A stretch of DNA of 58,969 bases from Bacteroidota bacterium (GTDB taxonomy: Bacteria; Bacteroidota; Bacteroidia; B-17B0; Aurantibacillaceae): positions 1-58,969 of the forward strand of contig JACDED010000011.1 in the NCBI GenBank assembly GCA_013816615.1, in the 5' to 3' direction. The translations under genes and the position numbers were made by a program. Below are positions 1 through 58,969 of the stretch, piece by piece. Positions within the stretch are counted from its first letter, which is position 1. Every line of letters begins with the position of its first letter. Below the pieces are notes generated by a model. The model was not told the DNA's origin and made no database searches. It worked only from the letters and a program-made list of their open reading frames with translations.

Positions 1-103
1 AGGAAAAGATATGCCCGCAGGAACTTATTTTTATATTATTAAAGCAACCGGTAAAGACGGAACTGAATACGATAAAAAAGGCAACGTGAGCATTTACAGG
101 TAA
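1..103 (+). CDS. 3' end of a T9SS type B-sorted surface protein (partial)
   Basis: Only the last 33 codons are present, with the stop at 101-103. They encode the end of a gliding-motility-associated (type B, CHU_C) C-terminal sorting domain: the pattern G-T-Y-F-Y-I-I then a Y-D-K-K-G turn and a final V-S-I-Y-R. It is identical in protein sequence to the end of the next gene. In this family the tail directs a secreted protein through the type IX system. The N-terminal part lies outside the window, so the cargo function is unknown. Confidence 0.85.
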   Translation, partial: GKDMPAGTYFYIIKATGKDGTEYDKKGNVSIYR

Positions 104-119
104 AAAAATCTAAATTTAA
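1..119 (+). repeat. direct repeat copy 1 of a T9SS C-terminal tail
   Basis: Bases 1-119 match 3331-3449 with a single difference (G at 88, A at 3418). The difference is synonymous, GTG versus GTA for valine. The match continues 16 bases past the stop codon and then ends abruptly. It reflects paralogues kept alike by recent duplication or conversion, or an assembly break at a repeat. Confidence 0.95.
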
Positions 120-153
120 AAATCCAGAAAAAATATTTTTCTCTGGATTTTTA
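118..153 (+). terminator. hairpin terminator after the partial gene
   Basis: An 11-bp perfect inverted repeat (118-128 and 142-152, arm AAAAATCCAGA) lies 14 bases after the stop and ends in a T run. It fits a factor-independent terminator; the A/T flanks would also allow function on the other strand. Confidence 0.75.
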
Positions 154-181
154 GATTTAACACTATTTGGTAAGGTATTTG

Positions 182-189
182 TACATTTG
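182..189 (+). promoter_or_regulatory. possible -7 box TACATTTG
   Basis: TACATTTG fits the Bacteroidota TAnnTTTG -7 consensus and lies about 90 bases upstream of the next start codon. The nearest upstream TTTG (166-169) is closer than usual, so this is only a candidate. Confidence 0.3.
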
Positions 190-280
190 TATTTAGAAAC
201 AGTTTTTTCTTCAAAAAGTAACGACTGGTTAGTATGACAATAAAAAAAGAACATCACCTATTTTATAAAAACGCTCACTT

Positions 281-3200
281 ATGAAAAAAATTATCTCACT
301 CATTTGTATGTTGGTTTGTTTGTATTCAAACGCTCAAACTACCTGCCCCAATGCTCAGCCTTTTTGTGCCGGTGGAACTTCGGGAGTTAACTTTCCAGCT
401 TCGATTAATCAACCGGATGCTTATTCTACTGCATATAATTGTTTAGGTACTACACCAAATCCTGCCTGGTATTATTTACAGGTTTCTACGAGCGGTAATA
501 TCGATCTTTATATTGCCGGTACGGGTAATCAGGATGTTGATTTTATTTGCTGGGGTCCGTTTACAACCTATTCAACTATATGTAATAATTTAAGTCCTAT
601 TAATGGAAATAACGTTGTTGATTGCAGTTATTCATCAAGCCCTACAGAGACCTGTAATATCGTTGGTGCTGTTGCTGGTCAATATTACATGGTGCTTATC
701 ACTAATTTTTCTAATGTAACGCAAAACATTGTATTTAATCAGATTGGCGGAAGTGGTACAACTAACTGTGGTTTACTTGCTAATAATTCATCAATTTGCG
801 CGGGTGGTTCAGCTACTATTACAGCCAATAATGCATCTAACCTTTCTAATCCATCATTTTCCCTTAACCCGGGAGCTCAAACTTCTCCAACACCTACATT
901 TGTTGTTACACCTTTAGCAACAACCAATTATACGGTTTATGTTACAGGGATGAATAGCCAAAGCCAGGTAGTTACACAAACTGCAGTAGCAACGGTAACA
1001 GTAAAGCCACAGCCCGCTGCGGCACCAACTCTAACGCAAGCCAGCTGTACAAGTACTGTAAATGCATTTAATGTTGGATTAACATTTTTACCTGCATCGC
1101 CGGTTCCCGGTTACACGATCACATGGTCGCCAATACCTAATGGTATTACCGGGCCAACGCAAACTTCAGCTACCGGTGGTATAGCTGCAGGTCAGTATAA
1201 TGCTACGATCACAGCCGCAGGAGGATGTTCAACTACAACGAGTTTCAGTATCAATCCAACACCGGCTCCTGCAGTATTTAACCTTGTACCGGGTGCAAGT
1301 GTTTATACAGTAACATGCGCGCAACCAACTGTTGTTATAAATGCAAACCCTCCTAGTAATACTTATTCATGGACCAATGGCGTTTCTCCTCCTCAAACAG
1401 GCCCAACGGGTAACTTTGACGCATTAAGTTTAGGAACATGGAGTTGTTTTTGCATTAACCCAACTTCAGGTTGTACAAGTATGCAGGTATTTACAGTTAC
1501 ACAAAATGTAAGTGTCCCGGCAGCTACAGTAAGCCCTTTGAACCAAAATATTACGTGTAATTTATCTTCAGTAACAACGGTTACGGCAGTTGCTAACCCA
1601 ACAACCAATATTACGCATTCATGGATATCACCCTCAGGTGGTACCTTAACTGCAGGTTCGCCTACGGCTATATTTTTACCCGGTCAAACAGGTACTTTTA
1701 CGCATTGCATTGTAAATAATTTAAATGGCTGTTCGAGCTGTACTACTTTTAGCGTAGCATCTTTAGCTGCTTTTCCAACGTATAGTGTAAGCAGCCCTCA
1801 GCAATTTACAATAGGTTGCAGCACTACAAGTTTAACAAGCATTAATATTTCTAATGTTGGCACTTATACAGCACCAAATACACCAGCAACAGGTGGGCCG
1901 GTAACCTATACAGTATTGCCACCAAGCTTTACAGGACCCACCTATACACTTGGAGGCTCATCTGTATATACAGTAAATGTACCGGGTACTTATACTGTAA
2001 TAACAAAAGACATGACCAATGGCTGCGAAACGCATGTTCAGGTTTCTATTATTACTAACACCTCTGTGCCAACTATAACGGCCACAGCAGTTACACCAAC
2101 CTTGAGCTGTTATAACCCAAAAACGATATTGCAAGGCGTAAGCGGCACACCAAATGTATCCTACAGTTGGGCATTTGCGGGCCCACCGGCAGGTCAATTG
2201 CCAAATGATACTATAACAGTATTTACCACCACGGCAGTGGCTACACAAACTGTAGGTACTTATACGTTAACTATAACAGATAATATAAATAAATGTAAGA
2301 GTACACAAACCTTAACTATTTACCAGGATACTAAACCGCCAATAGCATTAATAACGGGCAGTAACCAGATAACATGTACAACACCAAGTATTAATTTAAC
2401 CAATGGAAGCTCAAGTGCACCAACCAATAGTGTGTTCGTGCATCCACTTGCATCAATTGGTTATTCATGGACAGGTCCCTCACCACAGGACCCGGCCCAG
2501 GTTAGCTCAACGTATTTAGCATATACACCTGGCGTATATACAATGGTAACAATGGATATGAATAACGGTTGTAAAGCAACAGCAACAAAAACAATAACAG
2601 ATAACAGGATCTACCCCATTGTAAATAATCCAAATCCGCCACCACCGTTTATATTGGATTGTGGCCCTTTAGGTACTACCAATGCTACTATCTATCCAAT
2701 TTTAAGCGGTACTACTACAGCTTTTACTTATTCATGGTTAGCTGTACCAACGGTTTCTTTTAGCTCATTTACTTCGTCAGTTACAACTGTAAATAAACAG
2801 GGTGTTTATAGAATATTTGTGACCAACCCTGCAAACGGTTGTGTATCGAGTGGAAATGTAACAGTTATCAATGGGGCATTAACAGGAGATTTTACACCAA
2901 ACCCACAAACAGGGTATGCACCATTAAATGTAAGCTTTAGCAACTCAGCATCATCATCATCGTCAACCACACCCACATCAAGTATTACTTCTGCCTGGAG
3001 CTTTGGAAATGGTACAAGCTCTGTAACAGCTAATGTGAACATTTCACCAACTACAACGTATACAAATGCGGGTACTTATACAGTAACCATGTATGTAGTG
3101 AAAGGAACCTGTATGGATACGGTTGTGAAAGTGATCACGGTTGAATTACCATCTAAACTGGATGTGCCAAACGTGTTTACACCAAATGGTGATGGAAACA

Positions 3201-3433
3201 ATGATACCTTCTTCTTAAAAGTTCAAAATGTAAGTGAAATTCATGCGTATATTTTTGACCGTTGGGGTAACCAGGTTTACGAAACTACAAGTAACACCGG
3301 AAACATTACCTGGGATGGTAAAACCGCTTCAGGAAAAGATATGCCCGCAGGAACTTATTTTTATATTATTAAAGCAACCGGTAAAGACGGAACTGAATAC
3401 GATAAAAAAGGCAACGTAAGCATTTACAGGTAA
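281..3433 (+). CDS. Large secreted Ig/PKD-repeat protein with T9SS type B sorting domain
   Basis: This is a 1050-residue surface or secreted protein. A Sec signal peptide covers about residues 1-19 (K-K, hydrophobic core, ending S-N-A-Q). The N-terminal domain has paired cysteines. It is followed by many Thr/Ser/Pro-rich beta-sandwich repeats with regularly spaced C-x(n)-W and Y-T/T-V strand motifs, a PKD-like domain at about 868-953 (W-S-F-G-N-G), and a type B C-terminal domain at about 962-1050 (V-F-T-P-N-G-D-G-N-N-D ... D-R-W-G-N-Q-V). Proteins of this class are exported by the type IX system and often act in adhesion or gliding. The specific ligand cannot be inferred. It is followed by its own terminator and is probably monocistronic. 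The tail is shared almost exactly with the gene fragment at the window start. Confidence 0.92.
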   Translation: MKKIISLICMLVCLYSNAQTTCPNAQPFCAGGTSGVNFPASINQPDAYSTAYNCLGTTPNPAWYYLQVSTSGNIDLYIAGTGNQDVDFICWGPFTTYSTICNNLSPINGNNVVDCSYSSSPTETCNIVGAVAGQYYMVLITNFSNVTQNIVFNQIGGSGTTNCGLLANNSSICAGGSATITANNASNLSNPSFSLNPGAQTSPTPTFVVTPLATTNYTVYVTGMNSQSQVVTQTAVATVTVKPQPAAAPTLTQASCTSTVNAFNVGLTFLPASPVPGYTITWSPIPNGITGPTQTSATGGIAAGQYNATITAAGGCSTTTSFSINPTPAPAVFNLVPGASVYTVTCAQPTVVINANPPSNTYSWTNGVSPPQTGPTGNFDALSLGTWSCFCINPTSGCTSMQVFTVTQNVSVPAATVSPLNQNITCNLSSVTTVTAVANPTTNITHSWISPSGGTLTAGSPTAIFLPGQTGTFTHCIVNNLNGCSSCTTFSVASLAAFPTYSVSSPQQFTIGCSTTSLTSINISNVGTYTAPNTPATGGPVTYTVLPPSFTGPTYTLGGSSVYTVNVPGTYTVITKDMTNGCETHVQVSIITNTSVPTITATAVTPTLSCYNPKTILQGVSGTPNVSYSWAFAGPPAGQLPNDTITVFTTTAVATQTVGTYTLTITDNINKCKSTQTLTIYQDTKPPIALITGSNQITCTTPSINLTNGSSSAPTNSVFVHPLASIGYSWTGPSPQDPAQVSSTYLAYTPGVYTMVTMDMNNGCKATATKTITDNRIYPIVNNPNPPPPFILDCGPLGTTNATIYPILSGTTTAFTYSWLAVPTVSFSSFTSSVTTVNKQGVYRIFVTNPANGCVSSGNVTVINGALTGDFTPNPQTGYAPLNVSFSNSASSSSSTTPTSSITSAWSFGNGTSSVTANVNISPTTTYTNAGTYTVTMYVVKGTCMDTVVKVITVELPSKLDVPNVFTPNGDGNNDTFFLKVQNVSEIHAYIFDRWGNQVYETTSNTGNITWDGKTASGKDMPAGTYFYIIKATGKDGTEYDKKGNVSIYR

Positions 3434-3449
3434 AAAAATCTAAATTTAA
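3331..3449 (+). repeat. direct repeat copy 2 of a T9SS C-terminal tail
   Basis: This is the second copy of the 119-base segment found at 1-119, with one synonymous difference. It covers the last 33 codons of the gene and 16 bases beyond the stop. Confidence 0.95.
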
Positions 3450-3453
3450 TAAC

Positions 3454-3487
3454 ATCCCGGTAAAGTAAATTTATCGGGATTTTTTTT
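3454..3487 (+). terminator. terminator after the T9SS type B gene
   Basis: An 11-bp stem (ATCCCGGTAAA with TTTATCGGGAT, one G-T pair) is followed directly by seven Ts. It lies 20 bases after the stop codon. Confidence 0.85.
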
Positions 3488-3519
3488 GCCCGAAAACTTC
3501 TCTTTTCCAAATAAAACCT

Positions 3520-3527
3520 TAAATTTG
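3520..3527 (+). promoter_or_regulatory. -7 box of the sucC promoter
   Basis: TAAATTTG matches the Bacteroidota -7 consensus exactly and lies 46 bases before the sucC start, just after the preceding terminator. No convincing TTTG -33 box was found. Confidence 0.5.
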
Positions 3528-3573
3528 AAGCACATTAGTTATGTATTACAAGCACATTATTTAAACCAATTAT

Positions 3574-4767
3574 ATGAATATTCACGAATATCAGGGAAAA
3601 AGCATTTTAAAAAGTTTTGGCGTTGCAATCCAGGAAGGAATTGTTGTTGAAACTGCTGAACAAGCTGTTGCGGCCGCTAAAGAATTAAAAACAAAATACA
3701 ATAGCGATTGGGTTGTTGTTAAAGCGCAAATTCACGCTGGTGGTCGTGGTAAAGGCGGTGGAGTTAAATTAGCAAAAAATTTAGATGAGGTTAAAGAAAA
3801 AGCTTCCGCTATTTTGGGCATGCATTTAATAACCCCACAAACCAGCGCAACAGGTAAATTGGTAAATAAAGTTTTGATCACACAGGATGTTTATTATCCC
3901 GGTGCCTCAGAGATAAAAGAATTTTATATGAGCGTACTTTTAGATCGCGCTAAAGGTAGAAACACGATTGTATATAGTACCGAAGGTGGTATGGATATTG
4001 AGCACGTTGCAGAAACAACTCCTGAAAAGATCTGGAAAGAAGAGATCGATCCACGCGTTGGTATCCAGGCATTCCAGGCACGTAAGATTGCTTTTAACTT
4101 AGGTTTAAGCGGTAATTCTTTTAAAGAAATGGTGAAGTTCACCATGACCTTATACAAAGCTTACGACAGTATTGATGCTTCTTTATTTGAAATTAATCCT
4201 GTTTTAAAAACAAGTGATGATAAAATAATTGCTGTAGATAGTAAAGTTTCTTTTGATGATAATGGTTTATACCGTCATCCTGATTACGAAGCAATGCGCG
4301 ATATTACAGAAGAAGATCCAACGGATGTTGAAGCACGTTTAGCAGAATTAAATTATGTAAAACTAGACGGTAACGTGGGTTGCATGGTTAACGGTGCAGG
4401 TTTGGCAATGGCTACAATGGATATTATTAAATTAAGCGGTGGCGAGCCTGCTAATTTCCTTGATGTGGGTGGTACAGCAAACGCTGAACGCGTTGAAAAA
4501 GCATTCCGCATTATTTTAAAAGATAAAAATGTAAAAGCTATTTTAGTAAATATTTTTGGTGGAATTGTACGTTGCGACCGTGTGGCGCAAGGTATTGTTG
4601 ATGCTTACAAAAACATGGGTACTATTAACGTGCCGATTATTGTACGTTTACAAGGCACAAATGCCGAAGAAGCTAAAAAGATCATTGATCAATCAGGCTT
4701 AAAAGTGTACTCTGCTATCGAATTTCATGAAGCAGCTTCCCTTGTAAATAAATTATTAAAAAACTAA
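3574..4767 (+). CDS. sucC: Succinate--CoA ligase (ADP-forming) subunit beta
   Basis: This is the beta subunit of succinyl-CoA synthetase. With the alpha subunit it converts succinyl-CoA, ADP and phosphate to succinate, CoA and ATP in the TCA cycle. The protein has 397 residues, close to the usual length of about 390. It begins with the family M-N-I-H-E-Y-Q-G-K. An ATP-grasp domain follows with the glycine-rich loop G-G-R-G-K-G-G-G, and then the CoA-ligase flavodoxin-like half with G-N-V-G-C-M-V-N-G-A-G-L-A and F-L-D-V-G-G. The sucD partner is not adjacent, so the subunits are encoded apart. It is read from its own promoter, and the two downstream secreted-protein genes may be cotranscribed (36-base gap). 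Confidence 0.97.
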   Translation: MNIHEYQGKSILKSFGVAIQEGIVVETAEQAVAAAKELKTKYNSDWVVVKAQIHAGGRGKGGGVKLAKNLDEVKEKASAILGMHLITPQTSATGKLVNKVLITQDVYYPGASEIKEFYMSVLLDRAKGRNTIVYSTEGGMDIEHVAETTPEKIWKEEIDPRVGIQAFQARKIAFNLGLSGNSFKEMVKFTMTLYKAYDSIDASLFEINPVLKTSDDKIIAVDSKVSFDDNGLYRHPDYEAMRDITEEDPTDVEARLAELNYVKLDGNVGCMVNGAGLAMATMDIIKLSGGEPANFLDVGGTANAERVEKAFRIILKDKNVKAILVNIFGGIVRCDRVAQGIVDAYKNMGTINVPIIVRLQGTNAEEAKKIIDQSGLKVYSAIEFHEAASLVNKLLKN

Positions 4768-4803
4768 AAAAAACAATATCTTTAAAAAATATAACAAGAA
4801 CCG

Positions 4804-5694
4804 ATGAACAAATCAACTCTATTATTTTTATCTGCAATAACTGCATTTACCTTTAGCAGTTGCGGAGGCGGAGAAAAATCCGAAGACATTGAAACAGGAG
4901 ATTCTGTAAAAACAGAAGAGCCGCAAGTTAACCCGGTATCCGAAACTTTTTTCCAGGTACCATCTCCCGGTGAGATGCTAACGTTTATTAAAATGGTTGG
5001 CAAAAACACAAAAGATGTGTCGTTTTTGAATTCACCATCAAACGAAAAAAAATATACTGATGCAAAATCAAAAGCTATAAATTTTGGTATTTACAGTTGC
5101 GATCTTAGCTATTGCAGTATTTTTAATATTGGTTCAGAAGCATTAAAATATTTTAAAACAGTAAAAGTAATGGGCGACCAAATTGGCGTTTCTACTGCTA
5201 TTAAGCCAGAAGTTTTAAAACGTTTAGAGAGCAATGTAGGATCTTCAGATTCATTAGCTGTAATTACTGATGATGTTTATTTCTCATCTTTCGAAGCTTT
5301 AGAAGATAGCAAACAAGGCCCAACATTAGCATTAGTTGTTGCAGGTGGTTGGTTAGAAAGTATCTTTATAGCGGTTAACCTTGCAAAATTTGAAGAAAAG
5401 AGCCCGGTTATCGAGCGTTTAGCGGATCAAAAATATACTTTAGAGAATTTAGTTGAATTTTTAAAGAAACACGAAACTGATGCAAACGTGGCAGCTGTAA
5501 AAGCAGACTTTGACGGTTTATTAGCAGAGTTTAATAAGATCAGCGAAAAAGATGCTACTGCTGCAGGTGGTAAAGAAGGAAGTAAAACTGCAATGCTGGG
5601 TGGTGGAAAACAATTATACATTACTAAAGAAGTTTACGATGCGATCGTTGCGAAAATTAAATCAATCCGTAACTCTTATACATTAACTAAATAA
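4804..5694 (+). CDS. Lipoprotein of unknown function
   Basis: This is a 296-residue predicted lipoprotein. A short N-terminal signal ends in an F-S-S-C lipobox with Cys at about residue 20, followed by Gly-Gly and an acidic, disordered stretch. The body is mainly helical with no motif I recognise. A Gly-rich loop (M-L-G-G-G-K) lies near the C-terminus. It follows sucC by 36 bases and precedes the next secreted-protein gene by 9 bases, so the three may share a transcript. I do not assign a function. Confidence 0.8.
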   Translation: MNKSTLLFLSAITAFTFSSCGGGEKSEDIETGDSVKTEEPQVNPVSETFFQVPSPGEMLTFIKMVGKNTKDVSFLNSPSNEKKYTDAKSKAINFGIYSCDLSYCSIFNIGSEALKYFKTVKVMGDQIGVSTAIKPEVLKRLESNVGSSDSLAVITDDVYFSSFEALEDSKQGPTLALVVAGGWLESIFIAVNLAKFEEKSPVIERLADQKYTLENLVEFLKKHETDANVAAVKADFDGLLAEFNKISEKDATAAGGKEGSKTAMLGGGKQLYITKEVYDAIVAKIKSIRNSYTLTK

Positions 5695-5703
5695 AATTAT
5701 CCC

Positions 5704-6189
5704 ATGAAATACTTTTTATCCGTATTAATAGCTCTTGTAATAAGCTCATCATCGTTCGCTCAGGCCGGTGTTTGTGGAAACTTCCATAAAAAATATTGCA
5801 AATTAGAAAAAGATAAAGGCGCAGATTGGCAATACAATGCCCAAAGCAAAAGCGGTTTATTTAACCAGGGTATGGTTTCTAAATTACGTTGTGTGATTTA
5901 TAAAGGCATGGATTACAGAATTTCAGTATGTTGCGAAACTGTATTAGGTGATAAAGTTAGCTACAAGATCTTCGATTCACGTACAAACGAAATGTTGTTC
6001 AATAACTCAACAGCAGAAGATACACAAGTGTTCGAATTTCAAAGTGTAAGTACGCGTCAGTTAATTATTGAAGTAGTGGTTCCACAAGGCGCTACCGAAA
6101 AAGACAAGCACAAAGCTACAGATGCAGCTTGCGTTGGCTTATTAATTGAGCACAAGATCACTGATAAATCAGGTTTCTCTACATACTAA
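5704..6189 (+). CDS. Secreted protein of unknown function
   Basis: This is a 161-residue protein with a clear Sec signal peptide (about residues 1-20, ending S-F-A-Q-A). The mature part is beta-rich and contains several cysteines, including an early C-G-N-F-H-K-K-Y-C pair and a C-C pair near residue 78, which suggests disulfides in the periplasm or outside. It follows the lipoprotein gene by 9 bases and ends in a strong terminator, so it closes the sucC transcript. I recognise no domain. Confidence 0.8.
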   Translation: MKYFLSVLIALVISSSSFAQAGVCGNFHKKYCKLEKDKGADWQYNAQSKSGLFNQGMVSKLRCVIYKGMDYRISVCCETVLGDKVSYKIFDSRTNEMLFNNSTAEDTQVFEFQSVSTRQLIIEVVVPQGATEKDKHKATDAACVGLLIEHKITDKSGFSTY

Positions 6190-6208
6190 TCATAAATAAA
6201 CTTACTAA

Positions 6209-6239
6209 AAACCCAACCGGATACCGGCTGGGTTTTTTT
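6209..6239 (+). terminator. terminator after the sucC group
   Basis: AACCCAACCGG pairs with CCGGCTGGGTT (one mismatch, 3-base loop) and is followed by a run of Ts. Confidence 0.85.
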
Positions 6240-6242
6240 ATT

Positions 6243-6250
6243 TAAATTTG
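6243..6250 (+). promoter_or_regulatory. -7 box of the panB promoter
   Basis: TAAATTTG matches the -7 consensus. It lies 19 bases before the ATG at 6269 and overlaps the TTG codon at 6248 that would extend the reading frame, so it argues for the ATG start. Confidence 0.55.
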
Positions 6251-6268
6251 TTACCTAAATATTTTCAA

Positions 6269-7084
6269 ATGTCAGTTCATAAAGAAATAAAAAAAGTAAC
6301 CACTAACGTTTTACAGGAAATGAAACGTCGTGGTGAAAAAATTGCTATGCTAACTGCGTATGATTATACCATGGCAAAAATTATTGATAGCGCAGGTATT
6401 GATGTGATATTGGTTGGTGATAGCGCCAGTAATGTGATGGCAGGCCACGAAACAACCTTGCCTATTACATTGGATCAGATGATCTATCACGCAGGAAGTG
6501 TTATAAGAGCAATTAACAGGCCTTTGGTGATCGTAGATCTTCCGTTTGGATCTTACCAGGCCAATTCAAAAGAAGCATTAAATTCTGCCATTAGAATAAT
6601 GAAAGAAAGTGGTGCGCACGGTGTTAAATTAGAAGGTGGCCGCGAAATAAAAGAAAGTATTGAACGTATCTTAACTGCTGGTATTCCGGTAATGGGCCAT
6701 TTAGGTTTAACCCCACAAAGCATTTATAAATTCGGAACATATACCGTACGCGCTAAAGAAGAAGATGAAGCGGATCGTTTATTGGAAGATGCCAAATTAT
6801 TAGAGCAATACGGTTGTTTTGCTTTAGTGGTAGAAAAAATTCCCGCAACATTAGCAACAAAAGTTTCGCAAAGCATTCAAATACCTGTTATTGGTATTGG
6901 AGCAGGAGCGGGTACTGACGGACAAGTATTGGTGACGCATGACATGTTAGGCATGACGCATGAATTCAGTCCGCGTTTTTTACGCCGTTATTTAAATTTA
7001 TACGAAAGCATGGGTAACGCATTTAAACAATATATTGCTGATGTAAAAAGCAAAGATTTTCCGAGTGATAAAGAGCAATATTAA
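6269..7084 (+). CDS. panB: 3-methyl-2-oxobutanoate hydroxymethyltransferase
   Basis: PanB transfers a hydroxymethyl group from 5,10-methylene-tetrahydrofolate to alpha-ketoisovalerate to make ketopantoate, the first committed step toward pantothenate and CoA. The family signatures are visible: M-L-T-A-Y-D-Y-T near the N-terminus, the Mg-binding V-G-D-S-A loop, H-E-T-T-L-P-I-T, the K-L-E-G-G strand, G-H-L-G-L-T-P-Q and I-G-I-G-A-G. The length of 271 residues is typical. I chose the ATG at 6269 rather than a TTG 7 codons upstream, because the upstream codon sits in the promoter box and 6269 gives the conserved start of the family. Confidence 0.96.
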
Positions 7085-7099
7085 AAATATTTATTCAAC

Positions 7100-7131
7100 A
7101 AAAAAGCCTTTCAATTTTGAAAGGCTTTTTT
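7100..7131. terminator. bidirectional terminator between panB and the Omp28 gene
   Basis: A perfect 15-bp inverted repeat (7100-7114 and 7117-7131, core AAGCCTTTC) with A and T runs on its flanks separates two convergent genes. It can end transcripts from both sides. Confidence 0.9.
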
Positions 7132-7150
7132 GTTTTATATCTTTTATATT

Positions 7151-8059
7151 TTATCTGATCTTTACTTTCTCTACCTGTAAAATTTCTCTTGTCGCAGCAT
7201 TACAAACGAATACAACAGCGTAAAGATTTTTATCGTTTACTACAATTGGTTTAACTTCATTTACTGCAGGAGGATTCTTAACAATTGTGTATGCCATGCC
7301 GTTTACATTAAAATTATTATAAGAATATTTTACAGTATCGCCTGCTGCTTTAGGCGAAGTTGTTAATGCTTCACCCCATGTACTATTAACTGCGCCGCGT
7401 AACATGTGTTCAAATTCATAATCATCGATTTCTACACCATGATCATCCTGTTTGCCAACAATTCCTTCTTCTATTAAATAAATACAAGCGTTAAGGTTAG
7501 CACTATATGCAGTTTGAAAAATAGCCTTCACATCTGTATTTAAAGCACCGTTTATCGTATCATAATTTGTGGTTACATCTAACTTAACAATAAAAGGGTC
7601 GCTTTTAGCTGTAGGCATGATGCCAGCCCAAGCAGACCAATAAGCAGCAACTCCACTGGGAGGATAAGCTTTCCTGTTTATTAGACCGCTTGGATAGGTT
7701 CCTATAGCAAACCCCGAAGTGCCTTGTAATTTATCGCCGGCTTCTGTTCTGTAATCTGCTGTATATACACCATAAGGCTTTGCAAAGCTTCCTGCATGAA
7801 TTGCAATTACAACTAAACTACTGCCATTTGCAGTTGCTAAATTTTTCGCAACCGCTGTACCATCCGGGCAGTTAGGACATTGAGCACCGGTAAATTCTTC
7901 GAGTATTGTTTTTTTATAATTACTTACAGCAAGGTTATTTTTAGTAACGAAATTTGTTCCAACAATTGTATTCTTTTTTATAATAGGAGTTTTAATTCTA
8001 TCACAAGACATAAAAGAAACTGTGATTAAAACTATCGCTATTGAGATTAACTTTTTCAT
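7151..8059 (-). CDS. Omp28-family outer-membrane lipoprotein
   Basis: This is a 302-residue predicted lipoprotein (lipobox S-F-M-S-C, Cys at about 19) of the Omp28 family. That family combines a thioredoxin-like fold with beta-sheet domains and sits in the outer membrane of Bacteroidota. A C-P-N-C redox-type motif follows the L-E-E-F-T-G strand, as in the family. I chose the ATG at 8059; a TTG two codons upstream is less likely. It is the last gene of a minus-strand group with a DUF6029 barrel and a TlpA-like thioredoxin, which suggests a shared role in envelope thiol or metal handling (inference). Confidence 0.85.
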   Translation of the reverse strand: MKKLISIAIVLITVSFMSCDRIKTPIIKKNTIVGTNFVTKNNLAVSNYKKTILEEFTGAQCPNCPDGTAVAKNLATANGSSLVVIAIHAGSFAKPYGVYTADYRTEAGDKLQGTSGFAIGTYPSGLINRKAYPPSGVAAYWSAWAGIMPTAKSDPFIVKLDVTTNYDTINGALNTDVKAIFQTAYSANLNACIYLIEEGIVGKQDDHGVEIDDYEFEHMLRGAVNSTWGEALTTSPKAAGDTVKYSYNNFNVNGMAYTIVKNPPAVNEVKPIVVNDKNLYAVVFVCNAATREILQVEKVKIR

Positions 8060-8085
8060 GGTCAATTTATTTATACATAAAGATA

Positions 8086-9792
8086 CTAAAAACTACTGGT
8101 AATTGAAATAGCAAATCCATTACTGGCCGGTACTGTTCTACACACCCCACCCACACAGAAAATACCCGCCCTTTGTTTACCGTAGCTTAAAGAGATACGG
8201 TGCGGGCCGCTGGTATATCCGGCACTAAAATAAACATAATGTAATTTTAACGTTTCAACAGGGTTGCCGTAATTATATTGATCAATAGCTGCTAAGAAAA
8301 AATGGGTATTTGGTGTCCATTCTATTAATCCAACCACCCAGCTACCTAAATTCAAAGTGTCATTATTATCTCTTTGCATACCCTGTATTTCCATACGTAT
8401 GGCCGAATTTGACTTGTATTTGTAGGTAAGATCAATTACCTCTATACTGGCAAGTACATTCTTATAAGGCCCTTTAGGTGTATTATGCTGTACGATATTA
8501 ATATTGTTGAATTGATTAGAGTACATAAAAGTTCCTTTAAATTTTTTCGAGAATTTTTTAGTGATCTCGATAAAAAAATCATGGTATAATTCACCGCCAA
8601 ACTCTTCGTAATTGGTACGGTATAATTTAGAGGTAGTTGTACTGTCATCAATATGGATCGGGCTTAATAAATTTGCCTGTGATGCATTTAAGGTAATATC
8701 CATGCCATATTTACCACCTAATACAGAACCTTTAGGTACTTTGAACTGAACCTCTAACATACCACCAACTTCGCCTGTAGGCTGCGTGGCATAAGGGCTG
8801 TAAGCCGGCATTAAATAAGTATGCTGTTTGGTAGTAGCCGGTAAATAATTAATTAAAAGATTTTGTAAAGATGCATCTCTGTCGCTTCTAAAGCTCATAT
8901 TATCAATACGCTTGCCTTGTAATAAAATAGAAAAACCTTTGGTAGCATAAGAAGTAGATACAAACATGGCATCACCTTGTTGGTAACTGAAATACGATTT
9001 ACCCCCAACTATACTGCTGTTTGCAAGACTTGGGTCATTCTCTTTCTGTACATACTCAGCAAAAAAATTAAATCCGCCTCTTATTACATTCACTCTTCCG
9101 CCATAAGCCCCAACATTTTCAGGCAAAACAAAATCCGGATTTTCAGCTGGTTGGTATTTACTTACAAAACTTCCTCCTAAAATTACCTTGGTTTTTATGT
9201 TTTGTGCCAATGTATCAAAAGTTTCATTGATATTCCACTCACCATCAAAGCCCCTTACAATGCCTGGCCCAACTGTAAAGAACGAACGTTGTTTTCCTAC
9301 AAGTCCTTTAAACGTAAGGCCTTTATAAGGAGTAGAGATCACGCGAACGCCATCTAAAGAGTTATCAAATAATAATCCCGGTTCGTAATAGGTTCTGAAT
9401 AATAAACCACTTCCAAATTGCTCATAAATATTACCAACTGTAATATCCAATAACTGGTCCTGGTAACGCACAAAACGGTTGGTTATGCCTTGGCCTTTGT
9501 AACGTGCATCAAAACCCTGCATTACGTTATTATAAGCTTCATACCTTACCCCGGCAGAGAATTTGCCTTTGGTATAGTTAATATTACCAAATGCATTCGA
9601 CAGCATTTTTTCAGGTACAATAGGCGCACCAATTAAAGTGTCCTGTTTATAATACTGCGCGTCTATTTGAAAATAACCGTGTACAGAATTCACTTCGTCA
9701 GAAATGCTCTGCGCCTTAGTGTTAAAAGCATTTAGCAACACCATCAATAAAAAAGTAGCTGTTAAGCTACTTTTAAAATATTTTTTTAGCAT
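8086..9792 (-). CDS. DUF6029-type outer-membrane protein
   Basis: This is a 568-residue protein with an N-terminal signal peptide (ending near K-A-Q). It has many alternating-hydrophobic beta strands and a C-terminal strand ending in Phe (S-I-T-S-S-F), typical of an outer-membrane barrel. The early pattern H-G-Y-F-Q-I-D-A-Q-Y-Y and the segment I-Y-E-Q-F-G-S-G-L-L-F-R are what I associate with the DUF6029 family. Its biochemical role is unknown. It lies 26 bases upstream of the Omp28 gene and 63 bases downstream of the thioredoxin-like gene, so the three are probably one operon. Confidence 0.8.
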   Translation of the reverse strand: MLKKYFKSSLTATFLLMVLLNAFNTKAQSISDEVNSVHGYFQIDAQYYKQDTLIGAPIVPEKMLSNAFGNINYTKGKFSAGVRYEAYNNVMQGFDARYKGQGITNRFVRYQDQLLDITVGNIYEQFGSGLLFRTYYEPGLLFDNSLDGVRVISTPYKGLTFKGLVGKQRSFFTVGPGIVRGFDGEWNINETFDTLAQNIKTKVILGGSFVSKYQPAENPDFVLPENVGAYGGRVNVIRGGFNFFAEYVQKENDPSLANSSIVGGKSYFSYQQGDAMFVSTSYATKGFSILLQGKRIDNMSFRSDRDASLQNLLINYLPATTKQHTYLMPAYSPYATQPTGEVGGMLEVQFKVPKGSVLGGKYGMDITLNASQANLLSPIHIDDSTTTSKLYRTNYEEFGGELYHDFFIEITKKFSKKFKGTFMYSNQFNNINIVQHNTPKGPYKNVLASIEVIDLTYKYKSNSAIRMEIQGMQRDNNDTLNLGSWVVGLIEWTPNTHFFLAAIDQYNYGNPVETLKLHYVYFSAGYTSGPHRISLSYGKQRAGIFCVGGVCRTVPASNGFAISITSSF

Positions 9793-9855
9793 GGGGTAAA
9801 ATAAGGTAATTTTTGTGTTAAAAACAAAAAATTATTTACCTTATTTATAACTGGT

Positions 9856-10371
9856 TTAGTGAGATAAAGCCTCGCCTTTTGCAAGCTTTTTTACATTCTC
9901 ATATAAAGCATCTTCATCGCCTTCGGTATAAGAATTATGGCTCCAAACTATTTTGCCTGTACCATCTATTAAAAATGTGTGAGGTACATTATTTACGTTC
10001 ATAGCGCGTTTAAAATCAGAGTTCTCGTCAATATAAACTTCGTAATCCCAGCCTTTTGATTTCACATCCGTAACTACTTTACCTGCGCTGCGGGCATCAT
10101 CAATACTAATGGCAATTAATTTTACGCCGGTTTCTTTTGTCCACTCACTATAATTTTCTTGTATAGCATCTAACTCTTTTTTACAAGGTTTGCACCAGGT
10201 AGCCCAAAAGCTAATGATAATAGGCTTTCCGCCATTAGAAAAAGTGTTGGTATTTATTTTACTGCCGTCTAATTTTTTTACAATAGAAGAAGGGATCTTG
10301 TCACCGTCTCCACGTGATGAAGTAAAAGCAAAAGCGGTTACTACTAAAAGGGCTAAAATAATTTTTTTCAT
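9856..10371 (-). CDS. TlpA/ResA-like thioredoxin-fold protein
   Basis: This is a 171-residue exported thioredoxin-family protein. The signal peptide runs to about residue 20. The active site W-C-K-P-C follows the F-W-A-T strand, and the cis-proline loop V-P-H-T-F-L-I-D is present. Such proteins reduce or oxidise periplasmic disulfides, for example in cytochrome c or metalloprotein maturation. It heads a minus-strand group with DUF6029 and Omp28 genes, the latter also carrying a C-P-N-C motif. The exact partner is not evident from the sequence. Confidence 0.9.
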   Translation of the reverse strand: MKKIILALLVVTAFAFTSSRGDGDKIPSSIVKKLDGSKINTNTFSNGGKPIIISFWATWCKPCKKELDAIQENYSEWTKETGVKLIAISIDDARSAGKVVTDVKSKGWDYEVYIDENSDFKRAMNVNNVPHTFLIDGTGKIVWSHNSYTEGDEDALYENVKKLAKGEALSH

Positions 10372-10475
10372 GGTATAAATGTTTAAGTGAATTTACCAAT
10401 AATTGAGCCACAATATTAGCAAAAATATATTTAATTCCCGCTTTAACACTTTTAAACAAACTAAAATCTAAAATT

Positions 10476-10568
10476 TAACACTAAGACACTTAGAGCACAA
10501 AGAAACTTAGATTTTTAATAGTAATATTCTCTTAGTGCGCCTTAGTGAACTTAGTGTCTTAGTGGTTA
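10476..10568. repeat. intergenic inverted repeat of the CTTAGTG family, copy 1
   Basis: The left arm is 10476-10493 (TAACACTAAGACACTTAG) and the right arm 10550-10568 (CTTAGTGTCTTAGTGGTTA); they pair with one mismatch and one bulge. The right arm is preceded by further CTTAGTG units (10530-10548). The same unit with the same architecture occurs at 34955-35063. It lies between the divergent tlpA-like and hemL genes and is non-coding. Confidence 0.85.
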
Positions 10569-10592
10569 TGGGTAATTATTTTACTTTCCAGA

Positions 10593-10612
10593 TTTGCGAA
10601 ATCTGTGGCTAT
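10593..10612. repeat. half copy of the CCACAGATTT-type repeat
   Basis: TTTGCGAAATCTGTGGCTA resembles the right arm of the inverted repeat at 41135-41211 (TGCGAAATCTGTGG). No matching left arm is present here, so it is a solo half element. Confidence 0.55.
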
Positions 10613-10626
10613 TTATTTTATTTGCC

Positions 10627-10634
10627 TAATTTTG
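10627..10634 (+). promoter_or_regulatory. -7 box of the hemL promoter
   Basis: TAATTTTG fits TAnnTTTG and lies 13 bases before the hemL start codon, implying a very short leader. Confidence 0.45.
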
Positions 10635-10647
10635 CCAAAAATTTTCT

Positions 10648-11931
10648 ATGGATACAAGTAAATCGGCACAGCTCTTCGAAAAAGCAAAAACATATTTTCC
10701 GGGTGGGGTAAATTCTCCTGTGCGCGCATTCAGAAGCGTGGGTGGTAACCCTTTATTTATAGAAAAAGGAAAAGGCTCTCATATTTGGGATGCAGATGCT
10801 AACGAGTATATTGATTATTGCTGCAGTTGGGGACCATTGATCCTTGGTCACGCTAATGATAAAGTTTTAAATGCGGTTGATAAAACAATGCGTAACGGCA
10901 CATCGTTTGGCGCGCCAACTAAATTGGAAAATGAATTGGCAGATCTTATTTTATCCAATAATAAATTCATTCAAAAGATCCGTTTTGTAAGCAGTGGAAC
11001 AGAAGCCGTAATGAGCGCTATTCGTTTAGCACGTGGTTTTACAAAGCGTAATAAAATTTTAAAGTTCGAAGGTTGTTATCACGGACACGTAGACTCGCTT
11101 TTGGTAAAAGCGGGTAGTGGGCTTGTAACCTTTGGTAACTCCAGCAGTGCAGGCGTGCCCAAAAGTTTTGTGAATGAAACGATTGTTGTGCCCTTACATA
11201 ATAAAGAAGCTGTTAAAGAAGCTTTCGAAAAATTTAAGAACGAAATTGCCTGTATCATTATTGAACCAGTGCCTGCAAATAATGGTTTGTTATTACAGGG
11301 AAAAGAATTTTTAGAATTCCTTCGTGAGATTTGTTCTGCCAATAAAACACTTTTAATTTTTGATGAAGTGATCAGTGGATTTAGAATGGGTTTTTGTGGT
11401 GTTGCAGGAATGTATAACATTCAACCGGATATTATTACTTACGGAAAAATTATTGGCGGTGGTTTCCCGGTTGGTGCTTATGGTTCGAGCAAAGAAATTA
11501 TGAGCAACATTTCGCCTGAAGGCAATGTTTACCAGGCCGGTACATTAAGCGGCAATCCTGTTGCTATGAGTGCAGGTATTGCGCAGTTAACAGAATGTTT
11601 AACGCCAAATTTTTATGCTGATCTTGAAACTAAAACAAAATATTTAGTAGATGGCATCAATAAAATAAATCCATTCAAATTATTTAAGCTGTTTCATTTG
11701 GGTTCTATTTTCTGGATCGCCTTTACCGAAAAAGAAACAATAAATAATGCGGATGAAATTGATGCAAACAGCATGAGTTATTTTAAAACGTTGTATCATG
11801 CTTTATTAGAGAACGGAGTTTATCTGGGCCCAAGCGGTTACGAAGTTGGCTTTGTAAGCTCTGCGCATACAACAGCAGATCTTGATAAAACGATCTTAGC
11901 TTTTGAAAACAGTTTAAAAAAATTAGTTTAA
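10648..11931 (+). CDS. hemL: Glutamate-1-semialdehyde 2,1-aminomutase
   Basis: HemL is a PLP enzyme that converts glutamate-1-semialdehyde to 5-aminolevulinate, feeding haem synthesis by the C5 pathway. The 427-residue protein has the standard length. It shows the N-terminal F-P-G-G-V-N-S-P-V-R-A-F, the S-S-G-T-E-A cofactor loop, Y-H-G-H, the F-D-E-V-I-S-G-F-R strand and the PLP lysine in T-Y-G-K-I-I-G-G-G (Lys267). It starts a plus-strand group: pgk begins 14 bases after it. Several c-type cytochromes elsewhere in the window would need its product. Confidence 0.97.
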   Translation: MDTSKSAQLFEKAKTYFPGGVNSPVRAFRSVGGNPLFIEKGKGSHIWDADANEYIDYCCSWGPLILGHANDKVLNAVDKTMRNGTSFGAPTKLENELADLILSNNKFIQKIRFVSSGTEAVMSAIRLARGFTKRNKILKFEGCYHGHVDSLLVKAGSGLVTFGNSSSAGVPKSFVNETIVVPLHNKEAVKEAFEKFKNEIACIIIEPVPANNGLLLQGKEFLEFLREICSANKTLLIFDEVISGFRMGFCGVAGMYNIQPDIITYGKIIGGGFPVGAYGSSKEIMSNISPEGNVYQAGTLSGNPVAMSAGIAQLTECLTPNFYADLETKTKYLVDGINKINPFKLFKLFHLGSIFWIAFTEKETINNADEIDANSMSYFKTLYHALLENGVYLGPSGYEVGFVSSAHTTADLDKTILAFENSLKKLV

Positions 11932-11945
11932 ATTTATCTTAGTAT

Positions 11946-13139
11946 ATGAAAACAGTTGATTCTATAAAATTCTCAGACAAACGCGCAGTTATTCGCGTTG
12001 ATTTTAATGTGCCGTTGAACGATGCCTTCGAAGTAACAGATGCTACACGTATCCGCGCTGCAATTCCTACTTTAAAAAAGATCTTAAAAGATGGTGGAAG
12101 TCTTGTATTGATGAGTCATTTGGGTCGCCCTAAAGAAGGGCCAACTAATAAATATTCATTAAAACATATTGTTTCAGAATTAAGTAAACAATTGGGTACT
12201 CATGTTTCTTTTGCAGATGATTGCATAAGCGAAAAAGCATTTGAACAATCAACAGCATTAAAAAGCGGCGAAGTTTTATTATTAGAAAATTTACGTTTTT
12301 ATAAAGAAGAAGAAAAAGGTGACGAAAAATTTGCCGAAAAATTAAGTAAACACGGTGATATTTACGTGAACGATGCTTTTGGTACGGCTCATCGTGCACA
12401 TGCTTCAACAGCCGTGATCGCAAAATATTTTAAACCCGAAGCAAAATGTTTTGGTTTTGTAATGGCCGGCGAAGTGGCGAGTATTGATAAAGTATTAAAC
12501 CAAACACAAAAACCTTTTACCGCAATTGTTGGTGGCGCAAAAGTGAGTGATAAAATTTTGATCATTGAGCAGTTAATGGGCAAAGCAAATAATATTTTAA
12601 TTGGTGGTGGCATGGCATTTACATTTGTAAAAGCAATGGGCGGCCAAATTGGTAAATCACTTTGCGAAGATGATCGCTTAGAAATTGCAAAAGAATTAAT
12701 TAGCAAAGCAAAAACAAAAGGTGTAAATTTATGTATACCGGTGGATGCAATTATTGCAGATAATTTTGCAAACGATGCAAATAAAAAAGAAGTGGATATT
12801 GATAAAATTCCGGATGGTTGGATGGGATTGGATATTGGAGCTAAAACAATAAAAACGTTTGGTGATATTATTAAAAATTCAAAAACCATTTTATGGAACG
12901 GCCCAATGGGTGTTTTTGAAATGAGTAGTTTTGAAACAGGAACGAAGCAAGCAGCGTTTGATATTGTAGAAGCAACAAAGAACGGGGCCTATACTTTGAT
13001 AGGTGGAGGAGATAGCGTTGCGGCTATTAATAAATATAATTTAGCCGATAAGGTAAGTTATGTAAGCACCGGTGGTGGCGCTTTGTTAGAATATATTGAG
13101 CAAGGCACTTTACCGGGAGTAGAAGCAGTTAAAGCATAA
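11946..13139 (+). CDS. pgk: Phosphoglycerate kinase
   Basis: Pgk transfers phosphate between 1,3-bisphosphoglycerate and ADP in glycolysis. The 397-residue length is typical. It has the R-V-D-F-N-V-P-L substrate loop, the S-H-L-G-R-P motif, [19 protein letters not shown], the hinge/nucleotide motif W-N-G-P-M-G-V-F-E and a C-terminal G-G-G-D-S-V-A. It is 14 bases downstream of hemL and 10 bases upstream of a small lipoprotein gene, probably in one transcript. Confidence 0.98.
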
Positions 13140-13149
13140 ATTAAATAAT

Positions 13150-13338
13150 ATGAAAGCAATAGTTTGTTTGTTTTTTTTAGTCGCAGGACTTTCTTCCTGT
13201 AGAAAAAATTATGTGTGTGAATGTAAAAATTCAAATGCAACTTATCCTGCCGGCGAAATAGAAGCTACGCGCAGTAAAGCAAAAAAATATTGCCAGGATC
13301 TTTCAACGGCAGATACTAAATGTAATATACAGCAATGA
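13150..13338 (+). CDS. Small Cys-rich lipoprotein
   Basis: This 62-residue predicted lipoprotein has a short signal with lipobox L-S-S-C at about residue 17. The mature peptide carries a C-E-C pair and two further cysteines. Its stop overlaps the ispF start in an ATGA arrangement (ATG at 13335, TGA at 13336-13338), which suggests translational coupling. No domain is recognised. It is kept as real because of the lipobox and the tight fit between pgk and ispF. Confidence 0.75.
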   Translation: MKAIVCLFFLVAGLSSCRKNYVCECKNSNATYPAGEIEATRSKAKKYCQDLSTADTKCNIQQ

Positions 13339-13820
13339 GTTTTAATATAAGAGTTGGTTTTGGTTACGATGTACATCCTTTGGGCGAAGGCCGGGAGCTT
13401 TGGCTTGGCGGCATTAAGTTAGCGTTTGATAAAGGTTGTGTTGGTCATAGCGATGCTGATGTTTTATTACATGCTATTTGTGATGCATTATTAGGCGCCG
13501 CCAATTTACGTGATATTGGTTTCCATTTTCCCAATACAGATCCAAAATACAGCGGCGCTGATAGCAAATTATTATTGGCCGAAGTTGTAAAATTACTAAA
13601 GGCAAATAATTATTTCATTGGTAATATTGATGCTACTTTATCTTTAGAAGATCCGAAAATAAATCCCCACATAAAAAAAATGCAGGAAGTATTGGCACCA
13701 ATTTTAGAAGTAACACCGAACGAAATTTCCATTAAAGCCACCACTAACGAAAAATTAGGATATGTTGGTAAAGGCGAGGGTGTAAATGCTTATGCTGTTG
13801 CGCTGATCTATAAAAAATAA
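13335..13820 (+). CDS. ispF: 2-C-methyl-D-erythritol 2,4-cyclodiphosphate synthase
   Basis: IspF cyclises CDP-methylerythritol 2-phosphate to the 2,4-cyclodiphosphate in the MEP isoprenoid pathway. The 161-residue protein has the metal-binding D-V-H (Asp12, His14), the G-H-S-D-A-D-V-L-L-H-A segment with the third metal ligand His46, L-G-A-A-N-L-R-D-I-G and the C-terminal K-A-T-T-N-E-K-L-G motif. It shares a 4-base overlap with the small lipoprotein gene upstream and ends the hemL-pgk group. Confidence 0.97.
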   Translation: MSFNIRVGFGYDVHPLGEGRELWLGGIKLAFDKGCVGHSDADVLLHAICDALLGAANLRDIGFHFPNTDPKYSGADSKLLLAEVVKLLKANNYFIGNIDATLSLEDPKINPHIKKMQEVLAPILEVTPNEISIKATTNEKLGYVGKGEGVNAYAVALIYKK

Positions 13821-13929
13821 GTCGTTACATTTTTTAAACACATTTAAGATTAGTTTTTTTATCTTTATTCACAAAAATTGATAGTTATTTTTTTGGTGTA
13901 AAATTTATTATTAAAAAGCTTGTAGCGAA

Positions 13930-14955
13930 ATGAAAACAGTATTAAGAAAATTTTTTGTAGGCGCAATTTTCCTGTGCGTTTTGCTCGCTTGTCAAACTGA
14001 AGTTATAAATGAGCAGCCCGCTGTTATTAAAGAAACTAATCCATTAAATGAAACAAAATTATCTGGTGAAGAAATTTGGCAAGCTCCGGATACAAATGAT
14101 ATTCCTGATAACGACGAAGGAAAAGCAATAAGGTATGGCAGGCAATTAGTGTTAAATACAGCTTTTTATATTGGCCCCAACGGCACTGTCGGAAAATACA
14201 CGGCAAATTTGATGAATTGTACCAATTGCCATTTAAAGGCAGGTACTGTTTTGTACGGATTTAATTTTTCCAGTACACATGCAAGATATCCCCAATACCG
14301 TGCGCGTGAAGATAAGATCTTATCATTATCACAACGCGTTAATAATTGTATAGAAAGGCCACACAGTGGCAAACCCTTGCCTATTGAAGGTAAAGAAATG
14401 ACCGCTATAATCTGTTATATAAAATGGGTAGGTCAAAATGCTCTTGTAAATAAACACGTAAAAGGCGATAGTCCGATTGATCTGGAATTTCCTGATGTTG
14501 CCGCTGATCCTGTAAAAGGCGAGGCTATTTATAAAAGAGAATGTTTATCGTGCCATGGCGCTGATGGAGAAGGAAAAATGCGTAGTGATAATGTGTGTTA
14601 TGAATACCCACCTTTATGGGGGCTTAAAAGCTATCAACCGGGAAGTAGTATACACAGGTTAGTTAAAGCGGCAACTTTTATTTATTGTAATATGCCCAAC
14701 GATAAAGCAACTTACCAAAAACCTTTTCTAACAAGAGAGGAAGCTTTTGATGTAGCTGCTTTTGTTAATGATGATAGAATTCATAAACGCCCTATAAATA
14801 ATGGCGCAGTCAATTATCCCAATGTAAGATCAAAACCTATTGATTATGGTGTTGGTCCTTACATTGACACTTTCCCTGAGATACAACATAAATTTGGACC
14901 GTTTAAGCCAATTGTTGAATGGCGAACTAAAAGAGGTTTGCCAACTAAATTTTGA
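13930..14955 (+). CDS. Dihaem c-type cytochrome lipoprotein, TsdA-like
   Basis: This 341-residue predicted lipoprotein (signal to an L-L-A-C lipobox) carries two haem-binding sites, C-T-N-C-H at 97-101 and C-L-S-C-H at 205-209. The segment Y-G-R-Q-L-V-L-N-T ... I-G-P ... N-C-T-N-C-H-L-K-A-G-T and the following P-Q-Y-R-A-R-E and C-I-E-R motifs resemble thiosulfate dehydrogenase TsdA and its relatives, which couple thiosulfate and tetrathionate. I infer a periplasmic redox enzyme or electron carrier; substrate is not proven. It stands alone with about 110 bases upstream and no obvious operon partner. Confidence 0.8.
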   Translation: MKTVLRKFFVGAIFLCVLLACQTEVINEQPAVIKETNPLNETKLSGEEIWQAPDTNDIPDNDEGKAIRYGRQLVLNTAFYIGPNGTVGKYTANLMNCTNCHLKAGTVLYGFNFSSTHARYPQYRAREDKILSLSQRVNNCIERPHSGKPLPIEGKEMTAIICYIKWVGQNALVNKHVKGDSPIDLEFPDVAADPVKGEAIYKRECLSCHGADGEGKMRSDNVCYEYPPLWGLKSYQPGSSIHRLVKAATFIYCNMPNDKATYQKPFLTREEAFDVAAFVNDDRIHKRPINNGAVNYPNVRSKPIDYGVGPYIDTFPEIQHKFGPFKPIVEWRTKRGLPTKF

Positions 14956-15042
14956 TTTATTATTTACAAATATTAAATTATAAATTTATGTTGTTTGATC
15001 TACAAAAAATTAAAAAACTAATAAAATCTTTAATTTTTTAAT

Positions 15043-15259
15043 TTGGGCGTTGCCTCCGGCCGCGCTTTCCGTTTCAATCTTTTTGTTCGTACCTCTCAAA
15101 AAGGATTTTCACTACAATCACTAACGCGGAAGCACGTACCGGATTTGCGAAGATTTGCGTGAGGGATAGAGCCATTGTTTGAGCTCTTTTTTATATGCCT
15201 GTAAAGGCAAATAAAAAAAGCGAGTGGCGAAAGCCCGACCCAAAAAGGGACACGCCCAA
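15043..15259 (+). repeat. structured dispersed repeat, copy 1
   Basis: This is a 217-base non-coding element with short terminal inverted repeats, TTGGGCGT at 15043-15050 and ACGCCCAA at 15252-15259. It is homologous to 17095-17288 in the same orientation: shared blocks include CGCGCTTTCC/GCAT, CAATCTTTTT, the CACTACAATC segment and an ACGCG block. Internal hairpins include GCC-TCC-GGC and GCCTgtaaAGGC. It fills most of the 412-base gap at 14956-15367. Its size, TIRs and internal pairing suggest a non-autonomous mobile element or a structured RNA. Confidence 0.75.
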
Positions 15260-15308
15260 GCCCCGCACTATTTTTTATAACAACACTATTATTTTGAAAC
15301 TTCCAATA

Positions 15309-15345
15309 AAAAAACTCCCAACAACTTATTTGCCGGGAGTTTTTT
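15309..15345 (-). terminator. terminator of the downstream minus-strand gene
   Basis: AAAAAACTCCC pairs with GGGAGTTTTTT around a 15-base loop. On the minus strand it follows the stop of the T9SS gene by about 20 bases; it could also act on the plus strand. Confidence 0.8.
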
Positions 15346-15367
15346 TTAATCGTGTAAATTTTAATAA

Positions 15368-16957
15368 TTATTCAACAATAATTTTAATTGTTGCCTGCGT
15401 ATTGTTTTGAGTGATCTTTACAAAATACAATCCTTTAATTTGATCTTGTAAATTGAAAGTATGAGTTCCGCTTTCCATTTTTTCATCTAAAATAACCTGG
15501 CCTAAAATAGTGGTGATAGATACCTGGGCACTTGAATTTAATTCTAAGTTAAACAAACCATTAGATGGATTAGGATATAATTTAATATCTGAACTTAAAA
15601 GCTGATTAGAAGAAATACCAGTACAAAATACAATTCCTTGAGTAACGGTTGTTGAACTTGAACAACCATTCGCGTCCGTACCATTCACAGTATAAGTTGT
15701 ACTTACTGTAGGAGTAACAGTTATACTTGAACCTGAACCACTTGGAAGCCAGGAATAAGTAGTAGCGCCTGTTGCGCTTAAAGTAGCTGTTTGGCCAACG
15801 CAAATTAAACTTTGGTTAGAGCTTGCGCCAACAGTTGGTAAAGCATTTACAGATACTGAGCTTACTGCTGTGTTTGAACCAACACAACCCGCTGCACTTG
15901 TACCTGTAACATTATAGCTGGTGTTAGTTGTAGGCGCAACAATAGTATTGCCGCCACTAATTGTATATGTACTTGCACCGCCAGGCGCTATTGTAAATGA
16001 TCCACCCGAACAAATAGTGCCGTTATTAACTGAAATAGTTGGAGTAGCATTAACAGTAACGTTGCTCACGGCTGAATTAGTACAACCTGAGGCGTTAGAG
16101 CCGGTTACTGTGTAAGATGAGTTTGTGGTAGGTGTAACAATAGCATTTCCGCCACTGAACGTATAGGTACTAGCTCCATTTGGCGTTATAGTAAAATTAT
16201 TACCAGAACAGATCGCGCCACTATTAACTGTAACTGTTGGCGATGGGTTTACCGACACTGATATAGAACTTACATTACTTGGAGTATTTACTGCAACTGA
16301 GTAATTTGTTGTAACGCTCGGAGAAACTGTTATTGAAGGTGTATTTGCACCGGTACTCCAGGTGTAAGTTGTTAGAGCTGTAGAATAATTTATTTTACCA
16401 TTCCATACTCTGGGAGAAAATGGAGATCCGCTAAATGGATATTCTATACCAATACCTTCAATAAACTGAAGGTTAGCGTCTGCGGAATATACGTTTCCTA
16501 CAGTAGTGCCATTTGTATAGTTCAATGAAACCGCTGTATTGGTAGATGTTACATAAAAAGCATATGTTTGGCCAGCCGGAATTGTTACGTTTACAGCAAT
16601 TGGCACTGGTGTAGCAATGCCAAAAGGTTGAGCCACAACGGCAGCTGTTCCAACTAAAGTCCATGAGGCAGCAGTATTCTCAAACCCCACATAAGAGTTT
16701 GCTTTATAATATATTGAAATAGAAGTATTAGCCATTGGATGGGCATCAAAACTATTTATAGTTATTGTATTAAGTGCAATAATGTTAAACATATTCCCTC
16801 TGTGATTATTACCACCGGTTAAAGTAGTGAGTAATTGATTGCCGGGAGCAGAAAGGGTTGTACTTTGACCATCACAAATAAGCGTGTTAGTTGCCACAAT
16901 TTGGCTATTGCAATTTAAATGAATTACAAATGTTAGAAGTAGTAAAAGTTTTTTCAT
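15368..16957 (-). CDS. Secreted Ig-like repeat protein with T9SS type A sorting domain
   Basis: This 529-residue exported protein has a signal peptide to about residue 19. Its N-terminal domain (about 20-200) resembles the jelly-roll-like domains of secreted Bacteroidota proteins. Four or five Ser/Thr/Asn-rich repeats of about 75 residues follow, each with G-A-S-T-Y-T and S-Y-T/N-V-T-G motifs. The type A sorting tail at about 455-529 (Y-P-N-P-S-N-G ... G-L-Y-F-V-K-I) directs T9SS export and surface anchoring. The repeats suggest adhesion, but the ligand is unknown. The gene is bracketed by the two dispersed repeats at 15043 and 17095, both on the plus strand. Confidence 0.88.
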   Translation of the reverse strand: MKKLLLLLTFVIHLNCNSQIVATNTLICDGQSTTLSAPGNQLLTTLTGGNNHRGNMFNIIALNTITINSFDAHPMANTSISIYYKANSYVGFENTAASWTLVGTAAVVAQPFGIATPVPIAVNVTIPAGQTYAFYVTSTNTAVSLNYTNGTTVGNVYSADANLQFIEGIGIEYPFSGSPFSPRVWNGKINYSTALTTYTWSTGANTPSITVSPSVTTNYSVAVNTPSNVSSISVSVNPSPTVTVNSGAICSGNNFTITPNGASTYTFSGGNAIVTPTTNSSYTVTGSNASGCTNSAVSNVTVNATPTISVNNGTICSGGSFTIAPGGASTYTISGGNTIVAPTTNTSYNVTGTSAAGCVGSNTAVSSVSVNALPTVGASSNQSLICVGQTATLSATGATTYSWLPSGSGSSITVTPTVSTTYTVNGTDANGCSSSTTVTQGIVFCTGISSNQLLSSDIKLYPNPSNGLFNLELNSSAQVSITTILGQVILDEKMESGTHTFNLQDQIKGLYFVKITQNNTQATIKIIVE

Positions 16958-17094
16958 GTTTTTTTAAAAGTTTAAGGAGTAAATGTAATTAAATTTCCTA
17001 AAAGATTGCAAGCAAATTGAAAGGCTTTTCACGGGCGTAAAATTGAAAAATTAGTGTTGAAACAATAAATTCTTTCTACTGTTTCTTTTTTAAT

Positions 17095-17288
17095 TTAGGC
17101 GTGACCCTTCGGGTCGCGCTTTGCATTCCAATCTTTTTATTCGTAACCTCATAGGAGGATTTCCACTACAATCGCTCACGCGTTCGGAATGCCTGCGCCA
17201 GGGATGCGAAGGGTTTAGTTCTTTTGCCTGCTAAGGCAAAAAACCGTAGCGAAGCGGAGTCCGTAGCAGCCCGTTAAGGCGCCCCAAA
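17095..17288 (+). repeat. structured dispersed repeat, copy 2
   Basis: This element of about 194 bases is homologous to 15043-15259. It begins TTAGGCGTGACC and ends GGCGCCCCAAA. The first hairpin here is GACCC-TTC-GGGTC, whereas copy 1 has GCC-TCC-GGC at the same place, so the pairing is kept while the bases change. A second hairpin is TTGCCTgctaAGGCAA. It occupies the middle of the 421-base gap at 16958-17378; the rest of that gap shows nothing else I can identify. Confidence 0.72.
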
Positions 17289-17378
17289 TAAGGTTCAAGT
17301 TATTTTTTGTAGTTTTAATTAATAGTTAAATCACTGATTTAATTGTAAAGTGATTTTTTAATTTCTTACCTTTATTTA

Positions 17379-18818
17379 ATGAGGATTTCCATTCTTTTCG
17401 CATTTATATTTTTTGGTTTCTATGATGTTTCATCGCAAACTTATAATTATTATTTTGGCAACCTGCACTCTCACACTGCAATGAGCGATGGTAATAAAGA
17501 TTCTGCTACAACAGGTGTTAGTACACCTGCAGGCGCATATCCTTACGCGCAGTTAAGCCAGAACTTTGATTTTTTAGGCGTATCAGAACATAATCATTAT
17601 TCGAACAGCCATAATCCCGGTTTTAAAAAACAGTGTTACGCACAGGGTTTAACAATGGCAAATAATGCTAACCAGGACGGAACTTTTTTAGCTTTATTTG
17701 GAATGGAATGGGGTGTGTCATCTACTTATAACGGACACATGGTTATTTATGGTTTTAATCAGTTAGTTGGCTGGGAAACTTCCGTGCCCGGTGTTGTTGG
17801 AAATAACTACGATGTTTTTAATGCTAAGACAGATTACGATGGGATCTTTAGAAAGGTAAAGAACAATCCAAATGCTTTTTGTTATCTCGCGCATCCCGGC
17901 TTTAGTGATTATACAACAAATGGCACATCATCAACTGCATTAGCATATTCTGCTTACAATTCTGCTTACGATAGCGCTATTGTTGGTACGCCCTTGCGCA
18001 GCGGATTAGCATTTAGCACTTTTACAGATTATAGTGATTATCCTTTAGGTAATTACTTTGCGTATTATAAAAAATTATTATCTGTTGGTTATCATCTTGG
18101 TATCGGTTACGATCACGATAACCATTATACTACTTTTGGTAGAAGCACCGCAGGAAGATTAGTGGTATTAATGCCTTCGTTAACACTCGCCAATCTTACA
18201 ACAGCCATGCAGCAAATGCATTTTTATGGTAGCGATGACTGGAACGCTAAAATTGATTTTAATATGAGCGGCAATATTATGGGCTCTGTTTTAACCGGAA
18301 GTACAAATCCTGTTTTTAATGTGGTGCATAACGATATGGATGGCGAGCAGGCGGACAGTATTAAGATCTGGAAGGGGATCAACGATCACACCGGCACACT
18401 GCCAACCGTTGTTTATACATCTTTAAATAATAATACAGCAACGTATAACGACCCCAGTGCAATGATCACAAATATGGAATATTATTATTTTGCTGAGATA
18501 AAACAAGCTGATGGCCAATGGATAGTTACAACACCTATCTGGTACACCAATACATCTTCGGTTGGAATAGCAGAATATAAAAATGATTTTGAGTTCAACT
18601 TTTTTCCAAATCCTGTAAACGAAGCATTAAATATAAGCATGAGCGAGTGCGCGGATTATAAAATCTCATTGATCGATATTTCAGGAAGAAAAATAACCGA
18701 AACTTCTTTTTACGACAAGTATATTACGCTTGATGTGAAGGCGGTTACGCCCGGTATTTATACTTTAGAAATAAAAGGAGAGAATACTACTAAATTTAAA
18801 AAAATAATTGTAGATTAA
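17379..18818 (+). CDS. Secreted PHP-family metallohydrolase-like protein with T9SS type A tail
   Basis: This 479-residue protein starts with a signal peptide (ending S-S-Q, residue 20). It is followed by a PHP-like domain: N-L-H-S-H-T-A-M-S-D-G (His30, His32, Asp37), G-V-S-E-H-N-H-Y (about 67-74), L-A-H-P-G and Y-D-H-D-N-H-Y further on. These are the metal-ligand motifs of the polymerase-and-histidinol-phosphatase superfamily, which hydrolyses phosphoesters. The C-terminal region of about 75 residues is a type A T9SS sorting domain (F-P-N-P-V-N-E-A ... P-G-I-Y-T-L-E-I). I infer a secreted phosphoesterase; the substrate is unknown. It is convergent with the Sua5 gene, with no gap. Confidence 0.85.
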   Translation: MRISILFAFIFFGFYDVSSQTYNYYFGNLHSHTAMSDGNKDSATTGVSTPAGAYPYAQLSQNFDFLGVSEHNHYSNSHNPGFKKQCYAQGLTMANNANQDGTFLALFGMEWGVSSTYNGHMVIYGFNQLVGWETSVPGVVGNNYDVFNAKTDYDGIFRKVKNNPNAFCYLAHPGFSDYTTNGTSSTALAYSAYNSAYDSAIVGTPLRSGLAFSTFTDYSDYPLGNYFAYYKKLLSVGYHLGIGYDHDNHYTTFGRSTAGRLVVLMPSLTLANLTTAMQQMHFYGSDDWNAKIDFNMSGNIMGSVLTGSTNPVFNVVHNDMDGEQADSIKIWKGINDHTGTLPTVVYTSLNNNTATYNDPSAMITNMEYYYFAEIKQADGQWIVTTPIWYTNTSSVGIAEYKNDFEFNFFPNPVNEALNISMSECADYKISLIDISGRKITETSFYDKYITLDVKAVTPGIYTLEIKGENTTKFKKIIVD

Positions 18819-19772
18819 TTAAGCGGAAGCTCTCTTTAACCTATCGTTAATTGCTCTTCCTAAACCTTCGTTGGGCAATTCTTCGCAAATAACAATATCT
18901 GCATCCGAATCATCGGCCACTCTTAAATAGTTGAATAAATTAATAGCGGCTTCGCCCAGATCTTTTGTTCTTGAAAGATTAAAAATAAGATGATCTTCTT
19001 TTGAAAAGTTTTCTTCTCCAAAGCAAATAACAGCTATTTTTTTTCCTTTATTTTTTTCAAGCAACTGTTTTATATCTCCACTAAATAATGGTTTTTTTGG
19101 CGCGTAATGGCTTTTTAATTGTCCCGGTACTTTTGGATCGCTTGATGTGTTGATCATTAGCTCAATATTGCCAACTATTTTTTCGATCTCTTCAATAGCT
19201 AAACCACCTAAACGGTAAACGCAGATCTTATCATTCTCAATACCTACGATGGTAGATTCTAACCCAACATCACAAGCGCCGCCATCCAATATATAATCGA
19301 TCTTAGTGCCCAGTTGTTTGTTTACGTGCGCGGGCTCGGTAGGGCTTACATAACCAAAAGGGTTAGCGCTTGGCGCCGCTAAAGGCACATTTATTTTATT
19401 TAATAGTTCAAGCGTAAGCGCATGGTTGGGTATGCGAACCGCAACCCTATCTAGCCCGGATGTTACAAGGCCGGGAATACTGTCTTTTTTAGGAAGCAAT
19501 AGCGTTAAAGGTCCGGGCCAAAAAGCTTTTGCCAGTTTTTGCAAGCGCTCATCCTCTAATACGGCATATTTGACAATACTTTCAATGTTTGGCAAATGAA
19601 TGATCAAAGGATCGAAAAAAGGCCTTTGTTTAGCCTCAAAAACAGAAAGTACGGCCTTTTCATTCAATGCATTGGCCGCTAAACCGTACACCGTTTCGGT
19701 GGGTATAGCAACCAGTTTGCCCTGTAGTAGCAGTTCTGCCGCTAAATCAATGTTTTTTCCTGTTTCAGCCAT
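18819..19772 (-). CDS. L-threonylcarbamoyladenylate synthase (Sua5/YwlC type)
   Basis: This enzyme makes threonylcarbamoyl-AMP for the t6A37 modification of ANN-decoding tRNAs. The YrdC domain has the P-T-E-T-V-Y-G-L motif, the K-x-R-P-x-x-x-P-L binding site (here K-Q-R-P-F-F-D-P-L), the G-P-L-T-L-L-L strand and S-A-N-P-F-G-Y-V-S-P-T. Beyond about residue 200 there is a Sua5-specific extension (H-Y-A-P-K-K-P linker, then a small Rossmann-like domain), giving 317 residues. I chose the ATG at 19772 because it gives the conserved start and lies next to a TATATTTG box; the 26 upstream codons of the open frame run into the divergent hpt gene. Confidence 0.93.
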   Translation of the reverse strand: MAETGKNIDLAAELLLQGKLVAIPTETVYGLAANALNEKAVLSVFEAKQRPFFDPLIIHLPNIESIVKYAVLEDERLQKLAKAFWPGPLTLLLPKKDSIPGLVTSGLDRVAVRIPNHALTLELLNKINVPLAAPSANPFGYVSPTEPAHVNKQLGTKIDYILDGGACDVGLESTIVGIENDKICVYRLGGLAIEEIEKIVGNIELMINTSSDPKVPGQLKSHYAPKKPLFSGDIKQLLEKNKGKKIAVICFGEENFSKEDHLIFNLSRTKDLGEAAINLFNYLRVADDSDADIVICEELPNEGLGRAINDRLKRASA

Positions 19773-19776
19773 TGTG

Positions 19777-19784
19777 CAAATATA
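19777..19784 (-). promoter_or_regulatory. -7 box of the sua5 promoter (minus strand)
   Basis: On the minus strand the sequence reads TATATTTG and ends 4 bases before the ATG. It matches the -7 consensus and implies a leader of almost zero length. Confidence 0.5.
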
Positions 19785-19802
19785 CAGAATATCAAAAAAC
19801 CT

Positions 19803-19810
19803 TATATTTG
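19803..19810 (+). promoter_or_regulatory. -7 box of the hpt promoter (plus strand)
   Basis: TATATTTG lies 7 bases before the hpt ATG at 19818. With the mirror box at 19777-19784 it forms a compact divergent promoter pair within a 45-base gap. Confidence 0.5.
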
Positions 19811-19817
19811 TTACCCC

Positions 19818-20354
19818 ATGAGTGAACTCATTACTATAAAAGATAAGCAATTTAAGCCATACATTTCACAGCAGCAACTTTCAGAGGCTGTTAAGAAAAT
19901 TGCAGCTTCAATAAATACTGATCTGCAAAAAGACTTACCAATTTTTTTAGTAGTTTTAAATGGTTCTTTTATGTTTGCTGCTGATCTTTTAAAAGAAGTA
20001 ACCATTCCCTGCGAAATTTCTTTTATTAAAGTAGCAAGTTATCATGGCACAACAAGCAGCGGTACAGTTACCGAATTAATTGGCCTGACAGAAGATATTA
20101 GCGGAAGAAGTGTTGTGATAGTTGAAGATATTGTTGATACAGGAATTACCCTTGAAAAATTAATTACGGTATTAAAAAGAAAAAATGTAAAACAAATTAA
20201 AGTGGCAACTGTATTATTAAAACCAGATTCATATACAAAAGAATTTAAAATCGATTATTACGGGATGAAAATTCCAAACGATTTTGTAATTGGTTATGGT
20301 TTGGATTATGACGGGCTTGGAAGAAATTTAAAAGAGATATACGTTCTTGCATAA
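19818..20354 (+). CDS. hpt: Hypoxanthine phosphoribosyltransferase
   Basis: This enzyme salvages hypoxanthine (and often guanine) to the nucleotide with PRPP. The 178-residue protein has the L-N-G-S-F-M-F-A-A-D-L motif, the mobile loop around S-Y-H-G-T-T-S-S-G and the PRPP-binding V-E-D-I-V-D-T-G-I-T (103-111). The C-terminal L-D-Y-D-G-L-G-R-N-L is also typical of the family. It lies 18 bases upstream of adk, and the pair links purine salvage with adenylate balance. Confidence 0.95.
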   Translation: MSELITIKDKQFKPYISQQQLSEAVKKIAASINTDLQKDLPIFLVVLNGSFMFAADLLKEVTIPCEISFIKVASYHGTTSSGTVTELIGLTEDISGRSVVIVEDIVDTGITLEKLITVLKRKNVKQIKVATVLLKPDSYTKEFKIDYYGMKIPNDFVIGYGLDYDGLGRNLKEIYVLA

Positions 20355-20372
20355 AAATTAAAATTAAAAACG

Positions 20373-21497
20373 ATGAAAAAAATGCTAAACCTTGTTTTAT
20401 TTGGCCCTCCGGGAGCAGGTAAAGGTACACAGTCAGAAAACTTAATTAGTAAGTACGGATTAGTGCATTTAAGCACTGGCGATATTTTACGAAGTGAGAT
20501 TGACAGAGGTACTGCTTTGGGAAAAAAAGCCAAAGAAATAATGGATAAAGGTGAATTGGTTGGTGATGATATCGTTATTGGAATGATAGAAGCAAAGCTG
20601 GATGATAACACCAATGCCAAAGGTTTTATTTTTGATGGTTTTCCAAGAACAACTGCGCAGGCAATTGCATTGGATGATCTTTTGCAAAAGAAAGGTACCG
20701 GCATTAGCGGTATGCTTGCCTTAGAAGTAGATGATGAAGAATTAACAACACGTTTATTAAAACGTGGCGAATCCAGCGGACGAGCAGATGACAGAAATGA
20801 AGAAATTATCCGTCGCCGTATTTTAGAATACAACACAAAAACATTACCCTTAAAGAATTTTTATAGTGAGCAAGGCAAATTTCATTCAATTGATGGTATT
20901 GGAACTATTGACGGGATCTTTAAATCTTTAGTAGACCGTATTACTTTTTTAAATGCAGAAATGGATCTTACAGCTTTAGAAAGTGACCTGGAACATTTGG
21001 ATCTTACCATCCAGGATTTTGAAGTTGCCAATGAAATGGAGCCTGAATTATTATTAGAGATAGATGCTATTAAACGTATTGAAGCAGAAGAAGCAGAGGA
21101 AGAAAGAGAAAATAAAAAGCAAGCAGCGAAAAAGAATAAAGTAAAAAGTGCACCTGCTAAAAAAGCGGCAGCAAAACCTGCCCGTCCAACAGGTGGGAAA
21201 CCTGTTGCGAAAAAGTTAGCTAAGCCGGCAAAAAAATCTAAACCTGCTCCTAAAAAAGTAGTTAAGAAAACAAAACCTGCTGCTAAGCCTGCCCGTCCCA
21301 CAGGCGGGAAAAAAGCAGTTGCTAAAAAATCACCTGCAAAAGCTAAAGCAAGAAAAGCAGTTAAGAAAGCAGTAAAAAAAGTGGCTAAGAAAAAAGTAGC
21401 TTCTAAAAAACCGCTTGCGAAAAAATCCGCCCCAAAAAAGGCGGTTAAAAAAGTTGCGAAAGCAAAAGTTAAAAAAGTAACTAAAAAGAAAAAATAA
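20373..21497 (+). CDS. adk: Adenylate kinase with histone-H1-like C-terminal extension
   Basis: Residues 1-192 are a complete adenylate kinase: P-loop G-P-P-G-A-G-K-G-T (11-19), the S-T-G-D-I-L-R AMP site, the F-D-G-F-P-R-T motif (87-93) and a short lid with R-A-D-D-R (137-141). It interconverts ATP + AMP and 2 ADP. The usual bacterial enzyme stops near 190-215 residues. Here an acidic, probably helical linker (about 194-247) leads to a Lys/Ala/Pro tail (248-374) of A-K-K-x repeats like histone H1 or chlamydial Hc proteins. Two K-P-A-R-P-T-G-G-K units (268-276, 305-313) sit in it, encoded by palindromic DNA repeats. The frame is open throughout, so this is a true fusion as sequenced. I infer nucleic-acid binding by the tail. 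Confidence 0.95.
21177..21197. repeat. in-frame palindromic repeat unit 1 within adk
   Basis: CCTGCCCGT-CCA-ACAGGTGGG can form a 9-bp stem with one mismatch and wobble pairs. It encodes P-A-R-P-T-G-G inside the basic tail and is repeated at 21288-21308. Confidence 0.7.
21288..21308. repeat. in-frame palindromic repeat unit 2 within adk
   Basis: CCTGCCCGT-CCC-ACAGGCGGG is the second unit, differing from the first at two positions and pairing better. It has higher GC than the flanking AAA-rich codons and gives the same P-A-R-P-T-G-G peptide. Confidence 0.7.
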
Positions 21498-21512
21498 TAA
21501 ACTAAGCATATT

Positions 21513-21545
21513 AAGACCTGATGCGTTTTGCGTTAGGTCTTTTTT
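21513..21545 (+). terminator. terminator after adk
   Basis: AAGACCT pairs with AGGTCTT, with partial pairing of GCG/CGC inside, and a T run follows. It separates the hpt-adk transcript from obgE. Confidence 0.8.
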
Positions 21546-21567
21546 ATTTGTTGAAAGAGGGAAGAAG

Positions 21568-22581
21568 ATGGATAATAATTTTGTTGATTACGTAAAAATA
21601 TGTTGCCGCAGCGGTAAAGGTGGTGCAGGTTCTGTTCATTTTCACCGCGATAAGTTAACGGCCTTTGGTGGCCCTGATGGTGGAAACGGCGGAAGAGGCG
21701 GGCACGTGATTTTACGTGGTAATAAACAATTGTGGACGTTGATACATTTAAAATACCGCAAGCACATTATTTCTGAAGCGGGTGCAAATGGCTCAAGTAG
21801 TAATAAATCCGGTAAAGAAGGTGAAGATGAATATTTAGAAGTGCCTTTGGGAACAATTGCGCGTGATGAAGAAACCGGAGAGATAGAATGCGAAGTTACG
21901 GAAGACGGACAGGAAATTATTTTAGTACACGGTGGCAGAGGAGGATTAGGAAATGCTAATTTTAAAAATAGTGTTCAGCAAAATCCGCGTTATGCGCAAC
22001 CCGGTGAAGAAGGAAAATCAGAATGGAAAATTTTAGAATTAAAAGTGTTGGCCGATGTTGGTTTGGTTGGATTTCCAAACGCCGGTAAATCAACTTTACT
22101 TTCTGTAGTAAGTGCAGCAAAGCCGGAGATCGCTAATTATCCTTTTACAACACTGGTGCCAAATTTAGGAATTGTAAGTTACCGTGATCATAAAAGTTTT
22201 GTAATGGCCGATATTCCGGGTATTATAGAAGGTGCGCATGAGGGTAAAGGGTTAGGCTTACGTTTTTTAAGACACATTGAAAGGAATTCTTCTTTATTAT
22301 TTTTAGTAAGCTGCGATAGTAAAGACATTGTAGATGAATATAAAATTTTATTGAACGAATTAAAAAAATACAATCCCGAGCTGTTAGATAAAAAAAGAAT
22401 TCTTGCCATCAGTAAAGCAGATATGCTCGATGATGAATTAGAAAAAGAAATGACAGCAGATCTAAAAAAGCGTTTAACCGGTAAAAATAAAGTACCATTT
22501 ATTTTCTTCTCCTCTGCAAGCCAAAAAAATCTTGTTCAGTTAAAAGATATGCTTTGGGAACAGATGAACGCAGCTTTTTAA
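21568..22581 (+). CDS. obgE: Obg family GTPase (CgtA)
   Basis: ObgE is a ribosome-associated GTPase in 50S maturation and the stringent response. The 337-residue protein has the glycine-rich Obg fold ([22 protein letters not shown]), then the G domain: G1 G-F-P-N-A-G-K-S-T, the Obg-type switch region [13 protein letters not shown]3 D-I-P-G and the G4-like S-K-A-D. There is no long C-terminal domain, as usual in this phylum. A purine-rich AGAGGGAAGAAG lies just before the ATG and could serve as ribosome binding site. Confidence 0.97.
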
Positions 22582-22639
22582 GATCAAAAAAGTAAATTTT
22601 TTTATTGACCATCAATCAATTAGCACTAGTTTAACGTGA

Positions 22640-22756
22640 TCGATAAAAGATCTGCCGGATGGAGTTTATTTTTTAAACCTGAGAAACGGTGTTTCGACAG
22701 GCTCAACAACCGACAATGTGAGAAGTATTAGTAAACGTTTTGTGATTGCAAGATAA
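22640..22756 (+). pseudogene. Remnant of a T9SS type A sorting domain
   Basis: The 38 codons before the TAA at 22754 read as the end of a type A sorting tail: L-P-D-G-V-Y-F-L-N-L-R-N-G ... S-I-S-K-R-F-V-I-A-R. There is no start codon, and an in-frame TGA lies just upstream (22637-22639), so the gene body is lost. Between N-G and the next conserved part sits V-S-T-G-S-T, encoded by the repeat-like GTTTCGACAGGCTCAACA (22691-22708). It fills the gap after obgE. Confidence 0.65.
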
Positions 22757-22771
22757 ACGAACAATCAATTC

Positions 22772-23392
22772 TTAAAAACCATTCTTTTTATTTTCAGCAT
22801 TTATTTTTTTAATTACACTTTCCTGCTGTTTTAAAAATGCTTTTATCGGCCTTGTTCCAGATTGCTTATCCTGGTATTTTTCAATATATTTTATGGTGCT
22901 GGTAATTTTTAAAATAATTAAAAGATCAGATATTTTAGCATCATTAGAAATAGTATTGTCAATCATCTTTTGTGTTGGAGCTATATTTGCAGTGTAGTTT
23001 TTATTACTGTTTAGTAGCAATTTCAAAATACTTTCGCGTAATACAGTGTCTTGTATGGAATTTATCTTAGTATCTGCAGCACCATAATAATTAAGTGATT
23101 TTTCATTATAGTTAGTAAACTCTTTTAATGAATCGTTTTTCATTAAGTAGGTATCATCAATTTGTTTTAAAAGCGCTTTATAATCCGGATTTTTTTCAGC
23201 GAGCTCTTCAAAGATCTCTTCTAATATATCATAGTTTTTATATATTCTTTTGAAGGAACTTACATCCACTTCTGATTCTGATTCAGGCTCTTGTAATACT
23301 TTTGGTGTGTCATCATGTACAGGGCTTTCTATCTTGGGATTATTGCTACAACTAAGAAAAAAGCATAACGAAAAAATAATAAGGTATTTCAT
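22772..23392 (-). CDS. Lipoprotein of unknown function
   Basis: This 206-residue predicted lipoprotein has lipobox F-L-S-C at about residue 15. An acidic, disordered linker (about 20-45) is followed by a largely helical body rich in Lys, Asn and Ile. No catalytic motif or known domain is visible. It is monocistronic: the next minus-strand gene upstream ends 64 bases away. Codon use matches its neighbours. Confidence 0.75.
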   Translation of the reverse strand: MKYLIIFSLCFFLSCSNNPKIESPVHDDTPKVLQEPESESEVDVSSFKRIYKNYDILEEIFEELAEKNPDYKALLKQIDDTYLMKNDSLKEFTNYNEKSLNYYGAADTKINSIQDTVLRESILKLLLNSNKNYTANIAPTQKMIDNTISNDAKISDLLIILKITSTIKYIEKYQDKQSGTRPIKAFLKQQESVIKKINAENKKNGF

Positions 23393-23456
23393 ACTATTAA
23401 AATTACCTAATAAGGTTTTAAAAGCAAGAGTAAACTTAATTTAGATTGTTAATAAT

Positions 23457-24680
23457 TTAAAAATAAGTAGAAAACCCAAACTGAATACCCGCTGTTCTTG
23501 AAGCCGGATTGCCCAACAGATCGGTTTGCCAATGGTAACGGTAATTAAAACGAATAACCGTTTGTTGTGATGGCCTAAAACTTATGCCTGGAACAATAGC
23601 AAAAATATGATCATATATTTTAGAATTTGTTTCGTTAAAAGTGCCAACATTATAATCCACGTACTCTGTTCTGAATGCAATATTTAAAGTACTGTTTTCC
23701 CAGCCTAAAATTTTTCTTCGTAAAACAGGTTGTACAATATCCAAAAATCCTCCCTGCAATTTATTTCCATATGATTGCGAATATGTTTTTGGAACATCAA
23801 CCATTGCTACAACCCATTCGCCATTTATATAGGTTCTTGTTTTTGAAATTGTACTATTAAGATCAATAGCGTAAAGATCAATCCTGCGCTGCTTATCAAT
23901 TGTTATTCCCTCTTCCTGAAATTTATTATAAACGCCACCCATCCATGATATACCAATTTCTCCGACCTTCCTGTGTCTTATTGCTGTTTTTGTTGTTACT
24001 AGTGGCACCCCATTAAAACTTTCTTCAAAACGTTCGGGGTTTTGTTTACTTGCAGGCAGCCAGGTGCGACCTTGTGTGTTCGAAATTATTTTATCATCAA
24101 AGCCATTTGTTAAGTAAGCTTCATATGCCCATACAAAGTTATTTTTCGCATACTTTCCAAATAAGCCAAAACCAACATTGCTCCATGTAGAAGGAATAAT
24201 TGTGGTTGCAGAAAAAGGACGATCAATAAATTCCCATTTCGGCCCATCGTGATTTTGATTAAAAGCACCAATTGGATTCATAATAACACCACCGCGTAAA
24301 TTTAATAAAGGATGCAGCTCAATATCCATCGATGCAAATTCAATTCCAATTTCTTTTCCGCCTTCTTCAAATTCTATTTCTGTTAAAAATTTAATTCTCT
24401 TTTTAATAGAAGATGAAATAAAAAGAGTAAGTCGTGGAATTTGAAATGATAATCCCTCCGTTACACCATCGGTTCCAAAATATGAACTGTTGGTTTCTAC
24501 ATAACCACCAATAGCTACCGGAAATTTACCCATTGTTAAGAACGGACGGTTGTATACCGCATCCATATTCATTTTTAATTTGCTGGTATCTGCCTGTGTG
24601 CGTTTAATAAAAGATGAATCCGTTTGCGAAACAAATGGCAGGCTCAATAAAAATAAAATAACTGGTAATATTTTTTTCAT
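23457..24680 (-). CDS. Phosphate-selective porin-like outer-membrane protein
   Basis: This 407-residue barrel protein has a signal peptide (ending F-V-S-Q) and many amphipathic strands. It ends in an aromatic strand, F-G-F-S-T-Y-F, required by the barrel assembly machinery. The segment with G-G-V-I-M-N-P-I-G and the E-Y-V-D-Y strand resemble OprO/OprP-type porins. It is the last gene of a minus-strand operon with Rieske, dihaem oxidoreductase and haem lipoprotein genes; only one base separates it from the Rieske gene. I infer that it admits a substrate or ion for that electron-transfer set. Confidence 0.75.
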   Translation of the reverse strand: MKKILPVILFLLSLPFVSQTDSSFIKRTQADTSKLKMNMDAVYNRPFLTMGKFPVAIGGYVETNSSYFGTDGVTEGLSFQIPRLTLFISSSIKKRIKFLTEIEFEEGGKEIGIEFASMDIELHPLLNLRGGVIMNPIGAFNQNHDGPKWEFIDRPFSATTIIPSTWSNVGFGLFGKYAKNNFVWAYEAYLTNGFDDKIISNTQGRTWLPASKQNPERFEESFNGVPLVTTKTAIRHRKVGEIGISWMGGVYNKFQEEGITIDKQRRIDLYAIDLNSTISKTRTYINGEWVVAMVDVPKTYSQSYGNKLQGGFLDIVQPVLRRKILGWENSTLNIAFRTEYVDYNVGTFNETNSKIYDHIFAIVPGISFRPSQQTVIRFNYRYHWQTDLLGNPASRTAGIQFGFSTYF

Positions 24681-24681
24681 T

Positions 24682-25122
24682 TTAAACTAATTGTATGTAA
24701 ATATTTTTTTCATCGTTTGTTACCACAAAGCTTTTTAGTTTTTGGTCCGCTGGCCCTTGTATAACTTCACCTTTATTACTAAACTCGCTGCCATGTGCAG
24801 AACAGGTTAAGATGTCACCGTTCACGTTCAGCTCAATGCCCTGGTGTGTGCAACGTAATAATAAAGCTTCATAACTGTTGTCAGCTTTACGGTAAACAAT
24901 AATTGGCTGTTCGATCTTATCGCTTTTAACAACAATATATTTTCTAAATTCAGTTTTATTTTTTTTGATCTCTGTAAATTCTGTTTTAGGAACCGGTAAC
25001 TGATTCTTATCAGCAACACTCTGCACATAATGTGTTCCTGTGCAGGATTGATTTAATAAAGAAATGCCCATAAGCCCTAAACAAGAGCCGCCGCAAACTT
25101 TTAAAAATTCTTTTCTATCCAT
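24682..25122 (-). CDS. Rieske [2Fe-2S] protein
   Basis: This 146-residue exported or lipid-anchored Rieske protein has both cluster motifs: C-T-H (Cys91, His93) and C-S-A-H (Cys107, His110). It lacks the disulfide cysteines of cytochrome bc1 Rieske proteins, so it is of the ferredoxin/arsenite-oxidase-like class. An N-terminal M-D-R-K-E-F-L-K leader with a hydrophobic stretch and N-Q-S-C (Cys27) suggests export and lipidation. It overlaps the dihaem gene in a TAATG arrangement, so translation is coupled. Probable electron carrier for that enzyme. Confidence 0.92.
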   Translation of the reverse strand: MDRKEFLKVCGGSCLGLMGISLLNQSCTGTHYVQSVADKNQLPVPKTEFTEIKKNKTEFRKYIVVKSDKIEQPIIVYRKADNSYEALLLRCTHQGIELNVNGDILTCSAHGSEFSNKGEVIQGPADQKLKSFVVTNDEKNIYIQLV

Positions 25123-26342
25123 TACAGGCTTTCTAAAAATTTAATGATCTGATCTTTTTCAGTTTGTGATAAAGCATTAAAAGACGTTCTTCTGCTGGCC
25201 GCTTCGCCACCATGAAACGAAATTACCTGCTCAAATGTAGTTGCTCTGCCATCATGTAATAAAAACATCTGCCCTCCCTGCGAATCTTTTGCCAAACCAA
25301 TTCCCCATAAAGGCGGTGTTCGCCACTCAAAACCATTAGCGCTTCCTTCAGGATAATTATCGTCCAGTAAAGGGCCCATATCATGCAAAAGAAAATCGGA
25401 ATAGGGATGAAATGTTTTATTGCTTAGCGCAGAAATATCTGATTCGGCTGTTGTAAATGTTGGTATATGACAACTGGCGCAACCAATTTGAGTAAATAAT
25501 TTTTCTCCTGCAAGTACATCTGTATTATCGGCATTTCTTCTTGATGGCGCTTTTAGCGTGCGCATGTAAAATACTAAACCGTAAACAAAACCAGACGATA
25601 CTTCCGGATCAGTAACATTATTACCTGTATTTACACCTAATTGATAGTTGTAAAGATCCTGTGTGTCAAAATCAGAAGTAATTCCAATATCCTGCTTTAA
25701 AGCAAATACAACCTGGTCTTGGATAGTAACCTTTTCTGCTTTTTTTCCAAAACGTCCAATGTAGTATCCGTTATTTGGAATATGAATGGCTTGAGGGCTA
25801 AAAAAAGAAGTAGGGCTAACGTAATTGACCCTGCCGGAAATACCATCACTGTTAAGATCATTTGGATCCGCATTATTTAAAATGGATTGATCGTCTAATG
25901 CTGCAATATAACCTAAGCCCATAACAGCAGGCGCTAAACGCTTACTAAAAACATTTGCTTCGTTAGGTAAATTTTCAGGTAAGTAACCCGGCACAGCGCG
26001 ATGCTGTAATTGAGGGCCGCCTTTATTTAATAAATAATCAATTACAGAGCCGTTAACATTTGCATAGCGCGTAAGCTCTGTAGAAGGATGACCTTTACCA
26101 TTTGCCACATGACAACCTGAACATGAATTTTGAATAAAGATCGGGCCTAAGCCATCTTCTTTTGTAAAGATCCTTGCAAAATTTGCATCGCCGATAAGAT
26201 GTTCTTTTTCCTGTTCAGGGCTTAAGCCCGGAATTGTGCCTGCTAAAACGGCTTCATCTTTAGGCGCAGAGGGTAATAATTTTTTACAGGCACTTATACA
26301 AATAATTAAACCTAATAAGATGCCAAAACTGATTTTTTTCAT
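25122..26342 (-). CDS. Dihaem oxidoreductase lipoprotein (DUF1111 type)
   Basis: This 406-residue lipoprotein (lipobox I-S-A-C, Cys19) has two CxxCH haem sites, Cys74-x-x-Cys77-His78 and Cys288-x-x-Cys291-His292. The segments G-L-G-P-I-F-I-Q-N-S-C-S-G-C-H, L-R-x-A-P-like F-S-K-R-L-A-P-A-V-M-G-L-G and L-L-H-D-M-G are typical of the dihaem (thiol oxidoreductase-like, DUF1111) family, distantly related to bacterial cytochrome c peroxidases. It is followed by Rieske and porin genes and preceded by a haem lipoprotein gene, so it is probably the catalytic part of a periplasmic electron-transfer unit. Substrate unknown. Confidence 0.88.
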   Translation of the reverse strand: MKKISFGILLGLIICISACKKLLPSAPKDEAVLAGTIPGLSPEQEKEHLIGDANFARIFTKEDGLGPIFIQNSCSGCHVANGKGHPSTELTRYANVNGSVIDYLLNKGGPQLQHRAVPGYLPENLPNEANVFSKRLAPAVMGLGYIAALDDQSILNNADPNDLNSDGISGRVNYVSPTSFFSPQAIHIPNNGYYIGRFGKKAEKVTIQDQVVFALKQDIGITSDFDTQDLYNYQLGVNTGNNVTDPEVSSGFVYGLVFYMRTLKAPSRRNADNTDVLAGEKLFTQIGCASCHIPTFTTAESDISALSNKTFHPYSDFLLHDMGPLLDDNYPEGSANGFEWRTPPLWGIGLAKDSQGGQMFLLHDGRATTFEQVISFHGGEAASRRTSFNALSQTEKDQIIKFLESL

Positions 26343-26346
26343 TTTT

Positions 26347-26706
26347 TTAATTATTAGGAGCGCCGGAATTAAGCCAGCATTTTATTTTTTTAAGATCATC
26401 CATAGCAAGAGAACCTGAAAGTGGCATTGTTTTTTGTTGGATCACTCTGTTATCAACCGAACCATTATCCACTTTAGCTTTTAGTCCGGCATATGTAGTA
26501 AAATCGCCATTGGCCGATCCTGCATTGTGGCAGCCCGAAGAAAGGCAATTGCCATCTATTATTGGTTTTATATTTGAAGCATATCCCGAACTAATAGCAG
26601 AACAATCAAGGTTGTTGAGGTCATCTTTTTTATCCTTCTTTTTGCAGGAAAAAACCAAACCTAAAAAGGCAATACATATAATGGTCAAAAAAAATACTTT
26701 ATTCAT
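26347..26706 (-). CDS. Small haem lipoprotein with CX4CH motif
   Basis: This 119-residue lipoprotein (lipobox V-F-S-C, Cys21, then a Lys-rich linker) has a single haem-like site, C-L-S-S-G-C-H (Cys54, Cys59, His60), that is CX4CH rather than CxxCH. The following A-G-S-A-N-G-D-F and late M-P-L-S-G and W-L-N-S-G-A-P match short cytochrome c-type domains of planctomycete/Bacteroidota lipoproteins. It lies 4 bases upstream of the dihaem oxidoreductase gene and is first in the operon. The same motif recurs in the lipoprotein at 39358. Confidence 0.8.
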   Translation of the reverse strand: MNKVFFLTIICIAFLGLVFSCKKKDKKDDLNNLDCSAISSGYASNIKPIIDGNCLSSGCHNAGSANGDFTTYAGLKAKVDNGSVDNRVIQQKTMPLSGSLAMDDLKKIKCWLNSGAPNN

Positions 26707-26760
26707 GAGATCAAAATTTAATACAAAGTTGCATTTTTTTTAATTGCTATTAATTATTAA

Positions 26761-26778
26761 TTTTGGTATACCTAAAAG
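26761..26778. promoter_or_regulatory. DtxR/MntR-type palindromic operator over a promoter
   Basis: TTTTGGTATACCTAAAAG is a near-perfect palindrome with the centre GGTATACC (26765-26772). It resembles MntR/DtxR-family operators. Its left end overlaps a TAATTTTG -7 box (26758-26765), and it lies 8 bases before the start of a DtxR-family gene. Metal-loaded regulator bound here would block its own promoter, and it could also affect the divergent haem operon, whose first codon is 55 bases away. Confidence 0.7.
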
Positions 26779-26785
26779 TTAATTT

Positions 26786-27442
26786 ATGAGAACAGAAACA
26801 GTAGAAAATTATCTTAAAACGATCTATAACCTGTCGTCAGATAACACTTTGGTGGTTACAAATCAGCAATTAGCCGATAAGCTGAGCATTAATCCGGCCT
26901 CTGTTACTGAGGCATTGCGTAAGCTACATGAACTAAAATATGTTATTTATGAAAAATCTTATGGTACACGCTTAACAACTGCGGGGTCAAAATTGGCACT
27001 TGGTATAGTAAGAAGGCACAGGATCTGGGAAACATATCTTGTAAAAGAATTGGGTTTTGGATGGGATGAGGTGCATGTAATTGCGGAAGAGTTAGAGCAC
27101 GTTCAAAACGATAAATTAATTAATAAGCTGGCCGAAATTTTAGGAAATCCCGTTTACGACCCGCATGGTGATCCAATTCCGGATGCTAAGGGGAAGATCC
27201 TGAAAAGTAATTTTATAAAATTATCGGAAACTAAACCAAAAGGTAATTATAAAGTAATGGGTGTTATCGATCACTCTACTGCCTTTTTAAAATACCTTGA
27301 TAAACATCAGTTGATCATTGGCGCAACAATTACTATTAAAACAATTGAAGAATTTGATAATTCTATTATTTTAATTTGCCAAAAAAAGGATGTGAATATT
27401 AGTCCAAAAGCTGCAGAATGTATTATTGTGCAGGCCTTATAA
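26786..27442 (+). CDS. DtxR/MntR-family metal-dependent regulator
   Basis: This 218-residue regulator has an N-terminal winged helix (Y-L-K-T-I-Y-N-L, then N-Q-Q-L-A-D-K-L-S-I-N-P-A-S-V-T-E-A-L-R recognition helix), a metal-binding/dimerisation domain (R-R-H-R-I-W-E-T-Y-L ... H-V-I-A-E-E-L-E-H, D-P-H-G-D-P-I-P) and a C-terminal SH3-like (FeoA) domain. The family represses metal uptake genes when Mn2+ or Fe2+ is plentiful. A palindromic operator overlaps its own promoter, which suggests autoregulation. The metal cannot be fixed from the sequence. It is convergent with nhaA, overlapping by 6 bases. Confidence 0.93.
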   Translation: MRTETVENYLKTIYNLSSDNTLVVTNQQLADKLSINPASVTEALRKLHELKYVIYEKSYGTRLTTAGSKLALGIVRRHRIWETYLVKELGFGWDEVHVIAEELEHVQNDKLINKLAEILGNPVYDPHGDPIPDAKGKILKSNFIKLSETKPKGNYKVMGVIDHSTAFLKYLDKHQLIIGATITIKTIEEFDNSIILICQKKDVNISPKAAECIIVQAL

Positions 27443-28592
27443 ATTTTCAGGCTCACCTGTTGTTTCTTTTTTTGAAACAAAGTTTAGCCATGTAAAGCCT
27501 ATAACACCTGCAATTAAAGAAGAAATAAGAATAGCGATCTTTGATTGATTAATTTCTGATGATTGATCGTAAGCCAACAACGTAATAAAGATCGACATGG
27601 TAAAACCAATTCCTGCAAGCATGCCTGCACCAATAATATGTTTCCATTTAAGTTCTCCTAATGACGAAATTTTAAAAGCAATGGCAATTAAAGCAAACAA
27701 ACAAATTCCCAGTGGTTTGCCAATAACGAGGCCTGCCATAACACCAAGGCTTCCGGGTTGTGCAAGGTTTTGATACCAATTACTATCAATACTGATACAT
27801 GTATTTGCAAAAGCAAATAACGGAAGAATAAAAAAGGCAACAGGTTTATGTAAAAAATGTTGTAAACGGTAAGAAGAAGAACTTTCATTTCCGTTCCCAA
27901 ATGGAATTGCAAAAGCAAGTAAAACCCCGGTAATAGTTGCGTGGACACCAGAGTGATGCATAAAGTACCACATAGCAACACCGCCAATTAAGTAAGGAAT
28001 AAGATTATGAATTTTAAGACGGTTTAATATTAATAAGGATCCAAAAATTCCTAACGCAATAAATAAGTTTACAAAAGAAATGGTTGAAGTATAAAAAACA
28101 GCAATTACAATTATTGCACCAAGATCATCAATAATAGCCAAGGCCATTAAAAAGACCTTTAATGCTGTTGGTACTTTATTCCCTAAAAGAGAGATAGCGC
28201 CAACTGCGAATGCAATATCGGTAGCCATGGGTATTCCGGCACCGCGCGTATTTCCGGTAAAATTAAATAGCAAAAAAATGCCCGCCGGCACAAGCATGCC
28301 GCCTAAGGCCGAAAAGATAGGGAGTGAAGCAGACCTTAGATCAGAAAGTTCGCCATGATAGATCTCACGTTCCAACTCTAAACCAATGAGCAGAAAAGAA
28401 AATTGCCATTAAGGCATCGTTTATCCAATGCTCAATACTTAGGCCGGCTAAATTAAAATGCCATAGGTGTATGTAGCTGTTTTGAAAAGTTGAATTAGCA
28501 AGTAGTAAAGAAATGATGGTGCAAAATATAAGAATAAGGCCACCGGCCTTTTCACTTTCAAAAAAACCGGTAAATAGTTTTGTTAGTTTCAT
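27437..28592 (-). pseudogene. nhaA: Na+/H+ antiporter NhaA, interrupted by a frameshift
   Basis: NhaA is an inner-membrane electrogenic antiporter exporting Na+ for 2 H+. The first 64 codons read in one frame up to W-I-N-D-A-L-M-A-I-F-F. The rest continues in another frame with L-L-I-G-L-E-L-E-R-E-I-Y-H-G-E-L-S-D-L-R, which is the exact expected continuation. Removing one A from the AAAA run at 28394-28397 (plus strand) restores a single frame of about 384 residues, normal for NhaA. The catalytic pair is present in I-I-D-D-L-G-A-I, as is A-T-D-I-A-F-A-V-G. Either a real one-base insertion or a sequencing error. Two partial frames are at 28365-28592 and 27437-28375. Confidence 0.9.
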
Positions 28593-28643
28593 TTTGCTAA
28601 ATGCAAATATACAGATTAGGAAGCTGTTTATGCGAAAACAATA

Positions 28644-29405
28644 TTACGCCTTAAAGTGCTTTTCTATATAAGCAGTGGCCTGTTTTTGTGTTAGGATAGA
28701 AAAATTTCTATAACGGTAATGCACATCAATTATCTCATCAATGGCTTTTAATACCACTTCTTTATTTTTCCAGGTGTTAAGATCAGTGATCACTGTTTCT
28801 AAACAGCCTTTTTTATAAGCTATTTGTCCGATCACATGCACCAGTGTGTTTTTTACGCGTGCGGTAGTGTCAAATTGTAGTTCTTTTAATAATGGTAAAA
28901 TATCCTGTGGGTGTGTTCTGCCTCTTAGTTCAATCCCATGGCATATCTCTCTTCTTATTTCTTTATCGGGATGATGTAAATATTTTTTTGCCCATTTTAA
29001 AACCGGCTTTGGATTCTTTTCACCCATTTTTTTAATAGATCCAATTACGGCATTGCGTGGAGAGTGATGATGATCAAATAAACCTGTATCAAAAAAATGT
29101 TCAACAGGTTCAAATTCTTTAATGCCAATTTCACCCGCCGCATTAATAACAGTTTGACGTATTTTAAAATCAGTCTCGCTTTGTAATTTTTTAAAAAGAG
29201 ATATTATTTTTTTTTGAAGTGGTAGATGTTCAAAATAGATCCGCCCAATATTTAAATAAGCTGACTTACGAATGTAAGTATCATCATCAGAAAAATACTT
29301 GATAAAATAAATTTCTTTTTCCTGCTGTATATCCGTTAGGAGATCAGCTTTAATTTTTGCTACTACAGCTACACGTTCAGGTTTACTGAGTTCATAAAAG
29401 CTCAT
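28644..29405 (-). CDS. HEAT-repeat protein
   Basis: This 253-residue soluble protein is made of helical pairs of about 35 residues. They have the HEAT pattern of D-x-x-V/I-R-x-x-A at helix turns (for example I-R-K-S-A-Y, I-R-Q-T-V-I-N-A-A-G-E-I-G, I-R-R-E-I-C-H-G-I). There is no signal peptide. Such solenoids act as protein or nucleic-acid scaffolds; DNA-alkylation-repair-like proteins share the fold, but no catalytic motif is visible. It starts 5 bases after the stop of the STAS-like gene at 29411 and is probably cotranscribed with both STAS-like genes. Confidence 0.8.
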   Translation of the reverse strand: MSFYELSKPERVAVVAKIKADLLTDIQQEKEIYFIKYFSDDDTYIRKSAYLNIGRIYFEHLPLQKKIISLFKKLQSETDFKIRQTVINAAGEIGIKEFEPVEHFFDTGLFDHHHSPRNAVIGSIKKMGEKNPKPVLKWAKKYLHHPDKEIRREICHGIELRGRTHPQDILPLLKELQFDTTARVKNTLVHVIGQIAYKKGCLETVITDLNTWKNKEVVLKAIDEIIDVHYRYRNFSILTQKQATAYIEKHFKA

Positions 29406-29410
29406 GATAC

Positions 29411-29812
29411 TTATTTAAGAAAACTTCTAAGCCATAGAAGGGCCTTTTCACGGTCAGAAAATATTTTTGTTTTTATATAAGGCTTATTTACATTAAGATA
29501 AAAATTTCCCATTATTTTATTTCCTATAGAATTGATAAGAAGTGCTTTTGCCATTGCCGCTTCAATAAAATCTTTACTTGCGGCCAACTCTCTTGCCTCT
29601 GAAGTAAAGGAAACTAACTCCCCGGGAACAACTAAAATAACATAAGGCTTATTTTCTGCCGTAGCGAAATTATGTTTTTTCAAAGCTGTTACATCTTCTA
29701 TCTCCATTACAGCACCTGATTTAATAAAATTTTCTACAATACCATCTTCCAATAATGTTACATCAAATTTTGTTGTGCTTATTTTGCTAGTAGTGGCAGA
29801 CATATAAACCAT
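29411..29812 (-). CDS. STAS-like small protein (DUF7793 type), paralogue 1
   Basis: This cytosolic protein of 133 residues (130 if the second ATG at 29803 is used) has alternating strands and helices. It ends with a conserved pattern I-M-G-N-F-Y-L-N-V-N-K-P-Y ... I-F-S-D-R-E-K-A-L-L-W-L. I associate this pattern with STAS/SpoIIAA-like proteins of Bacteroidota (DUF7793). Function is unknown; such folds often bind partners in signalling. It is a close relative of the next gene upstream (29878) and lies 5 bases upstream of the HEAT gene. Confidence 0.75.
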   Translation of the reverse strand: MVYMSATTSKISTTKFDVTLLEDGIVENFIKSGAVMEIEDVTALKKHNFATAENKPYVILVVPGELVSFTSEARELAASKDFIEAAMAKALLINSIGNKIMGNFYLNVNKPYIKTKIFSDREKALLWLRSFLK

Positions 29813-29877
29813 TCTGATCTTAAATGGTTTCGAAAGGTAATAATTGTAAGTGAAATTCCAAGGTTAAGAAATTCTGT

Positions 29878-30273
29878 CTAAACAAAAGTTCTTAGCCAAA
29901 GTATGGCCTTTTCTCTATCAGAAAAAAGTCGTGTCTGTAAGTAAGGTTTATTTACTTTAAGATAAAAATTGCCAATGATCTTTTTTGCAATAGAATCAAC
30001 AACAATGGCTTTTGCAAGTGCGTTTGTAATAAAGGTTTTACTTGCAGAAAGTTCCCTGGCTTCTTTACTGACCGAGGCCAGCTCACCCGAAGTAACTAAG
30101 ATCACATAAGGTTTGTTACCAACAACCTCTGAACTTATTTTTTTTAACTCTTCAAGATCTTCCGCCTCAACAACAATTCCCGACCTAATATAATTTTCTA
30201 CAATACCGTCTTCTAATAAGGTTACCTCAAAATTGGAAGTGATTACTTTTTTATGTTCGCTTAACAAGGTCAT
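29878..30273 (-). CDS. STAS-like small protein (DUF7793 type), paralogue 2
   Basis: This 131-residue paralogue shares much of its length with the product of 29411-29812: F-x-V-T-L-L-E-D-G-I-V-E-N, N-K-P-Y-V-I-L-V, S-x-E-A-R-E-L and the G-N-F-Y-L-x-V-N-K-P-Y block are common to both. The two genes lie in tandem, 65 bases apart, and are products of duplication. No catalytic residues are recognised. With the HEAT gene they form a three-gene minus-strand group. Confidence 0.75.
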   Translation of the reverse strand: MTLLSEHKKVITSNFEVTLLEDGIVENYIRSGIVVEAEDLEELKKISSEVVGNKPYVILVTSGELASVSKEARELSASKTFITNALAKAIVVDSIAKKIIGNFYLKVNKPYLQTRLFSDREKAILWLRTFV

Positions 30274-30365
30274 TTTAGGTCCGATGGCGTTTTAATAGCT
30301 TCTAATATAATAATATATCTGATGCACTTTAATTTAAAATTAAAAAGCTGTGAGGTGGGGTCATT

Positions 30366-30379
30366 TGAAAGCGCTTGCA
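30366..30379. promoter_or_regulatory. LacI-type (cre-like) operator candidate
   Basis: TGAAAGCGCTTGCA has the AAGCGCTT core of LacI/CcpA-family operators. It lies in the divergent gap between the STAS-like gene and the macroglobulin-like gene. Such a core can occur by chance in a window of this size, so support is weak. Confidence 0.25.
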
Positions 30380-30483
30380 TTGCCTGAAAATAAGGCGTTT
30401 TTAAATTTCTTCACTATTTTTTGTGGAATATTTTAAAACACTGCATCTAAATAGAAAAACTAACAACTAAATTATATTTCGCC

Positions 30484-33400
30484 ATGAATTTAAGATCATT
30501 TACATCCAAAACAACCCGCTACACAGCAATAGGCTTGCTTACTTTATCGCTGGCAGCCTGGGTTACACCTAGCAGTGTTTATAAGCTGGCCATGGATAAC
30601 GAAGTTATTGCCATGATAAAAAAGAAATTAACGAAATACAGCGAGGCTCTTCCTGAAGAACGAGTGTACCTGCATTTTGATAAGCCTTTTTATGAACCGG
30701 GTGAGAGTATTTGGTTTAGTGCTTATGTACGTGATGGGCAAACATTAAAAGCTTCACATAAAAGTGATATTGTTCATGTAGAATTAATAAACCCTAAAGG
30801 TGGTATAGAAAAAAAGATCACGCTTATTTCAAAAAATGGAAAAGCTGCCGGTGATTTTTCTTTAGATAATGGAGCTTTAGGTGGATTATATAAAATTCGC
30901 GCCTATACCAATTGGATGAAAAATGATGGGGAAGAAAATTCATTTGAGCGCGATCTGCAAGTGCAGGATGTGATCCTTCCGAATTTAAAAATGAAATTAA
31001 ATTTTGAGAAAAAAGCATTTGGTGCGGGTGACCAGGTAATTGCCAAATTAGAATTAAATACAAATGAAAATAAACCTTTAGCGGATTATAAAATAAAATT
31101 TGTTGCAAATCTTGATGGGAAGAAAATAATTGAAAAAGCTGAAGTAACAGATGAGGAAGGGATCAAATACATTAAATTTAATTTACCTGCAAAGTTAGAG
31201 ACCAGTGATGGTTTATTAAATGTAATGATCGATTATAATGGAAGCACCGAAAGTGTTTCTCGTTCAATTCCTATTATATTAAACGACATTGATTTTACAC
31301 TTTTCCCAGAAGGTGGTGATCTGCTTTGCGGTTTTGATAACAACATTGCTTTTCGTGCTTTGAACGAGTTTGGTAAGCCTGCTGATATTGAAGGTATAGT
31401 GTTGGATGAAAAAGGTACTACGATCACCACCTTTACTAGTTTTCACCAGGGCATGGGTGCTTTTAAATTAAACCCTGTTGCTTCAGAAAAGTATACTGTA
31501 AAAATTACAAAACCTGAAGGTATTAAAGAAACTTTTAAATTACCTGAGGCATTAAAACGTGGTTATGCTTTTACTATTGATAATTCAAAAGATGAAGAGC
31601 TAACAGTTAATGTTAATTCAACCGAACCGGAAGAGTTATCCTTGATAGCGCAGGTGCGTGGTAAATCGTTTTACACTACTGTTATAAATGCAAAAAAAGG
31701 AAATAATAAAATCACATTTCCAACTACCAGTTTTCCTATCGGTGTTTCACAAATAACGTTATTCGATTCGCATTCAATCCCGCGTGCTGAAAGATTAGTA
31801 TTTGTGAACAAAGACAAGCATTTAAATATTTCGGTAGAAACCGATAAAGAAAAATATTTGCCAAGAGAAAAAGTAAAAATGACGCTTTTTGTAAAGGATG
31901 AACGCGGCTTACCAATGCCGGCAAACCTTTCAATGGCTGTTGTAAATGATCAATTACTTTCATTTGCCGATGATAAATCGGGAAATATGTTATCGCAATT
32001 TTTATTGCAACAGGATATTAAAGATAAAGTAGAAGAACCTGCGTTTTATTTTGATGAAAAAGAAAAGAAAGCAGATAAGGCTTTGGATTATCTTTTAATG
32101 ACATCAGGCTGGAGACGCTTTACCTGGGAAAAATTGATTGGAAACGAAACTCCTGTTGCCAATTATAAAGAAGAAAAAGCAATTATTTCAGGAAAAGTTT
32201 TAGACGCTTACACAGGAAAAATAATTCCGAATGCTGCTGTAAAAATTAATGGTGGTTTAGAATTTCCCGGAGACTGGGAAGGCAAATTCTTTGTAAAGAA
32301 CATTGATCTGTCTAGCGCACAAACAGTAACTTTTAAAGCACCCGGTTATGGTGACCAGGCACAATATATCCAAAATTACAACCAGGATATGACCGTGTAT
32401 CTATATCCAAATAATTATTACAACAGTTATCCTAAAACTACAAAATCAAGCTCTGGATCACGCTCTAAAAAAGGAGGAATGGTTCCAAATGATATGGATG
32501 ATTTTGCTGCCAACGAAGGTGTTGGAAATGCGATGGCAGTGCCTGCTAATAATATGGCCGGGCCGGTTGTTTTAGATAACCTGAAAAAAGTAAATGTAGC
32601 GAAAGGAAAATCGAAAGAAGTTGCAATTAAGAACGATGCAAAAGTAGCCGAAGATAAAAAAGAGATTGCAGGTGAGGCTAATTTTAAAAGCCTTGAGCAG
32701 GAAGTAGAAAAGATCGCTGCCTCAGAAGTGGAGGATAGACGTGCGAATAAATTTGGACAGGCCGGGCGCGTTTTAAGCAATAATAATATTAATGGCGATG
32801 CGAATCTTGTAAAATATTACCGTGCCCGTCAATTTGCTTCCCCGGTTTATAAAAATGATGAAAACGTAGAAACAAGAACTGATTTTAGAAATACAATTTA
32901 CTGGAATCCGAATGTTGAAGTTGGTTATTCCGGAAAAAGAACAATCGAATTTTATACGTCGGACAATATTACTTCTTTCCGCACAACCATCGAAGGAATT
33001 GGCACGGACGGAACATTAGGCAGAGCAGAAAAGAATTTTTTCTCACAATTACCTTTTTCAATGACAACAAAAATTCCGGTTGAAGTAGCAACAGAAGATA
33101 TCGTTTCTATTCCTTTAACCTTAAAAAATAACACAGATAAACCATTAGGTGGATTGCTTGCCATCAGTGCGCCTAACGCTTTGCAAGCTGTTGTTATAAC
33201 ACCTTCTATTCAAACAATTATGCCGGGCCAGGCAAAAACAATTTATTTAGATTATAAAGTGCTGGATAAAATTGGTTACGGTGAATTTACAATTGGATTT
33301 AAAGCCTGCGGTTTAGGCGATGCCTTCACTCAAAAAATAAAAATTGCACCAAAAGGTTTTCCCGTTACAACTTCTTTCTCCGGACAAGATGTAGAAAAAG

Positions 33401-34950
33401 AATTCTCGTTCGTAATGAATAAAGTAATTAACGGTTCAACAAAAGCAATATTTACAGCCTATCCAAATGTTGTATCGGATCTTATGAAAGGTGTTGAAGG
33501 AATTCTTCGTGAACCGGGTGGATGTTTCGAGCAAACCTCTATGAGCGCATATCCAAATGCAATGGTGTTAGACTATTTAAAAGCCACTGAAAGCAAAGAT
33601 GATAAAACACTGGCTTACGCAGGAACACTTTTAGACAGAGGTTACAAACGCCTTGTTACTTTCGAAACAAAAGAAAAAGGGTACGAATGGTTCGGCGCAT
33701 CGCCCGGCCACGAAGGACTTACAGCTTTTGGATTAATGGAATTTGTGGATATGAAAAAAGCCGGTGGCGATGTGGATCAAAAAATGATCGATCGTACTGC
33801 TGAGTGGATCATGAACCATAAAGATGGTAAAGGTGGTTTTTCACGTAATACACAGGCATATCACGATTTTGGAAGAATTAGCGAAGATGTAATGAACGCA
33901 TATATTGTTTATGCTGTTGCCGAAGCAGGATACTCAGATGTAAAAACAGAATTTGCTGCGTCATGCAAGAAGGCGTTAGAAACAAAAGATGCTTATTTAG
34001 TTGCTATGATGGCCAATGCCGCTTATTCATTTAAGGATACAAAAAAAGGTGATGAGTTAATGACAGCACTTGTAGCTTTACAGGATAAAAATGGCAGTTG
34101 GACAGGTTCAACACATTCTATCACGTATTCGCAAGGTCAATCATTAACTGTTGAAACAACTGCAATGGCTATTATGGCAATTCTTAAATCAAATAAAAAT
34201 ACTAAAGAATTAAATGATGCTGTTCAATTCCTGGTAAGCGCACGTAGCGGATACGGCGTATTTAGTACGACTCAAGGCACCGTATTAGCTTTAAAAGCTT
34301 TAACAGAGTTTGCTAAATTCAGTAAAAAAACAACTGAAGATGGAACCATTGAATTATATGTTGATAATAAAAAAGTGGGAACAAGGTCTTATAAAGCCGG
34401 AGATAAAGGTGGTATTGTAATTGACAGCCTCGAAAAATTTGTGAACGGTGAAGGCAAACACTCTGTTAAAGTAAAATACATTGGTGTAAAAACGCCTTTA
34501 CCTTATTCGGTTGCTGTTAGCTGGAACACTTCTTTACCAAACAGCAATAAAGAATGTGCTGTAGATCTTAAAACTAAATTGGCTGAAAAATCAGTAAATG
34601 TTGGTGAGACGGTTCGTTTGTCGGCAACAGTTACTAATAAAAAGAATGAAGGTATTCCCAGCACTATGGTATTAATTGGTATTCCTGCCGGATTTAGCGC
34701 GCAGCCATGGCAATTAAAAGAAATGCAGGAAAAACATGTGTTTGATTATTACGAGATCTCAGGTAATAATATTGCGATATATTATAGAGGTATGGCGCCA
34801 TCTTCAGTTAAAGAAATAAATTTAGATCTTAAAGCAGAAATGCCTGGTGAGTATGACGCACCTGCTTCATCAGCTTACCTGTACTATACCAATGAATTTA
34901 AGACATGGAGCTCTACAGAAAAGATTATAATTAAAAAACCCACTAGTTAA
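30484..34950 (+). CDS. Alpha-2-macroglobulin-like thioester protein
   Basis: This 1488-residue exported protein opens with MG-type domains after a signal/anchor segment (about residues 10-28): Y-L-H-F-D-K-P-F-Y-E-P-G-E-S-I-W-F near 58. About 565-630 is a carboxypeptidase-regulatory-like beta-sandwich. A Ser/Lys/Asn-rich low-complexity part at about 640-770 follows, then A2M domains. The thioester site G-G-C-F-E-Q (Cys1014, Gln1017) leads into an alpha/alpha thioester domain (A-S-P-G-H-E-G-L-T-A-F-G). Family members trap attacking proteases by covalent linkage, in many bacteria with PBP1c (not seen here). The intact CxEQ means it should be active. The gene stands alone, flanked by non-coding repeats. 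Confidence 0.92.
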   Translation: MNLRSFTSKTTRYTAIGLLTLSLAAWVTPSSVYKLAMDNEVIAMIKKKLTKYSEALPEERVYLHFDKPFYEPGESIWFSAYVRDGQTLKASHKSDIVHVELINPKGGIEKKITLISKNGKAAGDFSLDNGALGGLYKIRAYTNWMKNDGEENSFERDLQVQDVILPNLKMKLNFEKKAFGAGDQVIAKLELNTNENKPLADYKIKFVANLDGKKIIEKAEVTDEEGIKYIKFNLPAKLETSDGLLNVMIDYNGSTESVSRSIPIILNDIDFTLFPEGGDLLCGFDNNIAFRALNEFGKPADIEGIVLDEKGTTITTFTSFHQGMGAFKLNPVASEKYTVKITKPEGIKETFKLPEALKRGYAFTIDNSKDEELTVNVNSTEPEELSLIAQVRGKSFYTTVINAKKGNNKITFPTTSFPIGVSQITLFDSHSIPRAERLVFVNKDKHLNISVETDKEKYLPREKVKMTLFVKDERGLPMPANLSMAVVNDQLLSFADDKSGNMLSQFLLQQDIKDKVEEPAFYFDEKEKKADKALDYLLMTSGWRRFTWEKLIGNETPVANYKEEKAIISGKVLDAYTGKIIPNAAVKINGGLEFPGDWEGKFFVKNIDLSSAQTVTFKAPGYGDQAQYIQNYNQDMTVYLYPNNYYNSYPKTTKSSSGSRSKKGGMVPNDMDDFAANEGVGNAMAVPANNMAGPVVLDNLKKVNVAKGKSKEVAIKNDAKVAEDKKEIAGEANFKSLEQEVEKIAASEVEDRRANKFGQAGRVLSNNNINGDANLVKYYRARQFASPVYKNDENVETRTDFRNTIYWNPNVEVGYSGKRTIEFYTSDNITSFRTTIEGIGTDGTLGRAEKNFFSQLPFSMTTKIPVEVATEDIVSIPLTLKNNTDKPLGGLLAISAPNALQAVVITPSIQTIMPGQAKTIYLDYKVLDKIGYGEFTIGFKACGLGDAFTQKIKIAPKGFPVTTSFSGQDVEKEFSFVMNKVINGSTKAIFTAYPNVVSDLMKGVEGILREPGGCFEQTSMSAYPNAMVLDYLKATESKDDKTLAYAGTLLDRGYKRLVTFETKEKGYEWFGASPGHEGLTAFGLMEFVDMKKAGGDVDQKMIDRTAEWIMNHKDGKGGFSRNTQAYHDFGRISEDVMNAYIVYAVAEAGYSDVKTEFAASCKKALETKDAYLVAMMANAAYSFKDTKKGDELMTALVALQDKNGSWTGSTHSITYSQGQSLTVETTAMAIMAILKSNKNTKELNDAVQFLVSARSGYGVFSTTQGTVLALKALTEFAKFSKKTTEDGTIELYVDNKKVGTRSYKAGDKGGIVIDSLEKFVNGEGKHSVKVKYIGVKTPLPYSVAVSWNTSLPNSNKECAVDLKTKLAEKSVNVGETVRLSATVTNKKNEGIPSTMVLIGIPAGFSAQPWQLKEMQEKHVFDYYEISGNNIAIYYRGMAPSSVKEINLDLKAEMPGEYDAPASSAYLYYTNEFKTWSSTEKIIIKKPTS

Positions 34951-34954
34951 TAAA

Positions 34955-35063
34955 TTACCACTAAAACACTTAGGTCACTCAGAAACACTAAGAATTTGCA
35001 TACTTAGGGTTTATTACTAAAAAATCTTAGTGATACTTTGTGTTCTTAGTGTCTTAGTGGTAA
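34955..35063. repeat. intergenic inverted repeat of the CTTAGTG family, copy 2
   Basis: The left arm 34955-34973 (TTACCACTAAAACACTTAG) pairs with 35045-35063 (CTTAGTGTCTTAGTGGTAA) with two mismatches. The interior has further CTTAGTG-like units. The arms match those at 10476-10568. It begins 5 bases after the macroglobulin-like gene and lies before a small secreted-protein gene. Confidence 0.85.
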
Positions 35064-35102
35064 AAATGCAATGACTCTTTACAAATAGTGTAATTAATAA
35101 AT

Positions 35103-35498
35103 ATGAAAAAAATAAGTTTAATATTTAGTCTATTCATTTACCAATTTTCTTTTGCAAATGTATGTGAATTAAAAGAAGATTCTTTAAAGAGTGAATATGA
35201 CATTAAAGATCCAAGAAATCCAAATTGCCCTTGTCATAAATACCAAAAGCTGGCAGATGAAGAATACAGGAAGTCGTTAGGAAAGGAAATAAAAATAACT
35301 CCTGATAATGATAAAAATAATTTCCATAATTCTTTTGTTGCTGGTAGTGATCTGAAGTCAAATAGCAAAGCAAAAACTAAAAAATTTCGTTCGGGAAAAT
35401 GGGTACATAGTTTTTTTAATTTCAAAAAGAAAAAAAGTTCAAAAAGAAGAAAGGTAAGAAGGTTAAGGAGAGATAACGCTGCTTGTTTTCATTTTTGA
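35103..35498 (+). CDS. Small secreted basic protein of unknown function
   Basis: This 131-residue protein has a signal peptide (about 1-18, ending S-F-A-N). The mature part has an N-C-P-C-H motif around residue 40 and a strongly basic C-terminal part (K-K-K-K-S-S-K-R-R-K-V-R-R). It could bind anionic polymers; nothing specific is recognised. It has its own terminator and follows the inverted repeat at 34955. Confidence 0.65.
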   Translation: MKKISLIFSLFIYQFSFANVCELKEDSLKSEYDIKDPRNPNCPCHKYQKLADEEYRKSLGKEIKITPDNDKNNFHNSFVAGSDLKSNSKAKTKKFRSGKWVHSFFNFKKKKSSKRRKVRRLRRDNAACFHF

Positions 35499-35504
35499 TC
35501 AAAT

Positions 35505-35534
35505 AAAAAGTCTCGGTTTTGCCGGGACTTTTTT
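35505..35534 (+). terminator. terminator after the small secreted protein gene
   Basis: AAAAAGTCTCGG pairs with CCGGGACTTTTT (one wobble) around a short loop and is followed by Ts. It lies 7 bases after the stop. Confidence 0.85.
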
Positions 35535-35606
35535 GTTAATGGTTTATTGAATATAAACACGGAAAATTCAGTCCGATAAAAATTACAAGACAATGGATAA
35601 GATTAA

Positions 35607-36860
35607 TTAAAAATCAAATATTAGTTCAAACCCTTTGTTTTCAATTGCCTTTTTCAAATCAAGCCCCACTCTAAGCATTTCAGCATAAACAATAAATTCT
35701 TGTTCCTTATATTCAAAATTAAAGCCAAGTTTAACAGAAACTACGCTACAATTGGTTGTAAAAATTGGAAATAGTTGTTCATTAAATATTGCGTATAAAT
35801 CAAATTCACTTGATGTCGGTTTATATACTAAGTTACGAATCATCTTTTCCGTTTCTGGGTCTCTTGCGTTTTCTTGATATTTTTTATAATAAATAATTCC
35901 TTTGAATTTAACAGAAGAGGGATATTTTAGTGAAAGTGTTGTTTTAAGGGCAATTTCATTTATTTCTTGTGTTGTTAACGAACTAGGAGATTTAATGTAG
36001 ATTGTTCGAGGCTCACGAAAATATTCAAGATCAATTGGTGGGAAATAGCCGCTTTCTTCTTCATTAACATAAGTTTTGGCATTTCTATATTCACGGGTAT
36101 AATTGAATAAAAAATCAGTTGTCCTTGGATCAAAACTGTTTGCACATATAAAGCCAATTAAAAATTGTTCATCTGCACTCAAACTATAATAAAAAGACGT
36201 ATGATAGAAAGTTTCTAATGTTTCAATACTATTTTTCCTATTATTTTCTTCGACTTTTAAATTCGCATGTATAAAATTTGCAATATGTATTAGATTTTCT
36301 CCTACTTGCTTAACAATAGGTAAAAATTTATAAATTGCAAAAGGGGTTGACTGACATAAGGTGAAGTTTTTGAATTCTGGAATATCCACATTTACTGCAG
36401 AATTATAGTTTTGCAAACCAGTCTTTAGTGTTAATATCTGTTTCATAAACTTTTCGGATAATTCTGGATAAATGCTATCCCTGTAATTCTTCATCAAATT
36501 AAAAAACGTAGACTCAGCCAATTGTGTTTTCATGATAATTTCTGTTGACTGTTGAGCGTCCGCTTGTCTTTTAAGCTCAACTCTATTTAGTGTCATTTCA
36601 TCACGTTGTAATTTTAATTCTTCTCTTTGCAATTTTAATTCAATTCGCTGCATTAATGCGGTATAAATTAGTACTGCGAATGCTAAACCAGAAAAAATAG
36701 CATTTAAAACACCAAACATATCTCCAAATTGACCTTTAGTTTGCCAAGATGCAGAATGGTTAAACATATAACATCCATACGTCACAACCGAACCAATAAT
36801 TAATATTAACGCTATGCGAAATCCTTTTCTAAGATTTTGTTCTTCTGTGTCAGTACTCAT
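35607..36860 (-). CDS. Putative phage abortive-infection (AbiC-like) membrane protein
   Basis: This 417-residue protein has two N-terminal membrane segments (about 15-32 and 52-67) joined by a short loop with F-G-D-M-F-G-V-L-N-A-I-F-S-G-L-A-F-A. A coiled coil of repeated E-L-K-L-Q-R-E/D units (about 72-95) and a large helical cytosolic domain follow. This layout and the G-D-M-F-G ... Q-R-x-E-L-x-L-Q-R-x-E-L pattern match the putative phage abortive-infection (AbiC-like, PutAbiC) family. Members are suspected of causing growth arrest or death on phage infection. No cognate toxin, retron or restriction gene adjoins it here. It lies alone between an unrelated small gene and an oxidoreductase gene. 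Confidence 0.75.
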   Translation of the reverse strand: MSTDTEEQNLRKGFRIALILIIGSVVTYGCYMFNHSASWQTKGQFGDMFGVLNAIFSGLAFAVLIYTALMQRIELKLQREELKLQRDEMTLNRVELKRQADAQQSTEIIMKTQLAESTFFNLMKNYRDSIYPELSEKFMKQILTLKTGLQNYNSAVNVDIPEFKNFTLCQSTPFAIYKFLPIVKQVGENLIHIANFIHANLKVEENNRKNSIETLETFYHTSFYYSLSADEQFLIGFICANSFDPRTTDFLFNYTREYRNAKTYVNEEESGYFPPIDLEYFREPRTIYIKSPSSLTTQEINEIALKTTLSLKYPSSVKFKGIIYYKKYQENARDPETEKMIRNLVYKPTSSEFDLYAIFNEQLFPIFTTNCSVVSVKLGFNFEYKEQEFIVYAEMLRVGLDLKKAIENKGFELIFDF

Positions 36861-37051
36861 TTTTAATTTTTTTAATTGGTTGCGGCAGATGTATTCGAAA
36901 CTATTAAATTTCTAGCATTCAATTATAAATATACGTTTTTTTCGCTTTTTCTGAATGTAAATTAGGTATTCTCCTAGAGCAATTATATTTCTAAGGTTTA
37001 TGTTTAAAGCCGCAGGCTTCTATGTAAACTAATTTTATTTATTCAAAAAAA

Positions 37052-37070
37052 CTATGTGTCTATGTGGTAA
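37052..37070. repeat. solo half copy of the CTATGTG-type repeat
   Basis: CTATGTGTCTATGTGGTAA is nearly identical to the right arm at 41786-41805 and is likewise followed by an AATTTTTAAC-like tail. I found no left arm nearby. It lies in the 233-base gap between the AbiC-like and oxidoreductase genes. Confidence 0.7.
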
Positions 37071-37093
37071 ATTTTTAACGACTCGATTAAGCT

Positions 37094-37783
37094 TCAACTC
37101 ACAATATTAAAATTAAACGCGCCCATTTTCTTAGCACCGTAAATTCTTAACCATACCGGTAAAACAGCTTCTGTGCCTCTTGCTGAGCTTAGATCACCAA
37201 GATCAAGAATGTTCTGATCTTTCCAGCCTAATGTATTTAAGAATTCTTTAACCGTAGTTTTTGCAGCCTCATCATTACCGCAAATATAATTTATGTGATC
37301 TCCTTTTATAATAGAAGGATCAACCATAATACCGCACCACATAGTATTTAATGTTTTAACCACTTTTGCATTTGAAAATGTTTTTTGGATTTCTTCACCT
37401 AAGGAATTAAAATTACTTAGCTCAGGTACTAATCCCGGAGGCATGCCTTTACTAAAATCCAATGGATTAGAAATATCCACAAGTATCTTTCCCTCTAAAT
37501 TTTTTGCTTTAGCCAGGTTTAAAACTGCTATTGAGTTTGCGCCTTGTGAAACATTTAAGATCATTTCACCAAAAGCTGCAGCTTCTTCAAACGTACCGGC
37601 TTTAATAGTACCGTTCTTTTCGTGCCATTGTGCAAACCCATTTTTAGCACCGTCTTTTCCCGGAGCTGCTAATTTCTCCTGTAAATTTCTTGTGCCGATC
37701 ATTACTTCATAACCCAGGGCGTTTAAGCGTGTGGCAAATGTTTGTCCAACAGTTCCTGATCCAAGTATTGCTATTTTTTTCAT
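37094..37783 (-). CDS. NADPH-dependent F420 reductase-like oxidoreductase
   Basis: This 229-residue Rossmann protein starts with I-A-I-L-G-S-G-T-V-G-Q-T-F-A and the phosphate-binding I-G-T-R-N motif. That motif favours NADP(H), as in the F420-dependent NADP reductase/NADP oxidoreductase family (PF03807). A D-I-S-N-P-L-D-F strand and a K-T-L-N-T-M-W segment also fit the family. Whether F420 is used is unknown; in this phylum such proteins may act on other substrates. It is divergent from the hxlR gene with a palindrome between them, so HxlR probably controls it. Confidence 0.85.
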   Translation of the reverse strand: MKKIAILGSGTVGQTFATRLNALGYEVMIGTRNLQEKLAAPGKDGAKNGFAQWHEKNGTIKAGTFEEAAAFGEMILNVSQGANSIAVLNLAKAKNLEGKILVDISNPLDFSKGMPPGLVPELSNFNSLGEEIQKTFSNAKVVKTLNTMWCGIMVDPSIIKGDHINYICGNDEAAKTTVKEFLNTLGWKDQNILDLGDLSSARGTEAVLPVWLRIYGAKKMGAFNFNIVS

Positions 37784-37859
37784 GTTATTGAGTTTTTTAA
37801 ATTGTTAACTATCAAAATTATAGTTGCAAACATATGTATACTTATTTACCTTTGCAATA

Positions 37860-37877
37860 ACTGTCAAATTTGACAGT
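37860..37877. promoter_or_regulatory. Perfect 18-bp palindrome, probable HxlR operator
   Basis: ACTGTCAAATTTGACAGT is a perfect palindrome 26 bases before the hxlR start and 76 bases from the divergent oxidoreductase start. Its place and symmetry fit a dimeric winged-helix regulator. Confidence 0.65.
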
Positions 37878-37903
37878 AGTATAATTTTACAAAAAATTAG
37901 CAA

Positions 37904-38299
37904 ATGATCATAAAAGGTAAAGAATATGTTTTTAAACTGCGCGGCAATACATTTCACTGCGCTATGGATGTTACCATGAGTTTTATTGGTGGTAAATGGA
38001 AAACAGTTGTGCTGTGGTATCTGCGCAATAAAACCATGCGCTTTGGTGAGTTAAGAAAACAGATACCTGATATTACAGAAAAAATGCTGAGCCTTCAATT
38101 AAAAAGCTTAGAAGAAGATGGAATTATTAAGCGTGAAGTTTTTGCAGAAGTACCTTTGCGTGTAGAATATTCATTAACAGCATTTGGAAAAACATTATTG
38201 CCTGTTGTTGAAAGTATAGCTAAATGGGGTAGGAACCTTGGTGACACAGAGGGTAAAGTAGAAGAAGTTTTAACAAAAAAAAAGAAAAAATTAAAGTAG
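37904..38299 (+). CDS. HxlR-family winged-helix regulator
   Basis: This 131-residue MarR-like winged-helix protein has the HxlR features: C-A-M-D near residue 20 (a conserved sensor-type cysteine in many members), F-I-G-G-K-W-K-T-V-V-L-W-Y-L, R-F-G-E-L-R-K-Q-I-P-D-I-T-E-K-M-L and the wing E-V-P-L-R-V-E-Y-S-L-T. A lysine tail ends it. HxlR proteins answer to electrophiles, formaldehyde or redox stress and often regulate an adjacent divergent oxidoreductase, which is the arrangement here. Confidence 0.93.
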   Translation: MIIKGKEYVFKLRGNTFHCAMDVTMSFIGGKWKTVVLWYLRNKTMRFGELRKQIPDITEKMLSLQLKSLEEDGIIKREVFAEVPLRVEYSLTAFGKTLLPVVESIAKWGRNLGDTEGKVEEVLTKKKKKLK

Positions 38300-38302
38300 A
38301 TA

Positions 38303-38357
38303 TCCTCCTCGTTGTTTTCTGAACTTCATTTTGCTTCGCAAAACCTCAAGAGGAGGA
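38303..38357. terminator. double hairpin between convergent genes
   Basis: TCCTCCTC (38303-38310) pairs with GAGGAGGA (38350-38357). Inside, TTTTGC-TTC-GCAAAA (38329-38343) forms a second stem. It straddles the end of the minus-strand dioxygenase gene and lies 3 bases after hxlR, suggesting a shared bidirectional stop. Confidence 0.55.
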
Positions 38358-39242
38358 CAATAAAACAGAGGTCATGGTTAATGAGCCGGCAATAACTTTA
38401 TCATTAAAGAATTTTGGTGTTTCATTTTTTTCCTGTAAAGCTAAAGTGTAAAGTAAAGGCAAATAATGTTCGCGTGTTGGGACCGCTAATTTTGCAGATT
38501 TACTTAATCCTTCATAATTGATCAATGCTTTATGATCCTTTGCAGTGATTTTGTTTTTAAAGATGGTGTTCATTTCTATAGCCCAATCAAAACCATATTC
38601 TTTATCAAGATCGGTCATTGATGTGGCTTTCACCATTCCTAAATTATGTACCATATTACCACTGCCAATAATTAAAACTCCTTTTTTGCGAAGCGATGCT
38701 AATTCTTTTGCGAGTTCGTAATGGTATTGTGGTGCTTGATTATAATCTAAGCTTAACTGAAATACAGGAACATCTGCATTAGGGAACATGGGTTTTAAAA
38801 TACTCCAGGTACCATGGTCAAGCCCCCATTTTTCATCCAAAGCAACAACCGTTTTTTTAATTGTGTTTTTTGTTTCTAATGCAAATTCCGGTGTGCCCGG
38901 TGCAGGATAAATTGTTTCAAATAATTCTTTTGGAAACCCTCCAAAATCATGAATGGTCCTTGGCATTTTCATCGCAGTTACAAATGTGCCATTAGTTTCC
39001 CAATGTGCTGAGATACATAAGATAGCTTTTGGTTTCGGCAAGTTCTTTGCAACCGTTTTCCATCCGGTAACAAACTCATTGTCGTTCAAAGCATTCATTG
39101 GATTGCCATGCCCTATAAAAAGCGCAGGCATTAGTACAGTTGAACCGAAAGTTTCGGTTAATTTATTTAATTCATTTAATTTCATAGCCGCGCCGGATAA
39201 AGGAAATAATGCCAACAATTTTAAAAAGCCTTTTCTGTCCAT
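38346..39242 (-). CDS. LigB-superfamily extradiol dioxygenase (YgiD-like)
   Basis: This 298-residue protein has metal-binding residues in I-G-H-G-N-P (His45) and S-A-H-W-E-T, the catalytic-type D-H-G-T-W-S, G-S-G-N-M-V-H-N-L and P-T-R-E-H-Y-L-P-L-L. These are the signatures of the class III extradiol dioxygenases that include YgiD/4,5-DOPA dioxygenase. An M-D-R-K-G-F-L-K leader with a short hydrophobic stretch, as in exported proteins of this genome, precedes the domain. Aromatic catechols are the likely substrates. It is a single gene convergent with hxlR. Confidence 0.9.
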   Translation of the reverse strand: MDRKGFLKLLALFPLSGAAMKLNELNKLTETFGSTVLMPALFIGHGNPMNALNDNEFVTGWKTVAKNLPKPKAILCISAHWETNGTFVTAMKMPRTIHDFGGFPKELFETIYPAPGTPEFALETKNTIKKTVVALDEKWGLDHGTWSILKPMFPNADVPVFQLSLDYNQAPQYHYELAKELASLRKKGVLIIGSGNMVHNLGMVKATSMTDLDKEYGFDWAIEMNTIFKNKITAKDHKALINYEGLSKSAKLAVPTREHYLPLLYTLALQEKNETPKFFNDKVIAGSLTMTSVLLSSS

Positions 39243-39321
39243 TGGATAAAGTAAAGTTAAAAAAATAAAAATAAGACAGTTTAGGAACCATGTTAATAAA
39301 AGCGATTTATTTATTTGTCAA

Positions 39322-39329
39322 TAAATTTG
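39322..39329 (+). promoter_or_regulatory. -7 box of the haem lipoprotein gene at 39358
   Basis: TAAATTTG fits the -7 consensus and lies 28 bases before the start codon. Confidence 0.45.
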
Positions 39330-39357
39330 TTACTTCACGAGCGTAAAAAATTATCCT

Positions 39358-39738
39358 ATGAAGTATTCAAAACACATTATTATATTCTCTTTTGTAGCAG
39401 TATTTATTATTATTGCCTGCAAAACCAAAAAAGAAATCAAAACCACAACAACTCCTATACCGGTTGTAGTTGAAGAGCCAAAAGCCCCGGTTGGTATTGT
39501 ATCGTATGAAACCTTAAAACCGTTATTGGCTAAAAGCTGTAATACCAGTGGCTGTCATGATGAAAGCCGTAGAAGAATGAACTTTAAGATCTACGATAAC
39601 CTTAAATATTTTGGTGCAAAAGGCGAGATCAAAACCCATGTGCTTGAAATAAAAAATATGCCGCCGGACGAAACTTTAACTGCCGCTGAATTAGACCTTT
39701 TTAAACGCTGGATAGCCGACGGAATGACTGAAAAGTAA
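39358..39738 (+). CDS. Small haem lipoprotein with CX4CH motif
   Basis: This 126-residue lipoprotein (lipobox I-I-A-C, Cys21) has a Thr/Pro/Glu linker and one haem-like site, C-N-T-S-G-C-H (Cys61, Cys66, His67), spaced as CX4CH. The later K-N-M-P-P-D-E and R-W-I-A-D-G-M are the usual distal ends of short cytochrome domains; the Met may be the second ligand. It resembles the lipoprotein at 26347 in layout. No partner enzyme is adjacent. Confidence 0.78.
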   Translation: MKYSKHIIIFSFVAVFIIIACKTKKEIKTTTTPIPVVVEEPKAPVGIVSYETLKPLLAKSCNTSGCHDESRRRMNFKIYDNLKYFGAKGEIKTHVLEIKNMPPDETLTAAELDLFKRWIADGMTEK

Positions 39739-39757
39739 ACCATTAAATTAATTAAAG

Positions 39758-39765
39758 TATCTTTG
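39758..39765 (+). promoter_or_regulatory. -7 box of the DEAD-box helicase gene
   Basis: TATCTTTG matches TAnnTTTG and lies 15 bases before the helicase ATG. Confidence 0.5.
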
Positions 39766-39780
39766 TGGAAATAAACACAA

Positions 39781-41112
39781 ATGAGCTCTTTTAGCGATCT
39801 TAATCTTTCCAAACAACTTTTACGCGCCATTGATGATATTGGGTTTAAAAACCCAACACCTATACAGGAAAAAGCATTTCCTGTTATTTGTTCAGGAACA
39901 GATGCAGTTGGTATTGCACAAACAGGTACCGGAAAAACCTTTGCTTATTTATTGCCGGTTTTAAAACAATTAACGTTTTCTGACCAACGTCAACCGCGTG
40001 TAATTATACTTGTACCAACACGTGAATTGGTTGAGCAGGTTGTGGGCGAAATACAAAAACTTACAAAATTTATGAGCGTTAGGTCTTTTGGGATCTATGG
40101 CGCTTCCAATATTAATACACAAAAGCAAAAAGTGTATGATGGTTTGGATATTTTGGTAGCTACTCCCGGAAGATTTATTGATCTCACTTTAAGTCGCACT
40201 TTACAATTAAGTTCTGTAAAAAAATTAGTGATAGACGAAGTGGATGAGATGTTGAATCTCGGTTTTAGGGCACAACTTACACAGATCCTGGATTCACTAC
40301 CACCAAAAAGACAAAATATTTTATTTTCTGCAACATTAAATGAAGATGTGGAATTAATGATCTCAAAATATTTTAATAAGCCTGAATATATTGAACTTAT
40401 TTCGAGAGGAACACCTTTAGAAAAAATTGTGCAATACGTTTATTCTGTTCCGAATTTTTATACCAAGATAAACTTATTAAAGTGGATGCTTCAACATGAA
40501 AAAGGTTTTACTAAAGTTTTATTATTTGTAAAAAATAAAAAAATTGCAGATGATATTTACGAAACACTTGAAGAAGAATTTCCAACAGAGACGGGTATTA
40601 TTCATTCTAATAAATCACAGCCACAACGTTTTTCGTCAGTAAAATATTTTAATGAAGGCGTTCATCGTTTATTGATAGCTACAGATATTATTGCGCGTGG
40701 ACTTGATCTTGCAGATGTAACACATGTTATTAATTTTGATATTCCTAAAGAACCCGGTGCTTATATTCACAGGATAGGAAGAACGGGTAGGGCGGATAAA
40801 GCGGGTATAGCAATGAGCTTTGTAACAGAGGCTGAAAAACCTTTGCAGGTGGCAATAGAGAATTTAATGAATAAAAAGATCCCGGTTCTTAAAATGTCAA
40901 AAGATGTAGAGATAGACCCTGAATTGACAAAAGATGAAATGCCTGTTACGCGTGATAAAAATTTAGCGAAAAATAAAAAAGTAGAAGTTACAGGTGGTGG
41001 TGCTTTTCATGAAAAGAAAGCAAAGAATAAAAAAGAACAATTGGGAGGTAAACGCAGCCAGGAGAAAATAAGACGTTTAAGAGAAGGATACGCTAAGAAG
41101 AGAAAATTCTAA
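39781..41112 (+). CDS. DEAD-box family ATP-dependent RNA helicase (DEVD variant)
   Basis: This 443-residue helicase has the Q motif (F-K-N-P-T-P-I-Q), motif I A-Q-T-G-T-G-K-T, P-T-R-E-L, motif III S-A-T, the A-R-G-L-D and motif VI H-R-I-G-R-T-G-R. It therefore belongs to the DEAD-box RNA helicases that remodel rRNA and mRNA. Motif II reads D-E-V-D (152-155) instead of DEAD; the catalytic Asp-Glu is kept, with Val at the third place. A basic C-terminal tail (about 395-443) likely binds RNA. It is monocistronic. Confidence 0.95.
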   Translation: MSSFSDLNLSKQLLRAIDDIGFKNPTPIQEKAFPVICSGTDAVGIAQTGTGKTFAYLLPVLKQLTFSDQRQPRVIILVPTRELVEQVVGEIQKLTKFMSVRSFGIYGASNINTQKQKVYDGLDILVATPGRFIDLTLSRTLQLSSVKKLVIDEVDEMLNLGFRAQLTQILDSLPPKRQNILFSATLNEDVELMISKYFNKPEYIELISRGTPLEKIVQYVYSVPNFYTKINLLKWMLQHEKGFTKVLLFVKNKKIADDIYETLEEEFPTETGIIHSNKSQPQRFSSVKYFNEGVHRLLIATDIIARGLDLADVTHVINFDIPKEPGAYIHRIGRTGRADKAGIAMSFVTEAEKPLQVAIENLMNKKIPVLKMSKDVEIDPELTKDEMPVTRDKNLAKNKKVEVTGGGAFHEKKAKNKKEQLGGKRSQEKIRRLREGYAKKRKF

Positions 41113-41134
41113 TTTTTCATTCCTCCAATAAAAA

Positions 41135-41211
41135 GCCACAGATTTCACGATTTACACAGATCAATTTAAATATAGAAATAAAAAATCTGTGATAACTGCG
41201 AAATCTGTGGT
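41135..41211. repeat. intergenic inverted repeat of the CCACAGATTT family
   Basis: The left arm is 41135-41162 (starts GCCACAGATTTCAC) and the right arm 41185-41211 (ends GCGAAATCTGTGG). They pair over much of their length, with AATCTGTG/CACAGATT as the core unit. It lies between the helicase gene and the tandem-repeat protein gene. A solo half copy lies at 10593-10612. Confidence 0.8.
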
Positions 41212-41224
41212 TAAAGATTTATAA

Positions 41225-41602
41225 TTAATTATTTCCTTTTACAATAAACCACCACAGTGCAACATAAACTGCTTCTGGTTTTGCGCCTTGTATAGCGCTG
41301 GTTACATCACTCATTTTAGCAATAGTACTGTTGCTTGAGTTACGGATATCATTTCCATCCACTTTTAATACTGAAGAATTGCTTGAATTACGAATGGTCT
41401 TTCCATCACTGTCAACATGACCCACAGAGCTGTTGCTTGAATTACGAATGGTTTTGCCATCACTATCAATATGTGCTACAGATGAATTGCTGGAATTACG
41501 AAGTGTTTTTCCATCGCTATCCATTTTATACTGTGCACATGCTACCGATGATACCAGCGTAAAAGCTGCAACGGCTAAAAATGATCTCATTGTTTTTTTC
41601 AT
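41225..41602 (-). CDS. Secreted protein with 18-residue tandem repeats
   Basis: This 125-residue exported protein has a signal peptide (about 1-23). Four tandem copies follow of a unit near D-S-D-G-K-T-I-R-N-S-S-N-S-S-V (28-45, 46-63, 64-81 and a shorter 82-97), one repeat being 18 residues or 54 bases. Asp, Gly, Ser and Asn spacing suggests a stack of beta turns that could bind Ca2+ or a surface, but this is inference. A final hydrophobic segment (V-Y-V-A-L-W-W-F-I-V) may anchor it in a membrane. No known domain. The DNA copies are also similar, so the number can vary. Confidence 0.8.
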   Translation of the reverse strand: MKKTMRSFLAVAAFTLVSSVACAQYKMDSDGKTLRNSSNSSVAHIDSDGKTIRNSSNSSVGHVDSDGKTIRNSSNSSVLKVDGNDIRNSSNSTIAKMSDVTSAIQGAKPEAVYVALWWFIVKGNN

Positions 41603-41660
41603 AGTTTAGTTTTAGATGCCTAAATCTAGCTAAAAGAAACAAGAGCTCAAAGCATATACT

Positions 41661-41805
41661 TTAAACCACATAGAAACATAGAATAACTAAATAAGGTTTT
41701 TAAAGGATCAGATTACATAGCATTTGTTTCATCTAAGATGAAACAAATGCTATGTTTTCTTTTACTATCAAGATTTAGAAAAGATCTATGTGTCTATGTG
41801 GTTAA
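41661..41805. repeat. intergenic inverted repeat of the CTATGTG family
   Basis: The left arm 41661-41681 (TTAAACCACATAGAAACATAG) pairs with the right arm 41786-41805 (CTATGTGTCTATGTGGTTAA). It encloses a second perfect hairpin at 41715-41755. The right arm recurs alone at 37052-37070. It fills nearly all of the 211-base gap between two minus-strand genes. Confidence 0.85.
41715..41755. repeat. perfect 19-bp hairpin nested in the CTATGTG element
   Basis: ACATAGCATTTGTTTCATC (41715-41733) and its exact reverse complement (41737-41755) are separated by only TAA. The perfect pairing with a 3-base loop can form a stable RNA stem or a DNA cruciform. Confidence 0.9.
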
Positions 41806-41813
41806 ATTTTTTA

Positions 41814-42437
41814 TTAACGTACAGTTACTTTTGGATTAACTCTTTCAATAATGTCAAAAACAAGTTGTTGTTTATTTAACGCCAGCACTTCTTCATCTTC
41901 TGCATTAGAAAGATTGCCAAGCTTAGAAACAATATTTGCTTGTGCGTATGCTTCTTCCCTCATTTCTTTAGCCATTCGAATACATTTTTCTGCTTCAGAA
42001 TTTAAGTTAAGCGCTAATGCAGTCGTTGTTTCATCATTTTTAATGATCTTCAACAACACGTTAATGTAGTTTCGGTTTTGATATAATTTTTGATATGTTT
42101 CTTTTGCCAATAATTCTGAGATCTCAATTTGTTTGATCACAAATTGTTTTTCAAAGAAAAGAGCTTCAACTGTTAACTCTTTTTTCTCATCGCCGCGTTT
42201 TGTTTTTGCGGCACTTTTAAATGCTTGTGCGGTAAGGTTTAGTTCTTTTGCTTGTGTTAGAAGAGCGTTAAGGCTTACAGCATCTGGCTTCATTGTATAG
42301 GTAACATTTACAATTTTGCTTTCGGTGCTGATCAGTGTTTTTCTAATCTGAGTAATTTGGTTGCCTGGTGTTTGGCCGTTTACCATTACCTGAATGATAA
42401 CCGCCAACAATGTTGGAAGGAAGAGATTTGTTTTCAT
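41814..42437 (-). CDS. Secreted helical protein of unknown function
   Basis: This 207-residue protein has a signal peptide (ending V-N-G-Q, about residue 22). The mature part is almost wholly alpha-helical with heptad-like leucines, probably a periplasmic coiled-coil bundle. There is no known domain. The gene stands alone: the 229 bases upstream (42438-42666) hold only a hairpin at their far end. Confidence 0.72.
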   Translation of the reverse strand: MKTNLFLPTLLAVIIQVMVNGQTPGNQITQIRKTLISTESKIVNVTYTMKPDAVSLNALLTQAKELNLTAQAFKSAAKTKRGDEKKELTVEALFFEKQFVIKQIEISELLAKETYQKLYQNRNYINVLLKIIKNDETTTALALNLNSEAEKCIRMAKEMREEAYAQANIVSKLGNLSNAEDEEVLALNKQQLVFDIIERVNPKVTVR

Positions 42438-42635
42438 AACGAATAAGGTTTAAGTGTGTGTAAGTTTTCATTTTTAATAAGAGTTTTAAATTTTTAAATA
42501 AGTGTTCGGATAAACTGTTTAGACGCTTTTTTTACCAGCCCCGCTATAGTAGAATAGATAAGGGTATCGGGTATGTTTAGGTTTAGAGTTACCTTCTTGT
42601 ACGTGACTAAAATTAAAAGGTTCTGTTTTAGATGG

Positions 42636-42671
42636 GATAGTTTTTGAACCGAAAACGGTTGATAAACTATC
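42636..42671 (-). terminator. hairpin at the end of the HhH gene
   Basis: GATAGTTT (42636-42643) pairs with AAACTATC (42664-42671). Inside, AACCG-AAAA-CGGTT forms a second stem. It overlaps the stop of the minus-strand gene. No T run follows, so termination is only possible. Confidence 0.45.
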
Positions 42672-42984
42672 TCTTTCTTTTTTTAGATGTTTTCAAAGGC
42701 TTTGGAGCATCCTGCCAGTTCCACCATTTTAGTTTTTCGGGATCCCTTTTCTGCAAAGGAGTTTCGGCGTAATACACTGCGCATTTAAAAACATATAATA
42801 AACAACGGTCTTGAGTAACACCAGCAAATTTATTTGAGGTTGAGTATAAAACTTCAGGATCTTTATTCTTTAATTCATTAATAGAAGTAATACCTATATT
42901 CCAAAGATCATTTGCAATAGAAATACCAACACCCGGAATTTGTTTTAATTCTTTGATCGATTCTTTATGCGACCTGTTTTTCAT
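42667..42984 (-). CDS. Helix-hairpin-helix protein, Cdd1 (pathogenicity locus) type
   Basis: This 105-residue protein has an HhH motif (L-K-Q-I-P-G-V-G-I-S-I-A-N-D-L-W) followed by N-E-L-K-N-K-D-P-E-V-L-Y and C-L-L-Y-V-F-K-C-A-V-Y-Y-A. This fits the Cdd1/pathogenicity-locus family. A basic C-terminal tail (S-K-K-R-K-R) adds nucleic-acid affinity. Its role is unknown; a DNA-related function is suggested by the HhH. It is 9 bases downstream of the cupin gene and probably cotranscribed. Confidence 0.82.
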   Translation of the reverse strand: MKNRSHKESIKELKQIPGVGISIANDLWNIGITSINELKNKDPEVLYSTSNKFAGVTQDRCLLYVFKCAVYYAETPLQKRDPEKLKWWNWQDAPKPLKTSKKRKR

Positions 42985-42993
42985 GTAACACTA

Positions 42994-43353
42994 TTAAAGC
43001 TTCGATAAATTATCCTTTGTAAATTCATTACGGGTATCGCCTGTGTTTAAAGTACCCGCGGGTTCAAACAACATTACCGAAACTTCATTTTCTGCTACAG
43101 GTTTGTGTTCTACTCCTTTAGGTACAATTAAAAATTCATTTGGTAATACTTCAACTGTTCTATCCCTGAATTCCATTTTAAACTTTCCGGCAATCACATA
43201 AAATAATTCATCTTCGTCATCATGTTTATGCCAGGTAAACTCACCTTTAAATTTTACAAGCTTTACGTGTTGTCCATTTAATTCTCCAACAATTCTTGGA
43301 TTCCAATGATCGGAAAACAAAGAAAGTTTATCGTTTATATTTATCTTTTCCAT
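42994..43353 (-). CDS. Cupin-domain protein
   Basis: This 119-residue single-domain cupin has metal-binding His and Glu in W-H-K-H-D-D-E-D-E and a second-motif His in P-K-G-V-E-H-K-P-V. A V-I-A-G-K-F-K-M-E-F strand and F-L-I-V-P-K-G complete the barrel. Such small cupins may bind Fe2+ or Zn2+ and act as isomerases, dioxygenases or sensors. No substrate can be inferred. It is probably cotranscribed with the HhH gene. Confidence 0.88.
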   Translation of the reverse strand: MEKININDKLSLFSDHWNPRIVGELNGQHVKLVKFKGEFTWHKHDDEDELFYVIAGKFKMEFRDRTVEVLPNEFLIVPKGVEHKPVAENEVSVMLFEPAGTLNTGDTRNEFTKDNLSKL

Positions 43354-43486
43354 ATTATACAGAGGCTGTTTTCAAAGTAAAATTCATACCTATCGGTTCT
43401 TTACACTAATTTACATAAAGAAAACCCGGTTTTACCAACTGTTTATTATAAGTTGAAAAACAAGTAGAATTTATGTTAACCGGGAG

Positions 43487-43515
43487 TTTGTGAATGGGTT
43501 TTAGTATTATCTTTA
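43487..43515 (+). promoter_or_regulatory. promoter of the LemA operon
   Basis: TTTG (43487-43490), a 17-base spacer and TATCTTTA (43508-43515) match the Bacteroidota -33/-7 promoter well. It lies 17 bases before the ATG of the lemA gene. Confidence 0.6.
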
Positions 43516-43532
43516 CATAAAAATTATACATT

Positions 43533-44117
43533 ATGAGTAAAGGATTAATTGCAGTTTTAATTTTTGGAGTTATTGCTGTATTTGGAGGTGTTTGGGCCTG
43601 CAATAAAAAAAATGGTTTTGTAGGTTTGCGTGAAAATGGTAAAGCGCAATGGCAGCAGGTAGAAAGCCAGTATCAGCGTCGCGCGGACCTTGTTCCAAAT
43701 ATTGTTGCCACCGTAAAGGGAGAAGCTAACTTTGAAAAAAGTACTTTAGAAGGTGTTATAAATGCTCGTGCTAAGGCTACTGCGGTAAATATTAACCCTG
43801 AAAATTTAGATGAGGCATCTATTCAAAAATATAAAGCGGCGCAGGGTGAATTAAGCAGCGCGTTATCACGTTTATTAGTAGTAACGGAAAACTATCCAAA
43901 TTTAAAATCCAATGCTGCTTTTGCAGATCTGAGAATCACTTTAGAAGGTTGTGAAAACCGTATTGCTACAGAGCGAATGAAATATAATGATATGGCGCGT
44001 GATTTTAATAAGGAGATACAGTTCTTTCCCGGAAGCTTGATTGCAGGAAGTATGCAACCATTGCCATATTTTGAAGCTGAAGCCGGTGCGGAGAAAGCAC
44101 CTAAAGTAGAATTTTAA
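43533..44117 (+). CDS. LemA-family membrane protein
   Basis: This 194-residue protein has one N-terminal membrane segment (about 4-22), then a long helical domain with the LemA signature (Q-W-Q-Q-V-E-S-Q-Y-Q-R-R-A-D-L-V-P-N-I-V, Y-P-N-L-K-S, E-N-R-I-A-T-E-R-M-K-Y-N-D-M). LemA proteins are usually followed, as here, by TPM-domain genes (28-base gap). Their joint role is thought to be membrane stress or protein quality control, but it is not established. Confidence 0.93.
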   Translation: MSKGLIAVLIFGVIAVFGGVWACNKKNGFVGLRENGKAQWQQVESQYQRRADLVPNIVATVKGEANFEKSTLEGVINARAKATAVNINPENLDEASIQKYKAAQGELSSALSRLLVVTENYPNLKSNAAFADLRITLEGCENRIATERMKYNDMARDFNKEIQFFPGSLIAGSMQPLPYFEAEAGAEKAPKVEF

Positions 44118-44145
44118 TATATAATTCTAAATTCTTAAACCTAAT

Positions 44146-44580
44146 ATGCCAACAGCCCGTAATTTTTTTGATCAGACAGAACAACACATGTTGATCGAAG
44201 CTATCGCGCAAGCTGAATTGGAAACATCAGGCGAGATACGGTTGCATATTGAGAATTTTTGTTTTGGCAATGAGATCAAACGCTCAGAGAAAGTTTTTAC
44301 TAAATTAAACATGCACAAGACCAAAGAGCGTAATGGCGTTTTAATTTATATTGCAACTTTTAGCAAAAAGATAGCTGTTGTTGGGGATGAAGGAATTCAT
44401 CAAAAATTAGGAAATGAGTTCTGGCAAAAGCTTGTTAACGAATTAATAAAAGATTTTAGAGAAAATAGAAAAGCCCCGGCTTTGGCAAAATGTATTCTTG
44501 CATGTGGCGAGCAACTTGGCAAATTCTTTCCTATAAAAAGTGATGATGAAAATGAATTGACCAATACTATTTCATTTTAA
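44146..44580 (+). CDS. TPM-domain protein, cytoplasmic form
   Basis: This 144-residue single TPM (YgcG-type) domain has no signal peptide. It starts with E-L-E-T-S-G-E-I-R-L-H-I-E-N and shows the strand pattern N-G-V-L-I-Y-I-A and V-V-G-D-E-G-I-H. It is the second gene of the LemA operon and abuts the third with a 1-base gap. A peptidase or phosphatase-like role has been proposed for some TPM domains elsewhere; no catalytic residues are clear here. Confidence 0.88.
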   Translation: MPTARNFFDQTEQHMLIEAIAQAELETSGEIRLHIENFCFGNEIKRSEKVFTKLNMHKTKERNGVLIYIATFSKKIAVVGDEGIHQKLGNEFWQKLVNELIKDFRENRKAPALAKCILACGEQLGKFFPIKSDDENELTNTISF

Positions 44581-44581
44581 A

Positions 44582-45313
44582 ATGCGTAAAATTTTCGGGT
44601 TTATATTTATTGTACTTTTCGGTTTCCTTTCCGCTCAAATTGCTGAGCGCCCAAATCCACAAAGGCTTTACAATAATCTATCTTCTGAGTATCCTCAATT
44701 TTTAAATTCATCTGAAGCACAACAATTAGAAAATAAACTGGTTCAGTTCAGTAAAGAAACTTCTAATCAGATTTGTGTTGTGATCATCGACGATCTTAAC
44801 GGTTTTGATCCTGCCAGCTATGCTACAAAAATAATTAATGAGTGGGGCGTAGGCAAAAAAGGCGCTAATAATGGAATAGTTATTCTTTTAAAACCAAACA
44901 GTCACGACCTTTTTATTGCCCCTGGATACGGCCTTGAGGGTGCAATTCCTGACCTTGCCATCAAACGCATCCGCGAGAATGAAATGAACCCCTATTTAAA
45001 GAATGGTGAAAATTACACTGCTTTAGATAAGGGAACAACTGTTTTAATGCAGCTTGCTAAAGGCGAGATCAATGAAAAGGATTATTCCGGAAATTCAGGC
45101 GGTAGAAAAGTAAATCCGGGTTTGATAATTATTATAATTGTTATTGCTATTATTATTTTTAGAAAAGGCGGTGGCAGTGGCCGTACTTTTTCAAGCGGTG
45201 GCTCAACTTATTGGGGGGGCGGCGGCGGTTTTGGCGGCGGCGGCTCAGGTGGTGGTTTTGGAGGTTTTGGTGGCGGTAGTTCCGGCGGCGGCGGCTCAGG
45301 CGGTAAATGGTAG
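44582..45313 (+). CDS. TPM-domain protein with glycine-rich tail (YgcG-like)
   Basis: This 243-residue protein has a signal peptide (about 1-20) and a TPM domain (about 30-170; I-C-V-V-I-I-D-D-L and V-G-K-K-G-A-N-N-G-I-V-I-L). A single Ile-rich membrane helix follows (about 180-193), then a C-terminal tail of about 50 residues that is almost only Gly, Ser and Phe. This is the standard YgcG layout. It is the last gene of the lemA operon and faces the minus-strand gene at 45315 with a 1-base gap. Confidence 0.9.
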   Translation: MRKIFGFIFIVLFGFLSAQIAERPNPQRLYNNLSSEYPQFLNSSEAQQLENKLVQFSKETSNQICVVIIDDLNGFDPASYATKIINEWGVGKKGANNGIVILLKPNSHDLFIAPGYGLEGAIPDLAIKRIRENEMNPYLKNGENYTALDKGTTVLMQLAKGEINEKDYSGNSGGRKVNPGLIIIIIVIAIIIFRKGGGSGRTFSSGGSTYWGGGGGFGGGGSGGGFGGFGGGSSGGGGSGGKW

Positions 45314-45314
45314 C

Positions 45315-45794
45315 TTAATCGTTATTCTCTTCTTCTTCTTCTTCTTCTTCTTCAAAAAGATCATCGTTCTTATTCCATTCATCGGTAATACTATTCCAGA
45401 CTTTTTCCAGTTGCCCCTCTTTATCAGGTGTAGAAAAATACAAAGTGCTTAAAGCTGCATATTGTTTAGAATGTTTTCTTACCAATTCCATATTGGCAAT
45501 TGTTTCTTCAATTGTAATTTCTTCCTGTAAAATAATACTTTGCGTTGTTTCAAGAAGTAATTTACGTAAAGGATGTTCGAATTTTTTATCAATGTGTTTT
45601 AAAAGATTGATCAGTGTTTCTTCCGAAACAGCATCGCCACCGGCTATCTTGGCAATCTCATCAATTACAGCAAATACCGAATTAGGCGAAATGCTGATCG
45701 CTTCATCAATTAATTTAAGGCTATGAAGGTAATTTTCGAAAGGAAAACTATCTTCTATTTTATCTATAAATTCTAATTCTTTTAAGGCTTGCAT
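45315..45794 (-). CDS. Cytosolic helical protein with glutamate-rich tail
   Basis: This 159-residue protein starts at the ATG at 45794; a TTG-initiated extension to 45851 would overlap the preceding gene and is unlikely. The body is helical, and the last residues are a run of Glu encoded by a GAA/GAG trinucleotide tract (45327-45353). No domain is recognised. It is the last gene of the minus-strand group beginning at 47333. Confidence 0.7.
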   Translation of the reverse strand: MQALKELEFIDKIEDSFPFENYLHSLKLIDEAISISPNSVFAVIDEIAKIAGGDAVSEETLINLLKHIDKKFEHPLRKLLLETTQSIILQEEITIEETIANMELVRKHSKQYAALSTLYFSTPDKEGQLEKVWNSITDEWNKNDDLFEEEEEEEEENND

Positions 45795-45826
45795 TTTTAA
45801 GTAGGTAATTAATTTATGATTTTTAT

Positions 45827-46291
45827 TTATTTTTTTAGTTTGTTTTTCCAATACCCAATAATTATACGCCTGTCTTCCGGCATTACATAAGTTTTATATG
45901 TATCATTAGTTTTCGCTTCACTGATCATCAGGCCTTCTCCGTCTTTTTTGCCGAGAAAATATTTTGAAATATGTTTGTCGTTTTCTGTTACAATTACCGG
46001 GCCGGCGAACGTAGCTATTTTAAAATAAATATTACACAATACAAGATGTGCCATAATTGTTTTTGTACTATCGCTTAATGCAATAAATAGTTTGTTTGAG
46101 GCAGAAGTTCCTTTTTTAATAAGCTTTAATGCAGGTTGATCTTTAAACGTAAATGTAGCTTTTTGAGCATGTAAAATAGTAAATTGTGAATCGTTTAATT
46201 TTTTAATAAGAGACGATGTAGTGAATTGAGAAACACTTCTAAAAGAAAACAGGAGCAAAAGAATATATGTAAAGTAAAATTGCTTTGTCAT
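45827..46291 (-). CDS. Secreted protein of unknown function
   Basis: This 154-residue exported protein has a signal peptide (about 1-20, ending S-V-S-Q). The mature part is beta-rich. It starts in a TAATG overlap with the stop of the YwqK-like gene, so translation is coupled. No recognised motif. Confidence 0.72.
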   Translation of the reverse strand: MTKQFYFTYILLLLFSFRSVSQFTTSSLIKKLNDSQFTILHAQKATFTFKDQPALKLIKKGTSASNKLFIALSDSTKTIMAHLVLCNIYFKIATFAGPVIVTENDKHISKYFLGKKDGEGLMISEAKTNDTYKTYVMPEDRRIIIGYWKNKLKK

Positions 46292-46683
46292 TACTTATAT
46301 TTTTTTGTTTTTGTGAGTTTGCCTGTGCTGTCGTAGATCTTCCATTCTCCGATTTTCTCATTCTCTAAATATTTCCCTTCATCATATAACTTACCATTGG
46401 GATGGTATCTTTTCCAAGTGCTTTGTTTTTTTTCATCTTTAAAACTCCCGGTTTGCAGCAGCTCTCCGTTTTCACGGTACCATTTCCATGCCCCAACCAT
46501 TTTACCGTCTTTGTATTTACCAATGGCTTTTATATTTCCGTTTAATAAATAATATTTCCAGGTCCCTGTTTTTTTTCCATTTCCATATTTTCCTTCTATA
46601 GCTACAGATCCGTTTTTAAAATATTCTTTTATCAAACCATTCTTTAATTTATTCGCATCCGGTTTAGCTTTTATTGTTTTCAT
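46291..46683 (-). CDS. YwqK/MORN-repeat protein
   Basis: This 130-residue protein consists of about four tandem MORN-like repeats of about 22 residues with the pattern N-G-x-x-x-x-x-G-x-Y/F-x-x-G/E-K-x-x-x-x-W-K. Repeats of this kind are annotated as YwqK-type antitoxin domains. A toxin partner is not evident here, so a toxin-antitoxin role is unproven. There is no signal peptide. It lies 5 bases after a methyltransferase gene. Confidence 0.82.
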   Translation of the reverse strand: MKTIKAKPDANKLKNGLIKEYFKNGSVAIEGKYGNGKKTGTWKYYLLNGNIKAIGKYKDGKMVGAWKWYRENGELLQTGSFKDEKKQSTWKRYHPNGKLYDEGKYLENEKIGEWKIYDSTGKLTKTKKYK

Positions 46684-46688
46684 TTCAT

Positions 46689-47333
46689 TTATTTTTTAGA
46701 AATTATAGCTATCCAGAAATATTTTAAATTAATGAATTTTACATCTGTTGAAAGCTCTTTTATCGCCTCTTTAAAATAGCTTTCAGTAGGAAAATTCTTT
46801 AACACAAGATGGGAAGTTCCGTCGTCGAGTTTCCTGGTTTGAAATGTATTACCGAATTCATCTGTTTTGGTTATAGGATGATTACTGCCTTCTACAAAAT
46901 TATTATCCATTATTACAACTGTACCACCAGCCTCCATCATCGAAGAAAGAGCAGTAATAAAATTTGGAAGTTCCTGCTTTTTTATATGGCTCCAGATAAA
47001 TCCGGCAAAAATATTTTTGTGTTTTGTCTTTGATGGGTGATCAAAAATATCAAGCAGTTCAAATGTTACATTTTGCTTTGAATACTCTTTTTGTCTTGCA
47101 ATTTCAATAACTGCCTGGTTAATATCTGTTGCAAGAATAGTTTTTGCGGTAAGTGCCATTCTTTCTGTCCAGTAACCGGTACCACAGGCTATTTCAAATA
47201 CATCTTTATTATTAAATATTTCCTGTAAAATTTTTGAGGTCTCGGCTAGCTCTTCTTGTCTTTCGGGTTTAGAATAGATCTTCTCATATTCTTTTGCCCT
47301 GTCTTTATAATATTTTACAAGATCTGTATTCAT
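46689..47333 (-). CDS. Class I SAM-dependent methyltransferase
   Basis: This 214-residue protein has the SAM-binding motif I (V-F-E-I-A-C-G-T-G-Y-W-T), the acidic motif II strand (I-L-A-T-D-I-N) and a later V-V-I-M-D-N-N-F strand. It is a Rossmann-like class I methyltransferase of unknown substrate. It starts the group with YwqK-like and two unknown genes. Confidence 0.9.
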   Translation of the reverse strand: MNTDLVKYYKDRAKEYEKIYSKPERQEELAETSKILQEIFNNKDVFEIACGTGYWTERMALTAKTILATDINQAVIEIARQKEYSKQNVTFELLDIFDHPSKTKHKNIFAGFIWSHIKKQELPNFITALSSMMEAGGTVVIMDNNFVEGSNHPITKTDEFGNTFQTRKLDDGTSHLVLKNFPTESYFKEAIKELSTDVKFINLKYFWIAIISKK

Positions 47334-47353
47334 GTATTTAAAGTTACAAATTT

Positions 47354-47554
47354 TTATTCTTTTATATCTTTTATTTCCTCAGTTTCTTGTTTGTTCTCTT
47401 TTCCTTCTACAATTTCGGTCTTTATTGTATTGGTATCTTCTTTTTTTCTGTTTGATGTAATTGGAACGGCTCCGCCAATGCCTATGCCAAAAGAGGCTAA
47501 AACTATTAATAGCCCAATGCCAAACAGTTTAACTGTTTTTTTTAAACGATCCAT
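47354..47554 (-). CDS. Small single-pass membrane protein
   Basis: This 66-residue peptide has one membrane segment (about 9-30, I-G-L-L-I-V-L-A-S-F-G-I-G-I-G-G-A). It is followed by a short charged tail rich in Lys, Glu and Thr. It ends 20 bases before the methyltransferase start on the same strand. No family is recognised; the frame and hydrophobic pattern make it plausible. Confidence 0.55.
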   Translation of the reverse strand: MDRLKKTVKLFGIGLLIVLASFGIGIGGAVPITSNRKKEDTNTIKTEIVEGKENKQETEEIKDIKE

Positions 47555-47621
47555 TAAATAACAATATTTTAGCGCTTATCGCGCTGGTTAAAAACTCAAA
47601 TAATTAAATAGTAGGATAGAA

Positions 47622-48011
47622 TTATCCTTTGATGAAAAATCTACTGTGATCCTCAGTTTGATCCTGCGGCAATAATTTATTTTGAAAAAGTGATACGGCA
47701 GGTCGCCGTTCTTGTTTGGAAGAGTTGTGAAGCTGTATTTTTGTTAGCCTGTCGAATTCAAGAATAAATTCTTTAGAAATTGTAAATGTGGAATACCCAG
47801 ATGCATTGGTAAAAACACTTCTATAATGTACAGTGTTTTTTTTTGTTTTCGAAAGTGTTGAAATAACTACTTCCGTTTGTATAATCTTATTTTCTTTACT
47901 AAGAAAGTTTCCGGCAAAACCACTAAAAGAAAAAATGTTTAATAAAAATGCTAATAATATAAAACTTCTCGAAAGTTTAAAGTCTATAATTATATTTTTA
48001 TTCGTTTTCAT
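47622..48011 (-). CDS. Exported protein of unknown function
   Basis: This 129-residue protein has a hydrophobic N-terminal segment (about 16-33, a signal or anchor). The mature part is Ser/Thr/Lys-rich with no known motif. It lies between the small membrane protein gene and a lipoprotein gene, all on the minus strand, but the gaps make separate transcription possible. Confidence 0.6.
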   Translation of the reverse strand: MKTNKNIIIDFKLSRSFILLAFLLNIFSFSGFAGNFLSKENKIIQTEVVISTLSKTKKNTVHYRSVFTNASGYSTFTISKEFILEFDRLTKIQLHNSSKQERRPAVSLFQNKLLPQDQTEDHSRFFIKG

Positions 48012-48046
48012 TATGTAAAGATAAAGTCTTTAAAGAGACCTACGCG

Positions 48047-49129
48047 TTAAGGTATTGTAAAATTAATTTGCGTATTAATGGTTGTTGTTCCTAGTGCCCC
48101 AAGGGTTAGGCCTGTATTTGCGGTACTTATCCAATCGCCGCTGTTTATGAGGTTATTGGCGTCGTTATCGTAAAAAGCGTAATAATAATAGCTGCCGGGG
48201 TGCATGTAATTAAAAACAAAACTGGTACTACTGGCATTTAAAATAACGTAACGTGACCTGAATTTTAGATTGCCAGAGTTAAATGTAAAACCCGAAAACA
48301 GAGGTTGCGTAGTAATTACAAGAAATACTTTTTTTGACGGGTTAGGTGTATACGTTGTCGCATAATTATAAGTAGCTGTTGTTTGGCCAAGATAAGGTTG
48401 TGTATTTTCTGCATACGGATCTCCCGGCGGAATGCCCGAAGTTGCAAAGAACATGGCTTCGGTTAAGCTTGTAAAACTGTTTGTAAAATCTTTTGTAATT
48501 GTATTTTTTGGAAACGAAAAATTTGCGATAGCAGGTTGTGCGGATGTTGAATCCTGTAGCTTCGCGCTCCAGGCCATATGCGGCGTTGGGTTTGTAAGTG
48601 AGTTGTATTTATTGGTATACGATCTGATGTATAAACTATCTGCTCTGAAAATAACCTCGGTAAAAGCTCTTTTTTTACCTTTTATGATTTCGCAAAATCG
48701 GTAAAAAGAATTTGATGCGGTTTCAGAAACACTGTCTGCTAAAAAATAGGAAACACGTTTTGCGCCTCCAAAAGAGCCGCCATTTCTGAAAGCAACTTTT
48801 CTCTGGTTATTATATTTGGCAATAAAAAACGACATAAAAATATCATTCAAAGTATCTAACTCATTTTTTGCTGAGATCTGATTTTCTGCATGCGGCCTGA
48901 AATCCACGATCCATTCTGGATAACCACCAAGTGGAGTAGTAGAAGTTACAGGGCCATTCCAGATGCCACGCAATTTTTTTAATATGTTAAAGCCATAAGC
49001 CGTTGTGTCAGCATTTGTTGGAGTAGTAATTACAGGCGGTTGCTCTTCTTCTGTAGATTTATTTTTATTCTTACAGCCAAATAACGTAATTGCAATAATT
49101 AGGGTTAAAAATTTTATGCCTGTTCTCAT
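48047..49129 (-). CDS. Lipoprotein of unknown function
   Basis: This 360-residue predicted lipoprotein has lipobox L-F-G-C at about residue 19. The mature part is beta-rich and Asn/Ser/Tyr-rich, with a long segment rich in aromatic residues (about 320-340). I chose the ATG at 49129 because it starts a clear signal peptide and overlaps the stop of the DinB gene by 4 bases (ATGA). The longer open frame would run through that gene. No domain is recognised. Confidence 0.75.
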   Translation of the reverse strand: MRTGIKFLTLIIAITLFGCKNKNKSTEEEQPPVITTPTNADTTAYGFNILKKLRGIWNGPVTSTTPLGGYPEWIVDFRPHAENQISAKNELDTLNDIFMSFFIAKYNNQRKVAFRNGGSFGGAKRVSYFLADSVSETASNSFYRFCEIIKGKKRAFTEVIFRADSLYIRSYTNKYNSLTNPTPHMAWSAKLQDSTSAQPAIANFSFPKNTITKDFTNSFTSLTEAMFFATSGIPPGDPYAENTQPYLGQTTATYNYATTYTPNPSKKVFLVITTQPLFSGFTFNSGNLKFRSRYVILNASSTSFVFNYMHPGSYYYYAFYDNDANNLINSGDWISTANTGLTLGALGTTTINTQINFTIP

Positions 49130-49596
49130 TTTAATTGGATGTCGTTTGTAAGTTGAAAGATAGTAAAAATATGGTGTGCTTCGTGTAGAACAAAAAATTC
49201 TGTCCATTGTGTAATTGTAAGCATCCCAAATTTGGGATGTTTACCAACGCGTTGAAGATCTTTATCTGATAACGATATAATTAAATTAAAAAGCAGTTGC
49301 CTGTCGGCTTTCATTCTTTCTAAAAGATCTTTTATATCCATTACTCTCCAGCGTTCAAACTCTGGATCATTCTCAGCTAAATAACGTTCAAAAGAAGGTA
49401 AATCCGTTTTAAGAATTGTGTTGATGCGCTCAATAAAAACGGGTTGATATTTGGCAAGATGTACAATATTATCTTTAGCCGACCATTTGCCGGGAGAAGG
49501 CACCAGGCTTAAGCGCGAAGCCTCTGTGTTCCTGATCACTTCTTCAATGGCCAGGTGTTGCTCTTTTAACCTGTTTTGCAATGAAAGATATAGCAT
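49126..49596 (-). CDS. DinB-family protein
   Basis: This 156-residue four-helix bundle has the metal-site histidines of DinB/YfiT proteins: I-V-H-L-A-K-Y in the second helix and H-E-A-H-H-I-F near the C-terminus. W-S-A-K-D-N-I precedes the first His. These proteins bind a divalent metal and may act as thiol (bacillithiol or mycothiol) transferases. Its stop overlaps the next gene start by 4 bases, and the start is next to the small membrane protein at 49598. Confidence 0.87.
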   Translation of the reverse strand: MLYLSLQNRLKEQHLAIEEVIRNTEASRLSLVPSPGKWSAKDNIVHLAKYQPVFIERINTILKTDLPSFERYLAENDPEFERWRVMDIKDLLERMKADRQLLFNLIISLSDKDLQRVGKHPKFGMLTITQWTEFFVLHEAHHIFTIFQLTNDIQLK

Positions 49597-49597
49597 A

Positions 49598-49895
49598 TTA
49601 TTTTTTTGGACGTTTAATAAAATAAGCCAGCGAAGTACATATTACAATTGCCGCAGCCAAAATGTAAAACATTAACTTACTTTTTTCTTTTTTAGTATTT
49701 TCAAATAACTCCTCAGAAACCTTTTTTCGAACGTCATCTTTATGTTCAACAGTGAATTTTAATTCACCTGTATCTTTGGCGGCAGCTTGTTTAACTTCTG
49801 CAACAGATCTTGATAATAATAGCGGAAATAAAAGAGATCAATAAATAGATAAATAATTTCTTCCGGTTATTAATATCTGTATTTTGATATTCCAT
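49598..49895 (-). pseudogene. Small membrane protein gene interrupted by a frameshift
   Basis: From the ATG at 49895 the frame reads N-N-R-K-K-L-F-I-Y-L-L-I-S and then hits a stop after 34 codons. In the next frame the reading continues L-F-P-L-L-L-S-R-S-V-A-E and runs to the TAA at 49598, ending in a membrane helix (M-F-Y-I-L-A-A-A-I-V-I-C-T-S-L-A-Y-F-I) and K-R-P-K-K. Removing one A of the AAAA run at 49830-49833 joins the two into a protein of about 98 residues with signal peptide and C-terminal anchor. It is either broken or a sequencing error. Confidence 0.65.
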
Positions 49896-49923
49896 TGAGA
49901 ATTGAAGGTAACAAAAGGTTTTA

Positions 49924-50280
49924 TTATCCCACTTTCATAAATTCTTTTTTATCATTATCCCATATAAGCAGGCGCGCCTGATCTTTATAGTCAATAATAA
50001 ATTTTTTTGCTTCGGCCATTGTTTCGGGATAGCCCGACTGGCCGCTTAAGATCGAATCAGTATAAGTAGCGTAAACGCGTTGGTAAACAAAGCCATGGTC
50101 TTTTAAAAACTCCACCACTTTCCACTTTTTAATATCGGTTTGTTTTGGCGGCTTAAAAAGATGACTGAAAATAATAGTTTGTTTACCACATTCAGGACAG
50201 GAACGATTAATTTTTTCTGTCGCATTTTTATAAACACTAAATGCTTTTCTACAGGTAAAGCAAACTTTTTTATATCCCAT
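49924..50280 (-). CDS. Zinc-ribbon protein of unknown function
   Basis: This 118-residue soluble protein begins with a zinc ribbon formed by C-F-T-C (about 8-11) and C-P-E-C (about 28-31). The remaining alpha/beta part has a charged helix. No enzyme motif is visible. The gene stands alone upstream of the frameshifted small gene. Confidence 0.75.
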   Translation of the reverse strand: MGYKKVCFTCRKAFSVYKNATEKINRSCPECGKQTIIFSHLFKPPKQTDIKKWKVVEFLKDHGFVYQRVYATYTDSILSGQSGYPETMAEAKKFIIDYKDQARLLIWDNDKKEFMKVG

Positions 50281-50369
50281 TGTTTAAAGTTGAATGATAT
50301 GAATACTCATAGCAATCTATTAATACAAATAAATATAATAATTTTTTATTAAAATTTTAAAGCGGGTTT

Positions 50370-50822
50370 TTAACCAACAACTAAAGTTACCTTAATGGCA
50401 TTTAATCCTTTTGGACCTTTTTCGGTTTCAAAACTAACTTTGTCTTTTTCTTTTACCTGGGATAATAATCCGTTTACATGGAAGAAAACACTTTCCTGTG
50501 ATTTTTCATCGCGTATAAATCCGTAACCTTTTTCTTCGTTAAAAAAACTAACATTCCCTTTTCTGATCAGATCTTCGGGATCAGGGGCAACTTCTATTTT
50601 CGCGCCAAGCTGAATATCTTCAAGATTTATTTCTTTTTTCTTTTTTGGATCCGGTGGTGTATCCGTTAAATTTCCAAACTCATCCACATAGGCGATCATG
50701 TCTTCAAAACTTTTTTTGCCCCCGGCTTTTCGCTCAGCTTTTTTTTCATCTTTTTCTTTTCTCTTTTTAAGCTTTTTGCTTTCTTTTTCTTTTTTGTTTT
50801 GAGTTTCCTGTGATCTGGCCAT
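50370..50822 (-). CDS. Cold-shock-domain protein with lysine-rich N-terminal extension
   Basis: This 150-residue protein ends in a cold-shock domain with RNP1 K-G-Y-G-F-I-R and RNP2 V-F-F-H-V. It is preceded by about 80 residues rich in Lys and Glu (K-K-E-K-E-S-K-K-L-K-K) that are probably disordered or helical. It binds single-stranded RNA and may melt mRNA structure. I chose the ATG at 50822 because the promoter box lies between it and the upstream codons of the longer frame. Confidence 0.9.
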   Translation of the reverse strand: MARSQETQNKKEKESKKLKKRKEKDEKKAERKAGGKKSFEDMIAYVDEFGNLTDTPPDPKKKKEINLEDIQLGAKIEVAPDPEDLIRKGNVSFFNEEKGYGFIRDEKSQESVFFHVNGLLSQVKEKDKVSFETEKGPKGLNAIKVTLVVG

Positions 50823-50867
50823 GTTTAATTTTATGTGGTTGGAGTTCCTTTTCGGAATTGTGAAGTA

Positions 50868-50875
50868 CAAATATA
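50868..50875 (-). promoter_or_regulatory. -7 box of the cold-shock gene (minus strand)
   Basis: On the minus strand the sequence reads TATATTTG, matching the -7 consensus. It leaves a leader of about 40 bases before the ATG at 50822. Confidence 0.5.
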
Positions 50876-51077
50876 CGTAAAAGCAAGGGTTTTGCAGCAT
50901 AAGCTTTTAAGATTAGGTTAACAATGTATACTAAAAAGGCATTTTTTCTAAGTATTTATACTTAAAACAAGCATTGGGAGGGTTTTTTAATGAATTTAAG
51001 CCGATTTTCCCTTACATTTTGGATATGCGGGTTATGAAACATCAAAGAAGTGTTGTTTTGTAGCTTGCTACACAACA

Positions 51078-51686
51078 TCAAAATTGATATGCAATACCCA
51101 AACCTAAAACATCCTGGTTATTTTTTACACCTTTAAAAATATTACCGTTAGAAATGTGAACGGCATTGGCACTTAACTCAAAATGTTTGGAAAGACAATA
51201 GTGTAGTGAAAACTCATGGTGGAGGCAAAAGCCCATATAGTTAATGCCGTCGTTTGTATTCTTCTTTACAGTTTCGCACCAAACAACACCTATTTGATAA
51301 CTTAAATACGTTCTCTTTAGCACTAAAAAACTAAAACGATTACCAAGCCCAAGGGCATAATTACCGTATTTTGAATGATGCACTATAAAAGCTGTATTGA
51401 TCTTTATTAATTTATCTTTTGCCGGTAAGTTCACATAATTCAGATCGAACTGATAAGGCAAATAGATATTGTAGGTAAAGTTAATGGGTTCAAAACCTTG
51501 TTGCGCGGTTTCCCTGTTACGAAAAACGCCACCTATAACTTCTACCTTTAATTTTTTAATGTATATGTTAAAAGCACCTCTATCACTTTCGCGCGCTTTA
51601 TTTAAACTATCCAGCAATTCCTGTCTTTGACTTTTTTGTGCAAAGCAGAGTGTTGTGAATAATATAAACGCAAGAGTTAACTTCAT
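51078..51686 (-). CDS. PagL-like acyloxyacyl hydrolase family protein
   Basis: This 202-residue outer-membrane barrel has a signal peptide (about 1-16) and an aromatic C-terminal strand (G-I-A-Y-Q-F). The C-terminal part H-I-S-N-G-N places His and Ser where PagL lipid A 3-O-deacylases have their catalytic H-x-S motif. The family's acidic residue is not clear in this copy. If active it would trim lipid A. It is a single gene. Confidence 0.7.
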   Translation of the reverse strand: MKLTLAFILFTTLCFAQKSQRQELLDSLNKARESDRGAFNIYIKKLKVEVIGGVFRNRETAQQGFEPINFTYNIYLPYQFDLNYVNLPAKDKLIKINTAFIVHHSKYGNYALGLGNRFSFLVLKRTYLSYQIGVVWCETVKKNTNDGINYMGFCLHHEFSLHYCLSKHFELSANAVHISNGNIFKGVKNNQDVLGLGIAYQF

Positions 51687-51753
51687 TTAAATAAAGATAC
51701 AAAAGGTTTAGCTGAGAACAAAGTGGATTTAGGTAGACGCTGTAGAAAGTAAT

Positions 51754-52011
51754 TTATTTACTAAGAAATAATTTTTCAAGAAAATCATTTTTATACGCGT
51801 TAGATAATTTGGTGTTAGCGATCGTGAGATTATAAACGGTACCATTTTTTGTTCCATACAGGATCGTATTATCATTGCCTTTTGAAAGAATGCGCCAGAT
51901 AATAAAATTATCAGCCTGGCCGTTTTTTACTAGTTCGATCGTAAAACCTTGTTTTTCGCGCCACTTGGCTTCCCATTTATAAAATGCTGTTACAAATTCA
52001 AAATCACTCAT
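51754..52011 (-). CDS. Small protein of unknown function
   Basis: This 85-residue protein is mixed alpha/beta with W-E-A-K-W and W-R-I-L-S segments. There is no signal peptide and no known domain. Its ATG overlaps the stop of the preceding interrupted gene by 4 bases (ATGA), so it was probably translated together with that gene. Confidence 0.6.
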   Translation of the reverse strand: MSDFEFVTAFYKWEAKWREKQGFTIELVKNGQADNFIIWRILSKGNDNTILYGTKNGTVYNLTIANTKLSNAYKNDFLEKLFLSK

Positions 52012-52289
52012 TGATCTTTTATAAAACTCATAATTTTTTTAGCACCTAATGCAACTGCTATACGGGTTGAATCGCTGTTGCGTTTAAACCACTATTGATA
52101 ACTAATATCACTATAACTCTCTTTTGTCCAGCGCCCGGGAAGCGCAACGCTGCCATAAGGCAATACTATATAATTAGTCACATCTTTTGCTTTATCATAA
52201 TCAACACTTTCAATTACCGAAGATTGCGCTTTTGTAATATAGTTTTGTAGTAAGAAGGCTGTTAATAGAATAAAAATATGTTTTTTCAA
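52008..52289 (-). pseudogene. Small secreted protein gene with internal TAG
   Basis: The frame starts at a TTG at 52289 (an in-frame GTG at 52346 is an alternative) with a signal peptide K-K-H-I-F-I-L-L-T-A-F-L-L. It reads to a TAG at 52092-52094 after S-D-I-S-Y-Q. The same frame continues for 27 more codons (W-F-K-R-N-S-D-S ... K-D-Q) and ends in a TGA that overlaps the next ATG by 4 bases. The clean coupling after the TAG suggests a nonsense mutation in an intact ancestral gene. Confidence 0.65.
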
Positions 52290-52327
52290 TTTAAAGAGAG
52301 TTGTGAGTTTATATAAAACACGAAAGA

Positions 52328-52702
52328 TTATTTTATTCCTTTCCACAAAATATCAAAATACTGTTTGTCTTTAAGATCAAAAGTTAACCAATCGCCTTCC
52401 TGAATTTTATTTGCAAAAATGGTAAATTGTCTTTTTTGCCCTGCTTTTGTATATAAATAAAGATAATAGGTCATTTTATACTTGTCTGCGCCCAAAGCCG
52501 GCGCAGAATTCCATTTTTGTGCAAAGCCTGCATACTGTTTTTTACTTAGCTTTTTTGTTTGTGATCTTGCAGGATCTGCTGAATTAAATTTTACAATTTC
52601 AACATAACTTACTTCGCTGGTATCAATTAATTTTTTATCAGGGGGTTGTGCTCCTAGTAGCGTTGTAAACAATAAAGCTAATAGTAAAAGTGATTTTTTC
52701 AT
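52328..52702 (-). CDS. Secreted protein of unknown function
   Basis: This 124-residue exported protein has a signal peptide (about 1-19, ending L-G-A-Q). The mature part is alpha/beta with K-Q-Y-A-G-F-A-Q-K-W and a T-Y-Y-L-Y-L-Y-T strand. No family is recognised. It is upstream of the interrupted small secreted gene on the same strand, 38 bases from its presumed start. Confidence 0.72.
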   Translation of the reverse strand: MKKSLLLLALLFTTLLGAQPPDKKLIDTSEVSYVEIVKFNSADPARSQTKKLSKKQYAGFAQKWNSAPALGADKYKMTYYLYLYTKAGQKRQFTIFANKIQEGDWLTFDLKDKQYFDILWKGIK

Positions 52703-52713
52703 AGTAATTGTTT

Positions 52714-53163
52714 TTACAATATTTTTTCAAAGCAAATGCTGGCTGCAACATTTGTATACTGACCAAAGTTAGCAATTACTTTATAATTGTTCTTATGATA
52801 AAGCCCAATAGCTTCATGTTGTTTTTCGCCGGTCTCTAAAATGCATTTATCATAATTTAATTCTTTGCACCATTTTTCTAATTCAACTAAAATTAAAGAT
52901 GCAATTCCTTTCCCCCTGTGTTGCGGTGGTACAAACATCCGCTTTATTTCCATTGTTTTTTCATCATAAGGTTTAAAGGTGCCACAACCAATGGCTTCGT
53001 TATTTTGATAAGCAACAACAACATTTTTAATGCTGTCAATTTTATTGAACTGCGCAAAAAAGGCGTGATCATCACCATCTCTTATTTTCAGATCTTTATC
53101 TAATTCTTTTACAAGATCCTGAAAATCTTTATTGTCAGAGTTGGTACGTTGTAATTGGATCAT
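52714..53163 (-). CDS. GNAT-family N-acetyltransferase
   Basis: This 149-residue acetyltransferase has the acetyl-CoA binding motif (Q-H-R-G-K-G-I-A-S) after the M-F-V-P strand. Later strand motifs C-I-L-E-T-G and G-L-Y-H-K-N-N-Y-K are typical of GNAT proteins that acetylate amines. The substrate is unknown. It lies between a secreted-protein gene (11 bases) and a lipoprotein gene (9 bases), probably in one transcript. Confidence 0.92.
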   Translation of the reverse strand: MIQLQRTNSDNKDFQDLVKELDKDLKIRDGDDHAFFAQFNKIDSIKNVVVAYQNNEAIGCGTFKPYDEKTMEIKRMFVPPQHRGKGIASLILVELEKWCKELNYDKCILETGEKQHEAIGLYHKNNYKVIANFGQYTNVAASICFEKIL

Positions 53164-53172
53164 GTTTTGGTC

Positions 53173-53841
53173 TTAATGTTTTTCAGTAAATAAAATTTGC
53201 CCGCAAGGTATAAGCGCAGGAGTAGCAAGACGCAGTGCAAGCGGTATGCCTTTTCCTTCGCTTTTTAAAAGTATAGCGTTTAAAAGACTGTCATGTTTGT
53301 TATGATCAAATTCATGGTCTAACAATTTTAATTCGAGTGTAAAAGGTTCTTTTTCTCCTAATTTAGTAAGTGTACCAAAGGTCATCACACATTGTTCTTT
53401 GGGATCTAAAGTTATATTTAAAGAATCGGAAGTTCCGGTTCTTGTATCTAAAAAGTGTTTTAATTCTTTCGACATATCCTCATCGTATTGTTGCCTTTTT
53501 GGAGTTAATGCTCTTGGTAACAGAAATACTTCTGAGAATAAAAGTTTACGCGATTGCATAAAATTGTACTCATTCCCAAAGGCAATTTTTAATTGAATGG
53601 GAGCAGTGCTATCATTAATGAGCGTTGTTGTAAAATAATAGTAACCGTATTGAACGCCTGATGGATCAGTATATCCAAAGCCTAGCCTTGGATTATTTTC
53701 AATGGTAATGCCGGTGTTTTTTGTATTGTCAGAACAAGAAAGAGGCTCTTTTTTGGAAAGTGGCTCATCGTTTGTGCATGAACAGACAACAAGTATGAAT
53801 AAAAGACAGATTAAATTTTTATTGATGCTTCCACATTTCAT
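53173..53841 (-). CDS. Lipoprotein of unknown function
   Basis: This 222-residue lipoprotein has lipobox V-C-S-C at about residue 22, then a Lys/Ser linker with a further cysteine. The mature domain is beta-rich (Y-G-Y-Y-Y-F-T-T-T-L, F-T-L-E-L-K-L-L). No catalytic motif is seen. It is 9 bases upstream of the acetyltransferase gene. Confidence 0.75.
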   Translation of the reverse strand: MKCGSINKNLICLLFILVVCSCTNDEPLSKKEPLSCSDNTKNTGITIENNPRLGFGYTDPSGVQYGYYYFTTTLINDSTAPIQLKIAFGNEYNFMQSRKLLFSEVFLLPRALTPKRQQYDEDMSKELKHFLDTRTGTSDSLNITLDPKEQCVMTFGTLTKLGEKEPFTLELKLLDHEFDHNKHDSLLNAILLKSEGKGIPLALRLATPALIPCGQILFTEKH

Positions 53842-53918
53842 AATCTTTATATCTTTTTAGTAAATCTTTAATACTATTTTCCGGTTCATATCTCGTTAAA
53901 ATTCTCAATATATTCAGT

Positions 53919-55013
53919 TTAATGCGGATTAAATCTTTCAAACGATCTCCAGTATTTATCTTTATAAATTTCATAAGTCATATCCAATTTCCCTGAATAT
54001 TTCTTTAAATGATCATGAAGAACCAATGATGGCTTTCTAAAATCTCTGCAAGCAAAATAGATCTCTCTCGAATTATCTGCTGTTTGTCTTCCAATATTCA
54101 GATAACCATCAGCGTCACGCAATTCAAGCATTATATCATCTTCCATTTTATTTAGTAATTCATAGGTTTCGCTGTCGGGCATGCCATTATTAGCGTTGTC
54201 AGCATACTTAACTTCAGCTTTTAAGATCCATGGGTGAGATGCCTTTCTGTCCCATTCAAGCAATGTTGCATTAACTATTGCAATCAATGGTCTCCCATTT
54301 TCAAGCTCAGCTTCCAAACTTGAATAACTGTCGTTTTTGGTATTGTATCGAATTCCGGTATATTTTTCAATAAATTCTTTCTCTCTCCAGATAAGATAGC
54401 TTTTTAGCTTATCTATTGGAATTAATTCTTTTTCTGCTTGCTCTTTAGAAATCACCTTTAAATTGTCAAGGGTAGTAACAGAGTTTAATTCTCCAAGATA
54501 ATTATCAAGAAAAATATATGTACCATTAATTAGTGTTGATTTGTCTTCTTCTTTAAAATCATTGTGAACGATCATTATATCAACTTCATCCGGATAATTT
54601 TTGTGTTCAATTGAATAAAATGAAAGATTTTCACTATTAAAAGAATAGCCGGACATTTCTATTGAAGCGTTTTTTATATCAAGTTCTTGTTTTAACGCTG
54701 TGAATTTCCAATTAGCAATTGAGGGTGCTGCTTTAATAAGTTCTTCAACAAATACAATGTTTTCTATTGTTCCATCCGGCGTAATAATTAGCTCAGCAGT
54801 ATTATCATCATACATTCCGGAAAGAAAATAGTAACCTTCTTTAAGTACAACAAGTTTAGGTGATAGCTTAGTAAAAAAGTCCTTTTCAATATTATTGCCA
54901 TTCTTAATGGTATTAAAGAAACCCTGCTGGTTAATTTGAAACCAGGCCCAAAAGTCACTGTTAGTTTTTATTGGCTCGCCTTTCTTGCCAAAAATATTTT
55001 TTAAAAAACTCAT
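53919..55013 (-). CDS. DUF695-domain protein
   Basis: This 364-residue cytosolic protein has an N-terminal alpha/beta part and a middle domain. Its C-terminal region of about 110 residues fits DUF695: L-N-I-G-R-Q-T-A-D-N-S-R-E-I-Y-F-A-C-R-D-F-R and a closing Y-E-I-Y-K-D-K-Y-W. DUF695 proteins have no known reaction. There is no signal peptide. It stands alone between the lipoprotein gene and the PhzF gene. Confidence 0.78.
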   Translation of the reverse strand: MSFLKNIFGKKGEPIKTNSDFWAWFQINQQGFFNTIKNGNNIEKDFFTKLSPKLVVLKEGYYFLSGMYDDNTAELIITPDGTIENIVFVEELIKAAPSIANWKFTALKQELDIKNASIEMSGYSFNSENLSFYSIEHKNYPDEVDIMIVHNDFKEEDKSTLINGTYIFLDNYLGELNSVTTLDNLKVISKEQAEKELIPIDKLKSYLIWREKEFIEKYTGIRYNTKNDSYSSLEAELENGRPLIAIVNATLLEWDRKASHPWILKAEVKYADNANNGMPDSETYELLNKMEDDIMLELRDADGYLNIGRQTADNSREIYFACRDFRKPSLVLHDHLKKYSGKLDMTYEIYKDKYWRSFERFNPH

Positions 55014-55061
55014 AGTATAATTGCTGTCTATTGTTGATGTACTTTATAATTTGTTCATTTT

Positions 55062-55850
55062 CTATTTCAAAAATATTTCTCCTGTTAAATATAATTTTGC
55101 TTGTCCGCTTATCTCAACTCTATCATTTAAATAGCTGCATTGTAAGTATCCTTTACGGCTTGAGAGTTGTATGGCTGTTAATTCGGTTTTGTTAAGCTGC
55201 TTTGCCCAATAGGGTGTTAAGGTTGTATGTGCTGAACCCGTTACAGGGTCTTCGTTAATGCCCGATTGCGGGGCAAAAAACCTGGACACAAAATCAACGT
55301 TATCTCCTTTAGCCGTAATAATAACGCCACGCGCTTTTAATTTTGAGATCACTTCCAATACAGGCTCTGCTTTTTTTATTTCGTATTCAGTATTAAACAC
55401 AAACATGTAATCTGTTTTACCTTTAAAAGCAAATTGTGGTTTAATGTTGAAACAATTATTTATTTCATCGGATATTTTTACCTCCTCAAATGTATCTGTA
55501 GGAAAATTCAGTGTTAATAATTCTCCTTTTTTAGTTACAGTTAAAGCGCCGCTTCTTGGAGAATGAAAGCGAATAATATTTTCGGTATAATTTTCTAAAT
55601 TAAATAAAACAAAAGCTGCGGCTAAGGTTGCATGTCCGCAAAGATCAACTTCAACGGTTGGTGTAAACCAGCGTATTTGATATTTATCGCCTTGCTTTAC
55701 ATAAAATGTAGTTTCGGCAAGGTTATTTTCCATTGCAATTTTTTGCAAAGTTTCATCATTCAACCAGGAGTCAAGCGGACAAACCGCTGCGGGGTTTCCT
55801 GAAAAAACACTTTCTGCAAATGCATCTATTTGATATATTTTTTGTTTCAT
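55062..55850 (-). CDS. PhzF-family isomerase/epimerase-like protein
   Basis: This 262-residue protein has the PhzF features: D-A-F-A-E-S-V-F-S-G-N-P-A-A-V-C-P at the start, N-N-L-A-E-T-T-F with the catalytic-type Glu, W-F-T-P-T-V-E-V-D-L-C-G-H-A-T-L-A-A-A and G-S-A-H-T-T-L-T-P-Y-W near the C-terminus. PhzF enzymes isomerise carbon-carbon double bonds, and most family members outside phenazine producers have unknown substrates. No phenazine genes are nearby. Confidence 0.93.
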   Translation of the reverse strand: MKQKIYQIDAFAESVFSGNPAAVCPLDSWLNDETLQKIAMENNLAETTFYVKQGDKYQIRWFTPTVEVDLCGHATLAAAFVLFNLENYTENIIRFHSPRSGALTVTKKGELLTLNFPTDTFEEVKISDEINNCFNIKPQFAFKGKTDYMFVFNTEYEIKKAEPVLEVISKLKARGVIITAKGDNVDFVSRFFAPQSGINEDPVTGSAHTTLTPYWAKQLNKTELTAIQLSSRKGYLQCSYLNDRVEISGQAKLYLTGEIFLK

Positions 55851-55862
55851 GTTAAGACCATT

Positions 55863-56366
55863 TTACTCCGTTGCGATCTGGCAAACAGTAATTTTAGATT
55901 CTTGAATATTAAACCAATTTACAAGGTGGTAATAAGTATAAAAAGCGCCGTTCTTATTTTTTGGATGCGCAAGATCGAACATATTTGCAGAAATAAAATA
56001 AAAATCAGTTGTTCCGACACTCGTTAACAGGTTGGTGATGTATTTTATTTCAGGTTGAAGCTCTTCTGTTTTTATTCCTTCGCCACTCAACTTTTTCATA
56101 AACGTGATCAGATCACCCAATGATCTTTTTTGAAAATCACCGAGCTCCAATAAATGTAAATTAAAGGCGTGCCCAAGAAAATCATCGCTTACTTTATCAC
56201 GAATAGATTTATTAAAATCAGAAAGCTTAAAATTCTCCTCCGTAAAAAAGTCTTTAAGTATTGTATCAATATTATTTTGAGGTTCGAATATATATTCGTT
56301 GGTAGAGACAGTTCCGCTTTCCCAGTTTTTTTCGGTTTGAGTTTTGATCGTAAATGTAGTTGACAT
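55863..56366 (-). CDS. Cytosolic protein of unknown function
   Basis: This 167-residue soluble protein has strands at its start, then a helical central region (D-F-F-T-E-E-N-F-K-L-S-D-F-N). A helix L-G-D-L-I-T-F-M-K-K-L and a final strand follow. No motif is recognised. It is 12 bases upstream of the PhzF gene and probably shares its transcript. Confidence 0.65.
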   Translation of the reverse strand: MSTTFTIKTQTEKNWESGTVSTNEYIFEPQNNIDTILKDFFTEENFKLSDFNKSIRDKVSDDFLGHAFNLHLLELGDFQKRSLGDLITFMKKLSGEGIKTEELQPEIKYITNLLTSVGTTDFYFISANMFDLAHPKNKNGAFYTYYHLVNWFNIQESKITVCQIATE

Positions 56367-56434
56367 GTTTAATTAATTGTTCAGGTTTTTTGTATTTAAA
56401 TGTACAAATGTTTCTTTGCAAAGCAAAACCTTGG

Positions 56435-57952
56435 TTACTCAAATATCCTGGTCTTAAAAATTTCTTTCATTTTAGCAAAGTCTTGCTTTGGCTTTTTACA
56501 AATATAGATCCGTTGATAAAGCTCTTCTTCATTGTCTGCATAAGGATTGTAAATCGTCTTTACCAATTTTACTTCTTCAAAATAAGGACTAAAAAAATCA
56601 CCAACTCTATAACTTAAAGCAATGATGGTAGCTGGCATTTGTCCTTTGGGTGTCCAGCTATAAAAGCTTCCGTGATAGGAGAATGCTTTTGGTAAATTGT
56701 AGTCAACTCCCAACAAATTTATGGCACCGGCTTGTCCATAATGTTTGCCCCACAACATAAAATTTTGTTTTTCATTTGTAGGTAAACTGTCGCAAACTGA
56801 TCTTAATTGGTACATGGTTTCTTTCCACTTTTCATTAGTATAATACTCATCATATTTAACTGCATATTTTCCACCTTCAATATCTTTCTTTTCAAATTTG
56901 TAAACAGCTTCTAAATAATGGTTGAAAGAATACACAGGCATTCCGAAAGGAATTAAAATAACACCCACTAATAATAAAATAGTAACAGGATAAAAGATCC
57001 ATTTGTGTTTCTGTAGAGTAAGTTGTTCCCAAAATATGGCACCAAAAGGCAAAATTGTTAAAATAATAGGATAGAAATAATACGGTTTCCCATTTTTAAA
57101 AGATAAAAAAGCAATTGATAAAATAATAGAAATTGCTAATGGAAGGTTTAGTGTTTTATTATTTCTGAAAAGACAAATGAATGCCGGAAGAATGATCAGT
57201 AAGCTGGATAAAGGATTTATATCGATCAGTAAACGCCCTAAAGTTCCTGCGCGTGAAAGTCCAGCTAATTGTGTTTCGTAAAGCCTGCTAAACATTTGCA
57301 ATACAGGAAAGTTGTTAACGTATTGCCAGATCAAATTAGGAAGCAATAATAAAACCACTACAATTATATTTTGCCAGATATGTTGTTGTATAAGTGCCTG
57401 GCGCGTTCTTTTGAAAAATAATAATGCAGATAGACCCACGATGAAAAACAAAGCATCGTACTTGGCACAACAGCCTAAAAAAACAAATGCTGTTAAATAC
57501 CATAAGCTCTTTTTATCAAGGTATTTTACAAAACGTGTTAGTTGATAAAAGCTCAACACCCAAAACAGCTGACTAAAAACTACAGGTTGAAAAAGTTGTT
57601 GTGAGCGACCAAAACTTGGCCCAATAATTATGCACAAGAGAACCAAAAAAATGGCCTTATTTTTTCCGCCTAATTCAATCGTTGTTTTTGCAACGTAGAT
57701 GATAATTAAAATACTTGCAATGTGTGGAAATAAATGATGGACATATACACCAGTACTCCCAAATAGGTTTTGAATAAAAGCAAAAAGTGCTATCAATGGC
57801 GGAAACTCCATATAGCCAAAAGCTAAATGCTTTCCCGCCTCCATATGCAATAATTCATCACCCTGAAAACCCGAATGACTATCGGCAATTAAATGAAGCA
57901 TTAATTTTATAATGCAGAAAATAAAGATTATTAGCTTGGTCTGATTAGTCAT
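56435..57952 (-). CDS. GT39-like polytopic glycosyltransferase
   Basis: This 505-residue inner-membrane protein has about ten membrane segments in its first 350 residues and a soluble C-terminal part of about 150 residues. A G-D-E loop after the first helix (Asp32-Glu33) is where GT-C enzymes carry their catalytic acid. The overall layout is that of the dolichyl-phosphate-mannose / ArnT (GT39) family, which uses polyprenyl-phosphate sugars at the periplasmic face. Substrate and acceptor are unknown. It is a single gene. Confidence 0.85.
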   Translation of the reverse strand: MTNQTKLIIFIFCIIKLMLHLIADSHSGFQGDELLHMEAGKHLAFGYMEFPPLIALFAFIQNLFGSTGVYVHHLFPHIASILIIIYVAKTTIELGGKNKAIFLVLLCIIIGPSFGRSQQLFQPVVFSQLFWVLSFYQLTRFVKYLDKKSLWYLTAFVFLGCCAKYDALFFIVGLSALLFFKRTRQALIQQHIWQNIIVVVLLLLPNLIWQYVNNFPVLQMFSRLYETQLAGLSRAGTLGRLLIDINPLSSLLIILPAFICLFRNNKTLNLPLAISIILSIAFLSFKNGKPYYFYPIILTILPFGAIFWEQLTLQKHKWIFYPVTILLLVGVILIPFGMPVYSFNHYLEAVYKFEKKDIEGGKYAVKYDEYYTNEKWKETMYQLRSVCDSLPTNEKQNFMLWGKHYGQAGAINLLGVDYNLPKAFSYHGSFYSWTPKGQMPATIIALSYRVGDFFSPYFEEVKLVKTIYNPYADNEEELYQRIYICKKPKQDFAKMKEIFKTRIFE

Positions 57953-57994
57953 ATGTTTATTGATTGTTGCCGTTCCTGCTATGTCTCTTTGACA

Positions 57995-58132
57995 TTATTT
58001 TTGATCATATCCTGTTAACCAAAAAAATAATTTCATCTGCTTCTGTTTTTGTACGGCCTTTTTTTTCGCTTTTGTTACATAATGCGGGTAAACGCTTGCA
58101 AAGGATGTTGTAAATACTCTGTGTTTTTCCAT
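57995..58132 (-). pseudogene. Truncated DUF2200 gene
   Basis: The 45-codon frame from the ATG at 58132 begins M-E-K-H-R-V-F-T-T-S-F-A-S-V-Y-P-H-Y-V and ends W-L-T-G-Y-D-Q-K. That matches the first third of DUF2200 proteins, which have about 115 residues. In the middle the expected K-K-G-R-T-K-T-E-A-D-E-I-I-F appears only in a shifted frame between an A8 run and a T7 run, so two compensating indels have occurred. The rest of the gene is missing. It lies just beyond the broken end of the IS21-type element. Confidence 0.7.
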
Positions 58133-58176
58133 TTTCTTGTTGATCAATATGTTTCGATAAAATTCAGTACAAATTG

Positions 58177-58818
58177 CTACCGTTGCTGAGAGAGCTTACG
58201 TTCAGACGCTTTGCGAGCATCCAACAATTTACCTCTCACGGTGTTTAAAGATACAAAAGCCAGCCAGCGGGTGCAAATAAATTTTAGATGAAAATACACT
58301 CCAACGAAGACTTCTACCGATTTTATTTCACCCGTATGCTTATCTACAATATGAAGTTTGCTACCCGTATAATCTACATAGAGTTTATCTCCTGCCTTCT
58401 GCTCAAAGTGTGCGCTTACCTGTTGTTTCTCTTGCCAGTAGTTATATGCTCTGCAAAAGTGGCTGTAAGCGTAGCCTTCGGGTTCTTGTTCTTTATACTC
58501 TAACCATTGGTTCCATCTATCAACGCCCACTCTTGCCAACTCTTTTTCCATTCTAGGGAAATAATCATTTAAACGCTCTAAGCGGCCCTTATTGGCTTTT
58601 GGGAACTTGTGCTTTTCAAAAACACTTTCAAGCACACTGTCATCTTCCTTCAAAAGTTGCTCATAATTCATGCCCAACTCTTCTATCTGGTTAACATACT
58701 TGCGTATGGTTTCCCGATGAAGACCAAGCATTAGCCCTGCCTTGCGATTACTAATCCCATCTTGTTTTAACCGAAGGATCTGTCTTATTTTCTGCATAGT
58801 GATTGTTTTATTTGCCAT
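58177..58818 (-). pseudogene. istA: Truncated IS21-type transposase IstA
   Basis: This 213-codon frame starts with a helix-turn-helix (I-S-N-R-K-A-G-L-M-L-G-L-H-R-E-T-I-R-K-Y-V, about 22-42), then the IstA N-terminal region and the first catalytic Asp in Y-V-D-Y-T-G (Asp149). After about residue 174 (near 58297) the family similarity ends and 39 unrelated residues follow. A full IstA has about 500 residues and the other acidic residues of the DDE site, so this copy is inactive. No istB is present. Transcription would run inward from the IS end at 58969. Confidence 0.85.
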
Positions 58819-58969
58819 AGTCCTTCTATATATTTTACAGAAGGTAATGCTCTAAAAACAACCTTTTTTAAAGTGGCCTATTTTGAATGAGAATCACTGG
58901 TACACTTTGGTGAGAATGAGTGGCCTAGTTTGCGTGAGAATGGGTGGCCTATTTTGATGAGAATATACA
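58297..58969 (-). mobile_element. IS21-family element, 5' fragment
   Basis: The IS end with its multiple subterminal repeats (58872-58969) and the first part of istA remain. The element is cut near 58297. The window stops at TATACA, which is TGTATA on the element strand, the kind of TG...CA terminus expected for IS21. The host sequence beyond the end is not in the window. Confidence 0.75.
58872..58965. repeat. four IS21 subterminal repeats of about 23 bases
   Basis: Four direct copies with consensus near GTGGCCTATTTTGxxTGAGAAT lie at about 58872-58894, 58896-58917, 58919-58941 and 58942-58964; the second is degenerate. IS21-family ends carry such multiple repeats as transposase binding sites. 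Confidence 0.8.

Follow-up and report, generated by a model that had tools for sequence, protein, structure and literature searches.

The two repeats analysed here belong to a dispersed family of paired hairpin units with interchangeable arms, and the arm of one module is the catalogued RNA family Flavo-1. The units share a common foot, their stems covary, they are spread across many genera of Bacteroidota, and their flanks carry no target-site duplication. They are probably non-autonomous dispersed palindromic repeats of the REP/REPIN type, copied as single-stranded DNA by a trans-acting enzyme.

Structure of the elements

The window, a 58,969-nucleotide stretch covering contig JACDED010000011.1 of a Bacteroidota bacterium, contains both repeats, with natural limits at 15042-15260 (element 1) and 17094-17288 (element 2) and T-runs outside. 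Each element consists of two hairpin units, inverted relative to each other and separated by a short spacer. The unit is about 80-135 nt long and forms a three-way junction. Its parts, in order, are a T-run and GG, the 5-bp stem P1, the small hairpin P2, the long arm P3 and the closing strand P1'.

The left unit of element 1 (15042-15127, minus strand) is of module A, which carries the Flavo-1 arm, and matched the covariance model R1 over its full length with 90.9 bits. Its P1 pairs 15047-15051 with 15123-15127, and P2 lies at 15052-15060. After a spacer at 15128-15156 (5 to 28 nt in other copies) follows the right unit, module B (15157-15260, plus strand; R1 35.7 bits, full length), with P1 formed by 15157-15161 and 15251-15255. 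The module B pattern of this unit recurs in other genera. The left unit of element 2 is again module A (17094-17181, minus strand; R1 77.8 bits), with P1 formed by 17099-17103 and 17177-17181. The spacer at 17182-17194 and the right unit at 17195-17288 (plus strand; P1 17195-17199 with 17278-17282) were, like the spacer of element 1, delimited from the sequence; this right unit is of module C, which is present in 14 distinct units of the same genome.

The first-pass annotation had described two homologous repeats in the same orientation with terminal inverted repeats, and both were found where it had placed them. The homology holds for the left halves, which align in the same orientation with 77% identity over 74 nt, but not for the right halves, which are unrelated modules. 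The first hairpin, GCC-TCC-GGC in one copy versus GACCC-TTC-GGGTC in the other, was seen as described. The terminal inverted repeat of element 1, TTGGGCGT/ACGCCCAA, is perfect in that copy. It is the foot common to two units, not one helix spanning the element. P1 pairs inside each unit, as GCGTT/AACGC (left) and GCGTG/CACGC (right) in element 1 and as GCGTG/CACGC (left) and GCGCC/GGCGC (right) in element 2. RNA folding of element 1 beat all 200 shuffles (z -3.0); element 2 gave a z of -2.2 against its shuffles.

Relation to Flavo-1

Read on the minus strand, the left halves of the two elements correspond to Rfam Flavo-1 (RF01705). The match of element 1 (15054-15130) scored 47.1 bits, above the gathering score of 42 bits, and that of element 2 scored 34.6 bits, below it. 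Flavo-1 was discovered computationally and classed as "probably" an RNA, not cis-regulatory (Weinberg 2010, PMC2864571). It is thus the described family of the kind foreseen by the earlier suggestion of a structured RNA. The Rfam model covers the P3 arm of module A only. The full unit adds P1 and P2 and occurs as inverted pairs, and its foot is common to at least four further modules that are not in Rfam, among them the right-half modules B and C.

Copies and modularity in the genome

The genome holds at least 58 BLAST matches to element 1. The terminal pattern matched 67 times, as compared with 7 for the reversed control pattern, which is far above chance. At least 63 distinct strict units were found (17 of module A, 15 B, 14 C, 9 D, 8 E, none unclassified); these copy numbers are lower bounds, as the searches scored about 20-40 candidates per genome and the assembly is in 246 contigs, several of which end at or near units. 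The earlier proposal of a dispersed repeat family is thereby borne out, and the case of only two copies, which would have spoken against it, did not arise.

Reading of 70 loci revealed a mosaic of P1 types and P3 arms, with at least five module classes (A-E) of the P3 arm freely combined. The 15 strict two-unit elements fall into 8 module combinations, P1 type and module are mixed, and the left and right P1 of an element usually differ. No homotypic (same-class) pair was observed among these 15 elements, where 3 were expected (P 0.03). An attractive explanation is that long near-perfect palindromes may be unstable and lost. By simple ORF calls, 16 elements are flanked by convergent genes, 15 by tandem genes and 4 by divergent ones.

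Some loci depart from the two-unit layout. At L048:563-930, L071 (minus strand, about 340-658) and L024:1512-1742 a single unit is followed by a second common repeat of about 200 nt (GATCTTTTGCAGAGATAGCTGCT...), which continues to GTGACAAAAG in two of the three; these are possibly composite elements with a different right end. In two units on other contigs of the genome (L021:1-124 in C87; L023, about 1590-1700, in C218), the hairpin is broken off at the contig end by one and the same sequence, which terminates in ACTAATTAGTGTTCTA and resembles an insertion sequence that has landed in the hairpins.

Covariation of the stems

The pairing of P1 was tested in 118 candidate units whose anchors were chosen without use of pairing. 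P1 was fully complementary in 67 of them, while 5000 shuffles gave 23 on average and 35 at most. In addition to the three pairs seen in the window, the variants include GCGTA/TACGC, GCATG/CATGC, GCAAG/CTTGC, GCGCG/CGCGC and CGGGT/ACCCG. An alignment of 22 module-A units from several genera showed 25 named pairs to be 96.6% paired, with 18 of the 25 changed on both sides; slid controls were at most 52% paired. Model R1 found 97 matches across 89 sources; both left units of the window are among them, as is the right unit of element 1. In the alignment of these matches the named pairs were 94.9% paired, 24 of the 25 pairs were changed on both sides, and 398 both-side cells were counted versus 96 in shuffles; this alignment leans toward the model and phylogenetic relatedness inflates the both-side counts, though the variants span many genera. 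Module B shows covariation of its own (CA/TGG, GG/CCG).

Where the first-pass annotation had set its structural claim against a lack of significantly covarying pairs, nearly every pair was thus found to vary on both sides. It had also taken the retained pairing as a sign of selection on structure. The covariation is real and selection is its likely source, though not the sole route to it, as arms can also come to match when imperfect palindromes undergo template-switch correction (PMC7202029). The units would then be passive structured repeats whose arms match mainly through this documented process rather than by selection. One-sided changes are nearly absent, which fits concerted change of both arms. 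Template switching would however tend to erase mismatched internal loops, yet the A arm has kept its 3x3 loops, which are rich in purines on the strand of Flavo-1, across genera. It also leaves the dispersal of the units unexplained, and as the main account it is exceedingly unlikely.

G-U pairs make up 1.4% of the standard pairs, which is low by the general expectation for RNAs. The near absence of such pairs tentatively favours a DNA hairpin over an RNA.

Distribution across Bacteroidota

Matches to Flavo-1 were found in 76 of 198 genomes of the class and in 46 of the 120 genera sampled. The extended full-length unit was found in 87 of the 198 genomes, roughly two fifths, and in 52 of the 120 genera. 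Other genera often carry single units. Module B was found in named genomes of Pontibacter, Flavobacterium, Lacihabitans and Botryobacter. At 45 loci of other genomes the orientation to genes was mixed and the context not fixed. Among plasmids and phages, the Flavobacterium-type unit gave one 27-nt match on a Treponema plasmid and none on phages.

Genomes with one or two units include three loci, of about 13, at which a lone unit lies beside a restriction-modification type gene: N6_N4_Mtase (L286), a DpnI family gene with HNH (L290) and an MmeI-type gene (L161). Such units perhaps arrived with horizontally acquired DNA.

These data bear on the view, expressed in the Rfam label "Gene; sRNA", that Flavo-1 and its sister modules are functional structured RNAs, either small RNAs or cis-regulatory elements. 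The family's entry in Rfam, its published class as a probable RNA, the deep covariation, and the conservation of unit positions between two Flavobacterium species and between two Pontibacter species agree with it. But the two-unit elements carry a unit on both strands, gene context and orientation are inconsistent, and the G-U pairs are scarce. In addition, RNA-seq of F. psychrophilum showed Flavo-1 matches indistinctly sense or antisense, many of them outside transcribed regions (PMC9723704). A functional RNA is therefore unlikely.

Neighbouring genes

The elements lie outside two genes for Por_Secre_tail (type IX secretion, Pfam PF18962) proteins, one at 15368-16957 on the minus strand and one at 17379-18818 on the plus strand, the latter with weak Pfam similarity to DUF3604. 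No functional tie between the elements and these flanking genes was found. The idea that the elements could drive recombination of the 15368 gene did not hold up: the longest exact run common to the two is 11 bp (TTTTTTAATTT) and their right halves are unrelated. Homologous recombination between the copies is accordingly unlikely. A clear intrinsic-terminator-like hairpin at 15307-15349 of the window (CTCCCAACAA...TTGCCGGGAG plus a T-run) adjoins the 15368 gene at its 3' end and is separate from the element.

Units also lie just upstream of homologues of the 17379-18818 gene in two other genomes, as in the window (L177:1221-1373 in G066; L180:2732-2834 in G128). Their arms and P1 are different. 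A conserved position beside this gene was considered and rejected, as arms and P1 differ and the other homologues examined carry no unit; the recurrence was taken as chance or a favoured site.

Mobility and the search for an enzyme

No target-site duplication was detected above shuffled flanks (observed 2.08, shuffled 2.56). No empty site and no insertion polymorphism came to light that would demonstrate movement. A search for an autonomous partner near low-copy units revealed no transposase. In one complete genome (G218; ori at about 2.55 Mb and ter at about 1.3 Mb, placed by GC skew) no replication-strand bias was seen, with 9 units leading and 13 lagging, a small sample of 22.

The earlier proposal of non-autonomous mobile elements stands as to a dispersed family but not as to a classical MITE, and neither the target-site duplications nor the matching transposase that it had marked for a search came to light at the loci examined. 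A MITE would be mobilised by a DDE transposase and bounded by the TTTTTGGGCGT terminal inverted repeat. That repeat is perfect in copy 1 and the ends are common to many copies, as in MITEs, but the common foot of the units explains this likeness. The lack of target duplication argues against a DDE-transposase element, single units are common, P1 pairs inside units with left and right P1 usually unlike, and no transposase with these ends was seen. The MITE reading is quite improbable.

A second candidate was mobilisation by RAYTs, the enzymes proposed to move REPINs, which are two inverted REPs with a spacer that show compensatory changes (PMC3116915). The units could be the cognate repeats of a known Bacteroidota RAYT subclass, 2.4 or 2.6. 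Many of the unit-bearing genomes also encode RAYTs (NF047646), one genome (G083) has a unit directly downstream of a Y1-type gene (L206), and in the genome studied here and in G010 degenerate pieces of units are found no more than about 0.6 kb away from RAYTs. However, 50 RAYT loci (129 kb) contained a single strict unit locus, a density no higher than in controls, and examination of these loci and of 33 genomes gave no enrichment and no support. The RAYT of the genome itself (C127; L110:1036-1602, NF047646, 109 bits) has its own palindrome GGCACAGGTGAATACCTGCGCC upstream, and the RAYTs of the genus are likewise flanked by other, different palindromes. Several genomes rich in units are without a detectable RAYT. 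Four genomes (G006, G016, G033, G039) carry units but neither Y1_Tnp nor RAYT matches, and three more (G073, G199, G206) carry units with no RAYT match. The atypical palindromes that flank TnpA-REP subclass 2.6 genes (PMC6006769) resemble the units in being dispersed intergenic secondary structures in Bacteroidota, but the palindromes beside the 2.6-like genes in this analysis are simple and different ones. The double-foot REPs of subclass 2.4 likewise have a foot at each end of the palindrome, but bear GT[AG]G with its complement (PMC6006769), which the units lack. Cognate repeats of either subclass are very unlikely.

A proposed model for dispersal

In architecture REPINs and BIMEs come closest to the elements, which share with them the arrangement as inverted hairpin doublets with a spacer, the intergenic location, the many copies, the occurrence as singles and doublets and the compensatory changes (PMC3116915). 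They differ in several respects. REP units measure 20-40 nt and do not have the three-way junction of the longer units described here. The halves of the present elements are heterotypic modules. The GTAG/CGTC tag is absent, the foot in aligned units being a T-run plus GG (or AG), and no cognate RAYT is flanked by these units.

The family itself, its anatomy, modularity, covariation and distribution and the lack of target duplication were observed directly; movement, an enzyme, a single-stranded intermediate and a mode of arm exchange are inferred. In the proposed model for these REP/REPIN-type repeats, the unit would fold as single-stranded DNA into P1, P2 and the long P3 arm with its conserved purine-rich internal loops. 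A single-strand-acting, HUH-like enzyme would recognise the P1/P2 foot in trans and would place copies of single units or of pairs in AT-rich DNA between genes, leaving the target unduplicated. Arms could be exchanged because the foot is common and, as proposed, the P3 arm is not read for its identity; such exchange would generate the mosaics of modules A-E. A more tentative possibility is that the elements represent a new class of mobile single-stranded DNA hairpin in Bacteroidota whose arms are interchangeable, and that their mover is an undescribed enzyme other than a RAYT that recognises only the common foot.

Implications

A catalogued "sRNA" family without known function can be reread as part of a modular DNA repeat, in which it forms one of the arms. 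The extended unit model annotates hundreds of intergenic sites and warns against taking Flavo-1 matches for sRNA genes. The question it poses is which enzyme moves hairpins with a common foot and differing arms in genomes without detectable RAYTs. If the more tentative reading is true, one foot-reading enzyme would mobilise a whole library of arms.
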